This document shows, piece by piece, positions 1 through 64,000 of a stretch of 64,000 bases of DNA. The translations under genes were made by a program, and so were the position numbers. The DNA is taken from the NCBI RefSeq assembly GCF_014131695.1, contig NZ_CP036346.1:2480001-2544000 (forward strand), given 5' to 3'. Each line of letters begins with the position of its first letter. Position 1 is the first letter of the stretch. Source of the DNA: Thomasclavelia ramosa DSM 1402 (GTDB lineage: Bacteria; Bacillota_I; Bacilli_A; Erysipelotrichales; Coprobacillaceae). The notes beneath the pieces were generated by a model. It was not told the origin of the DNA. It worked only from the letters and a program-made list of their open reading frames with translations, and made no database searches.

Positions 1-35
1 TAAATGTACTATAATATAACTATGGGGTGATATTA

Positions 36-911
36 ATGGAAATTAGAACACTACAATATTTTCTTACCATCGCAAGGGAAGAAAGTATTTCTGGGGCAGC
101 TGAATATCTACATGTAACGCAGCCAACATTATCAAGACAAATGAAAGAGTTAGAAGAAGAATTAGGAAAACAATTATTTATCCGGGGAAAACGTCGTATT
201 ACTTTGACTGATGAAGGCATGATCTTAAGAAAACGGGCAGAAGAAATTCTTGGGCTTGTTGAAAGGGCAGAAGCTGAAGTCAAAGCTAATGAAGAACTAT
301 TAACAGGTGATATTTATCTAGGATGTGGTGAGAGTGAAGGAATGCGTCCGATTGCCAAGACAATTGCAACGATGTTGGAAAAATACCCTCATGTAAAATT
401 TCATTTGCATAGTGGAAAAGCTGAAGAGGTAATGGAAAAAATTGATGCTGGAGTTCTAGATTTTGGAATCGTTATTGAGCCTGTTGATTTAAATAAGTAC
501 GATTATTTAAGGCTTCCTTATAGCAATGTTTGGGGGATTTTAATGAAGCGGGATAGTACTCTAGCATCACTTGACAAAATAACCCCTGATGATCTACGTG
601 GAAAACCTCTTCTTTGTTCAAATCAAGGGATGGTAAAAAATGAATTAGCTGGATGGATTGGTGGAAATCAAAGGAAATTAAATATTGTGGGAACTTATAA
701 TTTATTATTTAATGCATCTTTAATAGTTGAAGAAGGAAATTTATATGCTTTATGCTTAGATAAAATTTTTAATTCTAATAACAGTTCATTATGCTTTAGA
801 CCACTTGAACCAAAATTAGAAGCGAATATGCTAATAATTTGGAAAAAATACCAACTCTTTACCAAAAGTGCTGAAACATTTTTAAATATGATAAAAGATA
901 ATATTACATAA
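36..911 (+). CDS. LysR-family transcriptional regulator
   Basis: This is a LysR-type regulator of ordinary length (about 291 aa). The N-terminal winged helix-turn-helix is clear: FLTIAREESISGAAEYLHVT followed by QPTLSRQMKELE. A periplasmic-binding-protein-like effector domain follows from about residue 90 to the end, with the typical stretch LDFGIVIEPVDL. I start at the ATG at 36 because GGGGTGA lies 5 nt upstream; an in-frame GTG at 27 would sit inside that ribosome binding site. It is a close paralogue of the regulator at 9522-10400, sharing the EIRxLxYFL start and the RPLEP...WKKYQ end. Its target gene probably lies left of the window edge. The effector is unknown. Confidence 0.93.
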   Translation: MEIRTLQYFLTIAREESISGAAEYLHVTQPTLSRQMKELEEELGKQLFIRGKRRITLTDEGMILRKRAEEILGLVERAEAEVKANEELLTGDIYLGCGESEGMRPIAKTIATMLEKYPHVKFHLHSGKAEEVMEKIDAGVLDFGIVIEPVDLNKYDYLRLPYSNVWGILMKRDSTLASLDKITPDDLRGKPLLCSNQGMVKNELAGWIGGNQRKLNIVGTYNLLFNASLIVEEGNLYALCLDKIFNSNNSSLCFRPLEPKLEANMLIIWKKYQLFTKSAETFLNMIKDNIT

Positions 912-915
912 AGAT

Positions 916-948
916 AAAAAGAGAACTAAAATTGTTATTTCTCTTTTT
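916..948 (+). terminator. Intrinsic terminator after the LysR gene
   Basis: AAAAAGAGA (916-924) pairs with TCTCTTTTT (940-948), giving a stem with a T-run on its 3' arm right after the stop codon at 911. It may also serve the decayed gene arriving from the other strand. Confidence 0.75.
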
Positions 949-1327
949 ACAATAAATTATTTTTTCGTTTCGCAATAATGTCACTTATATCAAATGGTGT
1001 TTCATCTTTAGGTAATGATCATACATCTAAAAATGGAACATCTGCAACTGACCTTATTGGAAATTCAAACTTTGCTGTAACATTCTTCATTTTACATTCA
1101 ATCACTCCGATATATATTGGGAGTATCGTCTTTCTACTTTCCAAAAGGACAATTTCACGATGGTTGCAGGTGGATAATAAATTATATCCTTTTTTAATTT
1201 TGTAATCATCATTACCATCAATTAACTTGATAGTTCCTTTAGCAATTATTGAACGATAATCATGATAACGCCCCTTATACTTGTAGTCTGGAAAATCATG
1301 AAACAAACCAAATTCAATACACAACAA
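947..1327 (-). pseudogene. Decayed gene fragment, unrecognised
   Basis: A reverse-strand reading frame of about 100 codons runs from 1327 to a TGA at 1019-1021. Beyond that stop it continues in the same frame with protein-like sequence (SLPKDETPFDISDIIAKRKN) to a TAA at 947. There is no convincing start or ribosome binding site, and the frame is closed just upstream of 1327. This looks like the 3' part of a gene that lost its beginning and gained an internal stop. One stretch (GTIKLIDGNDDYKIKKGYNL) is faintly cupin-like, but I do not recognise the family. The opposite-strand frame over the same bases has no ribosome binding site and is probably a shadow. Confidence 0.45.
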
Positions 1328-1370
1328 ATAAGATATTATTCAAAAAAATCTAAATTATTTTCCTAAATAA

Positions 1371-1416
1371 AAATCGACTATTAAACTTTAAAATTAAAAG
1401 CCTATTCAGTCGATTC
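1371..1416 (-). terminator. Possible terminator of rlmI
   Basis: Downstream of the rlmI stop on the reverse strand, AATCGACT and AGTCGATT form an 8-bp stem with a long (about 28-nt) AT-rich loop, followed by TTTATTT. The loop is longer than usual. Confidence 0.4.
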
Positions 1417-1432
1417 GTAAATCCTATTCAAT

Positions 1433-2635
1433 CTAAATAATTTGAAAAATATAAAATTTTAAATATGACGTTTCTTCCATTGTCCATAAAATTGGATGGT
1501 CTGGGTTTTGTTGAGTAACTGATACTTGTTTAAGGGTTACTCCAGCCTCATGCGCTGATTCACGAAGCATCTTTTCAAAATTATCAGTCTCCATAAAACG
1601 TGAACAACTACATGTAATTAAGTATCCACCTCTGCCTAATAATTTCATTGCTTTCATATTGATTTTCTTATAACCATTATAAGCATGATCTACCGTTCTT
1701 CTCGATTTCGTAAAAGCAGGTGGATCTAAAACAATAATATCAAACTGTCCCTTTTTACATTTATCTAGATAGTCAAAAACATCATCTTTTACAAAAGAAA
1801 TACATCCTTGTAAATTATTTAGTTTAGCATTAGCATATCCCTGATCAAGAGCAGTTTGTGATACATCTACTGCAACCACTTCTTTAGCTTTACCATAAGC
1901 CGCATTTAATGCAAAGCCCCCAGTATGACTAAAGCAATCCAAAACTTTTTTTCCATACGCTATATTTCTAAGTAAAACACGATTTGCTTTTTGATCTAAA
2001 AAGTAACCTGTTTTTTGACCATTTTCAACATCAACACTTAAATTGATTCCATTTTCATTAATAATCGTCGTTGTCGGTAAATTAATATTTCTCCAATATC
2101 CTTTTTCTAAAGGCAGTCCTTCTTTTGCTCTAACCTTAATATCATTTCTTTCATAGATACCTTTAACATCTTGCCCATCTTCTGTTAAAACCTCTAGTAA
2201 TATTTCATAGATCATATCTTTGATTTTATCTAATCCGTATGAACTAATTTGGCAAACTAAAATATCATTATAGCGATCAACTGTTAATCCCGGCAGTTCA
2301 TCTGCTTCTCCAAAAACCAAACGACAATTAGTTAAATTTTCTTTTTCTACTGTCTTGCGAAAGTCATAAGCAAATTGTATTCTTCGCTTAAAAAAGTTTC
2401 GATCAAATATTTCATTTATATCTTTAGATAAAATTCTTACCGTAATGTGACTATTTTTAGAAATAAAACCTGTTCCAAGGTAACGGCCAGTAGTAGTAAT
2501 GATATCTACCAACGCTCCATTTTCAATTGTTTCATCAATATTAACAGCATTATTTCTATACATCCACATCTGACCTTTATCAAGCCATTTTTCTCCTTCT
2601 TCAGATATAATGACCTTAGGATATTTTCTTTTCAT
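1433..2635 (-). CDS. rlmI: 23S rRNA (cytosine-C5) methyltransferase, RlmI family
   Basis: This is a class I SAM-dependent rRNA methyltransferase of 400 aa, the usual length for RlmI/YwbD proteins, which methylate a cytosine in 23S rRNA. An N-terminal PUA domain (about residues 3-80) contains the typical GALVDIITTTGRYLGTGFIS. The Rossmann methyltransferase domain follows: SAM-binding motif I is VLDCFSHTGGFALNAA, the acidic ribose-binding strand is EVVAVDVS, the active-site strand is FDIIVLDPPAF, and a Cys-rich motif YLITCSCSRFM carries the candidate nucleophile. It has its own promoter just upstream and is not in an operon. The choice of RlmI over other members of this family is by overall layout. 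Confidence 0.9.
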   Translation of the reverse strand: MKRKYPKVIISEEGEKWLDKGQMWMYRNNAVNIDETIENGALVDIITTTGRYLGTGFISKNSHITVRILSKDINEIFDRNFFKRRIQFAYDFRKTVEKENLTNCRLVFGEADELPGLTVDRYNDILVCQISSYGLDKIKDMIYEILLEVLTEDGQDVKGIYERNDIKVRAKEGLPLEKGYWRNINLPTTTIINENGINLSVDVENGQKTGYFLDQKANRVLLRNIAYGKKVLDCFSHTGGFALNAAYGKAKEVVAVDVSQTALDQGYANAKLNNLQGCISFVKDDVFDYLDKCKKGQFDIIVLDPPAFTKSRRTVDHAYNGYKKINMKAMKLLGRGGYLITCSCSRFMETDNFEKMLRESAHEAGVTLKQVSVTQQNPDHPILWTMEETSYLKFYIFQII

Positions 2636-2671
2636 TAATGTACCTCTCTTATAAATATTTTCTTCTTCACT

Positions 2672-2700
2672 ATTCTACTATAGTTCGATTTCATAAACAA
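2672..2700 (-). promoter_or_regulatory. Sigma-A type promoter for rlmI
   Basis: On the reverse strand, TTGTTT (-35, 2695-2700) and TAGAAT (-10, 2672-2677) are exactly 17 bp apart. A GAGGT ribosome binding site and the rlmI ATG follow. Confidence 0.6.
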
Positions 2701-2841
2701 ATATATTTCTTATTTATCAATAGATTCTTCGATATTAATCACTAAATATCCAATACTTAATGATTTTCATTATTAATTCAGTGTTTTTATAATTTAGATA
2801 TGATAGAATTAATAAAATAATAATATTTTAGGGAGGTGGTC

Positions 2842-2913
2842 ATGATGATTCTAGGTTATGTTTGCCGTAGAGTCGAAGGCACTGTGCTTCGTACAGAGTC
2901 TGTTAATCAATAG
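2842..2913 (+). CDS. 23-codon leader peptide of the ABC-F gene
   Basis: A short reading frame preceded by a very strong ribosome binding site (GGGAGGTGG, 2831-2839) starts at tandem ATGs (2842 and 2845) and ends with TAG at 2913. The peptide begins MMILGYVCRR and ends RTESVNQ. Its last seven codons overlap the left arm of the terminator-like stem at 2893-2994. This is the standard layout of a ribosome-sensing leader: a stalled ribosome would mask that arm. I do not recognise the peptide as a known leader. The two adjacent Arg codons (CGT AGA) after VC are a possible arrest site, but that is inference. Confidence 0.75.
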   Translation: MMILGYVCRRVEGTVLRTESVNQ

Positions 2914-3001
2914 GCTAGGCGATCAGAGTATAATGCTCTAGCTGTGCGAAGCGATTAGAAACAATCGCCTGATCCTATTAATCTTAGGCTCTGTTTATTT
3001 T
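2893..3001 (+). promoter_or_regulatory. Transcription attenuator controlling the ABC-F gene
   Basis: ACAGAGTCT (2893-2901) can pair along its full length, with one G-T pair, with AGGCTCTGT (2986-2994). The next segment AATAGG (2909-2914) pairs with CCTATT (2974-2979). Inside, AGGCGAT (2917-2923) pairs with ATCGCCT (2964-2970). The big stem ends directly in TTTATTTT, as an intrinsic terminator does. Competing structures exist: GCGATT (2951-2956) with AATCGC (2963-2968), and AGAG/CTCT around 2925-2939. A ribosome held on the leader ORF would cover 2893-2913 and block the terminator. The pairing is seen in the sequence; the drug-induced mechanism is inferred from other antibiotic-resistance ABC-F leaders. 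Confidence 0.7.
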
Positions 3002-3035
3002 AAATAAATTTATAAAATAAAGGAGCAAATATACA

Positions 3036-4622
3036 ATGATTGAAATAGGAATGCATAAAATTTATAAAAATTTTGGTTATAAACAAGTATTAAAAGATAT
3101 TAATTTTGAGATTTTAACTGGTGATCGTGTGGGAATTGTAGGCAAAAATGGTAGTGGCAAATCTACAGTGTTTAAAATGATCATGAAAAAAGAATTCCCT
3201 GATACAGGAAATATTACTATTCGCAAACAAGCTACTATTGGCTATTTAGAACAAATTCCAACAATCAGTGATAATGATATAACAGTAAAAGATATGCTGA
3301 TGTCATCTTTTTTCGAAATTCATGCTATTGAACAACGAATGCGAGCACTTGAACAAGATATGATGCATAATAATGTCGATGAAGCGATATTAAACAAATA
3401 TGCTAAAATACAAGATCAATACATAGCCCTGGGCGGCTATGAAGTTGAAGAAAAACTAAACAAAGTCATTACCGGCTTTAAATTGCATAGTATTTTAGAT
3501 AAGCCGTTTGCTATCTTGAGCGGTGGTCAAAAAACAATTATTAATTTAGCCCAATTAATTTTAACTGAACCTGATATCTTATTATTAGATGAACCAACTA
3601 ATCATTTAGATATTACAATGTTAGAATGGCTAGAAAATTATTTAAATAAGTATCGTGGGACTATTGTGATTATTTCACATGATCGCTATTTTTTGGATCG
3701 AGTAACTAATAAAACTATTCTTTTAGATAACAGTGAAAATCGTTTATTCCACGGTAATTACTCATACACCTTAAAAGAACAAGAAAGATTATTATTACAA
3801 GAATTTGAACAATACAAAACTCAACAGAAGAAAATCGAAGCAATAAAAGCTTCTATCAAGCGTTATCGAGATTGGGGTAATCAAGGTGATAATGAAAAAT
3901 TCTTTAAAAAAGCCAAAGAATTAGAAAAACGTTTAGAAAAGATGGAAATCCTCGATAAACCACAATTAGAAAAAAAGAAACTGCCACTTAACTTTTTGGG
4001 TGAACGCAGTAGCAAAGAAGTGCTTAAAGTCATTGATTTTGGAATATCTTTTAATAATCTATCTTTATTTTCAAAAGTGAATTTTACACTTTATTATCAG
4101 GAAAAAACAGTCCTACTAGGAAATAATGGTTCAGGTAAAACATCATTTATTAAAGCTCTTCTTGGAAACCTTAATAATTATCAAGGTGAGTTAAAAATGG
4201 CGGAAACAGTCTTAATTGGATATATACCTCAAGAAATAAATTTTATCAATAACAATGATTCAATTCTTCAAACATTTTGTCATGAATATCCTTGTTTGGA
4301 AGGTGAGGCTAGAGGGATTCTAGCTAAATATTCTTTTTATCAAGATCAGGTTTTCAAACGAGTAGGAAACTTATCTGGTGGTGAAAAAGTATTATTAAAA
4401 ATGGCTATTTTAATGCAACATAAAGTCAACTTATTAATTTTAGATGAACCAACTAATCATATTGATATTGAAACTCGTGAAATTTTAGAAGATGCACTTT
4501 CAAATTATTCAGGAACATTATTATTTGTATCACACGATCGTTATTTCATCGACAAACTAGCTCAACGTAAATTAGTTATCGAAAATAATACAATCAACAG
4601 TGTTTATTGTGACTACAAATAA
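3036..4622 (+). CDS. ABC-F family ATPase, probable ribosomal protection protein
   Basis: A 528-aa soluble twin-ATPase without membrane segments. The first nucleotide-binding domain has Walker A GKNGSGKS and signature LSGGQK with LLLDEPTNHLD. The second has GNNGSGKT, LSGGEK and LILDEPTNHID. Between them (about residues 245-320) is a Lys/Arg-rich linker (RYRDWGNQGDNEKFFKKAKE) that in this family reaches into the ribosomal P-site and peptidyl-transferase centre. Antibiotic-resistance ABC-F proteins (Vga, Lsa, Msr, CplR types) displace ribosome-bound drugs; the upstream leader and attenuator support that role over a housekeeping one. Ribosome binding site AAGGAG, terminator after the stop. The drug class cannot be read from the sequence; lincosamide/pleuromutilin/streptogramin A type is the best guess. 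Confidence 0.88.
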   Translation: MIEIGMHKIYKNFGYKQVLKDINFEILTGDRVGIVGKNGSGKSTVFKMIMKKEFPDTGNITIRKQATIGYLEQIPTISDNDITVKDMLMSSFFEIHAIEQRMRALEQDMMHNNVDEAILNKYAKIQDQYIALGGYEVEEKLNKVITGFKLHSILDKPFAILSGGQKTIINLAQLILTEPDILLLDEPTNHLDITMLEWLENYLNKYRGTIVIISHDRYFLDRVTNKTILLDNSENRLFHGNYSYTLKEQERLLLQEFEQYKTQQKKIEAIKASIKRYRDWGNQGDNEKFFKKAKELEKRLEKMEILDKPQLEKKKLPLNFLGERSSKEVLKVIDFGISFNNLSLFSKVNFTLYYQEKTVLLGNNGSGKTSFIKALLGNLNNYQGELKMAETVLIGYIPQEINFINNNDSILQTFCHEYPCLEGEARGILAKYSFYQDQVFKRVGNLSGGEKVLLKMAILMQHKVNLLILDEPTNHIDIETREILEDALSNYSGTLLFVSHDRYFIDKLAQRKLVIENNTINSVYCDYK

Positions 4623-4627
4623 ACTAT

Positions 4628-4708
4628 AAAAAAGGACGACTAATGAAGTGAATCTCCCTTATTTGGACATGATAGGGAAGGTTCATTTCTTAACATCCTC
4701 CTTTTTTT
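4628..4708 (+). terminator. Long terminator after the ABC-F gene
   Basis: An extended imperfect hairpin: AAAAAAGGA at 4628 pairs with the TCCTCC-T7 end at 4696-4708, and an inner CTCCCTTAT/ATAGGGAAG stem closes the loop. It ends in a T-run. Confidence 0.8.
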
Positions 4709-4746
4709 GTTATTCTTCTCTAACTACCGCTAAATAAATTATTTAC

Positions 4747-5547
4747 TTATTCATACCAGCTAAATAAGCTACAATCACAATCTAATAATTCAATTTCTTT
4801 CATTTCATCATTTGTTAATTCAAAATCAAAAATCTCCCAATTTTCCTTTATTCTATCTTTATGGATCGATTTAGGTATAATCGCAATACCTTTTTGATTT
4901 AAAAATCTTAAAGCAACCTGAGCTGTTGATTTACGATGTGATTTAGCTATTTTTTCTAATATTAAATTGCCAAAGATATTATTTTTTCCACATGCCAGTG
5001 GTGACCACGCTTCAAGCTTGATTCCATATTGGTTCATATCTTTTTGAAAAACTTTTCTTTGATGAAAAATATGTGCTTCAACTTGATTGACCATAGGAAT
5101 TATTGTACATGAACTAATAACAGTATTAAAATCATGAATAAAAAAATTTGATAAGCCAATCGCTTTTAACTTGCCGGCCTTATAATAATCTTCCATCGCT
5201 CGATATGTTTCTGTTATATTTCCAGATGGCCAATGAAACAACATTAAATCAATGTATTTTGTCTGTAATTTATTTAACGCTTCATCAATATACTGACATG
5301 CTTGACGATAACTATCAGCCCCATATATCTTAGTTGTTAGAAAGATTTCAGCTCTCGAAATACCTGAATCTATAAGCGCCTCTCCAACTTCTCTTTCATT
5401 ACCATAGTTCCTTGCGGTATCAATATGTCGATACCCAATTGCTAAAGCATCTAAGACACATTGCTTTGTCATTAATAATGGAATTTGGTATACACCAAAG
5501 CCTATACTTGGCATTTTAATACCATTATTTAATTGTATATATTCCAT
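4747..5547 (-). CDS. Aldo/keto reductase
   Basis: An NAD(P)H-dependent aldo/keto reductase of about 266 aa, the length of the 2,5-diketogluconate-reductase-like bacterial group. The catalytic tetrad is visible: Asp and Tyr in HIDTARNYGNEREVG, Lys in FLTTKIYG, and His in IDLMLFHWPSG. The C-terminal nucleotide-binding segment is IAIIPKSIHKDRIKENW. The start is either the ATG at 5547 or a TTG at 5553; GGAG is 11 nt from the first and 5 nt from the second. It lies 98 nt downstream of the AEC transporter and is probably in the same transcription unit. The carbonyl substrate is unknown. Confidence 0.9.
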   Translation of the reverse strand: MEYIQLNNGIKMPSIGFGVYQIPLLMTKQCVLDALAIGYRHIDTARNYGNEREVGEALIDSGISRAEIFLTTKIYGADSYRQACQYIDEALNKLQTKYIDLMLFHWPSGNITETYRAMEDYYKAGKLKAIGLSNFFIHDFNTVISSCTIIPMVNQVEAHIFHQRKVFQKDMNQYGIKLEAWSPLACGKNNIFGNLILEKIAKSHRKSTAQVALRFLNQKGIAIIPKSIHKDRIKENWEIFDFELTNDEMKEIELLDCDCSLFSWYE

Positions 5548-5651
5548 ATTCAATCTTTCTCCTAATTTTTAATTTATATTCTTATCAAAAGGTCAAATGG
5601 ACTATTATTTATCTTAAAGCTCCTCTAAATCAATAAGAAAGCACGCTTATT

Positions 5652-6581
5652 TTAAGCAATAAAAATAACAACCAAAGTATAGACGATCAGTGTAATAATC
5701 ATAAAGATAGAAACAAAGGCACTTGTAAATGAGGCATCATCTTCATCTTTATATAATGGGGCAATAACAGGCATCAATCCAAATCCAGTGGGACACATAA
5801 AATAGATAATTGGAGCCATCATAAAAGTCTTATCGGCCATTTGGGCAGGAAATAAAATAAAGAATCCCGCAATAACCATCGCATAATAAACAATTTTAAT
5901 TCCCATTAACTTAAGAATCGGTACTAATGTTTTTTTATCAACATTTAAATCATAGCCTAAAATAAATAAAATCATTGAAACGATCGGTGTTGTGGCTTGT
6001 GATAATGTTCCTGTAATCATTTCACCAAATTGCGATGCTATCAGTAAATCATAAATCCCCGTAAAATTCAAAACAAGACCGACAATCACAGCAATAACAA
6101 AAGAATTTGTAAAAATACTTTTAATCATCTCTTTCATTGAAGAACCTGTTGCCGCTTCTTTAGCTATTAAAACTGGAAAAACAATAAAAGCAATAACTGT
6201 TCCAGCAATATCAAAAATAACAGTATTACTAGATTTTCCAACAATAGAAAGATATAACGGTAATGCCACATTTCCTCCCTCTACTACTGTAAGTAAATAA
6301 GGTGAAAAATGAGCATATTTCTTGCCCGCAAGTGGTGCAAGTAATTTACCTGCAACTAAAGCTAGAAGGTAAACACCAAAAACATAACCAATAATTTTAA
6401 TATGGTCTGTTTCAATCGTTGCTGTACACATCAAATTAAGGACTAAAATAGGAAATAAAATTTTAAATATTATTGCATTAGCTCCATTTTTCTGTTCAAG
6501 TGTGATCCATCCCTTTACTCGTGCGATAAAGCCTAGTGCCAGCATAAAAAATACTGGAAATAACGTTGTTAAAGCTGCCAT
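5652..6581 (-). CDS. AEC-family (auxin efflux carrier-like) transporter
   Basis: A 309-aa integral membrane protein with about ten hydrophobic segments in two halves separated by a short polar loop near residue 150 (EAATGSSMKEMIKS). This matches the AEC family (MleP, MdcF and related exporters of organic acids). Characteristic stretches are KILFPILVLNLM in TM2 and YFMCPTGFGLMPVIAPLYK near the C-terminus. It sits between two aldo/keto reductases on the same strand, 39 nt from the upstream one, so a carboxylic acid or other product of those enzymes is a plausible cargo. That link is inference. Confidence 0.88.
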   Translation of the reverse strand: MAALTTLFPVFFMLALGFIARVKGWITLEQKNGANAIIFKILFPILVLNLMCTATIETDHIKIIGYVFGVYLLALVAGKLLAPLAGKKYAHFSPYLLTVVEGGNVALPLYLSIVGKSSNTVIFDIAGTVIAFIVFPVLIAKEAATGSSMKEMIKSIFTNSFVIAVIVGLVLNFTGIYDLLIASQFGEMITGTLSQATTPIVSMILFILGYDLNVDKKTLVPILKLMGIKIVYYAMVIAGFFILFPAQMADKTFMMAPIIYFMCPTGFGLMPVIAPLYKDEDDASFTSAFVSIFMIITLIVYTLVVIFIA

Positions 6582-6620
6582 AATAATCTCCCTTCATTTA
6601 TATAATTTCTTCTTTATGAG

Positions 6621-7481
6621 TTAAATTTTCCCATATACCGGAAATACACTAAACTCTCCATAATTTTTAATTTTATTAATATTTTTTAAAAGCATCATAT
6701 CTTCATCACTGATAATAAAATCTAAATCCGCATTATTTTGCATATGTCCTGGATCAGCAGTTTTAGGTAGTGGTAAGGTATCTAACTGTAAACAATACTT
6801 AATACACAATTGAGGAATTGTAACCCCATATTTATCAGCAATTAATTTAACTTCATTATTTTTTAACATTTCTCCATGACCTACTGGTGAATAAGCTTCA
6901 ACTAAAATATCATGTGCTTGACAATAATTAATTATATCAAATGGGGTATTAGAAATATGTGCCAAAATTTGATTAACCGCAGGTTTTATTTCACAATTAT
7001 TTAAAATGTTTTCAATATCTACGATTTCAAAATTTGATAAACCGATTGCTCTAATTTTCCCCATTTTATAAAACTCTTCCAGTGCTTTCCAAACATCTAT
7101 ATTTTCTTTAAAATAATGATTTTCTTCTCTAAATTTTGTCCATGGTTGTGGTGCATGAATGATCATTAAATCAATATATTCAAGCTCTAATCTCTTTAAT
7201 GAATCAATAATAGATCGTCTCGCTTCTTCATATGTTTTAAAATCTGCTTGAATCTTTGTTGTTATAAAAAGATTCTCTCGCTCAACACCACAAGTTTTAA
7301 TTCCAATTCCAACACCATTTTCATTCTCATATCCTTGGGCAGTATCGATATGGCGATACCCTAGTTTAACAGCTTTCTTTACTGCATCAGCTACTTTATT
7401 ATCAGCAATTTCCCAAGTTCCTAACCCTAATTTAGGTATTTCTACCCCATTATTTAATTTATAATTTTCCTTTAAGATCAT
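6621..7481 (-). CDS. Aldo/keto reductase
   Basis: A second aldo/keto reductase (about 286 aa), clearly related to the one at 4747-5547 but diverged. Tetrad residues: Asp and Tyr in HIDTAQGYENENGVG, Lys in FITTKIQ, His in LMIIHAPQPW. I start at the ATG at 7481 because GGAGG lies 7 nt upstream; an upstream in-frame extension has no ribosome binding site. The small gene at 7495-7740 ends 13 nt before this start, and the AEC transporter follows 39 nt after the stop, which indicates an operon. The shared 15-bp motif upstream suggests co-regulation with the bgl gene. Confidence 0.9.
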   Translation of the reverse strand: MILKENYKLNNGVEIPKLGLGTWEIADNKVADAVKKAVKLGYRHIDTAQGYENENGVGIGIKTCGVERENLFITTKIQADFKTYEEARRSIIDSLKRLELEYIDLMIIHAPQPWTKFREENHYFKENIDVWKALEEFYKMGKIRAIGLSNFEIVDIENILNNCEIKPAVNQILAHISNTPFDIINYCQAHDILVEAYSPVGHGEMLKNNEVKLIADKYGVTIPQLCIKYCLQLDTLPLPKTADPGHMQNNADLDFIISDEDMMLLKNINKIKNYGEFSVFPVYGKI

Positions 7482-7494
7482 AATTTTTCCTCCA

Positions 7495-7740
7495 TTATTT
7501 TTTATCAAATATTCCTGCCTGATTGAGTGTTCTAGTTAAATAATCTAAACAATATAATTTCTCTTGACCATCTCGAATCTTTAATAATAATTCAGCTCTT
7601 TGGCTTAATAAAATATTTTTACTTTTTTGAAAATATTCTGAGTTAATACTTTCAATAAATTCATTGATTTTTTCCGTATCCATACCAGCATCGAGCAGTG
7701 CTATAACAATTTCTTTTTCACTAATTTTCTGCACATTCAA
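7495..7740 (-). CDS. Small conserved-looking protein upstream of the reductase
   Basis: A soluble, charged, helical protein of about 81 aa (EKEIVIALLDAGMDTEKINE near the start, DGQEKLYCLDYLTRTLNQAG near the end). An ATG at 7749 is directly abutted by the GGAG ribosome binding site, so it is too close; a TTG at 7740 sits at normal distance and is the likelier start. I recall short proteins of this type with an I/L-x-CLDY motif beside aldo/keto reductases in other Firmicutes, without known function. It is the first gene of the reductase/transporter unit. Confidence 0.7.
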   Translation of the reverse strand: MNVQKISEKEIVIALLDAGMDTEKINEFIESINSEYFQKSKNILLSQRAELLLKIRDGQEKLYCLDYLTRTLNQAGIFDKK

Positions 7741-7805
7741 TTTAACCATCTCCTTTCAAGCCGTTTTATTCTACACTTATAATTATCAATAAAAGCCATG
7801 AAAAT

Positions 7806-7820
7806 ACAAATACTTATATT
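7806..7820. promoter_or_regulatory. 15-bp motif shared with the bgl promoter
   Basis: ACAAATACTTATATT in front of the small-protein/reductase operon. It matches the sequence at 9448-9462 at 14 of 15 positions. It is a candidate LysR-family operator; the divergent LysR gene at 9522 is the natural candidate regulator. Confidence 0.45.
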
Positions 7821-7850
7821 TTATGGTTTTCCATGCTTTTTATTTATGCA

Positions 7851-7887
7851 AAAAACTGTATCGTCATCTTTATATGACAATACAGTT
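7851..7887 (-). terminator. Terminator of the 6-phospho-beta-glucosidase gene
   Basis: AACTGTAT (7854-7861) pairs with ATACAGTT (7880-7887), extended by GTCAT/ATGAC inside. On the reverse strand the stem is followed by TTTTTT. Confidence 0.85.
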
Positions 7888-7916
7888 AATCATTACTTAT
7901 AAAATTAAATACTCAA

Positions 7917-9462
<1,546 letters not shown>

Positions 9463-9471
9463 ATATATATT

Positions 9472-9497
9472 ATTATACCTTTTCTTTATGGTATAAT
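9472..9497. promoter_or_regulatory. Dyad with back-to-back TATAAT boxes
   Basis: ATTATACC (9472-9479) and GGTATAAT (9490-9497) are perfect inverted repeats 10 bp apart. Each arm carries a TATAAT, one facing each divergent gene. The right-hand box is the likely -10 of the LysR gene. Neither has an obvious -35, which would suit activator- or repressor-dependent promoters. Confidence 0.5.
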
Positions 9498-9521
9498 TTT
9501 TTAAATGGAGGTGCAATATTA

Positions 9522-10400
9522 ATGGAAATACGTATTTTAAAATACTTTCTTGCAGTAGCTCAAGAAGAAAGTATCACAAAAGCCGCTGAAATTTTACACA
9601 CTACCCAGCCAAATTTATCCCGTCAATTAAATATGCTTGAAGCAGAGGTTGGAAAAAAATTATTTGAAAGAGGTAGCCGAAAAGTTACTCTAACAGAAGA
9701 AGGGATGTTTCTTAGAAAACGAGCGAAAGAAATAATTGATTTAACTGAACGAACTGAATCAGAACTTAGCACCTATGGGGAAACAACATCCGGTGATATC
9801 TATATTGGCGCCCCAGAAACTTATGTAATGCATTCAATTGCTGAAATTTTTAAAAGGATGCACAACCAATACCCTAATATTAAGTATCATATTTTTAGCG
9901 GAAGTACTTTAGAAGTTTCAGAACAGTTAAATAAAGGTCTCCTAGACTTTGCCATCTTAATTGAACCAATCGATCTAGAAAAATATAATTATCTTAAGTT
10001 ACCATATACAGATACTTGGGGTGTACTGATGCGAAGAGATAGTCCATTAGCAAAACTAAATGCAATCACTCCAGAAGATATCAAAGACGAACCTATTTTC
10101 CTTGCCCATCAACAATCAAGTGCAAACGTATTATCAGGCTGGTTTAAAGAATATTATCGTAATCTAAATGTGATTGGCAGCTTTAATCTTATCACTACCC
10201 CAGCAATGATCGTAGAAAGTGGTTTAGGCTATGTTTTTACATTTGATAAATTAATTAATACAACCGGTAATTGTAACCTCTGCTTCCGACCATTAGAACC
10301 AAATTTTGAAACTGGATTTTATCTTGTCTGGAAAAAATATCAAATTTTCAGCCGTTCTGCTAAAATGTTTTTAGAGGAACTGCAAAAAGTTCTATTTTAA
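9522..10400 (+). CDS. LysR-family transcriptional regulator
   Basis: A 292-aa LysR-type regulator. DNA-binding region: YFLAVAQEESITKAAEILHT then TQPNLSRQLNMLE. The effector-binding domain runs from about residue 90. A strong GGAGGTG ribosome binding site precedes the ATG. It is transcribed away from the GH1 gene, the classical arrangement for a LysR regulator and its target. It is paralogous to the LysR protein at the left window edge, so an older duplication is likely. The inducer is not predictable from sequence; a beta-glucoside metabolite is a reasonable guess from context. Confidence 0.93.
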   Translation: MEIRILKYFLAVAQEESITKAAEILHTTQPNLSRQLNMLEAEVGKKLFERGSRKVTLTEEGMFLRKRAKEIIDLTERTESELSTYGETTSGDIYIGAPETYVMHSIAEIFKRMHNQYPNIKYHIFSGSTLEVSEQLNKGLLDFAILIEPIDLEKYNYLKLPYTDTWGVLMRRDSPLAKLNAITPEDIKDEPIFLAHQQSSANVLSGWFKEYYRNLNVIGSFNLITTPAMIVESGLGYVFTFDKLINTTGNCNLCFRPLEPNFETGFYLVWKKYQIFSRSAKMFLEELQKVLF

Positions 10401-10416
10401 TTAATTATTCACAAAG

Positions 10417-10450
10417 AAAGCTAACAAAGCAGCACTCTGTTAGCTTTTTA
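10417..10450 (+). terminator. Terminator after the LysR gene
   Basis: AAAGCTAACA (10417-10426) pairs with TGTTAGCTTT (10439-10448), followed by TT. Confidence 0.8.
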
Positions 10451-10480
10451 ATATGAGCTTACCAATATCCATATACTAGA

Positions 10481-11302
10481 TTATTCTTCTAATTCATAAT
10501 TAATATGTTCTAATGTCATTTGCAGCTTTTCTTTTTTATTATCATTGTTATAATTAAGATAATGTGAATATAAGATATCAACCACGATCAAGGCGGGAAT
10601 TTGGGGTGAGATTTTATCAGAAATAGCTAAATTTTTTAACCCCCCAATCAAGATCAGTTCATCATAATAAGAACGATATTCATATACCCGAGCAGCAGAT
10701 AACATAATTGTTTTAGCTCCTTTTTCTTTTGCTTCTCGTAATCCTTCTATAACTTCTTCGGTTTTTCCACTTACACTGATTCCAATCACTAATGATTCTT
10801 GATTTACTCGGGTAATATTCATCCGAATAGAATGTGATTCTGCTAAATAATCAACATCTAATCCTAATCTCATAAACCTTAATTTAAATTCTCTTGCAAC
10901 AACTGACGATGAGCCAATTCCATAAATATAAACTCGATTATATTCATCCAGCATCTTAGCTATTCTAACCATTTGGTCATTATCAATCAATGAATAAGTT
11001 TTCTCTAAAACTTTTTGATAAGAGTTTAAAACTTGTTTAGTTAATAAATCTAAATGCCGGCTTGATTGGTGAGAATCTTGATAAGCAAATAGAAATTGTC
11101 GATATCCACTAAACCCTAACTTTTTAGCAAACCGTGATAAGGATGCTTCAGATACATATAATCTTTGAGAAACCGCTTTTGATGATAAATCTTCATCTTC
11201 AACTTGATCAATGAAATAATTAGCAATATTTTTTTCCACATTCGTTAGTTCTTCATAAGCTGATTCAATAATTGGAATCACACTTCTATTATAAGATAAC
11301 AC
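10481..11302 (-). CDS. MurR/RpiR-family regulator (HTH + SIS)
   Basis: A 273-aa sugar-phosphate-responsive regulator. The N-terminal RpiR helix-turn-helix (residues about 10-80) includes LYVSEASLSRFAKKLGFSGY. The C-terminal SIS domain (about 110-250) includes VYIYGIGSSSVVAREFKLR and LVIGISVSGKTEEVI and binds phosphosugars. It starts with GTG at 11302, with GGAGGGG 6 nt upstream. It is the last gene of the nanE/EIIC/HAD/DUF4127 unit, 56 nt after DUF4127. It is the likely regulator of that operon, probably at the palindrome 15691-15710. Confidence 0.9.
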   Translation of the reverse strand: MLSYNRSVIPIIESAYEELTNVEKNIANYFIDQVEDEDLSSKAVSQRLYVSEASLSRFAKKLGFSGYRQFLFAYQDSHQSSRHLDLLTKQVLNSYQKVLEKTYSLIDNDQMVRIAKMLDEYNRVYIYGIGSSSVVAREFKLRFMRLGLDVDYLAESHSIRMNITRVNQESLVIGISVSGKTEEVIEGLREAKEKGAKTIMLSAARVYEYRSYYDELILIGGLKNLAISDKISPQIPALIVVDILYSHYLNYNNDNKKEKLQMTLEHINYELEE

Positions 11303-11358
11303 CTAACCCCTCCTTTACTATACAAATGATTATAGCATAAAAAGGAAACTTACGTTTC

Positions 11359-12849
11359 CTATAACTTAATTTCCATTCCAATTTCAAACATCCGTTTCCA
11401 CGGCATATATATTTTTGTTATATTAAAAGGATAGCGCTGACTAAGATGAAGATGTCCAAAATTAATCTGTAACTTCTTTTTAATAATATTCTCTACATCC
11501 GTTTGTTGATCTTTAAAATCATAATAAGATAATCCTTTATGTGGTAAATCATTTTCGACAACTTCTTTTCTAACTATTGCTTGATAAAAAACATCTTCGA
11601 TAAGACGATAACATAAATTATTAATTACGTTTTCCTGACCAATAAAAGCTTGAGATAAAGTTGTTCCTAAGGAATTACAATTTGTATTCCATCCTGCATA
11701 GCTTACTAATTGATCTAAAATATTTAGCTCATCTAAATATTCAATTAATTGTAGATCACCACCATTACTAAAAGCACTGTCGCATAACGCCACATGATAA
11801 CCACTATTTATATAATCTTGAATTTGTTCAGCAAAAGCCAATAAATAACGATAACTTGTATAAGTTACATCTAAATCATTTTTATCAATAAAAGCTTCTT
11901 GCATGATCTTACCTGGCGAATTTATCGCTAAAACCACATCAGCATCTTGAGGATTGTTGACCAGCTTAGCTTTACATACGCGTACATGTGATTTTAGACT
12001 TTCATACATTGGTCGATCTTCATATTTAGGAATAATCATTGGTCCTAATACCGAAGCGTAAAAAGGATAAACTTTTGGTTCTAAATGATAGTATTCATGA
12101 TAAGCACGTGCTAATAATGACAGACCTACTTCGTCAGCTCCAGGATAGATCATTACTTTCTGATCTAATCTTTTTTCCTTTAAAGCATTAATAACGATTT
12201 TTTGGGATATTGCAGTATATCCATAAGGTGACGAGTCATCTTGTGGAATAACCAGAAAATCAAGATAGCCAGCTTCAAGAAAATCAATAACCTTTAAATT
12301 AATCTTAGTATTAAACAAACGACGCTGCTCATAATCAGTTATAATTTCCTGAGGAATATCAATACCGAGAAGTTCATCTTTTTCTTTTTGATTTAACCCA
12401 TGTCTTTTTTTTAGATCAAGAAGATATTTTCTTCGAAAAAGAGCAAAGCCGTAACTTTCATAATAATCAGGTTCTTCTTCACTCGAATTATAACTTGGTG
12501 CACGCATAATACAATGATAAGCATATATTTTTATTTGAGGTTTCAACTGTTTTAGATATTTAATTAGTTCTAAACGTTGAAGCGCATCTGTTTCACTCAA
12601 ATAGTGTAATCGTGATGGAATCAATCCACCATATACGATCATATCTATCGAGATAATACAATTATCACATCCTTCAATATTTTCATCGATAAATTGTTTA
12701 AAATATTCCACCTGAGCCGGCTTCTTTTTATGACCTAAAAAACTTTTATCCGGTTCAACTAATTCGATTTGTTGATTTGACTGGGCAATCATTAAAGGAA
12801 AATTATAATTGCATGGTCGTTCATCTAAAGGAATAAATAATGTTTTCAT
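11359..12849 (-). CDS. DUF4127 family protein
   Basis: A 496-aa cytoplasmic protein that matches the DUF4127 family by its start (LFIPLDERPCNYNFP), the block DMIVYGGLIPSRL, and the central PQDDSSPYGYTA and YPGADEVGLSLLARAYH. Conserved Asp, Glu, Arg and His residues in these motifs look like an enzyme active site, but I know of no secure function. It starts one base after the HAD stop (TAAAATG), so the two are translationally coupled. The operon context (ManNAc-6-P epimerase, PTS EIIC, phosphatase, RpiR) points to processing of an imported amino sugar or amino-sugar glycoside. That role is inference. Confidence 0.85.
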   Translation of the reverse strand: MKTLFIPLDERPCNYNFPLMIAQSNQQIELVEPDKSFLGHKKKPAQVEYFKQFIDENIEGCDNCIISIDMIVYGGLIPSRLHYLSETDALQRLELIKYLKQLKPQIKIYAYHCIMRAPSYNSSEEEPDYYESYGFALFRRKYLLDLKKRHGLNQKEKDELLGIDIPQEIITDYEQRRLFNTKINLKVIDFLEAGYLDFLVIPQDDSSPYGYTAISQKIVINALKEKRLDQKVMIYPGADEVGLSLLARAYHEYYHLEPKVYPFYASVLGPMIIPKYEDRPMYESLKSHVRVCKAKLVNNPQDADVVLAINSPGKIMQEAFIDKNDLDVTYTSYRYLLAFAEQIQDYINSGYHVALCDSAFSNGGDLQLIEYLDELNILDQLVSYAGWNTNCNSLGTTLSQAFIGQENVINNLCYRLIEDVFYQAIVRKEVVENDLPHKGLSYYDFKDQQTDVENIIKKKLQINFGHLHLSQRYPFNITKIYMPWKRMFEIGMEIKL

Positions 12850-12850
12850 T

Positions 12851-13627
12851 TTATCTGTCCTCTTTATTTATTTTTATTATATCTTTTAACGCTTCTAAAA
12901 TACTTTCTTTTTGAGCACAGGGAAATTGACAAGGCTTATTTGCAACCAAGTAACCCTTTTTAGCAATTGGAAACATATCAAAGTCATTTGGGGAATCACC
13001 TATTGCATATACTTCACTTTTAGGATATAGCATTTTTACGGCATTTCCTTTTGAGGCATCTTTATGCATGATTTCCAAAGATGTTGAAGAAGTCATCACT
13101 GCTTTTGTCTTTTGATATGTTGTATTTATATATGTTTCTATTGAGCGAAGTTTATCTTCAGTACCAATAACAAGAAACAAAACTGCTGGCTGATACAGTA
13201 TAAGTTTATCAAAATCTTTACAAATGATATGGGAATCATATAATTCACTAGGGAAAGCTGGATCTCTTTCACTTTTCCAATAACGATTAGATACTGTATT
13301 TAACTCGATTCGAATATCTTCTTTTTGAATCTCCTTATAGATATTTATAGCTTCTTGTTTATCAATCAAGGTAGCTATCAATTGTTGTCCTTTCATACAA
13401 ACCGCACCGTTTTGAGAAATACGATGCTCTATTTTAAGTTTGTATTGTTCTTCTATTTTTAAAATATCATGATCTAACCGACCTGTACATATTGCTAATG
13501 TCCATCCCATTTGTTGGAGAGAATCAAGACAATTCAATGTCTCGGTTCCTCCAATGATTTCATTATTGGCACCTAAAAGTGTACCGTCTAGATCAAAAAC
13601 AATAACTTTATTCTTCAATACTCTCAA
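12851..13627 (-). CDS. HAD-superfamily (Cof-type) phosphatase
   Basis: A haloacid-dehalogenase-type hydrolase of about 258 aa. Motif I is VIVFDLDGTLL near the N-terminus, motif II is LAICTGR, and motif III/IV is VYAIGDSPNDFDMF. The C2-type cap between them marks the Cof/sugar-phosphatase group. The start is uncertain: no ATG exists near the beginning, and TTG codons at 13627 and 13618 are possible. Either start overlaps the end of the EIIC gene by 11-20 nt, so translation is coupled. In this operon a sugar-phosphate is the likely substrate. Confidence 0.85.
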   Translation of the reverse strand: MRVLKNKVIVFDLDGTLLGANNEIIGGTETLNCLDSLQQMGWTLAICTGRLDHDILKIEEQYKLKIEHRISQNGAVCMKGQQLIATLIDKQEAINIYKEIQKEDIRIELNTVSNRYWKSERDPAFPSELYDSHIICKDFDKLILYQPAVLFLVIGTEDKLRSIETYINTTYQKTKAVMTSSTSLEIMHKDASKGNAVKMLYPKSEVYAIGDSPNDFDMFPIAKKGYLVANKPCQFPCAQKESILEALKDIIKINKEDR

Positions 13628-14882
13628 TTCCTTCTTTATTCATAACTTTTACAAATGGGATATAGATAAGAACAGATACTACCAAAATAAGTAGACCAAT
13701 GACCCCTGACATAATATCTCCTCCAGTAGCTAGAAACGCACTGATTACTGGTGGTGTCGTCCAAGGGATCAATACGTAAGTATGAGCCATAATACCAATT
13801 TGTGTAGCTAACGCTCCAATTCCTAAACCAGCAAGAGTTGTTAAAATCATTGGAATGATCAAGATAGGATTCATAACAACAGGTAATCCAAACATCAGCG
13901 GTTCTGAAATATTAAATAATGCTGGTACAAAACCTAATTTTCCAATCACCTTATAATCATCTCTTTTAGAAACTATAAAAATAGCAATTACAAGCGCTAA
14001 CATATTACCAGCGCCACCCATAAATGCAACGGAATCAATAAATGGTTTAGTAATAATTTCGGTAGCTGCTGTTCCACTTGTAATAGCAGCTTCATTGATT
14101 GCTAGACTTGCCAAATAGATTGGTTCTAAGATTGGATTAAAAATATATGCCGAATGAATTCCAAAGCCCCATAAAAGCATATACAAAACATAAATAACAA
14201 TCAATCCGACCGGTGATGAAACAATTGCAGTAAAAGGTGTTTGAATCCAGTTAAAAATCAAATCATTAAGCGGCGCCCCTATTGCATCGGTTATAATTCT
14301 CAGGATTGCAAAAATAATAACCGTTAAAGCTACAGGAATAATTGCATTAAATGATCTAGCAATTCCAGTAGGTACACTTTCCGGCATTTTAATAACCAGT
14401 GCTTTGAACCCAAGCAAAAATCTCATTAATTCAACTGAAATCAAGGCAGAAATAAATGCTGTAAACATCCCAGCTGCCCCTAAATAATAAGTAGTCACAT
14501 ATTCACCAATTTTTGCATCACTTACAAATGGTGTTAGACATAAAAAGCAAACAACTGCTGTTGCTCCAGCAACCGAAGTATCCATTTTATATTCATTAGC
14601 TAAAGCTTTAGCAGTAGTAAAAACTAGCAAAACTGCCATAATTGACATTGAGGCTGAACTAATTACACTACCGATTTTAGCAAAATCATTACATGGTGCT
14701 CCAAACCATTGATCAAAGTAATGCCCCTCACCTACAAATACACTATTGATCAATGTAAATAAAGACGCAGTAATTACTAGCGGCATGATTGAAACAAAAC
14801 CATCCCTAATTGCTGTCAAATAACGATTTTTAGAAAGTTTCTCAGCAATCGGCAATAACACATTAGACAATTTATCCATCAT
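13608..14882 (-). CDS. PTS transporter EIIC component, lactose/cellobiose type
   Basis: A 424-aa integral membrane permease of the Lac/Cel PTS family. It starts MMDKLSNVLLPIAEKLSKNRYLTAIRDGF, typical for CelB-like EIIC, then FVSIMPLVITASLFTLI. It carries the GFVPALFNISEPLMFGLPVV loop near residue 320 that in this family includes the substrate-contacting Glu. Ten or so membrane segments. No EIIA or EIIB gene is nearby, so it must use partners encoded elsewhere. It sits 15 nt after nanE and overlaps the HAD gene. Confidence 0.92.
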   Translation of the reverse strand: MMDKLSNVLLPIAEKLSKNRYLTAIRDGFVSIMPLVITASLFTLINSVFVGEGHYFDQWFGAPCNDFAKIGSVISSASMSIMAVLLVFTTAKALANEYKMDTSVAGATAVVCFLCLTPFVSDAKIGEYVTTYYLGAAGMFTAFISALISVELMRFLLGFKALVIKMPESVPTGIARSFNAIIPVALTVIIFAILRIITDAIGAPLNDLIFNWIQTPFTAIVSSPVGLIVIYVLYMLLWGFGIHSAYIFNPILEPIYLASLAINEAAITSGTAATEIITKPFIDSVAFMGGAGNMLALVIAIFIVSKRDDYKVIGKLGFVPALFNISEPLMFGLPVVMNPILIIPMILTTLAGLGIGALATQIGIMAHTYVLIPWTTPPVISAFLATGGDIMSGVIGLLILVVSVLIYIPFVKVMNKEGIESIEE

Positions 14883-14897
14883 AATCTCTTTCCTCCC

Positions 14898-15575
14898 TTA
14901 TCTTGAAATCTCATCTACAAATTTCTTTGTAATTAACTGTGGTCTTGTAATCATTGATCCTACAACCACACTATAACAACCTAATTCTAATGCCCTTTTT
15001 ACTTTAGAAGGAGTATCTATATTTCCCTCACCAATCACAGGATGCTTAACATTCTTCACTATCTCTCTAATAATTTTAAAATCATTAGCATCAATTCGAC
15101 TATTTTGGCTTTGTGGTGTATATCCGACTAAAGTTGTTCCAATAAAATCAAATCCAATATTATCAGCATGGATTGCCTCTTCCACAGTGGAGCAATCAGC
15201 CATAAACAATTGATGAGGATATTTTGCTTTTACCTCCTTAAAAAATTCAGTAATTGTTTGATTATGAGGTCTTAACTGCATTGTCGCATCCATCGCAATA
15301 ATATCTACCCCTTCTGCCACTAGAGCATCCACCTCTTTCATCGTTGTAGTAATATAAATATCTGTATCCTCATAATCTTTCTTGATGATACCAATAATTG
15401 GCAAATCCACTTCCTTTTTAATTTCATGGATATCTTGAACACTATTTGCTCTTATTCCTTTTGCTCCCCCCATCTTTGCAGCAAGTGCCATTTTTGACAT
15501 GATCAATGATGAATGCAGCGGTTCATCTTCTAATGCCTGACATGAAACGATCAAACTATTTTGAATCCTCTTCAT
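14898..15575 (-). CDS. nanE: N-acetylmannosamine-6-phosphate 2-epimerase
   Basis: A 225-aa TIM-barrel epimerase converting ManNAc-6-P to GlcNAc-6-P. The family motifs are present: [14 protein letters not shown] at the start, [51 protein letters not shown] and [13 protein letters not shown], with the catalytic Lys and Asp/Glu residues of NanE. It is the first gene of the operon, with a GGAGGAG ribosome binding site. There is no nanA or nanK here, so the pathway is not a complete sialic-acid route; it fits a PTS delivering an N-acetyl-mannosamine-type sugar directly as its 6-phosphate. Confidence 0.93.
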
Positions 15576-15690
15576 TAAATCTCTCCTCCTTGTTTATAAC
15601 TTTAATGGCTTTTATTTTATTAAGCAATATATTCACTTGCTTTAGTAATTACTTTCATTTTTATTTTTTATTCCAACTTATTTTTAATGT

Positions 15691-15710
15691 TTTTGAAAGT
15701 ACTTTTAAAA
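15691..15710. promoter_or_regulatory. 20-bp palindrome, candidate RpiR operator
   Basis: TTTTGAAAGT-ACTTTTAAAA is a palindrome with one mismatched pair, about 115 bp upstream of nanE. A second, shorter palindrome AGTAATTACT lies at 15644-15653. Candidate sites for the RpiR protein encoded at the end of the operon. Confidence 0.5.
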
Positions 15711-15713
15711 TAA

Positions 15714-15743
15714 AAATTAAAAAAATGGCTTATTCAGCCATTT
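15714..15743 (-). terminator. Terminator of the GNAT-YoaP gene
   Basis: On the reverse strand AAATGGCT and AGCCATTT form a stem with a 5-nt loop, followed by a run of seven T. Confidence 0.8.
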
Positions 15744-15771
15744 AATTCCAATCTTTATATATTTATAATCT

Positions 15772-16521
15772 CTATTTTTTTAATAATCTTGTAAGAGTAT
15801 TTTTATCTAGCAGATTCACAGTTTCAAATTTCCCATGATAAAACACTGCCCAATTATTAAAAACACAAGGTAAATCTTTAGCTTTTTGTAAAGTATCAAC
15901 TTGAATCATCAGAATAGGTACATTATTAATCTCACAATACTGTTTGACTATTTCAAGACTTTGATAAACAAAAGGGCATTGCATATCATAATAAATAGTT
16001 AGTTCTTTATTTTCAATCTTTTGCTTTTTAGCCTTTTGAGTAAATCGAGGGAAAGTTCCATCAAAAGACAACGCTAATAGTTCATATCCATCATCAGTAG
16101 TATCAACGACCTCAAAGCCATTACTTTTAGCAAATGACTGATCTGTAAGCCAATGTTTTTGTTTTTTTGAACCTAGTAAACAGACACCTGATTTTCCTTT
16201 TGCTTTAGCATCCGCCAAACAATAATCCATCAGTGACTTACCATACCCTTTGCCTTTATAGCTTCCCATAACCCACAAGCAATATATGTAGAAATAATTA
16301 TCACCAACAATAGGAACCCATGCTTTTTCCAATGGGGCATATTCAATAAAAACAGTACCCCTTTCATTCAATTTTCTAAAAACATGTCCTTCATTTAGGC
16401 GTTTTGAAAGCCATTGGCGCTTTGCATCTATTCCAGGATGAAACTTTTTACTCCGTATAATACAACATAAGTGTTCATTAAAAACATTTTCTGTCGTTAT
16501 ATTAATAAATTCATCATCCAT
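15772..16521 (-). CDS. GNAT acetyltransferase with YoaP-like C-terminal domain
   Basis: A 249-aa two-domain protein. The N-terminal half (about residues 1-150) is a GNAT N-acetyltransferase with the acetyl-CoA loop in YKGKGYGKSLMDYCLADAKAKGK. The C-terminal half (about 165-249) resembles the YoaP domain, thioredoxin-like, with a TIYYDMQCPFVYQS stretch in the position of a redox-type loop but with only one Cys there. GNAT-YoaP fusions are known in Firmicutes, function unclear. It lies 32 nt downstream of the EIIC-EAL gene, so it may be cotranscribed. Substrate unknown. Confidence 0.85.
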   Translation of the reverse strand: MDDEFINITTENVFNEHLCCIIRSKKFHPGIDAKRQWLSKRLNEGHVFRKLNERGTVFIEYAPLEKAWVPIVGDNYFYIYCLWVMGSYKGKGYGKSLMDYCLADAKAKGKSGVCLLGSKKQKHWLTDQSFAKSNGFEVVDTTDDGYELLALSFDGTFPRFTQKAKKQKIENKELTIYYDMQCPFVYQSLEIVKQYCEINNVPILMIQVDTLQKAKDLPCVFNNWAVFYHGKFETVNLLDKNTLTRLLKK

Positions 16522-16552
16522 ATTTTACCCCCTTAGTTTTATTATCAGAACA

Positions 16553-18679
16553 CTAAACTTTCTCATTTATTGGCGATCTTATAATACCATTCCTTGTAAT
16601 AAGACAATATTGTAAAAATTCATCTAATGGTACTGCCTTAGCATAATAGTAGCCTTGATAAATCTTACATCCAGCTTCTTTTAATACATTAATCTGTTCC
16701 TCTGTTTCAACAAATTCTGCAACTACACTAAAATTTAACCGCTTGGCTATTTGAGTAATACTCATAATAATTTCGCGTGTTCTGTCATTTTCCAATAGGT
16801 GCTGTACCAAACTACCATCCAACTTAACTTCATCAAATATATTTTCCTGCAAATAAGTTATTGAACTGTGTCCCATTCCAAAATCATCTATACTCAACTT
16901 AATCCCACTATCTCGCAATTCTAATATGCGCTTTGTAATAATATTAGTAGTATTCAATAAAGCTCGTTCAGTAACCTCAAAAACCAGTTCTATATATTGC
17001 AAATGATACTTATTAATAATTTTAAGTACGTTAGAAACAAAATCAGCATCCTCCAGCTGCTTTGGAGAAATATTGATTGACAAATTCATCTTCATCGCTA
17101 ATCTATCTATCTGCTCAGCATCTTGACAAGCCTTTTCTATAATATATAAACCTAGTTCATTCAAAAAACCACCTTGGTAAGCCAAAGAAATCAATAATGA
17201 AGGTGCAACAAAACCACAAACTGGATGATTCCATCGCAACAACGCTTCTACACCATATACTTGTTCCTCCGCAGTCATTTGTACCTGATAATATAATTGC
17301 AGCTGATGTAAATACATCGCATTACGCAAATCCATAGCAAGTGTTTTGGCGGGAAAATGATAGTGATAATGATCTGATAAAAAAACGGGGATACTACCAT
17401 TTTGTTCTCCTTCAATCATATCATTTTCTAAGGCAAGAATAGATTCTTCAAATTCTTTACTTTGGATCTGCTCACTATACTTTACAAATGGAATATAAAG
17501 CATTGTTCCGATAATAATATTAAATATTTGGAGAAAACTACCTGCGATAGATCCCGTTGCCTGATATCCACTTAAAATAATCGGAACTGTCCATTCAACC
17601 GATTGACTTATATACGGAACTATACCAGTTGACATTGCAATACTACTGATTATTGTTAAAACTAACGGTGTCAAAATAAAAGGAATCAGCATAATAGGAT
17701 TAAAAATAACGGGAAAACCAAAAATAACAATTTCATTAATGTTGAAAAAAACAGATATACCTGCAACCTTCGCAAGTTTCTTATTATTACTTTTTTTAGC
17801 AGCAATAAAGATTGCTAAAATTAAACATAATGCTGTTCCACAACCGCCAATAAAAACAAATATATCTAGAAATGTTTTTGAAAATAATTCTGTTGGTAAT
17901 TGACCATTTTGTATTAACGCTTGATTAATTTGTACTCCCGGCTCAAACAACTGCTTAGCAACCATATCCAGTGTATTAGTCCCATGTATTCCAAAAAACC
18001 ATAAAAAATGTACAAAAAATACATATAACAAGGTCCCAATAATTCCATTACCAAACCAGCTAAACAAATATATAAAGAAATATGAGCCAAAATTAACAAT
18101 ATTGATATCACCTAATAAACCTTTCATAATCTGCCCAGCACTCGTAAATATAATAATGATAAAGACTATCGGGAAAATTCCTTGTATTGCTCGATTAAAA
18201 ATATAATTTGTCCCTACCGTATACAATTTTTCTAAATGATTTACAAGGTGCATTCCCTTTTTTAACATCGCACAAGTTAAAAGGGTTATGCACATTGCCG
18301 TAAAGACCCAGTCAGATTGAAAAATATATGTCTTTTCATGCAATCCGCCACAAAAAGAAAGGTATGAAATTATTGCTGTAATAGGATAAAAAAAGACATC
18401 ATCTTGACCATTTAATTTTCCGTATGAAAGTGAGATGGTAATAATTAAAATTAACGCAATAGAACCTAAGGAACAGTTATAAATAATGCTTAATCCGTCT
18501 TTTAAGCCTCCATCTAGAAAAGCCGCTAAAAAGACTTGATAATCGGGGATTGGAAAGCTATTAAACAACAAAGCAAAAGAGCCAAGAATGAGGAATGGTA
18601 TTGCTAGCATTAATCCGTGTTTAATTGCCAAAATATAAATCGAGTCATAAAATTGCCGTCTTGTTTTCTTAACTTTCAT
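16553..18679 (-). CDS. PTS EIIC-EAL fusion, c-di-GMP phosphodiesterase
   Basis: A 708-aa membrane fusion. Residues about 1-430 form a lactose/cellobiose-type PTS EIIC domain (ten or so membrane segments, including FGIHGTNTLDMVAKQLFEPG and FFNINEIVIFGFPVIFNPIM). Residues about 450-695 form an EAL domain that hydrolyses c-di-GMP. Its key residues look intact: EAL in YGVEALLRWNHP, Asn in SINISPKQL, Glu in VFEVTER, the Asp pair in SIDDFGMGHSS, Lys in VKLDGS, Glu in AEFVETEEQ and Gln in IYQGYYYAK. It is therefore predicted active. EIIC-EAL fusions are known from clostridia; a sugar-sensing role for the EIIC part is inference. No c-di-GMP riboswitch or GGDEF gene is nearby. Confidence 0.93.
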   Translation of the reverse strand: MKVKKTRRQFYDSIYILAIKHGLMLAIPFLILGSFALLFNSFPIPDYQVFLAAFLDGGLKDGLSIIYNCSLGSIALILIITISLSYGKLNGQDDVFFYPITAIISYLSFCGGLHEKTYIFQSDWVFTAMCITLLTCAMLKKGMHLVNHLEKLYTVGTNYIFNRAIQGIFPIVFIIIIFTSAGQIMKGLLGDINIVNFGSYFFIYLFSWFGNGIIGTLLYVFFVHFLWFFGIHGTNTLDMVAKQLFEPGVQINQALIQNGQLPTELFSKTFLDIFVFIGGCGTALCLILAIFIAAKKSNNKKLAKVAGISVFFNINEIVIFGFPVIFNPIMLIPFILTPLVLTIISSIAMSTGIVPYISQSVEWTVPIILSGYQATGSIAGSFLQIFNIIIGTMLYIPFVKYSEQIQSKEFEESILALENDMIEGEQNGSIPVFLSDHYHYHFPAKTLAMDLRNAMYLHQLQLYYQVQMTAEEQVYGVEALLRWNHPVCGFVAPSLLISLAYQGGFLNELGLYIIEKACQDAEQIDRLAMKMNLSINISPKQLEDADFVSNVLKIINKYHLQYIELVFEVTERALLNTTNIITKRILELRDSGIKLSIDDFGMGHSSITYLQENIFDEVKLDGSLVQHLLENDRTREIIMSITQIAKRLNFSVVAEFVETEEQINVLKEAGCKIYQGYYYAKAVPLDEFLQYCLITRNGIIRSPINEKV

Positions 18680-19112
18680 ATTCCCATCCCTCTACTTAAT
18701 TACTACCGTAAGACATAAAATCAATATATTATAATCTATCAAATAACAATAAATCTGTTGTCCCAAACTAGTTAAATAGACCTGAATTATTTTTACAAAG
18801 TAATTACCAGGCACATCCCCTTATCTAATCCATAATTATTCTTTTAGTTTTTCTCTCTTATTTAAAAAATGTGCTTATTAAAATTTTCAATCATGAGCCA
18901 GTATTGTCTAACTCCTTTATTCACTTAAACTAATATTTTCTCTCATCTATACATTAATTTTTTGTTCTATTTATCTACCATTTCTATAATTATATCAAGT
19001 AGCAAAAATTTAGTAAATGACCTTCACTAAATAAACCATTAAAAATAGAACAATAAAAAATTTAAGAATAGTATAAATATTAATTTGATTCTTATAGCAT
19101 AAACAATAATTA
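18680..19112. other. Gene-free AT-rich stretch
   Basis: About 430 bp with no supported gene. A promoter for the EIIC-EAL gene probably lies near 18720-18740 (TATAAT-like sequences), but I could not assign a clean -35/-10 pair. No riboswitch fold, repeat or IS end was recognised. Confidence 0.5.
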
Positions 19113-19617
19113 TTATAAATCAATATCTATTTTATATGGATCGTCAATAAGTATGTAATTCATCTTACTTTTTTGGGCAAGTTTAGAAAACTGAGCATTA
19201 TCCTTCAACACACTATCCAGAGTACAATTTTCATCATCTAGACGATTTTCAATGACATTACCATATTTTTTGATGTCATCAAAATGATTTCTAATATAAT
19301 TTTCACTCATTATAAGACAATAATACCTTATATTATCCAAATATTTTTTTGTGAAATTTTTCTTCCAGTCAAAAGGAATATAACATCCTTCAATAATAAG
19401 GCTTTGCTTATTTTCAATAACGGTCTTAATCATTTCACAAACAATTGGCCATAAATATTTAGTTAGAGCATCATTATCACTCATAGGTGTTAATTCAGTG
19501 TTTCCGCTACGAATTAGCCCCATTTTCAGATGATCATGGAAATTTATACTTTTCAAGCAGCTTTTGAGCAAGCGCTGTCTTACCTGTATACGAAGCTCCT
19601 GTGATTAAGACTATCAT
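19113..19617 (-). pseudogene. P-loop kinase (AAA/adenylate-kinase-like), frameshifted
   Basis: The intact beginning starts at ATG 19617 (MIVLITGASYTGKTALAQKL, Walker A GASYTGKT) and hits TGA after EKYKFP. The rest of the protein continues in another frame from about 19535 (DHLKMGLIRSGNTELT, then IIEGCYIPFDWKKNF) to the stop at 19113. Comparison with the layout I expect for this small nucleotide-binding kinase family suggests that about 11 nt have been lost at the junction near 19536, where a YLSI-like stretch should be. The downstream part alone would lack the P-loop, so the gene is probably inactive. It lies 18 nt after the methyltransferase gene. Confidence 0.75.
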
Positions 19618-19635
19618 CTTTATCCATCCCTTTTT

Positions 19636-20376
19636 TTAAAATGAACACTCATACAAGAACATTTCTGTATGATTATTTTTAGCAATTACTTTTTCATATG
19701 ATGAATACACTGTTACACTTGTAAATCCTATATCCTGTAAATATTGTTCTAGTTCACCCAATTCATATAAATGTGTCTGAAAATCCATAATTTCTTGTTG
19801 CAACAGTTCTGCTCCTTTATATAGTTCATAAATACCTGGAGAAAACTGGGTATGCGTTTTTTCATCGTAATAGTTTTTATTTTTAAGAATCAAATCATAC
19901 CTTTCTTTAGTCTTTATAGCTATTGCAGTCCGATAATCAGAATCATCAGGACATCTATTCGCTACTGTATCAACTGCAAAAACAAATTTGCCACCTTTTT
20001 TTAACAACCACTTCATTTTTTTTAAAATTTTTCTACATAATACCATATCTGTAAATAATGATACAGAACCAGAAGAAATAAAGATGTAATCATATTTTTC
20101 TACAGTATCATACTCCAGTATATCACTTTGAAACACTTTAGCATTAGGTGACTTTTCCTTTAATTTTGCAAGCATTTCTTTAGATAAGTCTATTCCCTTA
20201 ATATCATATCCTCTTTCTAGAAATGGAACTAAAAATCTTCCACTACCACATAAAGGTTCTAAAATTGACATATCTTTTCTAGTATAAGATAGATAAAAAT
20301 CTAATTCGTCTTCTGGTGCATCCTTATGCAAGATCTCATACATTTCTGTACACAAACTACCATAATAATTTTTCAT
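19636..20376 (-). CDS. Class I SAM-dependent methyltransferase
   Basis: A soluble methyltransferase of about 246 aa. The SAM-binding motifs are clear: ILEPLCGSGRFLVPF (motif I), YDIKGIDLSKEML (acidic ribose-binding end), NAKVFQSDILEY and YDYIFISSGSVSLF. I use the ATG at 20376 (MKNYYGSLCTEMYEIL), which has GGGGAT 7 nt upstream; a longer in-frame extension to 20436 lacks a ribosome binding site. It pairs with the broken P-loop kinase downstream. Substrate unknown; small-molecule methyltransferases of this kind are often acquired genes. Confidence 0.85.
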   Translation of the reverse strand: MKNYYGSLCTEMYEILHKDAPEDELDFYLSYTRKDMSILEPLCGSGRFLVPFLERGYDIKGIDLSKEMLAKLKEKSPNAKVFQSDILEYDTVEKYDYIFISSGSVSLFTDMVLCRKILKKMKWLLKKGGKFVFAVDTVANRCPDDSDYRTAIAIKTKERYDLILKNKNYYDEKTHTQFSPGIYELYKGAELLQQEIMDFQTHLYELGELEQYLQDIGFTSVTVYSSYEKVIAKNNHTEMFLYECSF

Positions 20377-20719
20377 ATCTATATCCCCATAATTTATACT
20401 TCTTAATTCTATAATACTATATTTAATTCCAAACAATAATTTATTTCGTCTAATTTTCTAAAAAATATTTTCATATAAAAGTTACTAACAGATTTTTAAA
20501 TTAATGTTATATATTTTCTTTTAAGACTTATCTCTTAACCTCGAACTCTATTTTGAATATCATATCTTCACTTACCAAATCATAATCTATCATTTGTATT
20601 TCCATAAAATATATTTTTTACAAAGATAAATCAGCTAAAAAAGATTAACATTTAATCCTTTTCACTTTTACCTCAACCATCAATTTCTTAATACTCAGTT
20701 TAGATATTATTAAGACATA

Positions 20720-21060
20720 ATAGCCCATAAAAAAAGAATAATCTTATTGATCTAATAATATTACTCTTTCTTGAATTAGCTTTTCTAATTGTTTTAAACG
20801 TTTATTTGATAATTTATATTTTGTTTTTCTATCAAACTTATAATTTATTAACTTTCCAAGTTTATTTTTGCATGTTTGACATTAATGATTCAACAAATCC
20901 TATAAAATTTTGATAGGTTGCTGGAAGACGAGTTGAAACATAAGTATTTATGTCTTTAAAATCACTGTCCATTGCATAACTATAAGTTCTTGATAATAAT
21001 CATCTCCAATATTTTTATAATAATCTATAACTGCTTCGATACTACCAGTTTTAACTAATC
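20720..21060 (-). pseudogene. Coding debris, unrecognised
   Basis: Short reverse-strand fragments in shifting frames look protein-like: IGRLVKTGSIEAVIDYYKNI near 21060-21000, AMDSDFKDINTYVSTRLPAT then YQNFIGFVESLMSNM near 20985-20870, and KYKLSNKRLKQLEKLIQER near 20830-20760. They are broken by frameshifts and have no start. They probably belong to one or two decayed genes next to the HipA-like remnant. Not recognised. Confidence 0.4.
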
Positions 21061-21102
21061 TACCAATAGGGGTAAATGAAATATCTTGACTTATAAAGCA
21101 TC

Positions 21103-21397
21103 GCCTTGCCTTTTTAATTTTGCAAGCATACCATTAGTTGTAAACTCAGGTGATAAACGGAAGGAAGATCTAGTATAGCTTCCTTACCTAGTAAATGTAA
21201 TAGAAGCAATTTTTGTATTAAATGAATTTATATATAGATTTTTATCACTAAATATATCTAGATAATCTTCTTTAACAAACCAATAACTATTATTAAGTCA
21301 TAATCCTTGACATATTTCAATAATTCCTTTTGTATCTTTTTCGTTTAAACCTAGTAGTTTGATACATATGCTCTATTTCTTAGAATAGTTCTTTTCT
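21103..21397 (-). pseudogene. Remnant of a HipA-like kinase gene
   Basis: One reverse-strand frame reads LLGLNEKDTKGIIEICQGL, a TGA stop, then LNNSYWFVKEDYLDIFSD, a TAA stop, then GSYTRSSFRLSPEFTTNGML. This resembles the N-terminal half of HipA-like toxin/kinase proteins (the SPEFTTNGMLPK-type motif). Its upstream part (RTILRNRAYVSN) is in another frame, so at least one frameshift and two stops are present. The catalytic half is missing. Confidence 0.55.
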
Positions 21398-21491
21398 CCA
21401 AACATCGTTTGTATAATCCAATGAAAAATACAATGAATCATTATCAAATTAGTTTAAAATATAATTCATGAGAAACACATTCTTTTTATAT

Positions 21492-21521
21492 AAAAAAACG
21501 AATAGATTGGTTATCTATTCG
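21492..21521 (-). terminator. Terminator of ssrA
   Basis: CGAATAGAT (21499-21507) and ATCTATTCG (21513-21521) form a perfect 9-bp stem; on the reverse strand seven T follow. Confidence 0.9.
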
Positions 21522-21535
21522 GTCAATTGCTTTAT

Positions 21536-21888
21536 TGGTGGAGGTGAGGGGAATCGAACCCCTGTCCAAGCATAATCCCTCCAAAGCGTCTACAGTTTAT
21601 CTCATTGAATTAATTTAATTAGGCTACAATCAATGAGCAATTTTCCACCTAACGAGCTTATGAGATTTTCGAAGTATTTAGCTAAGCAATAAATACCCTT
21701 ATCCTATGAGTTTATGATACCAGTTAAATAGCTATAGGCACGCTAAATAGTGGCAGCTTTCATGTCTATGTCGACTAAGCGAAAGCGTAATTAGTTTGTC
21801 TGTTTCCAGTTATTTGTTTGTGCATTTAACGAATGCCTTCGACTGCAGCTAAGGTCAGACATACACCTGTCGAACCCAGGACACCCCC
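21536..21888 (-). ncRNA. ssrA: tmRNA
   Basis: Transfer-messenger RNA on the reverse strand, 353 nt. The 5' end GGGGGTG pairs with CACCTCC before ACCA at the 3' end, making a 7-bp alanine-tRNA-like acceptor stem. The T-arm has GGTTCGA-type sequence (GGGGAATCGAACCCC on the plus strand). The tag frame ends AAT TAC GCT TTC GCT TAG. With the resume codon placed at GGA after TAACT, by analogy to Bacillus, the tag reads (A)GNRQTNYAFA. It lies 3 nt beyond smpB, whose protein is its partner in rescuing stalled ribosomes, and ends in a strong terminator. Confidence 0.93.
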
Positions 21889-21891
21889 AGA

Positions 21892-22338
21892 TCAGTAATT
21901 CTTAAGAGCTTTTTCAATTTCTCTTTTAGAATCTCTTTCTTTTAAATCTTGGCGCTTGTCGTATAATTTCTTACCGCGAGCAATTCCAATCTCCAATTTT
22001 ACTTTACTTCCTGTATTAAAGTATAACTTAGTTGGTACAACTGTCAAGCCACCTTCTTTTAATTTATTTGAAATTTTTAAAATTTCTTTTTTATGAAGTA
22101 ATAGTTTTCGATTACGTAACGGCTCATGATTAAATTGATTACCATGGCTATAAGGAGAAATGTGCATATTTTCAATATAAGCTTCATTATCTTTAATTCT
22201 TACAAAAGCATCTTTAAGATTTACATTACCTAAACGGACCGATTTAATTTCTGTTCCTTTTAGTTCAATCCCTGCTTCATATGTATCTAAGATAAAATAA
22301 TCATGATAAGCTTTCTTGTTATTTGATACAATTTTCAT
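21892..22338 (-). CDS. smpB: SsrA-binding protein SmpB
   Basis: A small basic RNA-binding protein (148 aa from this start) that delivers tmRNA to stalled ribosomes. Family motifs: [46 protein letters not shown] and the basic C-terminal tail [21 protein letters not shown] prefer the ATG at 22338 because AAGGGG is 8 nt upstream; an ATG at 22344 is only 2 nt from it. It is 23 nt downstream of rnr and immediately followed by ssrA, a common arrangement in Firmicutes. Confidence 0.97.
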
Positions 22339-22361
22339 GCCCATTTCCCCTTTCTGATTAA

Positions 22362-24632
22362 TTAAGCGCGATGCTTAGATTTACTCTTTTTAGAGCGTTT
22401 AAAATGATTATTTGTAAAACGTGGTTCTTCATGACGCTTTTTACGACGATCATTCCGTTTTCGATTGTTTTTACGATCATTATCTTTGCGCTTATTTATT
22501 ATAACAGTTTTTGTTGTCTTTTTGTTGGATTTCATGCCAACAATTTCAAAATCTACTGATTTATCTTTTTTAGATGCACTTGATACTCGAACTTTAACTC
22601 GATCAGACATCTTAAACACCTTGCCTGTTCGCTGACCAATATAACGAAGATTCTTCTCATCAAAGAAATAAAAATCATCAGTCAAATCAGTTACATGGAC
22701 TAACCCATCAATTGTATTATCAAGTTCAACAAAGAAACCAAAATTAGTAACTGAACTAATAATTCCTTCAAATTCCTCACCAATTTGTTTTTCCATAAAC
22801 TCCGCAATTTTCATATCATCAACTTCACGTTCAATCATAATCGCTTCACGTTCACGAGCCGAAGTTTGTAGTGCTATTTCAGGCATCAATTCTTGATAAT
22901 GCATGATAGTACGACGATCTAAACGATTTTCGAACATGTACTTTCTAATTAAACGATGAACGATTAAATCTGGATAACGTCTAATTGGTGAAGTAAAATG
23001 TGTATAATATTCATCAGCTAATCCAAAGTGTCCTAGACACTGTTCATCATAACGCGCTTTTTGCATACAACGCAATAATAAAGTTGCAATAATTGTATGT
23101 TCCGGAGTATCCTTACTAACTTCTATGATATTGCTTAATTCACCCGGATAAACATTTTCTAATGAACCTTTGATTGTATAGCCTAAAGTTTTAGCAATTC
23201 CACTAAATTGTAATAACTTTTTCGGTTTAGGATTTTCATGAACCCGATAAATGAACGGCAGCTCTAACCATTTAAAATGCTCTGCAACTGTTTCATTTGC
23301 CAATAACATAAATTCTTCAATAATACGATCACTTGCCCCACGTTCTCTCAATACAACATCAGTAGTATTACCTTTACTATCAACTAGTACTTTTGCTTCT
23401 TTAACATCAAAATCAATCGCACCACGTCTAGCTTTTTTCGCTTGAAGAATCATTGCTAATTCCTGCATTAAGAAAAATAAATCTTTGACATGACTATACT
23501 GTAACTGAAGCGTCTGATCACCATCAAGAATTTTATTTACATTAGTATAAGTCATCCGTTCTGTCGAATTAATTACTGCTGGAACAATATCATGTTCTAC
23601 AACCTCACCATTTTCATCAATTTCCATAAAACAAGAAATTGTGAAACGATCAACATGCGGATTTAATGAACAAATGCCGTTTGATAACTTATGTGGCAGC
23701 ATTGGGATAACACGATCAGCTAAATAAATTGATGTTCCACGTGCAAATGCTTCTTTATCAAGCGGTGATTCTTCTGTAACATAATAAGAAACATCGGCAA
23801 TATGCACCCCTAAATGATAATGACCATTATCTAATTTTTTTAATGAAATACCATCATCTAAGTCTTTGGCGTCATCACCATCAATAGTAACAACGACCTC
23901 ATCACGCAAATCAATCCGTTGACCAATATCAATTCCTTCCAAACTATCAGGAATATTCTCTATTTGATCATAGACAGCTTGAGGAAACTCAACTGGCGCA
24001 TCGTGTTCATATACTATCGATAAGATATCAATCCCAGGATCATTGCGATGCCCTAAAATCTTTATAACATCACCTTTTAAAATCGGTTTATAAGTCTTAA
24101 TTTCAACTTGAACTTTGTGTCCCGGCATCGCTCCGTGTAAATGAGCGCGATCTACAAAAATCGGTTTATCGAACATCGGATCATCAACATCAACAAAGCA
24201 ATCACGTTTTCCTTTTTTGATTTCACCAACTAATCTTGTCTGTCCTCTTTTTATAACCCTGATAACTCGCCCCTCAGGACGTTCCTCATCACTGTGCTTC
24301 TTTAATTCAACTAATACAGTATCCTTATTAAACGCATCCTTTAAGTCATCGGGACTAATAAAAATATCTTTCTCTTGATCTTCAACGACTACAAACCCAA
24401 AACCACGTTTATTAATCGTTAATGTTCCTAGAATCATGCCAAACTGATTTGGAAGATAATAATGATTATATTTATTTCTAACTACTTTACCTTCATCTTC
24501 CAACTCATTCATAAGTTTAACTAAGTTTACAAATTTATCACTTTTATTACAATTCAATTTAGCAGCGATCAAATCAATAGAACGCTCTAAATAATTTTCA
24601 TCACTTAACAATTCCAAAATCTTTTCTTTCAT
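22362..24632 (-). CDS. rnr: Ribonuclease R
   Basis: A 756-aa 3'-5' exoribonuclease of the RNase II/R family. Order of domains: N-terminal winged helix (about 1-60), two cold-shock OB folds (about 60-215, with [17 protein letters not shown]), the RNB catalytic domain (about 230-570, with the Asp cluster in [16 protein letters not shown]), an S1 domain (about 620-705, [20 protein letters not shown]) and a Lys/Arg-rich tail. RNase R degrades structured RNA and works with tmRNA/SmpB, which matches its place upstream of smpB-ssrA. Confidence 0.97.
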
Positions 24633-24651
24633 TCATTCACCTCCCGATTCC

Positions 24652-24680
24652 AAAATAAAAATAGGACCTTAGCCCTATTA
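24652..24680 (-). terminator. Hairpin after secG
   Basis: AATAGG and CCTATT form a short stem with an 8-nt loop right after the secG stop; on the reverse strand TTTTTATTTT follows. It may reduce, not block, read-through into rnr. Confidence 0.6.
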
Positions 24681-24681
24681 T

Positions 24682-24912
24682 TTATGACATTCTTAGAATG
24701 ATTGCAATAACGAAAAATGCAATTGCTAAACCAGTAGTAACTCTTGTCATCACTAAATCTGCACCACGTTCTTTTTGCTGTGCAAACAAGTTTGAGCTTT
24801 GACCAGTTAAAGCATTTACAATTCCATCAGATTTACCACTTTGTAATAGACATAATATAATAAGTGCTATTGAAATAACAACTAATAAAACATTTAGAAT
24901 AGTCCCAAACAT
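24682..24912 (-). CDS. secG: Preprotein translocase subunit SecG
   Basis: A 76-aa membrane protein with two hydrophobic segments (about residues 3-22 and 55-75) joined by a loop containing LQSGKSDGIVNALTGQS and the RGAD motif. This is the normal SecG layout. It assists SecYE/SecA protein export. GGAGG ribosome binding site. The secG-rnr-smpB-ssrA order is common in Firmicutes. Confidence 0.95.
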   Translation of the reverse strand: MFGTILNVLLVVISIALIILCLLQSGKSDGIVNALTGQSSNLFAQQKERGADLVMTRVTTGLAIAFFVIAIILRMS

Positions 24913-25025
24913 AATATACCTCCTATTAGATACTTTGATACATCGCTAGAACATAATAACATAATATTTTTAAAATTACAATGATTTCATCGACACTTTA
25001 ATCAAATCTTCTTGACAGCTGCCTA

Positions 25026-25505
25026 CTATATTCTTTTCTCTAATACAATTACTGGTAAATCACCATATTTAGAATTACCAATCTCATTAAATCCACACTT
25101 TTTCCAAAATACTAAACCAGCTTCATTCCTCACTAAACAAGCCAATTGGATCCGTTCACAACGTTGCTTAAATTTTTTTAAACAATCATTAAACAGCCTC
25201 TTCCCCAATCCACAATTTTGTTTATCCTGATCAATTAAAAATAATCCAATCCATACACATTCATCATCATGAATCATCGAATAACGATAGCCATATTGAT
25301 AATCGACTAATCCAACTAGTTCACCTTCTAAATAACATTTTTCTATATAATGATCTATTTCATCAAAACCGTCAGGACATCGCATCTCATTAATAAGATA
25401 TTCTCTAGTAACTACCTGTCCTTCCAAAGAATAATAATTCTTTTGACGTAAATGAAATTCAATCAATTCATTATCAATATTCTCTACTTTTAAATAACTA
25501 AGCAT
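25026..25505 (-). CDS. GNAT-family N-acetyltransferase
   Basis: A soluble acetyltransferase of about 159 aa. The acetyl-CoA-binding stretch is IDQDKQNCGLGKRLFNDCLKKF (in it Q-N-C-G-L-G as the P-loop), followed by AGLVFWKKCGFNEIG, the classic C-terminal GNAT motif. The ATG at 25505 overlaps the last codons of the upstream glycosyltransferase gene, so translation is probably coupled; no independent ribosome binding site is evident. Substrate unknown. Confidence 0.85.
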   Translation of the reverse strand: MLSYLKVENIDNELIEFHLRQKNYYSLEGQVVTREYLINEMRCPDGFDEIDHYIEKCYLEGELVGLVDYQYGYRYSMIHDDECVWIGLFLIDQDKQNCGLGKRLFNDCLKKFKQRCERIQLACLVRNEAGLVFWKKCGFNEIGNSKYGDLPVIVLEKRI

Positions 25506-27186
25506 TATCAACACCAACTACATAAAAACGATCATTATCTAAAACTAAAACTATATTTACACTTTTAGGTAATTCGTCAACCTTACGATTGAATTCCATT
25601 GAGATTAATACGTTATAATATTCATTATCATCTAGATCATCAATCACTACCTTAGATGGTGCAAAAGAAATAATTTCATAATTCTTAACTTCTAATTTTG
25701 GATACGTTTCTCTATATGTATAAAATGATTTTGAAGCAAATGAGCTAAATTCACTCTGCAAGCTTGGATAAATATAATCTAAACCACCAATTTCACCATC
25801 TTTTTTATCTTTTAAAGTAAAATAATCAACAGCAAAATAAGATGCTACTAATTGACATTCCTCGCTTGTTAAATTATTTTTATAAGCTTTATCAAGTCGA
25901 ACATATATATCATTTAAAAGCTCATTTCCTTCCTCATGTATATACGGCGTCTCAACAGGAACCGTCGCAGGGTTATTTTTAGAAGCTCCTTCACGACTAT
26001 AAAGAATATAAGTACCTGCTCCCCCAATTACTATGAGTAAACAACAAAGCATTACAACATGATCAATAACTTTTCGTTTTTCACTGCGATTAGCCCGATA
26101 TCTTTCTAAGAATTTAATCTTAGGCAAGCGGTCGCTCTGAATAAAGACATTTGCTAATGTTAATACCGGTTTATACTTTTGACTTACCATACTTGTTGTT
26201 TCAATGAATAATTCGAAAATAAACATTAGAATGACAAACATTAAAGTTCCTAAAGTTGCATCATATAGATAAATATATGATGTTAAAGAGAACAAAAAAG
26301 TAACACCGTATAAAACTAAAACACTTTTACGATGCCCTAGTTTCAATTTGAACATTAAATTATGATGTAAATGCGCCCGATCAGCTTCACTAAATTTTTT
26401 ATGATTAACTTTTCGTCGAATGATTGCAATCAACGTATCCATTATCGGAACCATCAAAACAACAATCGGTGCCCCTAAGGTAAAAAATGTCGATACATTA
26501 TAACCAAAACCTAATAATGAAATAACAGAAATCATAAAACCAATATATAAAGCACCACAATCTCCTAAAAAAATCTTAGCTGGATGAAAATTATAAAATA
26601 AAAATCCCATAATTGCCCCTGCTAAAACTAATGACAACGAAGCAATATCAGTTCTTCCACTCGTAAGCGAAGTCATTGAAACAGTAAACAAGACAATAAT
26701 TGATATTCCAGATGACAATCCATCTAATCCATCAATTAAATTGATTGCATTAGTAATCCCTACAATCCATAAAACTGTTATAACCCCTGGAATAATCGGT
26801 GGCCAATTACTCGGCATAAAATCAAAACCTTTTAAATATATATCACCATATACAATAACAATCAGTGCTGCAATCAATTCAACTGCTAATTTCGTTTTCG
26901 GTGATAAATCATGAACATCATCAATCAAACCTACAAAGAATACCAAGAAACCAGCAATTAGAATTGCATTGATTTGAGGATCAGTCTTTAAAAAGATGAC
27001 CGCCCCAATTAAGGAACTGATGTAAATTGCATATCCACCGATTCGAGGTACTTCGACCTTATGAACTGTTCGCTTATTTTTGTGTGCTACGATTCCTAAT
27101 TCTTTACCCGCCTTCATAACTAGCGGAATTAGAATGGCTGAAACGATCATAGTTACAACAAATGACATAATCAAACTAGGATTCAT
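25498..27186 (-). CDS. TagO/WecA-like polyprenyl-phosphate sugar-1-P transferase with exported C-terminal domain
   Basis: A 562-aa membrane protein. Residues about 1-340 are an MraY/WecA/TagO-type transferase: RTVHKVEVPRIGGYAIY, GLIDDVHDLSPKTKL (catalytic Asp pair), GITNAINLIDGLDGLSSG, KIFLGDCGALYIGF and the cytoplasmic RRKVNHKKFSEADRAHLHH. This enzyme family starts wall teichoic acid or capsule synthesis by adding GlcNAc-1-P to undecaprenyl phosphate. Unusually, after a cytoplasmic stretch there is one more membrane segment (about 380-400) and a 160-residue domain predicted outside the membrane (from about 402). That domain is not part of ordinary TagO (about 350 aa); I do not recognise it. 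Confidence 0.9.
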   Translation of the reverse strand: MNPSLIMSFVVTMIVSAILIPLVMKAGKELGIVAHKNKRTVHKVEVPRIGGYAIYISSLIGAVIFLKTDPQINAILIAGFLVFFVGLIDDVHDLSPKTKLAVELIAALIVIVYGDIYLKGFDFMPSNWPPIIPGVITVLWIVGITNAINLIDGLDGLSSGISIIVLFTVSMTSLTSGRTDIASLSLVLAGAIMGFLFYNFHPAKIFLGDCGALYIGFMISVISLLGFGYNVSTFFTLGAPIVVLMVPIMDTLIAIIRRKVNHKKFSEADRAHLHHNLMFKLKLGHRKSVLVLYGVTFLFSLTSYIYLYDATLGTLMFVILMFIFELFIETTSMVSQKYKPVLTLANVFIQSDRLPKIKFLERYRANRSEKRKVIDHVVMLCCLLIVIGGAGTYILYSREGASKNNPATVPVETPYIHEEGNELLNDIYVRLDKAYKNNLTSEECQLVASYFAVDYFTLKDKKDGEIGGLDYIYPSLQSEFSSFASKSFYTYRETYPKLEVKNYEIISFAPSKVVIDDLDDNEYYNVLISMEFNRKVDELPKSVNIVLVLDNDRFYVVGVDNA

Positions 27187-27290
27187 CTTTTCACTTCCTA
27201 TCTTTTGTATATTATCAATTATTTTTGCATAAAATACAAGACAAAACCAATAAATAGTTTTATAATAATGGTGTTAAGGAGGAAAACGAA

Positions 27291-28439
27291 ATGCATAAAT
27301 TAGGAATATCAGTATACCCTGATAAATCACCAAAAGAAGAGGTATACGCTTATATGGAAAAAGCCGCTAAATTAGGGTTTAGTAGAATCTTTACTTGTTT
27401 CTTATCAATCCCTGAAGATAAGCGCGAAAGTTATTTAGTAGAATTTAAAGAATTCATGGATAAGGCTCATGAACTAGGGTTCGAAGTAGCAGCTGATACT
27501 AACCCTGAAGTATTTAAAATTATTGGAGCTACACCAGGAAATTTAAAACCATTTGCTGATTTAGGATTAGACATCATCCGTTTAGACGGAAACTTTGGGA
27601 CACAAGGTGATATCCAAATCACACGTAATCCATATGGTATTAAAATTGAATTCAATGCCAGCATGGACATGGGTGTTGAATTACTAATTAATCATGGTGG
27701 AAATAAAGATCAAATGATCATGTGCCACAACTTCTTCCCTGAACGTTATTCAGGATTAGATTTCAATCTATTCATGGAATATAACCGTTATTGGAAAGAA
27801 TTAAACTTACATACAGCTGCTTTTGTTTCTAGCAACAACGCTAATACAATTGGACCATGGGAAGTATTCTGTGGTTTACCTACAGTCGAAATCATGAGAG
27901 GTTTACCAATCGACTTACAAGCTCGTACATTATTAGCAACTGGTGACGTTGACGATATCTTAATCGGAAACTATCCGGCTACTGATGAAGAGTTAGAAGC
28001 TTTATCAAAAATTAATTATCAAGCAATTGAAATTCGTGTTGATGAAGTACCTGAAATTACTGACAATGAAAAATTGATCATGTATGATTTTGCCCCTCAT
28101 TGGGATCGTTATGATCACTCATCATTCATGTTACGTTCTTCAATGCCAAGAGTTAAATTTAAAGAAAAAGCTACAGTTCAAGATTCTGGATTTACTTCAA
28201 ATACAGAAATCGCAGGCAGTAAATCAATCCCTCATCATGATTGTGGTAAAAAAGTGTTCACACGTGGTGATGTCTTGATTGTTAATGATAACTTAGCTCA
28301 TTATCGTGGTGAATTGGAAATTGTTTTAACAGAAATTCCAAATGATGGTGAACGTAATTTAGTAGCAACAGTTAAAGAAGAAGAAATGATATTATTAGAT
28401 TTTGTAACACCTGGTCATCACTTCGTTTTAAAAAAATAG
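27291..28439 (+). CDS. mupG: MupG-type 6-phospho-N-acetylmuramidase (DUF871)
   Basis: A 382-aa cytoplasmic protein of the DUF871/MupG family: an N-terminal TIM barrel (about 1-240) with LGISVYPDKSPKEEVYAYME, FEVAADTNPEVF, GLDIIRLDGNFG and MCHNFFPERYSGL, and a C-terminal beta domain (about 260-380). Characterised MupG cleaves GlcNAc-... linked to MurNAc-6-phosphate during peptidoglycan recycling. No murQ, murR or muropeptide PTS gene is adjacent, so the substrate is assigned by family only. GGAGG ribosome binding site and a TATAAT -10 about 27 nt upstream of the start. Confidence 0.88.
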   Translation: MHKLGISVYPDKSPKEEVYAYMEKAAKLGFSRIFTCFLSIPEDKRESYLVEFKEFMDKAHELGFEVAADTNPEVFKIIGATPGNLKPFADLGLDIIRLDGNFGTQGDIQITRNPYGIKIEFNASMDMGVELLINHGGNKDQMIMCHNFFPERYSGLDFNLFMEYNRYWKELNLHTAAFVSSNNANTIGPWEVFCGLPTVEIMRGLPIDLQARTLLATGDVDDILIGNYPATDEELEALSKINYQAIEIRVDEVPEITDNEKLIMYDFAPHWDRYDHSSFMLRSSMPRVKFKEKATVQDSGFTSNTEIAGSKSIPHHDCGKKVFTRGDVLIVNDNLAHYRGELEIVLTEIPNDGERNLVATVKEEEMILLDFVTPGHHFVLKK

Positions 28440-28447
28440 TAAAAAAT

Positions 28448-28484
28448 AAAACCGAGAATTTCATTTGAAATTCTTGGTTTTTTT
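28448..28484. terminator. Bidirectional terminator
   Basis: AAACCGAGAATTTC and GAAATTCTTGGTTT form a stem with a 4-nt loop, followed by T-runs on both strands. It ends mupG and the convergent HAD gene, whose stop codon touches it. Confidence 0.9.
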
Positions 28485-29271
28485 ATCCAAATAAATCATT
28501 TAAAACTTTTTCAAGTCCATTATTATGAACCGAATCACAAACCAAATCGCTAACAGCTTTTAATTCATCAACAGCATTTCCCATTGCAACTCCTGTTCCA
28601 ACTGTTTGAATCATCTCTAAATCATTTAAACCGTCGCCAAAAGCATAACTATCTTGAACATTCAAATTTAAATATTCAAGGACTTTTTGTACCCCAGTAG
28701 CTTTTGAAATAACATTAGAATAGATTTCAAAAGCATTATCTGTTCCATGTTTATCATAGTTAAAATCATTTAAGATAATTTCTTCAATCTTTGCTTGATG
28801 CTCATCGGGTACACTAACCTCTAATTTTAAGCATTCTGCAATTATATCTTCTCTATTAAAGTCTTCAATTAAAAATTCTTCATTAATATTACAACTTATG
28901 AAAAACTTTTCTAAAACTTTAAAACTCGGATCTAAATATGCTCCACGTTTTGTTTCAATAATATATTCAAAATTATTTTCATCCAGATGATTTACTAAAT
29001 CAATCGTCTTTTTTAAATCTGTAGGCTGATGATAAATAAATTGTCCATTCATTTCCACATGTGCTCCGTTACACAAAACAGCACCATCAAATCCAAAGTT
29101 TGTTAAAATCTCAGGAATAAAAGCATAAGGACGACCACTTGCTAAAAATAACAAATAACCTCGTTCTTGTAATTCCTTCATTTTTCGTTGGGCTCCGGCT
29201 GGAATTTCTGGCAATCCCCCATGCGTATCTGTTAATGTTCCATCAATATCAAAAAATAGTACTTTTGTCAT
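28483..29271 (-). CDS. Cof-type HAD-IIB phosphatase
   Basis: A 262-aa sugar-phosphatase-like protein. Motif I is VLFFDIDGTLTDT, motif II is LFLASGRPYAF, and the C-terminal motif is SYAFGDGLNDLEMI followed by GVAMGNAVDELK. C2-type cap domain between about residues 85 and 185. Members dephosphorylate sugar phosphates, nucleotides or flavin precursors; the substrate cannot be fixed here. It appears to be a single-gene unit. Confidence 0.92.
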   Translation of the reverse strand: MTKVLFFDIDGTLTDTHGGLPEIPAGAQRKMKELQERGYLLFLASGRPYAFIPEILTNFGFDGAVLCNGAHVEMNGQFIYHQPTDLKKTIDLVNHLDENNFEYIIETKRGAYLDPSFKVLEKFFISCNINEEFLIEDFNREDIIAECLKLEVSVPDEHQAKIEEIILNDFNYDKHGTDNAFEIYSNVISKATGVQKVLEYLNLNVQDSYAFGDGLNDLEMIQTVGTGVAMGNAVDELKAVSDLVCDSVHNNGLEKVLNDLFG

Positions 29272-29327
29272 ATATCCACCTCATTTTTTTATTATAGCAA
29301 AACCGCCAGATAACTAGCGGCTTTTTA

Positions 29328-30497
29328 CTATTTTGGAAAATCTCCTTTTTTCTTTTTTGTCATTAAAATCGCAGCAATTATCGAAACAAATGGAACTGTT
29401 AGAATGACTCCCAATGACCCTGCAATACCTTGAATGATCTCAATTCCCATATCATAGGAATTGAACATTTGTAAAAACGGCATATCATAAGCATAAAAAA
29501 CAACTAATGTACTTAAAGAGCCACCTGTAAAAGCTAAAATTAAAGTATTTGACATCGTTCCCATCATGTCTCCACCTATTTTAATACCACTTTTAAATAA
29601 ATCTTTACGTGAGATATTAGGATTGTGATATTTAATTTCCTCAATCGTAGTTGAAATTGACATAGCTACATCCATTACTGCTCCAAGCGAAGCAATTAAA
29701 ATACCTGAAAATAAAAGACCACTAATATCTAATTTACTGTTTTGTCCTATATAAAGTAACGTTTCAATATCATTAACATTATAGCCGCTAACATGCCCAA
29801 GTGCCCCAAAACTGCTTGCAAAGATTCCTGCTACAACGACCCCCGCAATCGTTCCTAGTACCGAACATAAAGTTTTCATTGAAAAGCCACCTATAAAATA
29901 CATTGTTACAAGAGTCGTTAAAACAACTACAGCAACTGCACTAAAAAACGGTGAAAAACCTAAATACAACATCGGCAGATATAAAAAGATAATACAAATA
30001 AATGTAAAAATTAATCCTAAAGCTGAGGTAAAACCTTTTCGTTTACCGATTACAACTAATAAAATCAAAAAAATTGCGACCATTGTATATAGTGTATTAG
30101 TGCGATCATAATTATAAACACTAGCACTTAAGGTTCCATTATATTCACTAAGCTGCACTATCACCCTAGTTCCCACCTTACAATCAGCACCGTACAAATA
30201 ACTATCAATATTCGTAGTCTCTACTATTTGACCTTTATAATCACCTGACAAAATCTCCGTATTCACTATTTGCGTTCCTTGCTGAAGTCCATTTTCTGTA
30301 CGATTTTCAGATATAATTTCAGTCACTCGGGCTTTTTCAAATACAGCACCTTCTTGATCCATCAATGGTGTTTTTTCAACAGCATTATTAAAAAAATATA
30401 AAAAAATTAAAAATGCTAAAATTGCCAGCCAGACTCCAAAATGACCTATTTTTTCTTTTTTACTTAACTGTTTAAATTCTTTTAATAACTCTTTCAT
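29328..30497 (-). CDS. YibE/F family membrane protein
   Basis: A membrane protein of about 389 aa. One N-terminal membrane segment is followed by an extracellular beta domain (about residues 35-130, EKARVTEIISENRTENG...), then a block of seven or so membrane segments typical of YibE/F: VIGKRKGFTSALGLIFTF, GAVMDVAMSISTTIEEI and TMSNTLILAFTGGSLSTLV. I start at the ATG at 30497 (GGGAGAAG just upstream) because longer in-frame extensions run into the terminator of the preceding gene. Function not established; the family has been proposed to transport small molecules. Confidence 0.88.
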   Translation of the reverse strand: MKELLKEFKQLSKKEKIGHFGVWLAILAFLIFLYFFNNAVEKTPLMDQEGAVFEKARVTEIISENRTENGLQQGTQIVNTEILSGDYKGQIVETTNIDSYLYGADCKVGTRVIVQLSEYNGTLSASVYNYDRTNTLYTMVAIFLILLVVIGKRKGFTSALGLIFTFICIIFLYLPMLYLGFSPFFSAVAVVVLTTLVTMYFIGGFSMKTLCSVLGTIAGVVVAGIFASSFGALGHVSGYNVNDIETLLYIGQNSKLDISGLLFSGILIASLGAVMDVAMSISTTIEEIKYHNPNISRKDLFKSGIKIGGDMMGTMSNTLILAFTGGSLSTLVVFYAYDMPFLQMFNSYDMGIEIIQGIAGSLGVILTVPFVSIIAAILMTKKKKGDFPK

Positions 30498-30510
30498 AAC
30501 TTCTCCCATA

Positions 30511-30544
30511 TATAAAACAAGACAGAACAAGCTCTGTCTTGTTT
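30511..30544 (-). terminator. Terminator of the surface phosphatase gene
   Basis: AAACAAGACAGA (30515-30526) pairs perfectly with TCTGTCTTGTTT (30533-30544). TTTTATATAT follows on the reverse strand. Confidence 0.9.
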
Positions 30545-30563
30545 ATTTCATTATTTATCTTGA

Positions 30564-32801
30564 CTATTCTTCAATTTTTCTTTTTTTAAATAATTTTGTT
30601 CCAGCAATTCCTAGCAATGATACGAAAGCAGTAATACCTGCTAAATTGATTGACGTATCATCACCAGTTTTTACTTTGCTGCTAGTTGTTTTTACTGGTG
30701 TTTTACTTGGCGTTGTTGAAGGAGTAACAATTGGAGCTGTTGTAATATCTTCAGTATTTTTCTTTGCTAAAAATTCATTTGTCACTGTATCTAATTGTGT
30801 ACTCAATTCATTTAATGCAGTCTTAGTAATAGTTGCTTCATTGAAGTCAACTTTTAAAGCTGCAATTGATTTCTTGAAAGCATCTACATCTGCTCTAGTA
30901 TACTGATCTTTTTTATCTCCGATACTAATTTGTGCTAAAGTACTTCCAATTTGATCAAATTTAGTCTGTACTTCAGCAAACTCAGCTTTTGTCACGACTT
31001 CGTTTTTAGCTGTTGCTAATTTATTATATGCTTCATCGATAGTTGCAGTTGTAACAGCTTTATTACTATCATTTTCATATAACGTTTTGTCTAATAAAGA
31101 TGAATACCCTCGTTTTAAGGCAGTACTATTTTCATTTGCAAAACCATTTTGGGCATAACCGTAATAATTTAATGGATCACTTGTAGTATTCCATTTATTT
31201 TGTAATTCTGTTTCAGCTGTACTATCATCACGTGTGTCTAAAGCAGTATTTACAGCTATTAAAGCTTCATCGATTCTATTTTTAGAGCCACTTGTTACAT
31301 TGACTGTATCAATCGCAGCTACTTCATTCTTCATTTCTTCAATTGATTTAGCATTACCATCTTTTGATAAAGTTACATCATTTGCATATTTTTGACCATT
31401 GTAATCATAAGTTTTAATTGTTAAAGAATCTCCACTAAAATCAATTGTTGAAAAGGTTGGTTCTGGTGTATTAGAACGTTCAGCAATATAATATTGTTTA
31501 ACTGTATTCAATGTGTAAAATTTACTTCCTGAAGCAGATCCTGCGGCAATATATAATGTTCCTTCTGGATTATATGCTTTACTAGCATTTTCACTAACAC
31601 CGTCGGTTTCAATTACCTTTCCATCTAGAATTTGATAAGTACGAGCGTAAGAATGATCGTGACCTGTTAAACATAAATCAATGTTAAATTCATCCATTAA
31701 TGGCGCAAATAAAATTCTTAAGTTAGCCCCATCAACATCTGAATGCGGTGAACCAGAACCATAGATATCATGATGGAATAAAACCACTTTCCACTTTGCA
31801 TCTTCATGACTAGCTACAGCTTCTTTCATTAACTGACGATGTTCTTCAACATTACGACTATTACTATTTAAACTAATAAATAGAGTATCTCCATAGCTAT
31901 AATAATAATCTCCACCAGATTCTGTAGAACCTAATGTACTTGCATTAGGATTATTATAATGAAGACTGTAATCATCGACCATTGACTCATGATTACCAAT
32001 CGTTGTTGCTAATGGTGTACTTCTCAACACATCAGGATATAAGAAACCTGCATATTCTTGTTCTCTTATAATCTCTCCAGAACCATTAGTTCCGCTTGAT
32101 GAATAATCAATTTGATCTCCTGCTGATAAAATGAAGCTAGCATTTTCTGCAATGCCTCCAGCTCCTAATGCTTTTTGCAATGTCTTATTCCATGCATAGG
32201 TATTAACTGCAATATCAGTATCATCTTGAGTACCTTGTCCGTTACTTCCAGAAGCTCCAATTTGTGGATCTCCTACTAATACTGCCTGATAATCACTAAA
32301 ACTGTGTGTTTTGTAAGTATATGTATCACTCCAATCAACACCGTTTGTACTATATTGGTAATAGTAAGTCATATTTTCCACTAGATAATCTTTAAGTGCT
32401 ACCTTATTACTAGCAGTATAGTTTTTGAAACTATTGTTCTTGTTAATCTTGTCAGCACTGCCCGTTACAGTTTTTGCTCCTGACATATCTTGATTGGTAG
32501 AAATTTTTACTGTTGGTGTTCCCGTTTCTTCTGAGTACCAGGCAAAATTTAGATCAGTTGCTTTTGCTCCCGGTGTCAATACAATTTTTCCAGTATCCAT
32601 TTCACCGGATTCTTGATTATTCCATTGGTTATTATACCAATCATTATAATCACTAGTACTAGTCAGCCCATTATTTAGTTTTTGTGTTCCATCATTACCT
32701 TGATATTCACCATAAGCTGATAATGGTACCATTGCCAAACTAGAAAAGGCTGATACTGTTGCCAAAGAAACAATAATACGTTTTTTCAAATTCTCATTCA
32801 T
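30564..32801 (-). CDS. Secreted purple-acid-phosphatase-like metallophosphoesterase, wall-anchored
   Basis: About 745 aa from the ATG at 32801 (AAGGGGA 8 nt upstream). Signal peptide (KKRIIVSLATVSAFSSLAMV), a fibronectin-like N-terminal domain (about 45-165), then a calcineurin-type phosphoesterase domain (about 170-450) with its metal ligands: VLVGDPQIGAS, LSAGDQIDYSS, TIGNHES, VLFHHDIYGSG and CLTGHDHSYAR. A helical C-terminal region (about 490-700) follows, then a Thr/Pro linker (PSTTPSKTP), KVKTGDD, a hydrophobic helix and KKRK. The tail resembles a sortase signal without LPXTG. It may release phosphate from organic phosphates outside the cell; substrate unknown. Confidence 0.9.
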   Translation of the reverse strand: MNENLKKRIIVSLATVSAFSSLAMVPLSAYGEYQGNDGTQKLNNGLTSTSDYNDWYNNQWNNQESGEMDTGKIVLTPGAKATDLNFAWYSEETGTPTVKISTNQDMSGAKTVTGSADKINKNNSFKNYTASNKVALKDYLVENMTYYYQYSTNGVDWSDTYTYKTHSFSDYQAVLVGDPQIGASGSNGQGTQDDTDIAVNTYAWNKTLQKALGAGGIAENASFILSAGDQIDYSSSGTNGSGEIIREQEYAGFLYPDVLRSTPLATTIGNHESMVDDYSLHYNNPNASTLGSTESGGDYYYSYGDTLFISLNSNSRNVEEHRQLMKEAVASHEDAKWKVVLFHHDIYGSGSPHSDVDGANLRILFAPLMDEFNIDLCLTGHDHSYARTYQILDGKVIETDGVSENASKAYNPEGTLYIAAGSASGSKFYTLNTVKQYYIAERSNTPEPTFSTIDFSGDSLTIKTYDYNGQKYANDVTLSKDGNAKSIEEMKNEVAAIDTVNVTSGSKNRIDEALIAVNTALDTRDDSTAETELQNKWNTTSDPLNYYGYAQNGFANENSTALKRGYSSLLDKTLYENDSNKAVTTATIDEAYNKLATAKNEVVTKAEFAEVQTKFDQIGSTLAQISIGDKKDQYTRADVDAFKKSIAALKVDFNEATITKTALNELSTQLDTVTNEFLAKKNTEDITTAPIVTPSTTPSKTPVKTTSSKVKTGDDTSINLAGITAFVSLLGIAGTKLFKKRKIEE

Positions 32802-32914
32802 GTCATAGTCCCCTTTTTTTAAGTTATAAATCTGTACTACGCCACCTATTTTACACACTGAGATTTTAGCGTCAACGAAGTTTACAAACACTTTATCAAC
32901 TTAACCAAAACCAT

Positions 32915-32956
32915 AAAAAAGACGATTATAGTTAAGCAAAACTTAACCAAATCGTC
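32915..32956 (-). terminator. Terminator after the decayed surface-protein gene
   Basis: GACGATT (32921-32927) pairs with AATCGTC (32950-32956), and GTTAAG with CTTAAC inside. On the reverse strand TTTTTT follows. It still marks the 3' end of the pseudogene at 33010-33651. Confidence 0.75.
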
Positions 32957-33009
32957 ACTTTCTTTTGATTGAAATTATTATCTAAATCTAATTATACTCT
33001 ATCAGTACA

Positions 33010-33651
33010 TCATCTCGCCTTTTTTCTTCTGATATACTCTATTCCCCCTAAAGTTACAACCATACCGATTAGTCATGTTCCAATTATCATGTTATCACCA
33101 GTTTTAGCTGCCTGTTCATTTCCTTTTGGAGTTTTCGGCTGTTCTGGTTCTACCAGTGTTACTTCACTCTTCTTTTTTAATCCTTCGTATGCTGTCTGTA
33201 GTTTTTCTGCCAGTTTTGCACATATTATATCATTTTCGAAATCAAAAAATGGCAAATACACTTCTTGGTCAGCTCTTGCACCGGTTCTAAGGCGCATTTG
33301 ATTAACCCCGATTTTCCCAACTGCTCCAGAACCATTCCAGTTCAATGAAATATATGTAATCTTACTTGGATTATCAACTTGATAAATTGCGTATCCATTT
33401 TTTTGACCTGAACTTATTATTGCACCATTATTTTTAGGAACCAGTGTTGTTGAAATCCAAGTAGGAAAAATATCTATAAAACTATCAACTAAAGATAAAT
33501 TTCCATAATAAATCTAAGCTGATGGTGCTTCAGTATCAAAGTTATCTACCAAGGTTTTAGAATTTTCGAACTCCTTAACTCTTGTTGTAGATAGCGAAGA
33601 AATTATTAAGCACACAATAAATACAAGCTTTACTGCTCTTTCCCATCTCAA
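33010..33651 (-). pseudogene. Decayed secreted wall-anchored protein
   Basis: A continuous reverse-strand frame starts at TTG 33651 (GGAGTG 7 nt upstream). A signal-peptide-like start (RWERAVKLVFIVCLIISSLS) leads to DNFDTEAPSA and a TAG at 33514-33516. The frame continues through a beta-type domain (YAIYQVDNPSKITYISLNWN) into LAEKLQTAYEGL, the anchor AAKTGDNMIIGT, a TGA in place of the Trp found in the large glycosidase, and then LIGMVVTLGGIEYIRRKKAR before the true stop at 33010. Two nonsense changes in one uninterrupted frame point to recent inactivation. Its last third is nearly identical to the end of the glycosidase at 34728. Confidence 0.75.
33074..33220. repeat. 147-bp direct repeat, copy A
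   Basis: Same sequence as 34798-34944 with about nine differences by eye. It encodes the end of the last helical repeat and the KTGD anchor region in both genes. Confidence 0.85.
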
Positions 33652-33725
33652 TTTAATCACTCCGTTATGATAATCTTATTAATCTTTGATTTGGTATCCC
33701 AGACTTTTACTTTTTATTATATTTA

Positions 33726-33748
33726 TTTATGAAACATGGTTTCATAAA
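33726..33748. promoter_or_regulatory. RpiR-type operator candidate
   Basis: TTTATGAAA-N5-TTTCATAAA, a perfect 9-bp inverted repeat about 75 bp upstream of the decayed gene's start. Same arms and spacing as at 40161-40183. Confidence 0.65.
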
Positions 33749-33749
33749 T

Positions 33750-33787
33750 AAAAAACGATATGATTAAAATAAACTTCCATATCGTTT
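33750..33787 (-). terminator. Terminator after the first RpiR gene
   Basis: CATATCGTTTT and its complement AAAACGATATG (arms near 33752-33762 and 33777-33787) form the stem; TTTTTTATTT follows on the reverse strand. Confidence 0.8.
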
Positions 33788-33793
33788 TAATAA

Positions 33794-34672
33794 TTATTTA
33801 AATTTATCTATTGCAATGCTTGATTGACGATGATCAATTAGATTATCGGTTTCAATCTTATAATTTAAATTATCCTCATAATTTTTAGAAAATACACAAC
33901 CATAAATAATATCTAACAATAAATGTAGTGAGAGAGTCGAAGAAAAAGTTGCGATTTTAGAATAAATAAATTCTGATGAATTTAAATATAAGACTCTTTG
34001 GGTATATTTTACAAGACGATTTTCTCCAAATGAAGTTATTGCAATTGCAGGAATCTTACGTCGATATAAAATCTTCGCTGCTTCAATTACTTCTTCTGTT
34101 TCTCCGGAATAAGAAATTAAAATAGCCAAATGTTCTGAAGTACTTTGAGCAGCTTGAAACAACTGTTCATTGATCATTTGTGAAATCCGCACATCTTTAC
34201 CTATTCTAAACATCTTATACTGAAAGTCACTTGCAATTCTAAGTGGACCTGAAACCCCATAAATATCAATGACCTTCGCTTTAGTAATCATCAAAACAAC
34301 TAGCCTTAATTCTTCTAAATCTAAATTTTTCATTGTAATATCAATGCTTTCTTTTGATAGATTAGCAATATTGCTAGCCACAGTATAAACACTATCAGTT
34401 CCTTTAAAAGGGTAGTTTGCATTAATATCATCATTGCTAAGACGACTATATTGTAATTGAGCTGCTAATGCAATTTTAAAATCATTATATCCTTCATATT
34501 CAAGTTTTCGACAAAAACGAACAATACTAGCTGGAGAAGTAAATGTTGCTTTGGCTAATTCTTTAGTTGACATGTTTAATACTTTTTCACCATTTTCTAA
34601 AACGTATTTACCTAAGATCCGTTCTACTGATGAAAAGTTATTTGCCAATTCAATTTTCTTTAATAACCCCAT
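33794..34672 (-). CDS. RpiR-family regulator of the glycosidase locus
   Basis: A 292-aa regulator with an N-terminal RpiR helix-turn-helix (about 1-78: LNMSTKELAKATFTSPASIV then RFCRKLEYEGYNDF) and a C-terminal SIS domain (about 120-265: VIDIYGVSGPLRIASDFQYK and LAILISYSGETEEVIEAAKI). GGAGGAG ribosome binding site. It begins 55 nt after the stop of the 1756-aa glycosidase, so the two are probably cotranscribed. It is a close paralogue of the regulator at 40379-41245, with identical motifs, so both probably bind the ATGAAA/TTTCAT sites. The effector is likely a phosphosugar. Confidence 0.92.
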   Translation of the reverse strand: MGLLKKIELANNFSSVERILGKYVLENGEKVLNMSTKELAKATFTSPASIVRFCRKLEYEGYNDFKIALAAQLQYSRLSNDDINANYPFKGTDSVYTVASNIANLSKESIDITMKNLDLEELRLVVLMITKAKVIDIYGVSGPLRIASDFQYKMFRIGKDVRISQMINEQLFQAAQSTSEHLAILISYSGETEEVIEAAKILYRRKIPAIAITSFGENRLVKYTQRVLYLNSSEFIYSKIATFSSTLSLHLLLDIIYGCVFSKNYEDNLNYKIETDNLIDHRQSSIAIDKFK

Positions 34673-34727
34673 ATTACTCCTCCATCTATAAGTGGTTAAG
34701 AACTACTTTCTCTATTTAACCCCATTT

Positions 34728-37700
34728 TTATTTTTCTAAACTCCTTCTTTTATTTAGGAATATAACTACCATTACGGCTGCTGACATTGTAATTAACCAT
34801 GTTCCAATTATCATGTTATCACCAGTTTTAGCTGCCTGTTCATCTCCTTTTGGAGTTTCCAGTTGTTCTGGTTCTACCGGTTTTACTTCACTCTTCCTTT
34901 CTAATCCTTCGTATGCTGTCTGTAGTTTTTCTGCCAGTTTTGCATATCTTACTTGGTCTACCCCTTCTAACAGCTCTTCTTTGATCTCTTTTATTACTCT
35001 TTCTAATTCCTTTACACTTGCTTCACTGTATCCGCTCAGATCCATCTCTTCAATTCGTTTTATTAATTCTTCTACACTTCCCGGCTCATGATTCAGTTTT
35101 AAGCTGCTGTATTTTTCATTAAGTCCTGCCAGTTCTTCTTGCAACTCTTCATTCGTAATATTTTCATTCTTTAATGCTTCTTTTGCTCCTGCTATCTGTT
35201 CTTTTAAGCGAGCTGCGGTCGCTTCACTGTATATGCTCAGATCTTCTTTTTCTATTTCTTCAATCCGATCTTTTAGATTGTCATAATTGATCTGTTCCAC
35301 TAATCCCAATTTTGCCTCATACAGTGCTTGAACTGCATCATTTACTTCTGCTTCACTGGCATCTTCGTTTTCACTGACTGTCTCTGCTTTTTCTAATGCT
35401 TTTTCCACTCTTGCCACTGATACTTCGGTATATACTTTGGTATCAAGTTCTTCTAGTTCTTTAATCAGCGCATCAAGTGTCTTTTTATCACTTTTGATCT
35501 CTAATCCCTTAAATGCTGCTTCAAGATTTTCTCCTGCTTTTTCAACTTCACTGACTAACAGTACTTCTGCATTTAGACTTTCCTTGACTGCCTGCAATTT
35601 CTCTTTAAATGTTTTAACTGTACCTGGTTTATATACTGTCCAGTCTGTTTCTTCGATTTCTTTGATTCGTTTTTCCAACAGCTCATATTTATCTCTGCTA
35701 CCTTTAACCATCACTTTGATTTCATCAGTATTTGCACTGTCTTCACTGCCGTCTTTAGATACAGTTACAACAAGTGCCACTTCTTGATCTTCAATCGGTA
35801 AGTTAACACTTCCGTCTTTGGCAATAACTTTTTCCAGATCAGAACTGAATACACTGAAGCTGTAGCCGTCAACTGTCGGGAAGTCCACACGACCATTTTC
35901 AACAGTTAATGATGTCAGCTCCTGAGCAATCTTACGGGCATTATCTTTAACAACAGTAATTTCTTTAGTTATTTTTTGACCGTTGACATTGGCACTAATT
36001 GTTGCTGTTCCTTCACCAACAGCAATCATCTGATTGTTTTTACAAACAACAACGAACTCATTGCTTGAAGTATATGAAGCATCCTGATATGTTGCATCAT
36101 CAGGAGTTACAACTACATCAAGTGCTGTATTTTCACCAAGATACAGTTCTGATGACATTTCTTTAAATTCAACACTGCTTGCTAATTTTAAATCTGAATT
36201 ATTATAAATTTCAAATTCATAGATTGAATAACCATACTTAGTTGCTGGTGTTAATCCCTGCATTCTTACATATCTTGCTTCAACCGGATCAAATGAAATC
36301 TCATTAGTTAATTTATTTTTATCCTCATCACGTAATTTTTCAACTATATCATATTTTGAACCATCAGTAGACACTTCAATATTAAAATCTGTTGCTCTTG
36401 CTGATTCCCAATAAAGTTTAACATTATCAACAGTTGTCACTTCACCTAAATCAATTGTAATTTGTTCTTTAGTGATTGATGTCCCATCTTTAGAAACCCA
36501 GCGTGTATCATAATCACCATCATTAACCAGTTTACCTGTTGGATTTTTATTCCATTGATTTGTTTCTGTTGAAGCACTAACATCTTTATTTAATGCCATA
36601 TTTTCACCAAGAACATTAATCACACTCGTAGCATAAATTTCATCATTATATTTTGCATAGATAATTGTACTCCCTACCTTTTTAGCAGTAACGATACCGT
36701 TTTGATCTACACTTGCAATATCTTCGTCACGGCTTGACCAAGTTAATTGCTCATCTGCATATAATGGTGCTAATTTTTTAACTAAAGTTTTGCTTTGTCC
36801 TACATTAATAGATAACTCTTTTTGATCTAAAGTAACATTTGTTACTTCAACATTTTCAATTGGATTATAAATAATCTTTGTTTTTCCTAACATTGGACAA
36901 TAAATTATTTCATCATTTTTCAATTCTAACTTAATATAATTTACATTATCACCTAACTCTTTAGTCGATACTTCATATAAATAATATTCAGTTGAACTAG
37001 CTGCTTTACCTGCATTTACAACATTTTTCTCTACTTTATTATAAGTTAATCCGTCACTAGAAGCATAAATATCTACTGAATCATTTACAAATGAACCATT
37101 TTTATAGATTTCAAAAGTAGCTTTTTCAATATCACTTAAAGCATAAACAATACTTTGATTACTATCTGATAATCTTTTAATCCTTGTTTTATCAGTGAAA
37201 TTTGATGATTTAGGATCATCAAAAGCAAATTCACCATATTGATACATTTTACTAAAATCTTCAATTTCATCTACAAAATAACCATTAATAATATTAATAT
37301 GACTATAAGCACTAACATCAGTATCTTTAGCAGTTGCTACAACGACAACTTCTCCTTTAGCCTTAGCAGTCAATATCCCATCTGGACTTATTGTTGCAAG
37401 TTCAGTTGGTTTTCCCTCAAGAGATAATACTTTCCAGCTTACTTCTTGGCTGGCAATACTTGGAAGTACTTCTGCTTTAAACTGTAATTCTTGTCCTTTA
37501 ACAATAAATTCATTATGACTTTGAATATCGATTTGTGATGCTCCCTGGTAATCATAATATATTGATCCACCAGCATATTGAGGATCATATGTTTTATAAC
37601 CTGACTTACTTGTGATCGTTACCCGTAAATATTGATATCCATCATCTTTTATTACCGCTTTATTTTTAATTGTATATGGATACCAGCCAGAACTTAATTT

Positions 37701-39995
37701 ACTTCCTTGAATAAACTCACATTCAACTGGTGACCAGCTATCACCATTTTGAGAAACTTCTACTACAAAATTTCCAGATTTATCAAGATTATTATTTAAT
37801 GAATATGCACTAAATTCAAAATCATAAATGTTATTTGCTTGATATGTAATAATTCCTGGTTTACCATTTGCATTACTATCACTTCTTTTAACTGTTTTAT
37901 CACCATTAAAATTAGCTGAATTATCATCTTTTATAATATCTTGATAAGATAAAGCAACTCCATTTTCAAGATCATTTAACTCATCAACTAAAATACTAGA
38001 ACTTGTTGCCTTAAATACTAATGTATCCTGTATTTCTGGTTTTCCTTTTAAATTACCAATCACTTTAAATTGACCAGCTTTTTTTACTGTTAAAAGTCCA
38101 TTTTCATCAATTAATGCTTTATCACTAGCATTACCAAAATAATCAACAACTGACCATTCCATTTCACCTTTTGAAATAGATGGAATATAATTAGCTGCTA
38201 ATTGATAAGACTTACCAACTTCTAATTGGTTAGCATTAGTAGTTTCATAAATTTCAACCTTTTCAACATCAGTTGTTTGACCAGTTGTAAAACTCATTGG
38301 ATGACTTTCACCCTCATATCCTAAAGAAGTTAAGATCATACATGATTTTGCTGGTAAAGTGACATTAACACCATCCTTAAGATTAGCATTTTCAATTGTG
38401 TCATATTGTAACAATTGACCCTTTTCATTGACCGGTCTAGTTTTCCCATCAATTTCACCATCATAATAGAAATATTGATTAAGATCAACTTTACTAGCTG
38501 CATTAGGCATATTTACTTCTAATGTTTTTTGAGATGATGAATTATTAACAACTGCAATACTAATATCACCTTTATCATCTGCAACTGGAATAATTCCTGA
38601 TGTAACTCTTAACTGATCAACATAACTGTCTGTAGTTTCAAGAATCTTTGTTCCAGATGGAAAATAACGGCATAACATTGACCAAGTATAATACCATGGT
38701 TTTAGATTCTCATCACTTGCTTTTACTGTATTAGCTCTTCCCGTAACATTATGCTCAGCATTTTGGGCTGCCATTTCTTCACCAAGTTCATTCCAAAATC
38801 CCCATATCTTGATATCATTATCAATTGAAGGATCTCCTGTTGGCGTATGGACAACATAATCTCTACCTTCTTCTGTTGTTGCAGCAGGTCCATATTGATC
38901 TTTGAAATTATTAACAATATCATTATGCTGAACATGCATACTATCTTCAAAGCCCCATACGCTACCAAATTTTAATCCCGCACGAATAGCTTGGACACCA
39001 TAATCAAAAATATCCACTCCATAATCGTATTTTCTCGCATTCAATTGCGAATCTCCAGGACCAGTTCCTGAAATTCCCATTTCACCCAAAGCAAATCCTT
39101 CCTCAGCAACTTCAGGATCAAGACTTTCAGCCTGTTCTTTCCAAGTCTTTAATTTCTTTTCAATAAGTCCACTTTCTACCTCACTTTGTGGGGCATATCT
39201 ATGCACTTCTGTTAATTCTATTTTATCTTTCATCTCATCACTTGTTGCTTGATTTATCCAAGCTTCTTGTGAATCATAAACATCCGGCCCTACAATTTTG
39301 ATATTTTCAATTTTTTCTATACCAGAACTGTCCATTTCATTTCTTAAATTAGTAATTGCCTGCTTCCATTGATCATATACATATTCATTTGTGACATCAC
39401 CATGATCTCGTTTATAATAATTTGGTTCATTAATCATGTTATAGTATTTAATACAAGTATAACCTTTATCAACAATCAAATGCTCTAAACAATCACCAAT
39501 CATCCTTGCCCATGTAGGACTACTCCAATTTACCGTTTTTCCATGATCATCGTAAGATAAATATCCTCTTTCACTAATACTTCTCCATTCACCTAACATG
39601 ATTGGAATATCATTTTGTTGAGCAAAATCTAAAATTTTATAAACACGCTTCATCATAACAGACTCCCAATCATAAATCGGAGTTCCATCGTCTTCAAAGC
39701 CAATACAATAACTGTCCCCATCATGGAGCATGACCCGCATCACATTAGGGCTTAAAAAGCTAGCTTTTTCATAAAAAGATGACCATTGTTCATCAGTGTA
39801 ATCAAATAAATCACTAGGATCCCATTGTACCCCAAATCCTTCAAAATCTTTAGTTAATACATTATCACTGTTAATATAAACTTTTGAATCCAGTTTAGGG
39901 GTATTATCAACGGCTTTTACTGGTCCAATTCCAGAACTAGCAACTACCGCTAATGATAATAATGAAGTCAAAAATCGCTTAAATTTCCTATTCAT
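34728..39995 (-). CDS. Giant secreted clan-A-type glycosidase, wall-anchored
   Basis: About 1755 aa from the ATG at 39995. Signal peptide (RFLTSLLSLAVVASSGIGPV). Catalytic TIM barrel (about residues 38-430) with FEGFGVQWDP at its start, acid/base Glu in YYNMINEPNYY (about 190) and nucleophile candidate Glu in ALGEMGISGTG (about 305), then a beta-sandwich (to about 570). Three BIG2-type Ig domains (about 575-650, 827-900, 1047-1128) and other beta domains with GSIYYDYQGAS. A CBM32-like discoidin domain (about 1130-1270). Four FIVAR-type helical repeats (about 1435-1680, e.g. DLSGYSEASVKELERVIKEI). The anchor is AAKTGDNMI, a hydrophobic helix and NKRRS. Substrate unknown; I cannot name the GH family. 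Confidence 0.88.
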   Translation of the reverse strand: MNRKFKRFLTSLLSLAVVASSGIGPVKAVDNTPKLDSKVYINSDNVLTKDFEGFGVQWDPSDLFDYTDEQWSSFYEKASFLSPNVMRVMLHDGDSYCIGFEDDGTPIYDWESVMMKRVYKILDFAQQNDIPIMLGEWRSISERGYLSYDDHGKTVNWSSPTWARMIGDCLEHLIVDKGYTCIKYYNMINEPNYYKRDHGDVTNEYVYDQWKQAITNLRNEMDSSGIEKIENIKIVGPDVYDSQEAWINQATSDEMKDKIELTEVHRYAPQSEVESGLIEKKLKTWKEQAESLDPEVAEEGFALGEMGISGTGPGDSQLNARKYDYGVDIFDYGVQAIRAGLKFGSVWGFEDSMHVQHNDIVNNFKDQYGPAATTEEGRDYVVHTPTGDPSIDNDIKIWGFWNELGEEMAAQNAEHNVTGRANTVKASDENLKPWYYTWSMLCRYFPSGTKILETTDSYVDQLRVTSGIIPVADDKGDISIAVVNNSSSQKTLEVNMPNAASKVDLNQYFYYDGEIDGKTRPVNEKGQLLQYDTIENANLKDGVNVTLPAKSCMILTSLGYEGESHPMSFTTGQTTDVEKVEIYETTNANQLEVGKSYQLAANYIPSISKGEMEWSVVDYFGNASDKALIDENGLLTVKKAGQFKVIGNLKGKPEIQDTLVFKATSSSILVDELNDLENGVALSYQDIIKDDNSANFNGDKTVKRSDSNANGKPGIITYQANNIYDFEFSAYSLNNNLDKSGNFVVEVSQNGDSWSPVECEFIQGSKLSSGWYPYTIKNKAVIKDDGYQYLRVTITSKSGYKTYDPQYAGGSIYYDYQGASQIDIQSHNEFIVKGQELQFKAEVLPSIASQEVSWKVLSLEGKPTELATISPDGILTAKAKGEVVVVATAKDTDVSAYSHINIINGYFVDEIEDFSKMYQYGEFAFDDPKSSNFTDKTRIKRLSDSNQSIVYALSDIEKATFEIYKNGSFVNDSVDIYASSDGLTYNKVEKNVVNAGKAASSTEYYLYEVSTKELGDNVNYIKLELKNDEIIYCPMLGKTKIIYNPIENVEVTNVTLDQKELSINVGQSKTLVKKLAPLYADEQLTWSSRDEDIASVDQNGIVTAKKVGSTIIYAKYNDEIYATSVINVLGENMALNKDVSASTETNQWNKNPTGKLVNDGDYDTRWVSKDGTSITKEQITIDLGEVTTVDNVKLYWESARATDFNIEVSTDGSKYDIVEKLRDEDKNKLTNEISFDPVEARYVRMQGLTPATKYGYSIYEFEIYNNSDLKLASSVEFKEMSSELYLGENTALDVVVTPDDATYQDASYTSSNEFVVVCKNNQMIAVGEGTATISANVNGQKITKEITVVKDNARKIAQELTSLTVENGRVDFPTVDGYSFSVFSSDLEKVIAKDGSVNLPIEDQEVALVVTVSKDGSEDSANTDEIKVMVKGSRDKYELLEKRIKEIEETDWTVYKPGTVKTFKEKLQAVKESLNAEVLLVSEVEKAGENLEAAFKGLEIKSDKKTLDALIKELEELDTKVYTEVSVARVEKALEKAETVSENEDASEAEVNDAVQALYEAKLGLVEQINYDNLKDRIEEIEKEDLSIYSEATAARLKEQIAGAKEALKNENITNEELQEELAGLNEKYSSLKLNHEPGSVEELIKRIEEMDLSGYSEASVKELERVIKEIKEELLEGVDQVRYAKLAEKLQTAYEGLERKSEVKPVEPEQLETPKGDEQAAKTGDNMIIGTWLITMSAAVMVVIFLNKRRSLEK
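34798..34944. repeat. 147-bp direct repeat, copy B
   Basis: Partner of 33074-33220, inside the 3' end of the large glycosidase gene. The two copies are in the same orientation, 1.7 kb apart, and flank the first RpiR gene. Confidence 0.85.
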
Positions 39996-40099
39996 AATAT
40001 TCCTTTCTCCTTTATATTTTTCCCTCATAAATTAATTAAATTTTTCTCCTCCTTACTAATCTCTATTTATACTTTTAGTTTAATTGTCTAAACAATGAT

Positions 40100-40113
40100 T
40101 GTAAACACTTACA
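40100..40113. promoter_or_regulatory. cre-like dyad upstream of the large glycosidase
   Basis: TGTAAACACTTACA resembles a catabolite-responsive element (TGTAANCGNTTACA-type) except for its centre. On the reverse strand it contains TTTACA, a possible -35. The same element occurs at 46220-46233. Confidence 0.45.
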
Positions 40114-40160
40114 CAAATAGTTGCAATCTCCTTTCAAACTTTTATTATTTTATTGGGCAA

Positions 40161-40183
40161 TTTATGAAACGATATTTCATAAA
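40161..40183. promoter_or_regulatory. RpiR-type operator candidate
   Basis: TTTATGAAA-N5-TTTCATAAA, perfect arms, in the 350-bp region between the divergent glycosidase and RpiR genes. Its ATGAAA half-site starts exactly 64 bp from the start of the cre-like dyad. Confidence 0.7.
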
Positions 40184-40282
40184 CACGAAACAAGAAGTTT
40201 TGCAATATATAATTCTTCGCTTATCCAAAAAATTAAATATTAAAAATTGTGATTATTAAATTCAATTTTGATTAAAAAAGCA

Positions 40283-40298
40283 TTTCATATTTATGAAA
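40283..40298. promoter_or_regulatory. Second RpiR-type site, N4 arrangement
   Basis: TTTCAT-N4-ATGAAA, nearer to the divergent RpiR gene. The same arrangement is found at 46295-46310 and 49463-49478. The rest of 40029-40378 holds promoter sequence only. Confidence 0.6.
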
Positions 40299-40353
40299 AA
40301 AAAGCAATTTTTTGATTTATCTAACTAAATAATTAAACTTAATAATAAAAAAA

Positions 40354-40362
40354 TGGTATACT
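40354..40362 (+). promoter_or_regulatory. Extended -10 promoter of the second RpiR gene
   Basis: TGGTATACT fits an extended -10 (TGnTATAAT-like). Transcription would start near 40369, leaving a leader of about 10 nt. This argues for the ATG at 40379 over a TTG at 40367. Confidence 0.5.
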
Positions 40363-40378
40363 AAAATTGGTGATAAAA

Positions 40379-41245
40379 ATGAGTCTACTAAGAAAACTAG
40401 AAATGGCCGTTGACTTCTCAACTTCCGAAAAATTAATCGCAACATATATTTTAAAAAATGGACCCGATGTTTTAAATATGTCTACTTCTCAGTTAGCTAA
40501 AGCAACGTATACTTCGCCCGCTACAATAACTAGACTATGTCAAAAATTAGAGTATAAAGGATATAATGATTTTAAAATTGCATTATCAGCTCAGTTACAA
40601 TATACGTTTGATAGAAATAGTGAAACAAATCCGAATTTTCCTTTTAAAAAAAGAGATACGATCCATACAATCAAACACAGCATTGCAACACTAGCTAAAG
40701 ATTCAATCAACCTTACTGTAAATAATATTGACAATGATATCTTAGCAAAAATCATTATTATGCTCGATCAAACTAAAGTTATTGATATTTATGGTGTCTC
40801 AGGTCCACTTAGAATTGCCTCTGATTTTCAATATAAGATGTTTCGAATCGGAAAAAATGTTCAGATTGCACCAATGGTCAATGAACAACTATTTCAAGCT
40901 GCCCAATCAAATAAGGATCATTGTGCCATTTTAATTTCATATTCTGGTGAAACTAACGAAGTAATCGCTGCCGCAGAACTATTGAAACGCCGTAAGGTTC
41001 CGATGATTGCAATTACTTCATTTGGAGAAAGCCGCCTTTCAAAACTATGTGACTATGTTTTATTCTTAGATTCTCGAGAACGAATTTATTCAAAAGTTTC
41101 TACTTTTGGTTCAACGATTTCCATCCATATCATGCTTGATATTATCTATAGCTGCCTATTTGCTCGACACTATGATGAAAATCTAGAATTAAAACTTGAA
41201 ACCGATCATATTATCGACCATCGACATATTAAACAAATAAAATAA
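40379..41245 (+). CDS. RpiR-family regulator, paralogue of 33794-34672
   Basis: About 288 aa. Helix-turn-helix: LNMSTSQLAKATYTSPATIT then RLCQKLEYKGYNDF. SIS domain: VIDIYGVSGPLRIASDFQYK and CAILISYSGETNEVI. The long identical stretches with the other RpiR protein show a duplication within the locus. GGTGAT is the ribosome binding site of the ATG at 40379. It is divergent from the large glycosidase and convergent with the second glycosidase, and it probably regulates itself through 40283-40298. Confidence 0.92.
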   Translation: MSLLRKLEMAVDFSTSEKLIATYILKNGPDVLNMSTSQLAKATYTSPATITRLCQKLEYKGYNDFKIALSAQLQYTFDRNSETNPNFPFKKRDTIHTIKHSIATLAKDSINLTVNNIDNDILAKIIIMLDQTKVIDIYGVSGPLRIASDFQYKMFRIGKNVQIAPMVNEQLFQAAQSNKDHCAILISYSGETNEVIAAAELLKRRKVPMIAITSFGESRLSKLCDYVLFLDSRERIYSKVSTFGSTISIHIMLDIIYSCLFARHYDENLELKLETDHIIDHRHIKQIK

Positions 41246-41280
41246 CCCAAGCTTACTTTTTTTCAATAAGCTTGGGTTTT
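41244..41280. terminator. Bidirectional terminator
   Basis: AACCCAAGCTTA (41244-41255) pairs perfectly with TAAGCTTGGGTT (41267-41278); T-rich tracts on both sides. Shared by the convergent RpiR and glycosidase genes. Confidence 0.9.
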
Positions 41281-41283
41281 GTT

Positions 41284-44200
41284 TTATCCTCTTTTTTTCA
41301 TTCCATAAACTAATGATAGTGCCAATAATCCTAACACAGCATATTCCGCATAATAAACTTCATCACCAGTTTTAACTGCTGTTTCAACCTTATTTTCTGG
41401 CTTATTTTCATCAGGTTCTTTTGTTTCTACTTTTTGTTCACCAACTATTGCAAAAGTACCTAACTGTTCAACCATAAAAGTAATTTCCTTACCATTAACA
41501 GTCATTGGAACCTCAACTACATTTCCATCCTTATCTAGCATCAGAACTTTGAATCCCTGCATCTTTGATGTAACATTCCATACAATCGTTAATTGATTAT
41601 CGGTCAGTACATATTCTTTGTTATTTAACATCATTGCCAAATCATAACAGCTAATAATTATTTGGTCATCAGTTAATTTGCTATTGAGCTTATCTAAAAT
41701 AACTTGTTTATCTACTTTAACAATATTTAAAAATACATCTGGGTCCAGGTCCTTCAAACTAGTAAGATCAACTTGATACTCTGGACAGCTGATTGATTTA
41801 ATTCCTCTAACCTCAACATTGCGAGTATGGCTATGCGTAATATTTTTACTATCAGTTACTTCATATGTAACAAAATATTTACCATGATGGTTTAAATCAA
41901 CATTATTACTTATGATCCGTACATTCTTTGTAATATCTGTATCATTTTCAAATACTTTAATATCTGCTAGTGGATCAAATTCTTGATAAACTTTTAAAAC
42001 AACATCAATAATATCAAATTCAATCATAACTGTTTCATCTTTTTTAGCAACAGTTACAATAATATTTGCGGTATCAGATACTACATTCGTAGCCTTATTC
42101 TTTACTGCTAAGACCAATGCTACTTGTTCATCCTGATTACTTGGTGTTACTTTACCATCTAAATCGATGATATTAGGGATACTTGAGCTTTTAATTGTAA
42201 TTTCATAACCTTCAACAACCGGTAAAACGATTTGATTATTAATAATCGTTAACTCCTTAATACTATCTGCAATTTCCTTTGAACTGTCAATCACTTCTGT
42301 AACTTCAATCGTACAGTCTTGATAAATTTCTGGATTATCCTGAGAATAAACACGAACTGTTGTTTTACCAGCTTTAAGCCCAGTTACTAAACCATCTTTA
42401 TCAACAGAAACAATTTCATTATCAGCAGCATCAAAAATAACTTTAAATGGGAATACTGCTTCTGGATAAACCTTAGCCCCAATTATTTGGCTATTTCCAA
42501 CTGCTAATTTCAAATCTTGATTTGCTAATTCAATTTTATTAACAACAGAATTAAACGGTTTGTCTTGAATACGTACATCGCCAACTTGAATCTTCCAATG
42601 ATCTGTTAATGTTCCTTCAATAGCAATCTTTAAATAATCATAATCCTTAGTAATTGCTTCTTGAGGAATAATATTTGCATAATGCCAATATGGATTGCTT
42701 AAAGCATTTATACCGTCTACTTTGATTTCTATACTTTCCCAAGTATTTCCATCTTTGGAAGCGTAAATTTTAATTTGTTCAAACAATTTATCATTACTAT
42801 CTGCCACATATCCTCTAATTGAAAAATCCTTAATACCCGCTAACTTATAAATTACATTTCCTCCATCATTAGTTCGCGAAAATGTTGTATCATTAGCATC
42901 TGCCATTAAATCATACTTCATATTATTAAGCTGATATACTAATCCATTACCATCTTCAACAGAATCATGGAAAGCATATACATTGACAATGATACTTCCA
43001 ATTATTTTTCCATCTCTATAAACATTAACTAAAGCACTACCTGAATTAACTGCCTTAAATGACATATCAGTAATTTTAACAATATTTTCATCACTGCTCT
43101 TTAACGTACAATTTTCAGGTAAATTTTCAAAGCCGCTTATTGAATAAATGCTCATTATATCATTTGTAGCAAGTTGAACATCTTTCATAATTTCTTTATA
43201 TTCACTACTTTGAGCATCATCAGGTATTTCTAATTTGAGCGGTTCACTGAATTCACTTTGATTCGTTAACTCTACTTTTCCAACTTGAATATCTGTACTT
43301 GATACCTCGTTTCCTAACTCAATTTTTATATATTTATATTCGATTTCTGACTCTGGAGTTAATACTGCAAATTTCCATCCCTTAGTTAGTGAATACTTCT
43401 CTATTTCATTTATTTTTATTTCTGTCCATTCATTTTTATCATTCGAACCATAAACTTTAAAATTACTTCCAACTGCTCCTTTAACATAACTATGAATTCT
43501 AAAATTTTTAATTCCTTCAGCCCTTTGATATACCAAAGAAGCTTTATCTTTGCCGGCACGATTAATCCTTGTCACATCCCCAAAAATATCCTGATTCATA
43601 TTAATTCGATTTTGAGCATTATTAGGATGTTTTTCATATGAGTTAAAGCCAATATTTTGATAATCAACCGTATTTTGTAATGACTGCATTGAGTCACTAA
43701 AATATCCGCTATCCTTACTATTGAACTTATTTTCACCCTCCATAGTAGTTAAAACCAGATTACCATCAGCTGGTAAAGTTAAAACAATTCCTTCCTGCAA
43801 ATCAAGATTCTTTTTAAAATCAGAACGAACAGGATATCCGTTTTCATCTTGATTTAAATCATCTTTAAAATAAGCATAAACACTTAAATCCACTTTTTTA
43901 GTCGCCTCAGGAATTTTTACCAACACTTGCTGTTCTTTACCTGAATGATTTACTACGGATATTGTTAAATCATCTCCATTGATGGCAGCCGTTGAATACA
44001 CTTGCTGTTCAGTTGGACTAGTGTAAATTATTTGTGACCCTTTAGGCATAAATTTACTTGCTAATGCCCAAGGTACATACCATGGTCGTATATCCTCCGA
44101 TACTCCCTGATATTCACCTAGTGAATTCCATAGTCCCCAGACTTTCATCAATGATTTTTGATCTACTGAATAATCATAAGTCATTGGACCATTAATATGC

Positions 44201-46152
44201 ACAGAATCATCTAGTGACCAGGCTGTTAATCCAGACATTCCCGCCCTTGTTCCTTGTACAAGAATATTAGCCATCCATAATCCATATTCAAAGCTGTCTA
44301 TATTTGTTACTTGATCAACATTATTCAAATAATCGCGCATTCCGACTTCACCCATATAGACCTTTTTATCAGGATTATCCTGACCAGCGGCATTATTAAC
44401 TAACATCCGCATTTCATTTTCAAAAACTCCATTTTTTAAATTAACTTCATTTACATACCAATGGAATTCATACTGTTCGAAAACATCATGAAGATCAGCA
44501 ATACTTTGGTTATACCATAAATCTAACCAGTAACTTAGGTCCGGTGTCAACGAAATTGTCTTTTCTAAACCTCTTTGCTTTAACTGATCATAAAGATTTA
44601 AATTTGCTTGTTTCCATTTATCATACTGATATGATCCAGGATTTATATTTACCTCATTACCTAAATCATATTGTTCAATACAAGTATAATTTTTATCCTT
44701 TACCATATGTTCAATAAAATCCGCTGCAATTTGAGCATAACGGGGATCATCTAAAGTTAAATTATATTGTTTTAAATTTTCACCTGGCACATAATACCAT
44801 TCTGCTGCTTCAGGATATTGCCATTCACCTGTCATTACAGTAATATTATTCTTTTTAAAGAAATCAAACAATTGATATAAACGTTTCATCCTTTTGATAT
44901 TCGGTTCAATGTTATTTCCTAATGGGTCAATTGGATAACCATCACGAGAATAATATTTTGGACTACCATCTTCGTTCAAACAATCCCAAACATAAATAGG
45001 ATTATTATGATCATCAAATCCTGTACAATACCAATAAGCTGCTAACATACATCTGACAAAGCCTAACTCCATATATTGAATTCTTTGAAAATAACGTTCC
45101 CAACGAGCATCATCCATATCAAACCATTCAATCATCTCAAGTTCCATGGCTCCACCCATATAATCTTTTACAATAATATTATCAGGATCAACAGTAATAA
45201 GATTATCTGTTTCTTCACCATTTCCTTGTTTAATATAACGGCTATCACCTGTATCATCAGCTGGTTTAGTATACTTAGGTGAAATATCCAAATTTTCACC
45301 AGTTCCAATCTTTATTTCATACCTAAATACTTCAAGCTCCCCGGGTACTATCCCTTTCAAATAAGCAGTTCCATTACTAACACCAATAATCTGATTATTT
45401 TCATATTTTACGACTTTAGGATTACTACTTTCAATCTTTACATCATAAATTGTTGGATTAATTAATTTTATTGTTTTATTTTCTGATATTTTTAATGTAG
45501 AAGTCTTGCTATCATCAAATCCTTCTAACTTAATTGTTTTTAAATCAGTATTTGTATTAGTAATTAATCCAGCTTTACTATCCGTCAACTCTACTTTACC
45601 AATTTGAACAGCTTTAAGAAAATTAACTTCATCACTGCCTTTTACTGTTTTTGTTTGATCAGCATTTTCATTATTCTTTATTTCTATTTTTAAATATTTG
45701 TTCTTCCCATCTAAAATATTCTTAGGCATAAGATCAAATGTACCCCAAAAAGCTGAATCACTAGTTTTAGCGCTGGTAATAGTATAGTCTACTGCTTCCC
45801 AGCTGCTTAAGTCATTAGACTGATAAATATTTACGAGATAACGCAGATTTCTTAAATAACTATGCATTCTAACTTTAAAATCTGTTAGATTATCTAATTG
45901 ATAAACCAAATATTGCGCACTATCTTCTGTCCTAATCAAGCGACTTGAATCACCAAAAAAATTATTTGGCTCATCAATGACTGTTTGCCACCCGTCACTA
46001 TGATTTAAGACTTTAGAAAAATCATCTAGTTCGTCTACTTGATTTGTTTCCCGAACTGACGGTGCAGTATTGGCCCATAGGGGCATTACGTTAGACTGCA
46101 GCAATGATGCACTCAACAATAAAGCTATCGCATGTTTATGCATTCCCTTCAT
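41284..46152 (-). CDS. Large secreted clan-A-type glycosidase, wall-anchored (paralogue 2)
   Basis: 1622 aa. Signal peptide (HAIALLLSASLLQSNVMP). The N-terminal beta domains (about 40-205) look carbohydrate-binding (YQLDNLTDFKVRMHSYLRNL), followed by an Ig-like stretch. The catalytic TIM barrel lies at about 315-700, with acid/base Glu500 in YDLGNEVN and nucleophile candidate Glu602 in VYMGEVGMRDY. A beta-sandwich, two more copies of the N-terminal type domain (near 845-980 and 1070-1200), a BIG2 domain (about 1205-1285) and further Ig-like domains follow. The anchor is TAVKTGDEVYY, a hydrophobic helix and MKKRG. It shares the catalytic layout YTCIxxYxxxNE with its neighbours. Unlike the first paralogue it carries putative binding domains before the catalytic module. 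Confidence 0.88.
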   Translation of the reverse strand: MKGMHKHAIALLLSASLLQSNVMPLWANTAPSVRETNQVDELDDFSKVLNHSDGWQTVIDEPNNFFGDSSRLIRTEDSAQYLVYQLDNLTDFKVRMHSYLRNLRYLVNIYQSNDLSSWEAVDYTITSAKTSDSAFWGTFDLMPKNILDGKNKYLKIEIKNNENADQTKTVKGSDEVNFLKAVQIGKVELTDSKAGLITNTNTDLKTIKLEGFDDSKTSTLKISENKTIKLINPTIYDVKIESSNPKVVKYENNQIIGVSNGTAYLKGIVPGELEVFRYEIKIGTGENLDISPKYTKPADDTGDSRYIKQGNGEETDNLITVDPDNIIVKDYMGGAMELEMIEWFDMDDARWERYFQRIQYMELGFVRCMLAAYWYCTGFDDHNNPIYVWDCLNEDGSPKYYSRDGYPIDPLGNNIEPNIKRMKRLYQLFDFFKKNNITVMTGEWQYPEAAEWYYVPGENLKQYNLTLDDPRYAQIAADFIEHMVKDKNYTCIEQYDLGNEVNINPGSYQYDKWKQANLNLYDQLKQRGLEKTISLTPDLSYWLDLWYNQSIADLHDVFEQYEFHWYVNEVNLKNGVFENEMRMLVNNAAGQDNPDKKVYMGEVGMRDYLNNVDQVTNIDSFEYGLWMANILVQGTRAGMSGLTAWSLDDSVHINGPMTYDYSVDQKSLMKVWGLWNSLGEYQGVSEDIRPWYVPWALASKFMPKGSQIIYTSPTEQQVYSTAAINGDDLTISVVNHSGKEQQVLVKIPEATKKVDLSVYAYFKDDLNQDENGYPVRSDFKKNLDLQEGIVLTLPADGNLVLTTMEGENKFNSKDSGYFSDSMQSLQNTVDYQNIGFNSYEKHPNNAQNRINMNQDIFGDVTRINRAGKDKASLVYQRAEGIKNFRIHSYVKGAVGSNFKVYGSNDKNEWTEIKINEIEKYSLTKGWKFAVLTPESEIEYKYIKIELGNEVSSTDIQVGKVELTNQSEFSEPLKLEIPDDAQSSEYKEIMKDVQLATNDIMSIYSISGFENLPENCTLKSSDENIVKITDMSFKAVNSGSALVNVYRDGKIIGSIIVNVYAFHDSVEDGNGLVYQLNNMKYDLMADANDTTFSRTNDGGNVIYKLAGIKDFSIRGYVADSNDKLFEQIKIYASKDGNTWESIEIKVDGINALSNPYWHYANIIPQEAITKDYDYLKIAIEGTLTDHWKIQVGDVRIQDKPFNSVVNKIELANQDLKLAVGNSQIIGAKVYPEAVFPFKVIFDAADNEIVSVDKDGLVTGLKAGKTTVRVYSQDNPEIYQDCTIEVTEVIDSSKEIADSIKELTIINNQIVLPVVEGYEITIKSSSIPNIIDLDGKVTPSNQDEQVALVLAVKNKATNVVSDTANIIVTVAKKDETVMIEFDIIDVVLKVYQEFDPLADIKVFENDTDITKNVRIISNNVDLNHHGKYFVTYEVTDSKNITHSHTRNVEVRGIKSISCPEYQVDLTSLKDLDPDVFLNIVKVDKQVILDKLNSKLTDDQIIISCYDLAMMLNNKEYVLTDNQLTIVWNVTSKMQGFKVLMLDKDGNVVEVPMTVNGKEITFMVEQLGTFAIVGEQKVETKEPDENKPENKVETAVKTGDEVYYAEYAVLGLLALSLVYGMKKRG

Positions 46153-46202
46153 ATTACCTTTCCTCCATATCCTTTTTATTTGCTCTCCATAATCTTATTT
46201 TT

Positions 46203-46218
46203 AATCAATCAATCAATA
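46203..46218. repeat. Short AATC tetranucleotide repeat
   Basis: Three to four units of AATC directly next to the cre-like dyad. On the reverse strand they fill the space after TTTACA (-35 candidate), where the spacer to a -10 would be. Confidence 0.5.
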
Positions 46219-46219
46219 A

Positions 46220-46233
46220 TGTAAACCCTTACA
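46220..46233. promoter_or_regulatory. cre-like dyad upstream of the second glycosidase
   Basis: TGTAAACCCTTACA differs from the element at 40100-40113 at one base. Both are followed by similar sequence (AATTGGAATAGC versus AGTTGCAATCTC, then TTTCAAA). Confidence 0.45.
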
Positions 46234-46283
46234 TAAACAATTGGAATAGCTTTTCAAAATATAATATTTTTAATTCACTTAAA

Positions 46284-46310
46284 ATGAAATAGCATTTCAT
46301 AAAAATGAAA
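46284..46310. promoter_or_regulatory. Three half-site RpiR-type operator
   Basis: ATGAAA (46284-46289), N5, TTTCAT (46295-46300), N4, ATGAAA (46305-46310). It combines both arrangements seen elsewhere. The first half-site begins 64 bp from the start of the cre-like dyad, as at 40164. Confidence 0.65.
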
Positions 46311-46332
46311 GCAAACCAAATTTGGTTTGCTT
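46309..46332 (-). terminator. Terminator of the third glycosidase
   Basis: A perfect 24-bp palindrome (AAGCAAACCAAA and its complement) followed on the reverse strand by TCATTTTTATG. It touches the operator of the second glycosidase gene. Confidence 0.7.
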
Positions 46333-46339
46333 ATCACTA

Positions 46340-49300
46340 CTATCCTTTTTTCTTCATGCCATAGATAAATGCCGTAGCAAGTAATCCAGAAATCATAAAT
46401 CCAGCAGCCTTTAAATCATCACCTGTCTTGATTGCTACCTCATTTTTGTTTTCATTATCTTGTTTAGAATCGTTTTGATCAACTAATTCCTTTTTAGCAT
46501 CTTCAATATCAATAGTTGAGAGCATCACCACACCACCAGATGGTAAAGAAACTTCATATCCTTCTTCAAGATTGACATTTTCAAGTACCTTACTAGCGAC
46601 TGGATAACCATTACTATCGACCTTACGATCATTATCAAAATAGTCATATTTGAATAATTTTAAGTTATTAGCATTAAGATTTTTAACATCAATGGTTACT
46701 TCTTTGGGACTGTTTGAATCGTTGACAATCATATATGTCATTTGACCATCTTTTTCCATCCCAACTGTTCGAAGACCATTTAATTCTTTATTTGCTGTTG
46801 AACCAATGATCTTGCTATTACGTGGGAATAGATTTGCCATTAATGACCAAGTATAAAAGAATGGTCGTATCTCTTCTTCTTCTGGTTGATTAAAAACTCG
46901 TCCAGCAACAGAATTCCAAAATCCCCACTGTTTTAAAGAACGAATATCTGTAATGGGAAATCCATTTTGCTGATCATGCATAGCATCATCTAAATCCCAA
47001 ATTGCTAAACCAGAAAAACCACCACGCATAACTTGACTTGCGGCATCAGCCATAATAACTCCATAACTAAATTCTTTAGTATATGGTTGTGAATCCCCAT
47101 CACTTTTGCCAGTAACCATTCCGATTTCAGTCATATAAAAGTCTTTTCCCGTCACACAACTGCGTTGTTCCGCTACCATTTCTTCAATAGTACCATTTGT
47201 AATTTCATCAATTGTTGGATACATATGAGTATCATATAGCCCTATTTTAGCACCTAAATCTTGATTTGAATTAATCTCTTTTAACCAAGTATTATCACTA
47301 TCCCATACAGTATCAGGTCCCGTAATTTTTATTTTTTCATTTAATCCATATTTATCTAATTCAGTATGAAGATAATTAATTCCTGTTTGCCATTTATCAA
47401 AATCACCGCAATATGACCAATCACTATTAGCTTCATTTACATAGTTAAAATATTTAATACATGTATAACCTTTTTGGTTAATTAAATAATCTAAAAATCC
47501 GCCAATAATGCTTGCCCAGCGTGGATCATCAACAGTAATTCCTTCGAATTCACCACCAAAACGACCTGGTGTCTCCCATTCACCTAAAACTACTTCAATA
47601 TCTCTACTTTCTAAATAATCTAATTCTCTAATCAATGCCTGATTTGCCAAACTATCAAAATCATAAATAGGATTTCCCTCATCATCAAAACCTTCGCAAT
47701 ATGTATTAGCGTAGATCATGCATCTAACAAAAGCTGGATTTAAGAAATCTACCCGCTTAGTCACTGTTTGCCACTCTTCATCAGTTAAAGGGTGAACAAC
47801 ATAAGGATCCCATTGAACACCTAAACCTTTAAAATTATTAACTAAAACATCATTTCCATCAAAAGTCACATTAGTCGTTTGTAATTCACCAGTTCCTGCA
47901 CCAGAACCAATTTTCTCTATCTTGATATTATCAAAATATAAAGTTTCTCCAGCCAAGCTGTCACAATGTTCATTGGGACCTAAATTAAACTGGATCTTAG
48001 CATTTTTTTGAGTCCCTAATAAATTATCAGCATTAATCTCAAACTCAAAATTATATGTTTGAACATCTTTTGTGAAATCAACCATTGTTTCTGGGTAATA
48101 TTTTGTTGCGTAATCACCAGTATCCTCAACATCAAAGTAAATAGTCCCAGCTTTACTGCCTTTTAAATCATAAGATAAACGATAGATTCCATTATCTAAA
48201 AGAATATCTCCTTGAAACAATTGACAATCCCAATAGTTACTGCCATTTGAGTTTGGAAAAGTTACTTCTAATTGTTGATTTACTGCATTGATCTTCAAAT
48301 TTGAACCATTACTGTTATACGTATTCCAGCCACTTGTTGTATTTGTCTCAAAATCACCATTTACAACATATTCATCACCTAAATCATTAACTTCCTCTAT
48401 ACGAACATTTCTAATATTAATAGTCTCATCCTTGAAATTACTAATTCCATCTCCTTCATTTAATAAAAATACAATTGAAACATCATCATTATCTTTTTTT
48501 ATAAAATTAAAACTGTACTCTTTACTCGTAGTAGTTAAATCAAAATTCTGTTTATCTAAATATTTGACATTATAATCTGCTGATTTTTCAATATCAATAC
48601 CAATTGTTCCAGCTTTTGAAGCTTTAGCATCAAAAACTATTTTATAAATCTTATTTCCACTTAATACTAAATTCTCCTTTTTTAAAGATAAAGCCCACCA
48701 ATAGTTTTCTTGATTAATACTAGTAACTTTAACCTTAAGATCATTTGGCTCACCTGACAATTTACCGTTCGCTCCATCTCCTTCATTTAAATACCAATCA
48801 CCTGCTTTTTGGATTTCAATATCGCCAATTTCAATAATTGTAACATTAGAAAGCTTGATTATTTGATTACTAAAATCACTGATTCCATCGCCTTTAGCAA
48901 GATGATAAACTAAAGTGACAGCATCATCGTCTTTCTTTTCAAAATCAAATGTATATGTTTTCTTTTGATTACTAATCGCTATCATTTGACGATCTAAGTA
49001 TTTTTTATTATAATCGCTTGTGCTTTCAATATCCAAACTAATATCTCCACTCATTGATGCCTCTACGTCAAATGATAACTGATATTTTTTATTTGCTGAT
49101 AAGGCAATATTATCCTGCTTGAGTGTTAAGGACCACCAATAGTCATCACTATTGACCTTTTCAATCTGTACCTTTAAAGAATGATTATCACTCGACATCA
49201 TTGCTAACGAACCATCACTTTGATTCATACTCCAATAATTAGTTCCTTGACTAAAATCACCATTTGATACCAAATTAGTTGCTTTTGCATAAGTCCCAAC

Positions 49301-49369
49301 GATCAAAGTACTCAACAAAACCAACATACTTAATACCACTATACTAACCTGTTTAACTCTATGTACCAT
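46340..49369 (-). CDS. Large secreted clan-A-type glycosidase, wall-anchored (paralogue 3)
   Basis: 1009 aa from the ATG at 49369; an ATG at 49384 overlaps the GGAGGG ribosome binding site. Signal peptide (VSIVVLSMLVLLSTLIVGTY). Three tandem CBM4/9-like domains (about 30-185, 185-325, 330-480; e.g. NLVSNGDFSQGTNYWSMNQ, YVVNGDFETNTTSGWNTY). The catalytic TIM barrel lies at about 490-850, with FKGLGVQWDPY, acid/base Glu646 in YFNYVNEANSDW and nucleophile candidate Glu748 in YMTEIGMVTG. A beta-sandwich follows. The anchor is VAIKTGDDLK, a hydrophobic helix and MKKKG. It is the smallest of the three and the closest in catalytic sequence to the first. Confidence 0.88.
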   Translation of the reverse strand: MVHRVKQVSIVVLSMLVLLSTLIVGTYAKATNLVSNGDFSQGTNYWSMNQSDGSLAMMSSDNHSLKVQIEKVNSDDYWWSLTLKQDNIALSANKKYQLSFDVEASMSGDISLDIESTSDYNKKYLDRQMIAISNQKKTYTFDFEKKDDDAVTLVYHLAKGDGISDFSNQIIKLSNVTIIEIGDIEIQKAGDWYLNEGDGANGKLSGEPNDLKVKVTSINQENYWWALSLKKENLVLSGNKIYKIVFDAKASKAGTIGIDIEKSADYNVKYLDKQNFDLTTTSKEYSFNFIKKDNDDVSIVFLLNEGDGISNFKDETINIRNVRIEEVNDLGDEYVVNGDFETNTTSGWNTYNSNGSNLKINAVNQQLEVTFPNSNGSNYWDCQLFQGDILLDNGIYRLSYDLKGSKAGTIYFDVEDTGDYATKYYPETMVDFTKDVQTYNFEFEINADNLLGTQKNAKIQFNLGPNEHCDSLAGETLYFDNIKIEKIGSGAGTGELQTTNVTFDGNDVLVNNFKGLGVQWDPYVVHPLTDEEWQTVTKRVDFLNPAFVRCMIYANTYCEGFDDEGNPIYDFDSLANQALIRELDYLESRDIEVVLGEWETPGRFGGEFEGITVDDPRWASIIGGFLDYLINQKGYTCIKYFNYVNEANSDWSYCGDFDKWQTGINYLHTELDKYGLNEKIKITGPDTVWDSDNTWLKEINSNQDLGAKIGLYDTHMYPTIDEITNGTIEEMVAEQRSCVTGKDFYMTEIGMVTGKSDGDSQPYTKEFSYGVIMADAASQVMRGGFSGLAIWDLDDAMHDQQNGFPITDIRSLKQWGFWNSVAGRVFNQPEEEEIRPFFYTWSLMANLFPRNSKIIGSTANKELNGLRTVGMEKDGQMTYMIVNDSNSPKEVTIDVKNLNANNLKLFKYDYFDNDRKVDSNGYPVASKVLENVNLEEGYEVSLPSGGVVMLSTIDIEDAKKELVDQNDSKQDNENKNEVAIKTGDDLKAAGFMISGLLATAFIYGMKKKG

Positions 49370-49462
49370 TGCTCTTCCCTCCATTTATTTCTATATTCAA
49401 ATTTTAACAAGAAATAAACTTAAAACAATCTTCCAAAGTCATTTAGGTACTGCGTTTCAGCA

Positions 49463-49478
49463 TTTCATATCTATGAAA
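49463..49478. promoter_or_regulatory. RpiR-type site upstream of the third glycosidase
   Basis: TTTCAT-N4-ATGAAA, with further partial half-sites on either side (GTTTCA at 49454, TTTCTTGAAA from 49483). No cre-like dyad is seen here. Confidence 0.6.
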
Positions 49479-49505
49479 CGTATTTCTTGAAATGACTTTT
49501 CAGTA

Positions 49506-49533
49506 CAAAAAAAGGATATGTTTCCATATCCTT
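49506..49533 (-). terminator. Terminator of mreB/mbl
   Basis: AAGGATATG (49512-49520) pairs with CATATCCTT (49525-49533) with a 4-nt loop; TTTTTTT follows on the reverse strand. Confidence 0.9.
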
Positions 49534-49537
49534 AAAA

Positions 49538-50527
49538 TTATTTTACATAGTGAGTATTTTCTAACATGACACCACAACCATTTGCTACACAGTTTAAAGC
49601 GTCATCAGCTACAAATACTGGTACCCCAAGCTCATTTTCTAATAAATGATCTAATCCTGTTAATAAAGCGCCTCCACCTGTTAAGAAGATACCACGTGAC
49701 ATAATATCAGCAGCTAATTCTGGAGGTGTTTGTTCTAAGACATGCTTAGTTTCTCTAACGATTGTTTGGCAAGTTTCACGTAATGCTAATTCTGTTTCAT
49801 CAGCTGTAAGAGTGATTGTATGAGGTAATCCTGTAACTAAGTCACGTCCTCTAACTTCAAATGTTTCTTCGCTGATTCCTTTGATTGCAATTCCAATTTC
49901 CATTTTGATTTGTTCAGCAGTGCGATCACCAATCAATAACTTATATTTATCTTTAACAAATTTAATAATATCTTCATCCATTACATCACCAGCAACTTTT
50001 AAAGAACTGCTAGTAACAATATCACCTAATGATAATACTGCGATGTCAGTAGTTCCCCCACCGATATCGATTACCATATTTCCTGTTGGTTTAGAGATTT
50101 CAAGCCCTGCTCCAACTGCAGCTACTTTTGGTTCTTCTTCAATAAAAACACGTTTAGCCCCGCATCTTTCAGCCACATCTTTGATTGCACTTTTTTCAAT
50201 TGATGTAATATTTGATGGACAACAAATTAAGATCGTTGGTCTTGAAAAAATCCCTTTCAAGTTTAATTTATTAATAAAATGAGTAATTAAGATTTCAGTA
50301 ATTCTAAAATCAGCAATAACTCCATCTTTTAATGGACGGATTGCTTTTACTCTTCCTGGTGTTTTTCCTAACATATCTTTAGCTTCTTGACCCACAGCTA
50401 AAGGTTTTTTTGTTTCATCATCTATCGCTACTACAGAAGGTTCATTTACAACAATACCTTCACCTTTGACATAAATTAAAATATTTGCAGTACCTAAATC
50501 GATACCAATTTCTTTTGATAATGCCAT
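49538..50527 (-). CDS. mreB: Rod-shape actin homologue MreB/Mbl
   Basis: A 329-aa actin-fold ATPase. Phosphate-1 loop IGIDLGTANILIYVKGEGIV, phosphate-2 MVIDIGGGTTDIAVLSLG and adenosine motif IFLTGGGALLTGLDHLLE. It polymerises under the membrane and directs lateral wall synthesis. I use the second of two adjacent ATGs (GGAGG 7 nt upstream). Its position after spoIID/spoIIQ matches the mbl locus of Bacillus, so Mbl is an equally good name. Confidence 0.95.
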   Translation of the reverse strand: MALSKEIGIDLGTANILIYVKGEGIVVNEPSVVAIDDETKKPLAVGQEAKDMLGKTPGRVKAIRPLKDGVIADFRITEILITHFINKLNLKGIFSRPTILICCPSNITSIEKSAIKDVAERCGAKRVFIEEEPKVAAVGAGLEISKPTGNMVIDIGGGTTDIAVLSLGDIVTSSSLKVAGDVMDEDIIKFVKDKYKLLIGDRTAEQIKMEIGIAIKGISEETFEVRGRDLVTGLPHTITLTADETELALRETCQTIVRETKHVLEQTPPELAADIMSRGIFLTGGGALLTGLDHLLENELGVPVFVADDALNCVANGCGVMLENTHYVK

Positions 50528-50584
50528 CATTCGTCCTCCTTATTTTTTCTTAACTATTGTACCATGAATTTAGATATTTACAAG

Positions 50585-50631
50585 GCAAAAAACCAAATAG
50601 CGATAATTTTTTTAATTATCACTATTTGGTT
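50585..50631 (-). terminator. Terminator of spoIIQ
   Basis: AACCAAATAG-C-GATAA (50591-50605) and TTATC-A-CTATTTGGTT (50616-50631) form a long stem followed by TTTT on the reverse strand. It separates spoIIQ from mreB. Confidence 0.85.
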
Positions 50632-50633
50632 GA

Positions 50634-51275
50634 TTATACCGCTATTTTTGAGACCTCTTGATTAAAATATTTTTCGGGGTTTAATGCTTGATTGTCCTTC
50701 TCTAAAATAAAGTGTAAGTGGTTCTTTAATTCAGATTCATAGACGTTTTCACCACTAGTTCCAATCTTATCACCCTGTTTAATCACCGCATCTTTTTCAA
50801 CATTTACTTCACTTAAAGATTGGTAAGTTGCAGAGACACCAGTTTCGTTAGTTACCGTTACAATCCAACCTAACAGTGCATCATTATCTTTCTTAGTTAC
50901 TGTTCCCGAAAAGGCCGCAGTTACTTCAAAAGCTTTATTGTCTTTTGAAAAATCAATACCTAGATTAGGGCGATAAACACCTTCAAAATAAACTAATGCT
51001 TTTTCTAATTCTTCATCACTTAAACTTGAATCATAAAATTTTTTTACGATTTTAATGTCATCACCAACCGGCTTTACCATTTTTTCTGCTGGTGCTTGGG
51101 GATCCTCTTTGTCAGTATCTTTATCTTTATTATCTTCCACTTTTACAACCGCAGTGTCTTTAAGCGGACGATATTGATTTACGACTAACTGAATTACCCC
51201 TACTCCGACTAAAAATAACATCACTACCGTTGTAAAGACTAAAACCCGTCGATTTCTTTTCATAAATAGTTTCAT
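50634..51275 (-). CDS. spoIIQ: SpoIIQ-like LytM/M23 domain protein
   Basis: A 213-aa membrane-anchored protein: one N-terminal membrane segment (about 10-30), a charged linker (DKDTDKEDPQAPAEK) and a LytM/M23 domain (about 95-205). The first zinc-ligand His of active M23 enzymes (H-x-G-x-D) is Asn here (RPNLGIDF), while the HxH motif is kept (NHLHFIL). SpoIIQ of Bacillus also lacks a catalytic ligand and acts as a forespore channel partner of SpoIIIAH instead of as a hydrolase. Context (SpoIID upstream, MreB/Mbl downstream) supports the name. Confidence 0.88.
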   Translation of the reverse strand: MKLFMKRNRRVLVFTTVVMLFLVGVGVIQLVVNQYRPLKDTAVVKVEDNKDKDTDKEDPQAPAEKMVKPVGDDIKIVKKFYDSSLSDEELEKALVYFEGVYRPNLGIDFSKDNKAFEVTAAFSGTVTKKDNDALLGWIVTVTNETGVSATYQSLSEVNVEKDAVIKQGDKIGTSGENVYESELKNHLHFILEKDNQALNPEKYFNQEVSKIAV

Positions 51276-51319
51276 TGTTTCACCTCATTTGTAGTGTTTC
51301 CACTAAAATCAGGTTTATA

Positions 51320-52237
51320 CTAATTATTTACAATTTCAACATTTGTATAAAAATGATTTAAAATTTCTTTATAACTAGCTCCCTCGAGAGCCATTCCCTG
51401 AGCACCGTATTGACTCATCCCAACTCCATGACCGCTACCGAGTGTATTAAATGTATATTTACCATTTTCATATTTAATCGTAAAACAACTTGAAGCTAAT
51501 CCAAGAATCTCGCGAACTTTGCGTCCGCTATAATTTTTCCCACCAACACTAAGGGTTCCAACACGTCCACTTTTTTTATACGCAATAATATTAAAGTCTA
51601 AGCTATCACAATTAAATTTTTCTTTTAGTTCTTGTTTAGTAAAAGTTTTTGACCGACTATTAGTTGGATCAATCGATAAATCCCAATGACAGTCAACACT
51701 TCGCAAATAAGGCAAAGCACTCGAATCAAAATAATCTTCTACATTTTCAGTATAGCCATTACTTGAAGAAAAAAACATTGCCGTAATATATTTTCCCTCA
51801 TATTTCATTACTTCATCGTTAGTATCATTGATAGCCGCAACAATTTTTTGATGATACTCATCATACTTATCACCCCAGTTTTCCCGCATTTTATCCTCAG
51901 TCAAATAAACTTGACTATTAGTAGTATTATCAACGCTTAAATTGCGATTGTAAACAAAAGTCCGACTCGCGACAACTTGCGCTTTTAATGCTTCTGTTTC
52001 AAATTTTGCCGGCATTTCTCCTGCAACGACTCCTAAAAGATAATCATCTAAATCGATATAATTAACGTTATTATCAATTGTTACTGCTACTTGAACTGCT
52101 TTTTCCTCTTTTTCTTCTTTTTTTTCTTTAGTCTCTGTACCTTTGATTGTTTCATCTTTTTTTACCCCAACATTAATTGATAAAAAGATTACTGCAATTA
52201 AAAAAACGACTCCCAATTTAACACTTATCTCTTTCAT
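51320..52237 (-). CDS. spoIID: Stage II sporulation protein D
   Basis: A 305-aa membrane-anchored lytic transglycosylase that thins septal peptidoglycan during engulfment. N-terminal membrane segment (LGVVFLIAVIFLSIN), charged linker, then the SpoIID domain with LDDYLLGVVAGEMPAKFETE (catalytic Glu), LKAQVVASRTFVY and the C-terminal SGHGVGMSQYGAQGMALEG. It lies 44 nt upstream of spoIIQ; the two are likely one unit, as in other spore formers. Confidence 0.95.
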   Translation of the reverse strand: MKEISVKLGVVFLIAVIFLSINVGVKKDETIKGTETKEKKEEKEEKAVQVAVTIDNNVNYIDLDDYLLGVVAGEMPAKFETEALKAQVVASRTFVYNRNLSVDNTTNSQVYLTEDKMRENWGDKYDEYHQKIVAAINDTNDEVMKYEGKYITAMFFSSSNGYTENVEDYFDSSALPYLRSVDCHWDLSIDPTNSRSKTFTKQELKEKFNCDSLDFNIIAYKKSGRVGTLSVGGKNYSGRKVREILGLASSCFTIKYENGKYTFNTLGSGHGVGMSQYGAQGMALEGASYKEILNHFYTNVEIVNN

Positions 52238-52280
52238 ATAATTACCTCACATAATTATATGGAAGAGATTTAAAAATATG

Positions 52281-52481
52281 TTAAAAATGAATCGTTGTAA
52301 ATTCTAAAATAAAAGAACCTAATAAATATCCTAAACATAATGAAGCAATTAAAAAGAATAAATAAAATTCTCTTACCTTTGCTTTACGAATTACATTATC
52401 AAAATTAAAACAACTTAAAGACCACATTGACAGCATCACCGAAACTACATAAACAATCATTTTAATAACTTGATATGACAT
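52281..52481 (-). CDS. DUF1146 (YwzB-like) membrane protein
   Basis: A 66-aa protein with two membrane segments (about 5-24 and 41-62) separated by FDNVIRKAKVREFYL, the core of the DUF1146 family. In Bacillus the homologue YwzB lies near the ATP synthase/spoIID/mbl region, so this matches conserved gene order. Its ATG overlaps the stop of the upstream small gene (TAATG). Function unknown. Confidence 0.85.
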   Translation of the reverse strand: MSYQVIKMIVYVVSVMLSMWSLSCFNFDNVIRKAKVREFYLFFLIASLCLGYLLGSFILEFTTIHF

Positions 52482-52612
52482 TATCCTTCACCTCGATCAT
52501 GATTACCATTATTACAAACTCTGACATTTACACCGTGTTTAACTGGTGAAAAGATAAATCCTATAATTACACCACTTAAAAAGCCACAAAAAATCTTTAA
52601 TTTTACATTCAT
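52481..52612 (-). CDS. 43-codon membrane protein, coupled to DUF1146
   Basis: A very short gene with AGGTGAT at the right distance from its ATG at 52612. Its product starts MNVKLKIFCGFLSGVIIGFI (one membrane helix), then FSPVKHGVNVRV and a polar end (NNGNHDRGEG). The stop overlaps the DUF1146 start by one base, which argues strongly for real translation. The glycine-spaced helix followed by a P-K turn is slightly YtxH-like. It begins the DUF1146-spoIID-spoIIQ unit. Function unknown. Confidence 0.65.
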   Translation of the reverse strand: MNVKLKIFCGFLSGVIIGFIFSPVKHGVNVRVCNNGNHDRGEG

Positions 52613-52696
52613 ATTATCACCTAACCTTGGATATAGTATACCATGATTTTTACAATCATGATATAATCAAATGTATCTATATAAGGAGGAAATAAA

Positions 52697-53611
52697 ATGG
52701 AATATTATAGTTTACCACAAACCAATTTAAAGGTTTCAAAAGTAGCGCTTGGTTGTATGCGCATCGCATCAAAAACTCCCGAAGAAGTTGAAAACCTGGT
52801 ATTAGAATCATTAAAAGCTGGTATTAACTTCTTTGATCATGCTGATATTTATGGTGGTGGAAAATCAGAAGAATTATTCGGTAAAGTATTACAAAAACAT
52901 CCTGAATTAAGAAAAGAAATGATTATTCAATCAAAATGCGGGATTCGCCCTGGAATTTGTTTTGATTTTTCTAAAGAGTATATTTTAGCAAGTGTCGATA
53001 ATATCTTATCAAGATTGCAGACAGATTACTTAGATATTTTATTACTACATCGTCCAGATGCCCTAATGGACCCTCAAGAAGTTAGTGAAGCTTTCGATGA
53101 ATTATATCAAGCAGGAAAAGTAAGATATTTTGGTGTTTCAAACCAAAATCCCGGTCAGATCGAGTTACTAAAAAAATATTGTAAACAGCCAATCATTATT
53201 AATCAATTACAATTTGGTCCGGCACACGCTCAAATGATCGATAGCGGTATCTATGCCAATATGGATGAAGGAATTGACCATGATGGCGATATTTTAAACT
53301 ACTGCCGATTAAATGACATTACGATTCAGCCATGGTCAACGATACGATCTTCATTAAGCGAAGATACTTTTATTGATAACCCTAAATATCCTAAACTAAA
53401 CGAACAGCTAGATAAACTTGCTGATAAGTATAACGTTTCAAAGGTAGCAATTGTAACAGCCTGGATCTTGCGTCACCCGGCACAGATGCAGCCAATTGCC
53501 GGAACAACTAGTATAAAAAATATGCTTGATACTATTAAAGGAGTTGAGGTTAAATTAACTCGTGAAGAATGGTATGCTATTTATACTGCAGAGGATAAAC
53601 CTTTACCATAA
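52697..53611 (+). CDS. Aldo/keto reductase (YdhF-like)
   Basis: A 304-aa oxidoreductase of the AKR superfamily, of the YdhF/AKR11-like group and distinct from the two at 4.7-7.5 kb. Motifs: Asp and Tyr in NFFDHADIYGGGKSEELFG, Lys in MIIQSKCGI, His in LDILLLHRPDALMDP, cofactor site QPIAGTTSIKNM. GGAGG ribosome binding site and a TATAAT at 52662-52667. The next gene starts inside its stop codon (TAATG). Confidence 0.92.
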   Translation: MEYYSLPQTNLKVSKVALGCMRIASKTPEEVENLVLESLKAGINFFDHADIYGGGKSEELFGKVLQKHPELRKEMIIQSKCGIRPGICFDFSKEYILASVDNILSRLQTDYLDILLLHRPDALMDPQEVSEAFDELYQAGKVRYFGVSNQNPGQIELLKKYCKQPIIINQLQFGPAHAQMIDSGIYANMDEGIDHDGDILNYCRLNDITIQPWSTIRSSLSEDTFIDNPKYPKLNEQLDKLADKYNVSKVAIVTAWILRHPAQMQPIAGTTSIKNMLDTIKGVEVKLTREEWYAIYTAEDKPLP

Positions 53612-54138
53612 TGGATTTACGATTAAGACCTTACCAGCTAAGTGATCAATCTGCCTTAGCCGCTTTGGCAAACAACCCTCAAGTTTCTGCAAACTTAAAA
53701 GATATTTTTCCTTATCCTTATACACCACAAGACGCTCAAAATTATTTAAACTTTATTACTCAAAACAGTAATAATAACCTAATCGAATATGCTATTATTG
53801 TCGACGGATTATTCGCAGGAGCAATTTCTATTACTTTTGGTGAAGACATTTATAGCCACCTAGCTGAAATTGGTTATTGGCTTGGAGAGCCTTATTGGCA
53901 TCAAGGTATAATGAAAAAAGCAGTAAAAATGATTATTAAATATATATTTGATAATTACGATACTAAGATTATTAAAGCAGAGATTTTCAGTCGTAATATC
54001 GGCAGTAGAAAAGTTCTGCTTGCAAATAATTTCGAATACCTCGTAACATTAAAAAAACACGCTTACAAACGTGGTGAATTTTTAGACCTCGAGCTTTTTG
54101 AATTAACACGTGATAAATATCAAGATAATCAATTGTAA
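53611..54138 (+). CDS. RimJ/RimL-type GNAT acetyltransferase
   Basis: A 175-aa GNAT enzyme of the ribosomal-protein acetyltransferase-like group. It starts LRLRPYQLSDQSALAALANN, with HLAEIGYWLGEPYWHQGIMK as the acetyl-CoA site and IFSRNIGSRKVLLANNFEYL as the C-terminal motif. It overlaps the upstream reductase by one base, so the two are coupled. Substrate unknown. Confidence 0.9.
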   Translation: MDLRLRPYQLSDQSALAALANNPQVSANLKDIFPYPYTPQDAQNYLNFITQNSNNNLIEYAIIVDGLFAGAISITFGEDIYSHLAEIGYWLGEPYWHQGIMKKAVKMIIKYIFDNYDTKIIKAEIFSRNIGSRKVLLANNFEYLVTLKKHAYKRGEFLDLELFELTRDKYQDNQL

Positions 54139-54157
54139 CAGATTGGTTATCTTTTTT
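54123..54157 (+). terminator. Terminator overlapping the GNAT stop
   Basis: AGATAATCAAT and AGATTGGTTATCT form the stem; TTTTTTATTTTT follows. The stop codon lies in the loop. Confidence 0.75.
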
Positions 54158-54189
54158 ATTTTTGTGCATATATTAAAGCAGGTGATAAA

Positions 54190-54585
54190 ATGGATAATAC
54201 CGTAATTAAAAATTTAATTTATAATCAGCTTTTTGCTGCAGCAAATTATGATCTGATTGCAACAATCGCTCCCGATGATCCAACTAAAACACGTATTTTG
54301 AATTTTTCCGCCGATTGTAAAAATAATGCCAATATGCTCGATCGTATTTATCAAGAAGAAAATACTTCCAGCTATCATCCAATTGTTCAAAAACCACAAT
54401 TTCATGGCAGTTTTATTGAATCTATTCATTGGATGTTAAATTATGAAGGAGACTCATTTAGATTATTCCATATTAATTCATTCTATGATGTCTACACAAC
54501 AGCCCAACGGCAACTATTGACATATATTGCAGGAATTTTAAATGATCACGCTATCGGCTTGACTCACATATCACTAACAAAATAA
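54190..54585 (+). CDS. Hypothetical protein, helical
   Basis: A 131-aa soluble protein with AGGTGAT at a normal distance from the ATG. Predicted mostly helical (NLIYNQLFAAANYDLIATI, RILNFSADCKNNANMLDRIY). The spacing of helices recalls ferritin-like four-helix proteins (ExxH-type motifs are not clear), so I give no function. It has its own terminator at 54568-54601. Confidence 0.7.
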   Translation: MDNTVIKNLIYNQLFAAANYDLIATIAPDDPTKTRILNFSADCKNNANMLDRIYQEENTSSYHPIVQKPQFHGSFIESIHWMLNYEGDSFRLFHINSFYDVYTTAQRQLLTYIAGILNDHAIGLTHISLTK

Positions 54586-54601
54586 TGTTAGTGATATTTT
54601 T
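54568..54601 (+). terminator. Terminator of the hypothetical gene
   Basis: ATATCACTAACA and TGTTAGTGATAT form a near-perfect stem spanning the stop codon, followed by TTTTT. Confidence 0.85.
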
Positions 54602-54607
54602 AATTTA

Positions 54608-54680
54608 AACTGTATTATCTATTGTAATACAGTTATCTCTGTGCTATTATCTAACTGTACTATAAACAATGATACAGTTA
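54608..54680. promoter_or_regulatory. Two identical-geometry dyads, operator candidates
   Basis: AACTGTA-N13-TACAGTT occurs twice: 54608-54634 and 54653-54679. The second starts 45 bp after the first. They bracket the promoter at 54622-54650, a layout expected of a repressor. The second reaches the ribosome binding site of the ABC exporter gene. Confidence 0.6.
54622..54650 (+). promoter_or_regulatory. Promoter of the ABC exporter
   Basis: TTGTAA (54622-54627), 17-bp spacer, TATTAT (54645-54650). The right arm of the first dyad begins immediately after the -35. Confidence 0.55.
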
Positions 54681-54690
54681 GGAGAAATAT

Positions 54691-55374
54691 ATGAATATAT
54701 TAAGTGTAAAAAATTTGTCTAAAATATATGGAGATGAAAATAACCATGTCATTGCCCTTGATAATGTCTCTTTTGATGTTGAAATAGGTGAATTCATCGC
54801 TATTATTGGTGCTAGTGGCAGTGGAAAAAGTACCCTATTGCATCAAATCGGTGGTGTTGATCATCCAAGCAGCGGTAAAGTAATTATTAATAATACTGAT
54901 ATTTATACACTCAACGAAAATGATTTAGCTATTTTTAGGCGTAATGAGATTGGCTTAATTTATCAGTTTTATAATTTGATTCCCGTTTTAAATGTTAAAG
55001 AAAACATAACCCTTCCCTTACAGTTAGCACACCAAAAAGTTGATCAGAAACGATTTAATACCCTTATCGAACAACTTGGCTTAAGCAATCGTCTCAAACA
55101 TTTGCCCAATCAACTATCCGGCGGTCAACAACAAAGAGTTTCAATCGCTCGGGCTTTAATTAATCAACCTTCATTAGTTCTTGCTGACGAGCCAACCGGC
55201 AATCTAGATAGTAAAAACAGTGATGAAATCATACGTCTTTTAAAAGAAGCAAATGAAAAATATCATCAAACAATCATTATTATTACACATGATAATAATA
55301 TCGCTAAACTTGCCAACCGAGTAATCACTATCAAAGATGGCAAAATAATCAGTGATTTAAAGCGAGGTGGCTAA
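54691..55374 (+). CDS. ABC exporter ATPase, MacB/LolD type
   Basis: A 227-aa ATP-binding subunit. Walker A IIGASGSGKSTLL, Q-loop LIYQFYNLIPVL, signature LSGGQQQRVSIARAL, Walker B LVLADEPTGNLDS and switch His in IIITHD. This type works with FtsX-like permeases as a mechanotransmission pump for antimicrobial peptides, lipoproteins or other envelope substrates. The permease follows at once. No histidine kinase or regulator gene is adjacent. Confidence 0.95.
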   Translation: MNILSVKNLSKIYGDENNHVIALDNVSFDVEIGEFIAIIGASGSGKSTLLHQIGGVDHPSSGKVIINNTDIYTLNENDLAIFRRNEIGLIYQFYNLIPVLNVKENITLPLQLAHQKVDQKRFNTLIEQLGLSNRLKHLPNQLSGGQQQRVSIARALINQPSLVLADEPTGNLDSKNSDEIIRLLKEANEKYHQTIIIITHDNNIAKLANRVITIKDGKIISDLKRGG

Positions 55375-55375
55375 G

Positions 55376-57862
55376 ATGCATATTATTAATAAACTTACTC
55401 TAAAACAATTATTAGCCAACAAAAAAAGAACCGTTGTAACCATTGTCGGAATCATCATATCAGTCGCAATGTTTACCGCAGTAACTACATTCGTAACCTC
55501 ATTTATGGAAATGATGCGCCTTGAGGTATCTAGTTATGATGGAAGCTGGCATGTTGCTTATGATAACCTCACCTCACAACAGATCGACAGCTTAAAAAAT
55601 GATGATGCATATCAAAATAGTGTCTTGTTCCAAAAAATTGATACTTTATTAATTGATGAAAACAATCCTATTTTCATTGAACTAAATCAATTAGACAATT
55701 ACTCCAAAGAAATAAAACTACTGAAAGGAAACTATCCAGCAAATAGTAATGAAATCATTATTTCAAAGTATTATCAAACTCAAAATGGTGTAAAGGTCGG
55801 TGACGAAATTACTGTTAAAACTGGAGCAACACAAATTTCTGATAAATTTATTGAAACCGAACAACTAGAATCTACTGCTGCCCTACCAGTCAAAACATTT
55901 AAAGTTGTCGGTATTTATCAATCTACTTACCTCGATCAAGCATCGTATTATAATTCCTTTTATACCGCTAACAGCAGTAGCATTATAAGCAGCAAAATGT
56001 ATTTAACCCTTAATCATGTCGACAATGATATTTTTGATAACGGCTCAAATACCGCACAATCATTAGGAATAGACAGTGGAGATATTAGTTATCATCAAAA
56101 TCTTCTTTATTATTACGGAATCAGTAATAATGATGGTTTTAACCAAGCAATGATGACAGCCGTTGGCATTGTTGTTGTCATTATCATGATTGGTTCTATT
56201 GGTTTGATTTATAATGCTTTTGCAATTTCCTTAAATGAACGCAGTCGTTATCTTGGAACTTTATCAAGTATCGGAGCAACAAAACGACAAAAAAAACAAT
56301 CTGTTTATTTTGAAGGCTTAGTAGTTGGCATTATTGCTATTATATTAGGTGTGATAGCAGGAGTTGGAGGAATGGCTGTTACCTTTAAAGTCATCAATCC
56401 AATCTTAGCTAATCTTGGACAAGAAATCGGATTTCCTTTAGCAATTTCATTTAAAGGTATCTTGATAGCTGTTATTTGCGCAATTATCACAATTTTTATC
56501 TCCAGTATTATCCCAGCTTATCACGCTAGTAAGATTTCGCCGATTGCAGCAATCACTAATCAACAAGATACTAAAATCAAGGTGCGAAATATTAAAACAA
56601 GTTTCCTTACTCGCCGAATATTTGGCTTTGAAGGTGATTTAGCGATGAAAAATATTAAGCGTAATAAAAACCGTTATCGAATCACCCTATTTTCATTAAT
56701 CATTAGTTCTATCCTCTTTTTAACCGCTTCTGGATTTACTTATTATCTTAAAGAATCATATGATATGACTTCAATCAATATCAACTATGATGGCTATATT
56801 AATATCAATTCACAAAATCAAGAACTGATTAACGAATTAGCCCATCTAAAAAATACGACTCAAATTGCTGTTGCTAAAGAAACATCATTAAATTTAGAAA
56901 CTAGTTTAGATAATATTAATCCTGAATTATTATCATTTCTAACAGAAAATGAACAAAACTATGGAAATACTTATTTCCTTGATCTTAATTTAGTTACTTA
57001 TAATCAAGAATATTTAGATAGTATCCCTAATTTAAATAAAGAACTTCAAAATCAAATTCTAATCAACAAAGAAAATAATATTAAATTAAATCGGAAGTAT
57101 AAGCAAACTGATATCTTAAAAGAAAATCTTGATCACTTAATCGGAACTACATTTAATAACAATGGTGATGAAATTGAAATTACTTTAAATAAAATTAAAT
57201 ATACTAATCAGTATTTACTTGGGCAAACTCCTCACGAAACTCACTACTCACTAAATCTTTTAGTCAGCAATGATACTTTTAACCAATTAATTAATCAGTA
57301 TCAATTAAACTCAAATAATACTAATATTTATTATACGAGTAATAATAATGAAGCAGTTTTAAAAGAAATCAAAGAAATTACCGATAATTATCCTGAAGAA
57401 TCACTATACAGCTTTAACCTAAGTGAAGATATCAAGCAGGCAAACCAGCTTATTTTAATCATTAACATCTTCACATATGGCTTTATCATTTTAATCGGTT
57501 TAATCAGTATCGCAAACATCATCAATACGATTTCTACTAGTATGGCATTAAGAACAAAAGAATTTTCAATGTTAAAATCTATCGGAATGACACCAAGAGC
57601 ATTTAATAAGATGATTTATTTTGAAAGTCTATTCTATGGCATTAAAACTCTAATTTACAGTTTGCCTCTAGGCTTTATCATCATGTACTTTTTATATGAA
57701 AATCTAGCTGCAATATTTGAGCGGTCATTCAGTGTTCCAATCAATAGTTTTATCATTATAACTATTGCAATTTTTGTAATTGTTTTTACCACCCTTGCTT
57801 TCAGCAGTCAAAAAATTAAGAAATTAAATATCATTGACGGTTTAAAAAATGATAATAACTAA
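55376..57862 (+). CDS. FtsX-like ABC permease
   Basis: 828 aa from the ATG at 55376, which has GAGG 8 nt upstream; an in-frame GTG at 55367 is within the preceding gene. Layout: TM1 (about 17-40), a large extracellular region (about 45-255), three TM segments (about 260-390, SRYLGTLSSIGATKRQKKQS loop), a second TM plus extracellular region (about 430-690) and three C-terminal TM segments with MALRTKEFSMLKSIGMTPRA. This is a ten-TM duplicated FtsX permease. Substrate unknown. Confidence 0.92.
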   Translation: MHIINKLTLKQLLANKKRTVVTIVGIIISVAMFTAVTTFVTSFMEMMRLEVSSYDGSWHVAYDNLTSQQIDSLKNDDAYQNSVLFQKIDTLLIDENNPIFIELNQLDNYSKEIKLLKGNYPANSNEIIISKYYQTQNGVKVGDEITVKTGATQISDKFIETEQLESTAALPVKTFKVVGIYQSTYLDQASYYNSFYTANSSSIISSKMYLTLNHVDNDIFDNGSNTAQSLGIDSGDISYHQNLLYYYGISNNDGFNQAMMTAVGIVVVIIMIGSIGLIYNAFAISLNERSRYLGTLSSIGATKRQKKQSVYFEGLVVGIIAIILGVIAGVGGMAVTFKVINPILANLGQEIGFPLAISFKGILIAVICAIITIFISSIIPAYHASKISPIAAITNQQDTKIKVRNIKTSFLTRRIFGFEGDLAMKNIKRNKNRYRITLFSLIISSILFLTASGFTYYLKESYDMTSININYDGYININSQNQELINELAHLKNTTQIAVAKETSLNLETSLDNINPELLSFLTENEQNYGNTYFLDLNLVTYNQEYLDSIPNLNKELQNQILINKENNIKLNRKYKQTDILKENLDHLIGTTFNNNGDEIEITLNKIKYTNQYLLGQTPHETHYSLNLLVSNDTFNQLINQYQLNSNNTNIYYTSNNNEAVLKEIKEITDNYPEESLYSFNLSEDIKQANQLILIINIFTYGFIILIGLISIANIINTISTSMALRTKEFSMLKSIGMTPRAFNKMIYFESLFYGIKTLIYSLPLGFIIMYFLYENLAAIFERSFSVPINSFIIITIAIFVIVFTTLAFSSQKIKKLNIIDGLKNDNN

Positions 57863-57872
57863 TTAATTGTTA

Positions 57873-57910
57873 AAAGAACCTAGTTCAATTTTATGTTAGG
57901 TTCTTTTTCT
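57873..57910 (+). terminator. Terminator of the ABC exporter operon
   Basis: AAAGAACCTA (57873-57882) and TAGGTTCTTT (57897-57906) form the stem, followed by TTCTTTT. Confidence 0.85.
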
Positions 57911-57934
57911 TTTATCAGTTATTTTTTAAACAAA

Positions 57935-57961
57935 ATAAAAATCCAAGATAAATATCCTGGA
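57935..57961 (-). terminator. Terminator of the tRNA cluster
   Basis: On the reverse strand TCCAGGATA and TATCTTGGA form a stem followed by TTTTTATTTTG. Confidence 0.75.
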
Positions 57962-57973
57962 CTAACTTACAAA

Positions 57974-58049
57974 TGGTGACCTGTACGGGATTCGAACCCG
58001 TGAATGCATGCGTGAAAGGCATGTGAGTTAACCGTTTCTCCAACAGGCC
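57974..58049 (-). tRNA. tRNA-Glu (TTC)
   Basis: 76 nt with encoded CCA. The acceptor stem GGCCTGT/ACAGGTC pairs; the anticodon stem CATGC/GCATG holds the loop CTTTCAC, anticodon TTC. T-arm GGGTTCGAATCCC. Last gene of a three-tRNA cluster read from the reverse strand. Confidence 0.95.
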
Positions 58050-58050
58050 A

Positions 58051-58126
58051 TGGCGCTTGAAGTAGGACTCGAACCTACGACCGATCGGTTAACAGCCGAT
58101 TGCTCTACCAACTGAGCTATTCAAGC
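58051..58126 (-). tRNA. tRNA-Asn (GTT)
   Basis: 76 nt with encoded CCA. Acceptor stem GCTTGAA/TTCAAGC; anticodon loop CTGTTAA, anticodon GTT; T-arm TAGGTTCGAGTCCTA. One base separates it from tRNA-Glu. Confidence 0.96.
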
Positions 58127-58128
58127 AA

Positions 58129-58202
58129 TGGAGCGGGTGATGGGAATCGAACCCACGTAGTCAGCTTGGAAGGCTGAAGTTCTACCATTGAACTACACCC
58201 GC
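58129..58202 (-). tRNA. tRNA-Gly (TCC), copy 1
   Basis: 74 nt with encoded CCA. Acceptor stem GCGGGTG/CACCCGC; anticodon loop CTTCCAA, anticodon TCC; T-arm TGGGTTCGATTCCCA. Identical to 62606-62679. Confidence 0.96.
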
Positions 58203-58329
58203 ATTGTCTTCTTAGCAGAGGTCCTAACGACTACTGCTTGTCTATAATAACATTAATAAAATATGATTGCAAGTAATTTTTAAAAAAATTCGCAATTTTT
58301 TTGTTTCTTTTCTTGTTTGCCTTTGTTAA

Positions 58330-58376
58330 GAAAAAAACCACCGATATGCTCACAGTTCATTGCATTTCGGTAGTTT
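58330..58376 (-). terminator. Terminator overlapping the hypothetical gene's end
   Basis: ACTACCGAAATGC and GCATATCGGTGGT form the stem on the reverse strand, followed by TTTTTTT. The stop codon of the gene lies in the loop. Confidence 0.8.
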
Positions 58377-58869
58377 CATTATTCGTATCATTCGTTCCTT
58401 CTTGATCAGAAGTATTTCCATTCGAAGTATTATCTTCAACTGGAGGTTCATCAGTACCAGCATCATCGCTTTGTTGATTATCCTTTTTTTTAGTATCATT
58501 CTTATTTTCTTTTTGCTTAGTAGAATTATTTTCTTTCTTGGAATCATCTAACTGCTCTTGCAAATTATCAATCTGCTTTTGTTGATCTATGTAATATTCA
58601 TAAGCAAAATAACCGCCAACACATGCTCCGGTAATAATAAGCAAGATCAATAATGATAAAATAAAAGTTGAAAACTTAGAACGTCCTTGTTTTTCCTTTT
58701 TCACTTTAGTTTTAGTCTTTGTTTTTCGCTTTGTTTTTGTTACTTTCTTTTTCTTAGTTTTTGGACGACGTTGCTTTTTATTTCCCGTCTCCTCCACCGC
58801 TTCATCTTGTTCTGGCTCATCTATATCTAACTCCTCTAAATCATCATCAAACTCAAATCTTTTTGTCAC
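58357..58869 (-). CDS. Membrane-anchored low-complexity protein
   Basis: 170 aa, GTG start at 58869 with GAGGTGAT upstream. The charge is strongly segregated: an acidic N-terminus (FEFDDDLEELDIDEPEQDE), a very basic stretch (KKKKVTKTKRKTKTKTKVKK), one membrane segment (about 68-90), a short coiled coil (YIDQQKQIDNLQEQLDDSKK) and a long Asn/Asp/Glu/Thr-rich tail predicted outside. No known domain. Could be a wall- or division-associated protein, but the sequence does not say so. Confidence 0.75.
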   Translation of the reverse strand: MTKRFEFDDDLEELDIDEPEQDEAVEETGNKKQRRPKTKKKKVTKTKRKTKTKTKVKKEKQGRSKFSTFILSLLILLIITGACVGGYFAYEYYIDQQKQIDNLQEQLDDSKKENNSTKQKENKNDTKKKDNQQSDDAGTDEPPVEDNTSNGNTSDQEGTNDTNNETTEMQ

Positions 58870-58936
58870 TTATATCACCTCACGTATAAATATTATACAC
58901 TGATGTGAATTCAATATAAACTTTTATCATTTTCCT

Positions 58937-59659
58937 TTATTTTACATATTCTTCTAAACACACACCCAGCTCATTTATTTTTTTAGCGTGTTCTTTCCCA
59001 ACATAACGATAATGCCATGGTTCATACCCTACCCCTGTAATACTATTTTTATTAGTCGGATAGCGCAAAACAAACCCATACTTCCAACTATTTTGGATTA
59101 GCCATTGTTGTTCAACTGTGTTTTCCTGGCTACGATCAAGGCGCTGATTTTTTGTTGAAACAATATCTACTGCTAAACCTAACTGATGTTCACTAGTTCC
59201 CGGTCTTGCCACCCAAAAAGCTGCTTTATCGCTAGCTTCCACCTTTGAATATCCCTGACTTAAATATTCACTTACTTTATTTTGATAAAGTTGTTCTTGC
59301 TTCTCATTTGTCCGATAGGAAGAACAAATCAATGGATTTAATCCCTCACTTTTAGCCGCTTGTAACATTGCTATTAAATCATCGTAAATTCGCCGATCGA
59401 CTGATTGCCCATTATTCAATTGCACTAAATCAACTTTCCAATCTTTAGGTATCGTATTTTCAAAATTAACCAATGTTAATAATTCATCTTTAACCACACT
59501 ATTAGCCGATTTATTTTGGTTAGTTTTAACCTTATTAGCAGCTATCAGCTGATTATTACTTTGATTAACTTGATCGTTAACTAAAATAAATAAACTCATA
59601 ACCAACCCAATCATCAACAAAGTAACTACTAACACTTTCATTTTATTAATCTGTTTCAC
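58937..59659 (-). CDS. VanY-type D-Ala-D-Ala carboxypeptidase (M15B)
   Basis: A 240-aa membrane-anchored or secreted zinc peptidase that trims D-Ala from peptidoglycan stem peptides. N-terminal hydrophobic segment (VLVVTLLMIGLVMSLFIL). The M15B domain (about 75-225) has LICSSYRTNEKQEQLY, the His/Asp zinc motif GTSEHQLGLAVDI, and EPWHYRYVG with the catalytic Glu and third ligand. GTG start. It follows the two-component operon but is separated from it by a strong terminator. No other vancomycin-resistance gene (vanH, vanA-type ligase, vanX) is present, so it is a routine wall enzyme. Confidence 0.9.
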   Translation of the reverse strand: MKQINKMKVLVVTLLMIGLVMSLFILVNDQVNQSNNQLIAANKVKTNQNKSANSVVKDELLTLVNFENTIPKDWKVDLVQLNNGQSVDRRIYDDLIAMLQAAKSEGLNPLICSSYRTNEKQEQLYQNKVSEYLSQGYSKVEASDKAAFWVARPGTSEHQLGLAVDIVSTKNQRLDRSQENTVEQQWLIQNSWKYGFVLRYPTNKNSITGVGYEPWHYRYVGKEHAKKINELGVCLEEYVK

Positions 59660-59679
59660 TTCACCTTACCCCTTTCAAT

Positions 59680-59722
59680 AAAAAAACATCTCTTTTACAC
59701 TTTCAAGTGTATAAAAGAGATG
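59680..59722 (-). terminator. Terminator of the two-component operon
   Basis: CATCTCTTTTACACT and AGTGTATAAAAGAGATG form a long stem with one bulge; TTTTTTT follows on the reverse strand. Confidence 0.9.
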
Positions 59723-59757
59723 CATAGAAACATCACCAAAGAAGCATCAAAGTTGTA

Positions 59758-60420
59758 TCAATAAATATCATTATAACTAGAAACACTTACTGAATCGGTG
59801 CGATTATCAATTATTCCGAATAAATACTTATAAGTTTCTTGTTCAGTCAAACCAAGATATGCTGTTCCAAAAGTATAAATCACTTCATAATTTCTTGCTA
59901 TATATTTTTTATTATAATAATTATATTGATATATTAAGTGCGTATCAACATCTATAGTGGCATTAAAGATTCCTTCTTCATTCGTAAAATTCACCTGATA
60001 AACACTGACACTTTTACTAGAATCAATCACATTACTATAGCGTCTTAATGTATAATTATAACACACATAATTTCCGTCAAAATTAAAATCAGTTAAAATA
60101 CCAAGATTCTTCAATATAACTAATTGCTCATTAATGATCGTTCGGATTCTCGTAATATTTTCATCACTCATATCTTGAACTTGTGTCGTAGTAATAATAT
60201 TTTTTTCCTTATTTTCATAGTCACCAATCAACTCTAATTTTTCAGCGACCGTCAACTTACTTGTTTGAATTTCATTATTATCACTTTTTATTTTTTCGAC
60301 CTGAAGATGCTCAATTAATTTATCATCTTGTATTTTAGAAACTGTTAACGGAACTAACGGAATGATGATCAACAGAATTATTGCAGCTGCAAATTTAATA
60401 ATATTTTTACTATACCTCAT
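59758..60420 (-). CDS. Membrane-anchored protein of the two-component operon
   Basis: About 220 aa. One N-terminal membrane segment (FAAAIILLIIIPLVPLTVS), then an extracytoplasmic domain of mixed helices and strands (VIDSSKSVSVYQVNFTNEEG, ATIDVDTHLIYQYNYYNKKY). The start codon lies inside the last codons of the kinase gene (AAGGAG 9 nt upstream), so it is tightly coupled. Such third genes often modulate the kinase (YycH/YycI-like role) but I see no recognisable family. Confidence 0.8.
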   Translation of the reverse strand: MRYSKNIIKFAAAIILLIIIPLVPLTVSKIQDDKLIEHLQVEKIKSDNNEIQTSKLTVAEKLELIGDYENKEKNIITTTQVQDMSDENITRIRTIINEQLVILKNLGILTDFNFDGNYVCYNYTLRRYSNVIDSSKSVSVYQVNFTNEEGIFNATIDVDTHLIYQYNYYNKKYIARNYEVIYTFGTAYLGLTEQETYKYLFGIIDNRTDSVSVSSYNDIY

Positions 60421-61849
60421 CAACTTTCACTCCTTCTAAAACAACGGTTACAGTAGTTCCCTGTCCCAAAACACTTTCAAAATTAATTGATGCATGATGC
60501 AGTTCAATAATCTGTTCACATATCGCTAAACCTAACCCAGCCCCGCCAGCACTTCGTGAACGTGATTTATCAACCATGTAAAATGCTTCTTTAATTTTAC
60601 TCAATTCCGTTGCTGCAATACCACAACCATTATCTTTGACAACAAACTGATACCCTGTTGCCAATCCCTTTCCTCTTAAATATACTTTACCGTTTTGTCC
60701 AACTGCTTTACGGGCATTATCAAGTAAATTTAAACACACTGTCTTCATTAAATCTGGTTCAATATACAATTTTCCAGGCTCAATTTCAATAATAAACTCA
60801 ATTTGCTGCTCTTTCATCAATAAATCTACAGTATCTACAATTCCTTGAAAAAATGTCTCAGCTGTAACCCAATACATTTTAAAATCCTGTTTTTTCAAAA
60901 CAATCAATTCAAGCAGTTTCATTGACATTGCCTCAAGACGTCTTCCTTCTTCAACAATCAAATTAGAATAGCCAATAACTTCTTCTTCATTCAAACGTTT
61001 CGAACGTAACATATCACCATAACCAATGATCGACGTCAGAGGTGTTTTTAATTCATGGGCAAAATTTCCGACAAATACTTCTTGACGTTCAACCGCTTCA
61101 TGCAGTTCTTTCATCGTTGTACTCAAACGCTCAGTCATAGTATTAAAATCTTTTGTTAACTGACCGATCTCATCCTCACTGCTAACTACTACAGGAACAA
61201 TCAAATGTCCATCAGCCACCCCTTTAGTAGCTTTAGACAGCTTTTTGATTGGGCTAACCAACCATCTAGTTACAGCAAAAATAACTGCTCCACTAGCTAA
61301 TAATAATATAATCGTATAATAAAACAGTGTTCCAAATTGATTTTCACGATTTAAAAAAAGTTCAGAAATATCTCGCGCATTTTCAAAATACAACTTAGTC
61401 CCATTCAAAGAAAAGATTCGAAGAGATTGTAACTTATAATGCTCCTTATCTTTTTGAACAATATACCCCCGCTCATTTTGAGATATTTTATCAAACAATT
61501 TATGGTCATCATTAAAAGTATCATTTTGATATACTACATCTCCATTTTCCGCTCGAATACAAAACGAAACATTACCATTAAATGTCTCAACTGTCATATT
61601 AGAAACTAAGTTTTTAAGCAAATCAAGCCGTTCTTGAAAAGTTCCGCCTTTTATCGTAAGTTCCTCTAGATGCGGGAGCAATTCTAAAGTTAACGAATTA
61701 ACTAAAATATCATTTTCTTGATAAACACCCTCCACTTCGCGTTCGAAGGAATTATCGAAGCTCGTTTGAATCAGCATATAGCCTCCCACACTAAAACAGG
61801 TGAGCGTTATTGCCATGATACTAAAATACAGCTTCCAAAAAAAATTCAT
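60410..61849 (-). CDS. Sensor histidine kinase
   Basis: About 479 aa. Two membrane segments (about 7-28 and 176-197) flank an extracytoplasmic sensor of about 145 residues. HAMP (about 198-252), HisKA with phospho-acceptor His in GNFAHELKTPLTSIIGYG, and HATPase with N-box CLNLLDNARKAV, G1 VKDNGCGIA and G2 GGAGLGLAICEQI. It starts at the ATG at 61849 that overlaps the regulator's TGA (TGATG), with GGAGGGAG upstream. Signal unknown. Confidence 0.95.
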   Translation of the reverse strand: MNFFWKLYFSIMAITLTCFSVGGYMLIQTSFDNSFEREVEGVYQENDILVNSLTLELLPHLEELTIKGGTFQERLDLLKNLVSNMTVETFNGNVSFCIRAENGDVVYQNDTFNDDHKLFDKISQNERGYIVQKDKEHYKLQSLRIFSLNGTKLYFENARDISELFLNRENQFGTLFYYTIILLLASGAVIFAVTRWLVSPIKKLSKATKGVADGHLIVPVVVSSEDEIGQLTKDFNTMTERLSTTMKELHEAVERQEVFVGNFAHELKTPLTSIIGYGDMLRSKRLNEEEVIGYSNLIVEEGRRLEAMSMKLLELIVLKKQDFKMYWVTAETFFQGIVDTVDLLMKEQQIEFIIEIEPGKLYIEPDLMKTVCLNLLDNARKAVGQNGKVYLRGKGLATGYQFVVKDNGCGIAATELSKIKEAFYMVDKSRSRSAGGAGLGLAICEQIIELHHASINFESVLGQGTTVTVVLEGVKVDEV

Positions 61850-62505
61850 CAATCTCCCTCCAAACGATAACCAACTTTGTAAACTGGTACGATTTTATCT
61901 TCCAATCCAAGCTTTTTTCGCATTCGCTGTACATGAAGATCAACAGTTCGGCTATCTCCCATATAATAATCACCCCATACCGCTTCATAAATTCGATCAC
62001 GGAAAAGAGCAATATTTTTATTTTGAATAAACAACAGTAGCAAATCATATTCTTTTACTGTTAGGTTGATTACTTGATCATTTTTCTTCACTACTCGTGA
62101 AAGTGTATCTACACTAATATCATAAACACTTAAAACTGTTGATGTTTTATGATAACGGCGCAGTACCGTTTCTACCCGAGCAACTAATTCAATAATCTCA
62201 AAAGGCTTAACAATATAATCCTCAGCTCCCAGTTTCAATCCCTTAACCCGATCTTTTACATCACCTTTAGCCGTTAAAAAAATCACTGGAATTTCTAAAG
62301 GACGAATATATTCCATTAATTCATAGCCATTAATTTCTGGTAACATAATATCTAGTAAAATTAAATCAAATTGATTATACTCAATTAATTCAATTGCTCC
62401 TTTCCCATCATAAGCACATTTGCAGCTATATCCAGCATCTGATAAGTTAATCTTAATCAGTCTACAAATTGCCTGTTCGTCTTCAACGATCAAAATTTTA
62501 TTCAT
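61849..62505 (-). CDS. OmpR/PhoB-type response regulator
   Basis: About 218 aa from the ATG at 62505 (GAGGTGAT upstream); a longer in-frame start is not supported. Receiver domain (1-115) with acidic pocket LIVEDEQAI, phospho-acceptor Asp in LILLDIMLPEINGYEL, Thr in IFLTAKGD and Lys in IVKPFE. The winged-helix effector domain (about 125-218) ends DSRTVDLHVQRMRKKLG. First gene of the regulator-kinase-membrane-protein operon. Confidence 0.96.
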   Translation of the reverse strand: MNKILIVEDEQAICRLIKINLSDAGYSCKCAYDGKGAIELIEYNQFDLILLDIMLPEINGYELMEYIRPLEIPVIFLTAKGDVKDRVKGLKLGAEDYIVKPFEIIELVARVETVLRRYHKTSTVLSVYDISVDTLSRVVKKNDQVINLTVKEYDLLLLFIQNKNIALFRDRIYEAVWGDYYMGDSRTVDLHVQRMRKKLGLEDKIVPVYKVGYRLEGD

Positions 62506-62563
62506 AGTATCACCTCTATTACTTTCATCGTACATCAAAATTGCATCTTATTAGCATCATTTC

Positions 62564-62595
62564 ACAAAAAAACACACTTACTAAGTAAGTGTGTT
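62564..62595 (-). terminator. Terminator of tRNA-Gly copy 2
   Basis: AACACACTTACT and AGTAAGTGTGTT form a perfect 12-bp stem with a single-base centre; TTTTTTT follows on the reverse strand. Confidence 0.9.
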
Positions 62596-62605
62596 AACTC
62601 CATTA

Positions 62606-62679
62606 TGGAGCGGGTGATGGGAATCGAACCCACGTAGTCAGCTTGGAAGGCTGAAGTTCTACCATTGAACTACACCCGC
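62606..62679 (-). tRNA. tRNA-Gly (TCC), copy 2
   Basis: 74 nt, base-for-base identical to 58129-58202, with encoded CCA. It stands alone with its own terminator. Confidence 0.96.
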
Positions 62680-62806
62680 ATTTCATTTTCGTTACTTATA
62701 TATATTAACATTATCTCTATATGATCTGCAACACTTTTTTATAAAAAATATCATTTTTTTATTCGCAACCAGCTTTGCAACCAATAGTTCCTTAAAAGCA
62801 AAGTAG

Positions 62807-62827
62807 AGTTTGTAGTCTCTACAAACT
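62807..62827. promoter_or_regulatory. Perfect palindrome upstream of the ABC-2 exporter
   Basis: AGTTTGTAG-TCT-CTACAAACT: perfect 9-bp arms with a 3-bp centre, 34 bp before the start codon. Candidate repressor site (TetR/GntR-like size). Confidence 0.5.
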
Positions 62828-62860
62828 AAATTAGCTATATTGTAGATAGGAGGAAATAAT

Positions 62861-63799
62861 ATGAAAAAAATCTTAGAAGTTAAAAATATTAATAAAAGCT
62901 ACCAGCATAACAAGGCTATCAATAACTTATCTTTCAACGTCTATGATGGTGAGATTCTTGGCTTATTAGGGCCTAATGGTGCTGGTAAAAGTACCACAAT
63001 CAATATTCTATCAACACTTTTAACCAGTGATACTGGCACCATTAACATATTTAACTTGCCCTTAACATCTCACTCTAATAAAATAAAAGCTCAACTCGGT
63101 ATTGTCCCTCAAGAAATTGCATTATACGAAGATATTTCAGCCTATCATAATGTAGCCTTTTTCGCTTCATTATACGGTGTTAAAAAGAAAGATTTACCAA
63201 AACAAGTAATGAATGCCTTAACTTTTGTCGGCTTATCCGATAAAAAAAATGATGATCCTAGAACCTTTAGCGGTGGAATGAAACGACGTTTAAATATAGC
63301 CTGTGCAATTGCCCATAATCCTAAATTATTAATTCTAGATGAACCAACCGTAGGAATTGATCCACAATCACGAAATTATATTTTATCCTCATTAAAGGAG
63401 TTAAAAGAAAAAGGTACAACTATTATTTATACGACCCATTATATGGAAGAAGTTGAAGAAATCGCTGATCGAATCGTTATTATGGATAGAGGCACTAAGA
63501 TCGCCGAAGGAACATTAAAAGAACTTTTAGCCAAATATAAAGACACTCTTATCTACACCATCTATGCTGATAATTTTCCAGCCGATCTAGCAATATCACT
63601 AAGTACTATCAATGGTGTTGAAGAGATCAAAACTAATGCAGATAATTTTAAAATCACAGTTTCTAAAAATTACGACGCATTAGATAAGATCATTATGCTT
63701 TTTGTTCACAAAAAATGTCATATTAATAAAATGGAAACAGAAGAAGGAAATTTAGAGATGGTATTTTTAGGTCTAACTGGGAAGAAGCTAAGGGATTGA
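62861..63799 (+). CDS. ABC-2 type exporter ATPase
   Basis: A 312-aa ATP-binding subunit of the drug/Na+ exporter (NatA/CcmA-like) group. Walker A LGPNGAGKSTTI, signature FSGGMKRRLNIACAI, Walker B LLILDEPTVGIDP, switch His in IYTTHYMEE. It has the usual C-terminal extension of about 90 residues. GGAGG ribosome binding site. The permease starts 2 nt after its stop. Confidence 0.95.
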   Translation: MKKILEVKNINKSYQHNKAINNLSFNVYDGEILGLLGPNGAGKSTTINILSTLLTSDTGTINIFNLPLTSHSNKIKAQLGIVPQEIALYEDISAYHNVAFFASLYGVKKKDLPKQVMNALTFVGLSDKKNDDPRTFSGGMKRRLNIACAIAHNPKLLILDEPTVGIDPQSRNYILSSLKELKEKGTTIIYTTHYMEEVEEIADRIVIMDRGTKIAEGTLKELLAKYKDTLIYTIYADNFPADLAISLSTINGVEEIKTNADNFKITVSKNYDALDKIIMLFVHKKCHINKMETEEGNLEMVFLGLTGKKLRD

Positions 63800-63801
63800 T
63801 C

Positions 63802-64000
63802 ATGATAAAATTTTGGACTTTATTTAAACACGATCTATATAATCTTATTTCCAGCCCAGGTACCTTATCTGTTTTTCTTATTTTTCCTACAATCTTAATT
63901 TTATTAATGGGGTTTTTATTTGATAATTTATATCATACAACTATAATCAGTTCCTATGATTTTTACGGTGTAACAATGATATTTTTTATTGCGATGATGG
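63802..64000 (+). CDS. ABC-2 type permease, 5' part (cut by window end)
   Basis: The reading frame opens at ATG 63802 and runs off the window after about 66 codons. It begins MIKFWTLFKHDLYNLISSPG, followed by a membrane segment (VFLIFPTILILLMGFLF). This is the typical N-terminus of an ABC-2 membrane subunit. Confidence 0.85.
   Translation, partial: MIKFWTLFKHDLYNLISSPGTLSVFLIFPTILILLMGFLFDNLYHTTIISSYDFYGVTMIFFIAMM

Follow-up and report, generated by a model that had tools for sequence, protein, structure and literature searches.

A conserved leader upstream of an ABC-F gene in Thomasclavelia ramosa: a candidate ribosome-mediated attenuator with alternative RNA helices

The ABC-F gene and its genomic context

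The window analysed here is the whole 64,000-nucleotide stretch of contig NZ_CP036346.1 from Thomasclavelia ramosa DSM 1402 (positions 2,480,001 to 2,544,000, forward strand), and all coordinates are counted from its first letter unless stated otherwise. The gene at 3036–4622 was identified as an ABC-F ATPase by its match to NCBIfam NF000355 (416 bits against a cut-off of 380). The protein falls far below every NCBIfam cut-off for the named resistance ABC-F families (Vga, Lsa, Msr, Sal, OptrA, and CplR), scoring 262 against a cut-off of 780 for the CplR model NF043038. A leader open reading frame (ORF), Shine-Dalgarno (SD) sequences, and three RNA helices, designated A, T, and S, lie upstream of or next to this gene, as follows.

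2831–2839, + strand: SD of the leader ORF, GGGAGGTGG (from the sequence; homologous leaders have GGAGGTGG 8 nt before the start)
2842–2913, + strand: leader ORF MMILGYVCRRVEGTVLRTESVNQ; probable start at the second ATG, 2845 (from homologous leaders)
2863–2883, + strand: conserved peptide core C-R-R-V-E-G-T (codon alignment, spacing, and ribosome-position scans)
2885–2896, + strand: 5' arm of helix A (A5), within the leader codons (folding and covariation)
2893–2914, + strand: 5' arm of helix T (T5), overlapping A5 by ACAG and containing the leader stop (folding and covariation)
2942–2953, + strand: 3' arm of helix A (A3) (folding and covariation)
2974–2994, + strand: 3' arm of helix T (T3), which also pairs with the ABC-F SD in helix S (folding and covariation)
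2988–3002, + strand: 5' arm of helix S, formed by the end of T3 and the U-rich tract 2995–3001 (folding)
3013–3026, + strand: 3' arm of helix S, holding the ABC-F SD AAGGAG, 3020–3025 (sequence and folding)
3036–4622, + strand: regulated gene, ABC-F ATPase, 528 aa (NCBIfam NF000355 score and trees)

Among the 43 genomes of the family that were covered, a close copy of the ABC-F gene (77% identical) was found only in the window's genome and in Beduini massiliensis, and the remaining genomes carry just more distant ABC-F genes with at most about 40% identity. The plasmid collection contained no close ABC-F (best match about 41%), and no relative was found in the viral contigs. The length of the linker gap was considered as a pointer to drug class and set aside as uninformative, with 143 in the window protein, 139 in the YfmR/Uup-like ABC-F of the same genome, and 170 in MsrA.

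An RlmI-like 23S rRNA cytosine methyltransferase gene (1433–2635, minus strand) lies upstream and is divergent from the putative attenuator. This methyltransferase is missing from the 8 congeners searched (E 1e-60), and the whole stretch with the RlmI-like gene and the attenuator may have been acquired. The promoter scan showed no enrichment over shuffles, and the sole promoter-like signal was a weak -10-like TATGAT upstream in the window, at 2799–2804. The same genome encodes a second, Lsa-like ABC-F (L099; G000:C1:2412210-2413664, minus strand) with a leader of the short type, consisting of a 6-codon upstream ORF (uORF; MYKFSC) with a strong SD, a terminator-like stem, and a T run; the window leader, in contrast, is of the long type.

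The leader ORF and its relatives

The preliminary description of this locus reported a 23-codon ORF with a strong SD. Both elements are present at 2842–2913 and 2831–2839, but the homologous leaders of Beduini and Neglectibacter start 8 nt past the GGAGG, at the position of the window's second ATG (2845), and a leader of 22 codons is therefore more likely. The homologues of this ORF comprise L016, L017/L096, L097, L098, and those of a second clade (11 distinct leaders). These 15 further leaders, located upstream of related ABC-F genes in Beduini, Neglectibacter, and at least two groups of Clostridia, share the architecture and carry compensatory changes in both stems, A and T.

The Beduini leader has 81% nucleotide identity to the window and encodes the peptide MILRLFCRRIAGTQLRTESVK, while the leaders of Neglectibacter timonensis, G880, and G682 encode MVLMKNDRFCFRIGSDVLHTSPMNAD, MIRINYRAFCFRITGDVLRAGSMDRD, and MVLYYKIRAGVIALRTRSVR, respectively. 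The ABC-F proteins of these four and of the window form one clade with full support. The second set of leaders occurs in small clostridial genomes (11 distinct leaders analysed, for example MDNKQILNSRLKIRAYGCKTIATR), and its ABC-F proteins group, again with full support, in a clade of their own that adjoins the first, with only moderate support for the join (83/53). Four related ABC-F genes placed between the two clades (L018, L084, L144, and L145) are without such a leader, and for three of them (L018, L144, and L145) the preceding reading frame seems to reach as far as the gene itself. The leader may have had one origin followed by loss, or two origins. Within the order, a DNA-pattern search for leader homologs returned only the window's own genome and Beduini.

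Codon alignment revealed an Arg codon (2869–2871 in the window) that is invariant in 16 of 16 leaders and is the sole Arg position constant in all of them. Relative to this Arg, Gly is often found at +3 and C/T/D usually at +4, and the place of the Cys differs between the clades (-2 in one, +4 in the other). All 11 leaders of the second clade keep K(-2), R(0), and C(+4) despite synonymous codon changes (AAA/AAG, AGA/AGG, and TGT/TGC); the residue at +2 is constant in kind (Y/F), and the position after the Cys varies freely (K, E, H, Q, A, or L). Past C(+4), the RNA helix is conserved but the peptide is not, as in the frames KTITTR and KLLQAR. The SD and the codon-level conservation with synonymous changes point to translation of the uORF.

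The preliminary description did not recognise the peptide, and we likewise found no resemblance to arrest peptides in the open-licence literature, to which the search was confined; a subscription journal may hold an earlier account. Window-type leaders have 20–30 codons with the conserved core at codons 6–19, far longer than the ABC-F uORFs named in the literature (MIN, MR[I/M], MK[L/Q], MAGN, and MYLIFM), none of which resembles the window peptide (PMC10201436, PMC9226507, PMC10314930, PMC6851288). No Rfam family scored above its gathering threshold for the leader; a match to mir-7386, on the other strand and below gathering, was discarded as chance. An origin of the peptide as a transposon or recombinase scar, an idea taken from its N-terminus, was also rejected, as the homologous leaders found all lie upstream of ABC-F genes.

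Alternative RNA helices

The RNA folding check suggested in the preliminary description gave a leader fold more stable than its dinucleotide shuffles (z = -3.7, with 0 of 200 equally stable), and all 16 leaders fold below their own shuffles (z from -2.4 to -6.1). The long stem noted at that stage corresponds to helix T (2893–2914 with 2974–2994); it is present with the leader stop codon (2911–2913) inside its left arm, and the T-rich tract behind it reads TTATTTT (2995–3001). The alternative stems mentioned there also exist, the main one being helix A, with 12 bp between 2885–2896 and 2942–2953. A and T overlap the uORF, share ACAG (2893–2896), and are mutually exclusive. A further alternative, absent from the preliminary description, is helix S (2988–3002 with 3013–3026), which covers the ABC-F SD (3020–3025). 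T3 and the TTTATTTT behind it thus also pair with the SD region, the U-rich tract pairing with the A-rich stretch ahead of the SD. All three helices were found in every leader (16/16).

Covariation was observed in both mutually exclusive helices. Across five leaders, standard pairing is kept at 54 of 55 pair positions in A and at 46 of 50 in T, and changes on both sides affect 3 pairs in A and 5 in T; slid controls dropped to 11–58% pairing. The S hairpin was more stable than 193–200 of 200 shuffles in 15 of the 16 leaders, and the letters flanking helix S differ from lineage to lineage. Behind T, the U tract has 6 T in 8 letters in the window, Beduini, and L097 (where it reads TTTTTTGA), compared with 2–5 T in 8 in the second clade. 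T was not detected by the terminator scan because its loop is long. A5 starts 16–18 nt past the invariant Arg codon; the helix search gave this spacing directly for 11 leaders (within 15–18 nt), the L118 fold agrees, and for the other leaders, in which the search picked T, A5 was read by eye. In Neglectibacter (L017/L096), an extra hairpin GCGATTTTCGGATCGC lies directly past A3 and is followed by CTTTTTTG, about 100 nt upstream of the ABC-F start; this terminator-like element was not seen in the other leaders.

Default fold and ribosome-position scans

Folding was treated as equilibrium thermodynamics throughout. The full leader free of ribosomes was predicted to adopt the A and S helices in all 16 cases (A 0.76–0.98; pairing of T3 with the SD region 0.28–0.94), with the ABC-F SD paired in each default fold. 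In this state the SD was largely hidden in most leaders (exposure 0.04–0.31 in 13 of the 16), with values of 0.42–0.53 in L096, L097, and L098. When the growing window leader was folded, A formed before T3 was made, and a nascent transcript ending with the U tract preferred T (0.91).

A 30-nt ribosome was then moved along each leader, and SD exposure was computed at each position. Placing Arg+3 in the P site gave 0.00 for A and 0.75–0.97 for T in the nascent forms of all 16 leaders. In the window, T reached 0.89 with Gly13 in the P site and 0.10 with Thr14, where the leading edge at about 2896 covers ACAG, the T pairs next to the U tract. In 15 of the 16 leaders, the computed SD exposure was maximal between Arg+2 and +4, a peak that follows in part from geometry. 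The rise was small in several leaders, among them Beduini (from 0.04 to 0.06) and the window (from 0.04 to 0.33). In several leaders, S remained more stable than T with the ribosome in place, so a model in which T releases the SD requires T to assemble ahead of S while the RNA is being transcribed.

The ermC leader, with its known stall codon I9, served as a control. The same kind of scan on the intact ermC leader raised the exposure of the ribosome binding site (RBS) at V8–S10, bracketing I9, and this rise was absent in a deletion allele. A scan of the SD only was poorly informative on ermC, and the 16 leaders showed little change when the wider RBS measure was applied. Plasmid ermC leaders (L152 and L153) vary, with one S. 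epidermidis record lacking part of the attenuator (the deletion allele) and one S. aureus record carrying a duplicated segment.

Proposed mechanism and alternative readings

The conserved architecture, the covariation, and the codon-level conservation of the peptide support well the view that the leader and the ABC-F gene constitute a conserved ribosome-mediated attenuator. The core of the preliminary description, a leader-peptide attenuator before an ABC-F gene, is borne out by these features, whereas the OFF-terminator role given to the long stem and the choice of lincosamides and pleuromutilins are weak points. We favour, at a probability of roughly 0.55, an attenuator locked at the SD in the manner of ermC, with a wiring of its own, and relieved by a stall in the leader; a terminator could possibly act as a second lock, in the manner of cplR. 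From the computed parts, conservation, covariation, alternative folds, and codon-level conservation with its end point, we infer a stall at one spot, a drug as its cause, SD release as the output, and ribosome protection by the ABC-F protein. If no ribosome stalled, the finished leader would adopt A and S, and the ABC-F SD would be hidden; for the window's clade, termination of the growing transcript at the full T stem might add a further lock. A drug-bound ribosome would stall with approximately Gly13/Thr14 (2878–2883) in the P site, covering A5 and leaving most of T5 free. The free T5 would capture T3, S would be blocked, the SD would be exposed, and the ABC-F protein would be made and would then protect the ribosome. 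T, which competes with S for T3, would in this way be the SD-releasing state.

The stall is predicted with Gly (2878–2880) or Thr (2881–2883) in the P site. Judging from the conserved peptide motif and from its spacing, the arrest would come about 12–18 codons in, and peptide conservation ends at about +3/+4, where a ribosome would mask A5 yet spare most of T5. Among the drugs that the preliminary description named for testing, lincosamides and pleuromutilins seem doubtful as inducers, since a ribosome stalled at the start codon would mask neither arm, and the motif and spacing point to a later arrest. With A5 left uncovered, the initiation-stage drugs (lincosamides, pleuromutilins, and streptogramin A) should not induce under the SD-lock model, and tunnel-binding drugs or an in-chain arrest would fit better.

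The U-rich tract behind T in the window, Beduini, and L097 looks like that of a terminator and counts against the SD-lock model, which would fail if T terminated efficiently in the induced state. The same tract underlies a reading as a transcription attenuator, in which T would be the intrinsic OFF terminator and a stall upstream of A5, for instance with the Arg codon 2869–2871 in the A site, would allow A to form as an antiterminator and the ABC-F gene to be read through. This reading is in line with the TTATTTT and TTTTTTGA tracts, with the preference of the nascent window leader for T, with the formation of A ahead of T3 synthesis, with an invariant Arg placed so that a stall there spares A5, and with the terminators used by the ABC-F leaders vmlR, msrD, and cplR. 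We nevertheless regard it as unlikely, because in all 16 leaders the A state leaves T3 free to pair with the SD region, so that the induced mRNA would be poorly translated; a pure terminator/antiterminator scheme leaves the SD hidden when induced. Moreover, the second-clade peptide is conserved four codons beyond the Arg, the U tract of that clade is weak, and the tract is otherwise explained by pairing in S. T may still terminate unstalled transcripts in the window's clade.

A dual attenuator as in cplR would combine termination at T with sequestration of the SD by S at similar weight, and a stalled ribosome covering the base of T would relieve both locks. Such an arrangement accommodates the U tract and S alike, has cplR as a precedent, and agrees with a leading edge at about 2896 when Thr14 is in the P site. 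The drop of T from 0.89 at Gly13 to 0.10 at Thr14 implies, however, that the geometry must be exact, and the second clade is without a good U tract; an equal partnership of the two locks is accordingly quite improbable. A leader that senses a non-antibiotic signal, such as arginine or cysteine supply or a general slow-down of translation, would be consistent with the Cys and Arg codons in the core. We judge it highly improbable, considering that only one Arg position is constant overall, that the Cys moves from -2 in one clade to +4 in the other, and that the regulated gene encodes an ABC-F ribosome factor rather than a biosynthetic enzyme.

Within the favoured SD-lock model, we tentatively raise the possibility of a new class of drug-dependent arrest peptides with the core [C/K]-x-R-x-x-[G]-[C/T/D], found before ABC-F genes of gut Erysipelotrichia-type and clostridial bacteria. 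Such peptides might stall ribosomes 12–18 codons in, in response to a ribosome inhibitor not yet recognised, and might act through a non-ermC switch in which one overlapping strand is split into a covered and a free part.

Comparison with known leaders

ErmCL-ermC resembles the window in its leader peptide, in the hidden SD of the resistance gene, and in an alternative helix that frees this SD upon a stall in the leader. In the window, however, the switching strand, which overlaps A5, sits within the leader ORF, and it has its OFF partner (A3) on the downstream rather than the upstream side; the ermC wiring (1:2 and 3:4 against 2:3) was accordingly not found there. The ErmCL peptide MGIFSIFVISTVHYQPNKK is also unrelated, the target in the window is an ABC-F instead of a methyltransferase, and the window possibly adds a terminator.

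The cplR leader of Clostridioides difficile shares with the window an ABC-F gene, a uORF, and an SD hidden by default, and it joins the transcriptional and translational locks that may act together in the window, but its uORF, MR[I/M], has 3 codons and mediates drug arrest at initiation (PMC10201436). In Bacillus subtilis, vmlR likewise has a uORF upstream of an ABC-F, alternative structures, and an SD-sequestering hairpin past a terminator-like stem; it differs in its uORF (MIN), in its lincomycin-type induction at initiation, and in both structures and peptide (PMC9226507). MsrDL, MefAL, and TlrB undergo context-specific macrolide arrest in elongation or termination (PMC10314930, PMC6851288). 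Their macrolide motif, R/K-X-R/K, is matched by the K-x-R of L098 and the second clade, at a spacing that leaves A5 uncovered; a ribosome stopped exactly at the Arg would let A form and keep the SD hidden under the SD-lock model. The motif is absent from the putative arrest site of the window, which reads C-R-R.

For the most part, the ABC-F leaders named in the literature respond to initiation-stage drugs, and all are very short (PMC10201436, PMC9226507, PMC10314930, PMC6851288). The length of the window leader and its conserved putative arrest core, before an unassigned ABC-F clade, suggest a different inducer, and whatever stalls the peptide would offer a direct route to the substrate of this ABC-F. 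Comparison with the 15 relatives suggests that the gene is unlocked by a ribosome that stalls at a fixed spot in the peptide, much as in known antibiotic-sensing leaders, though with a peptide and wiring not on record. The analysis also corrects a natural misreading, as a U-rich tract behind a stem can belong to an SD lock instead of a terminator.

Other ABC-F clades carry uORFs of 35–45 codons (L023, L033, L047, L049, L090, L091, L019, L042, L112, and L114), in Enterococcus, Tetragenococcus, Dielma, Bacillus timonensis, Paenibacillus, Listeria, and a Staphylococcus plasmid. These show a recurring motif (for example AFCRTITFT, AFCHVIISNF, YVCKAIFHD, and YIVRAIFSG), many being followed by a GGGACAAGTGTGTCC-like hairpin, and those tested gave no Rfam match. 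Finally, in a plasmid optrA record (L111), a 14-codon uORF, MKSTTKVTFKELHV, with a strong SD was observed shortly upstream of optrA.
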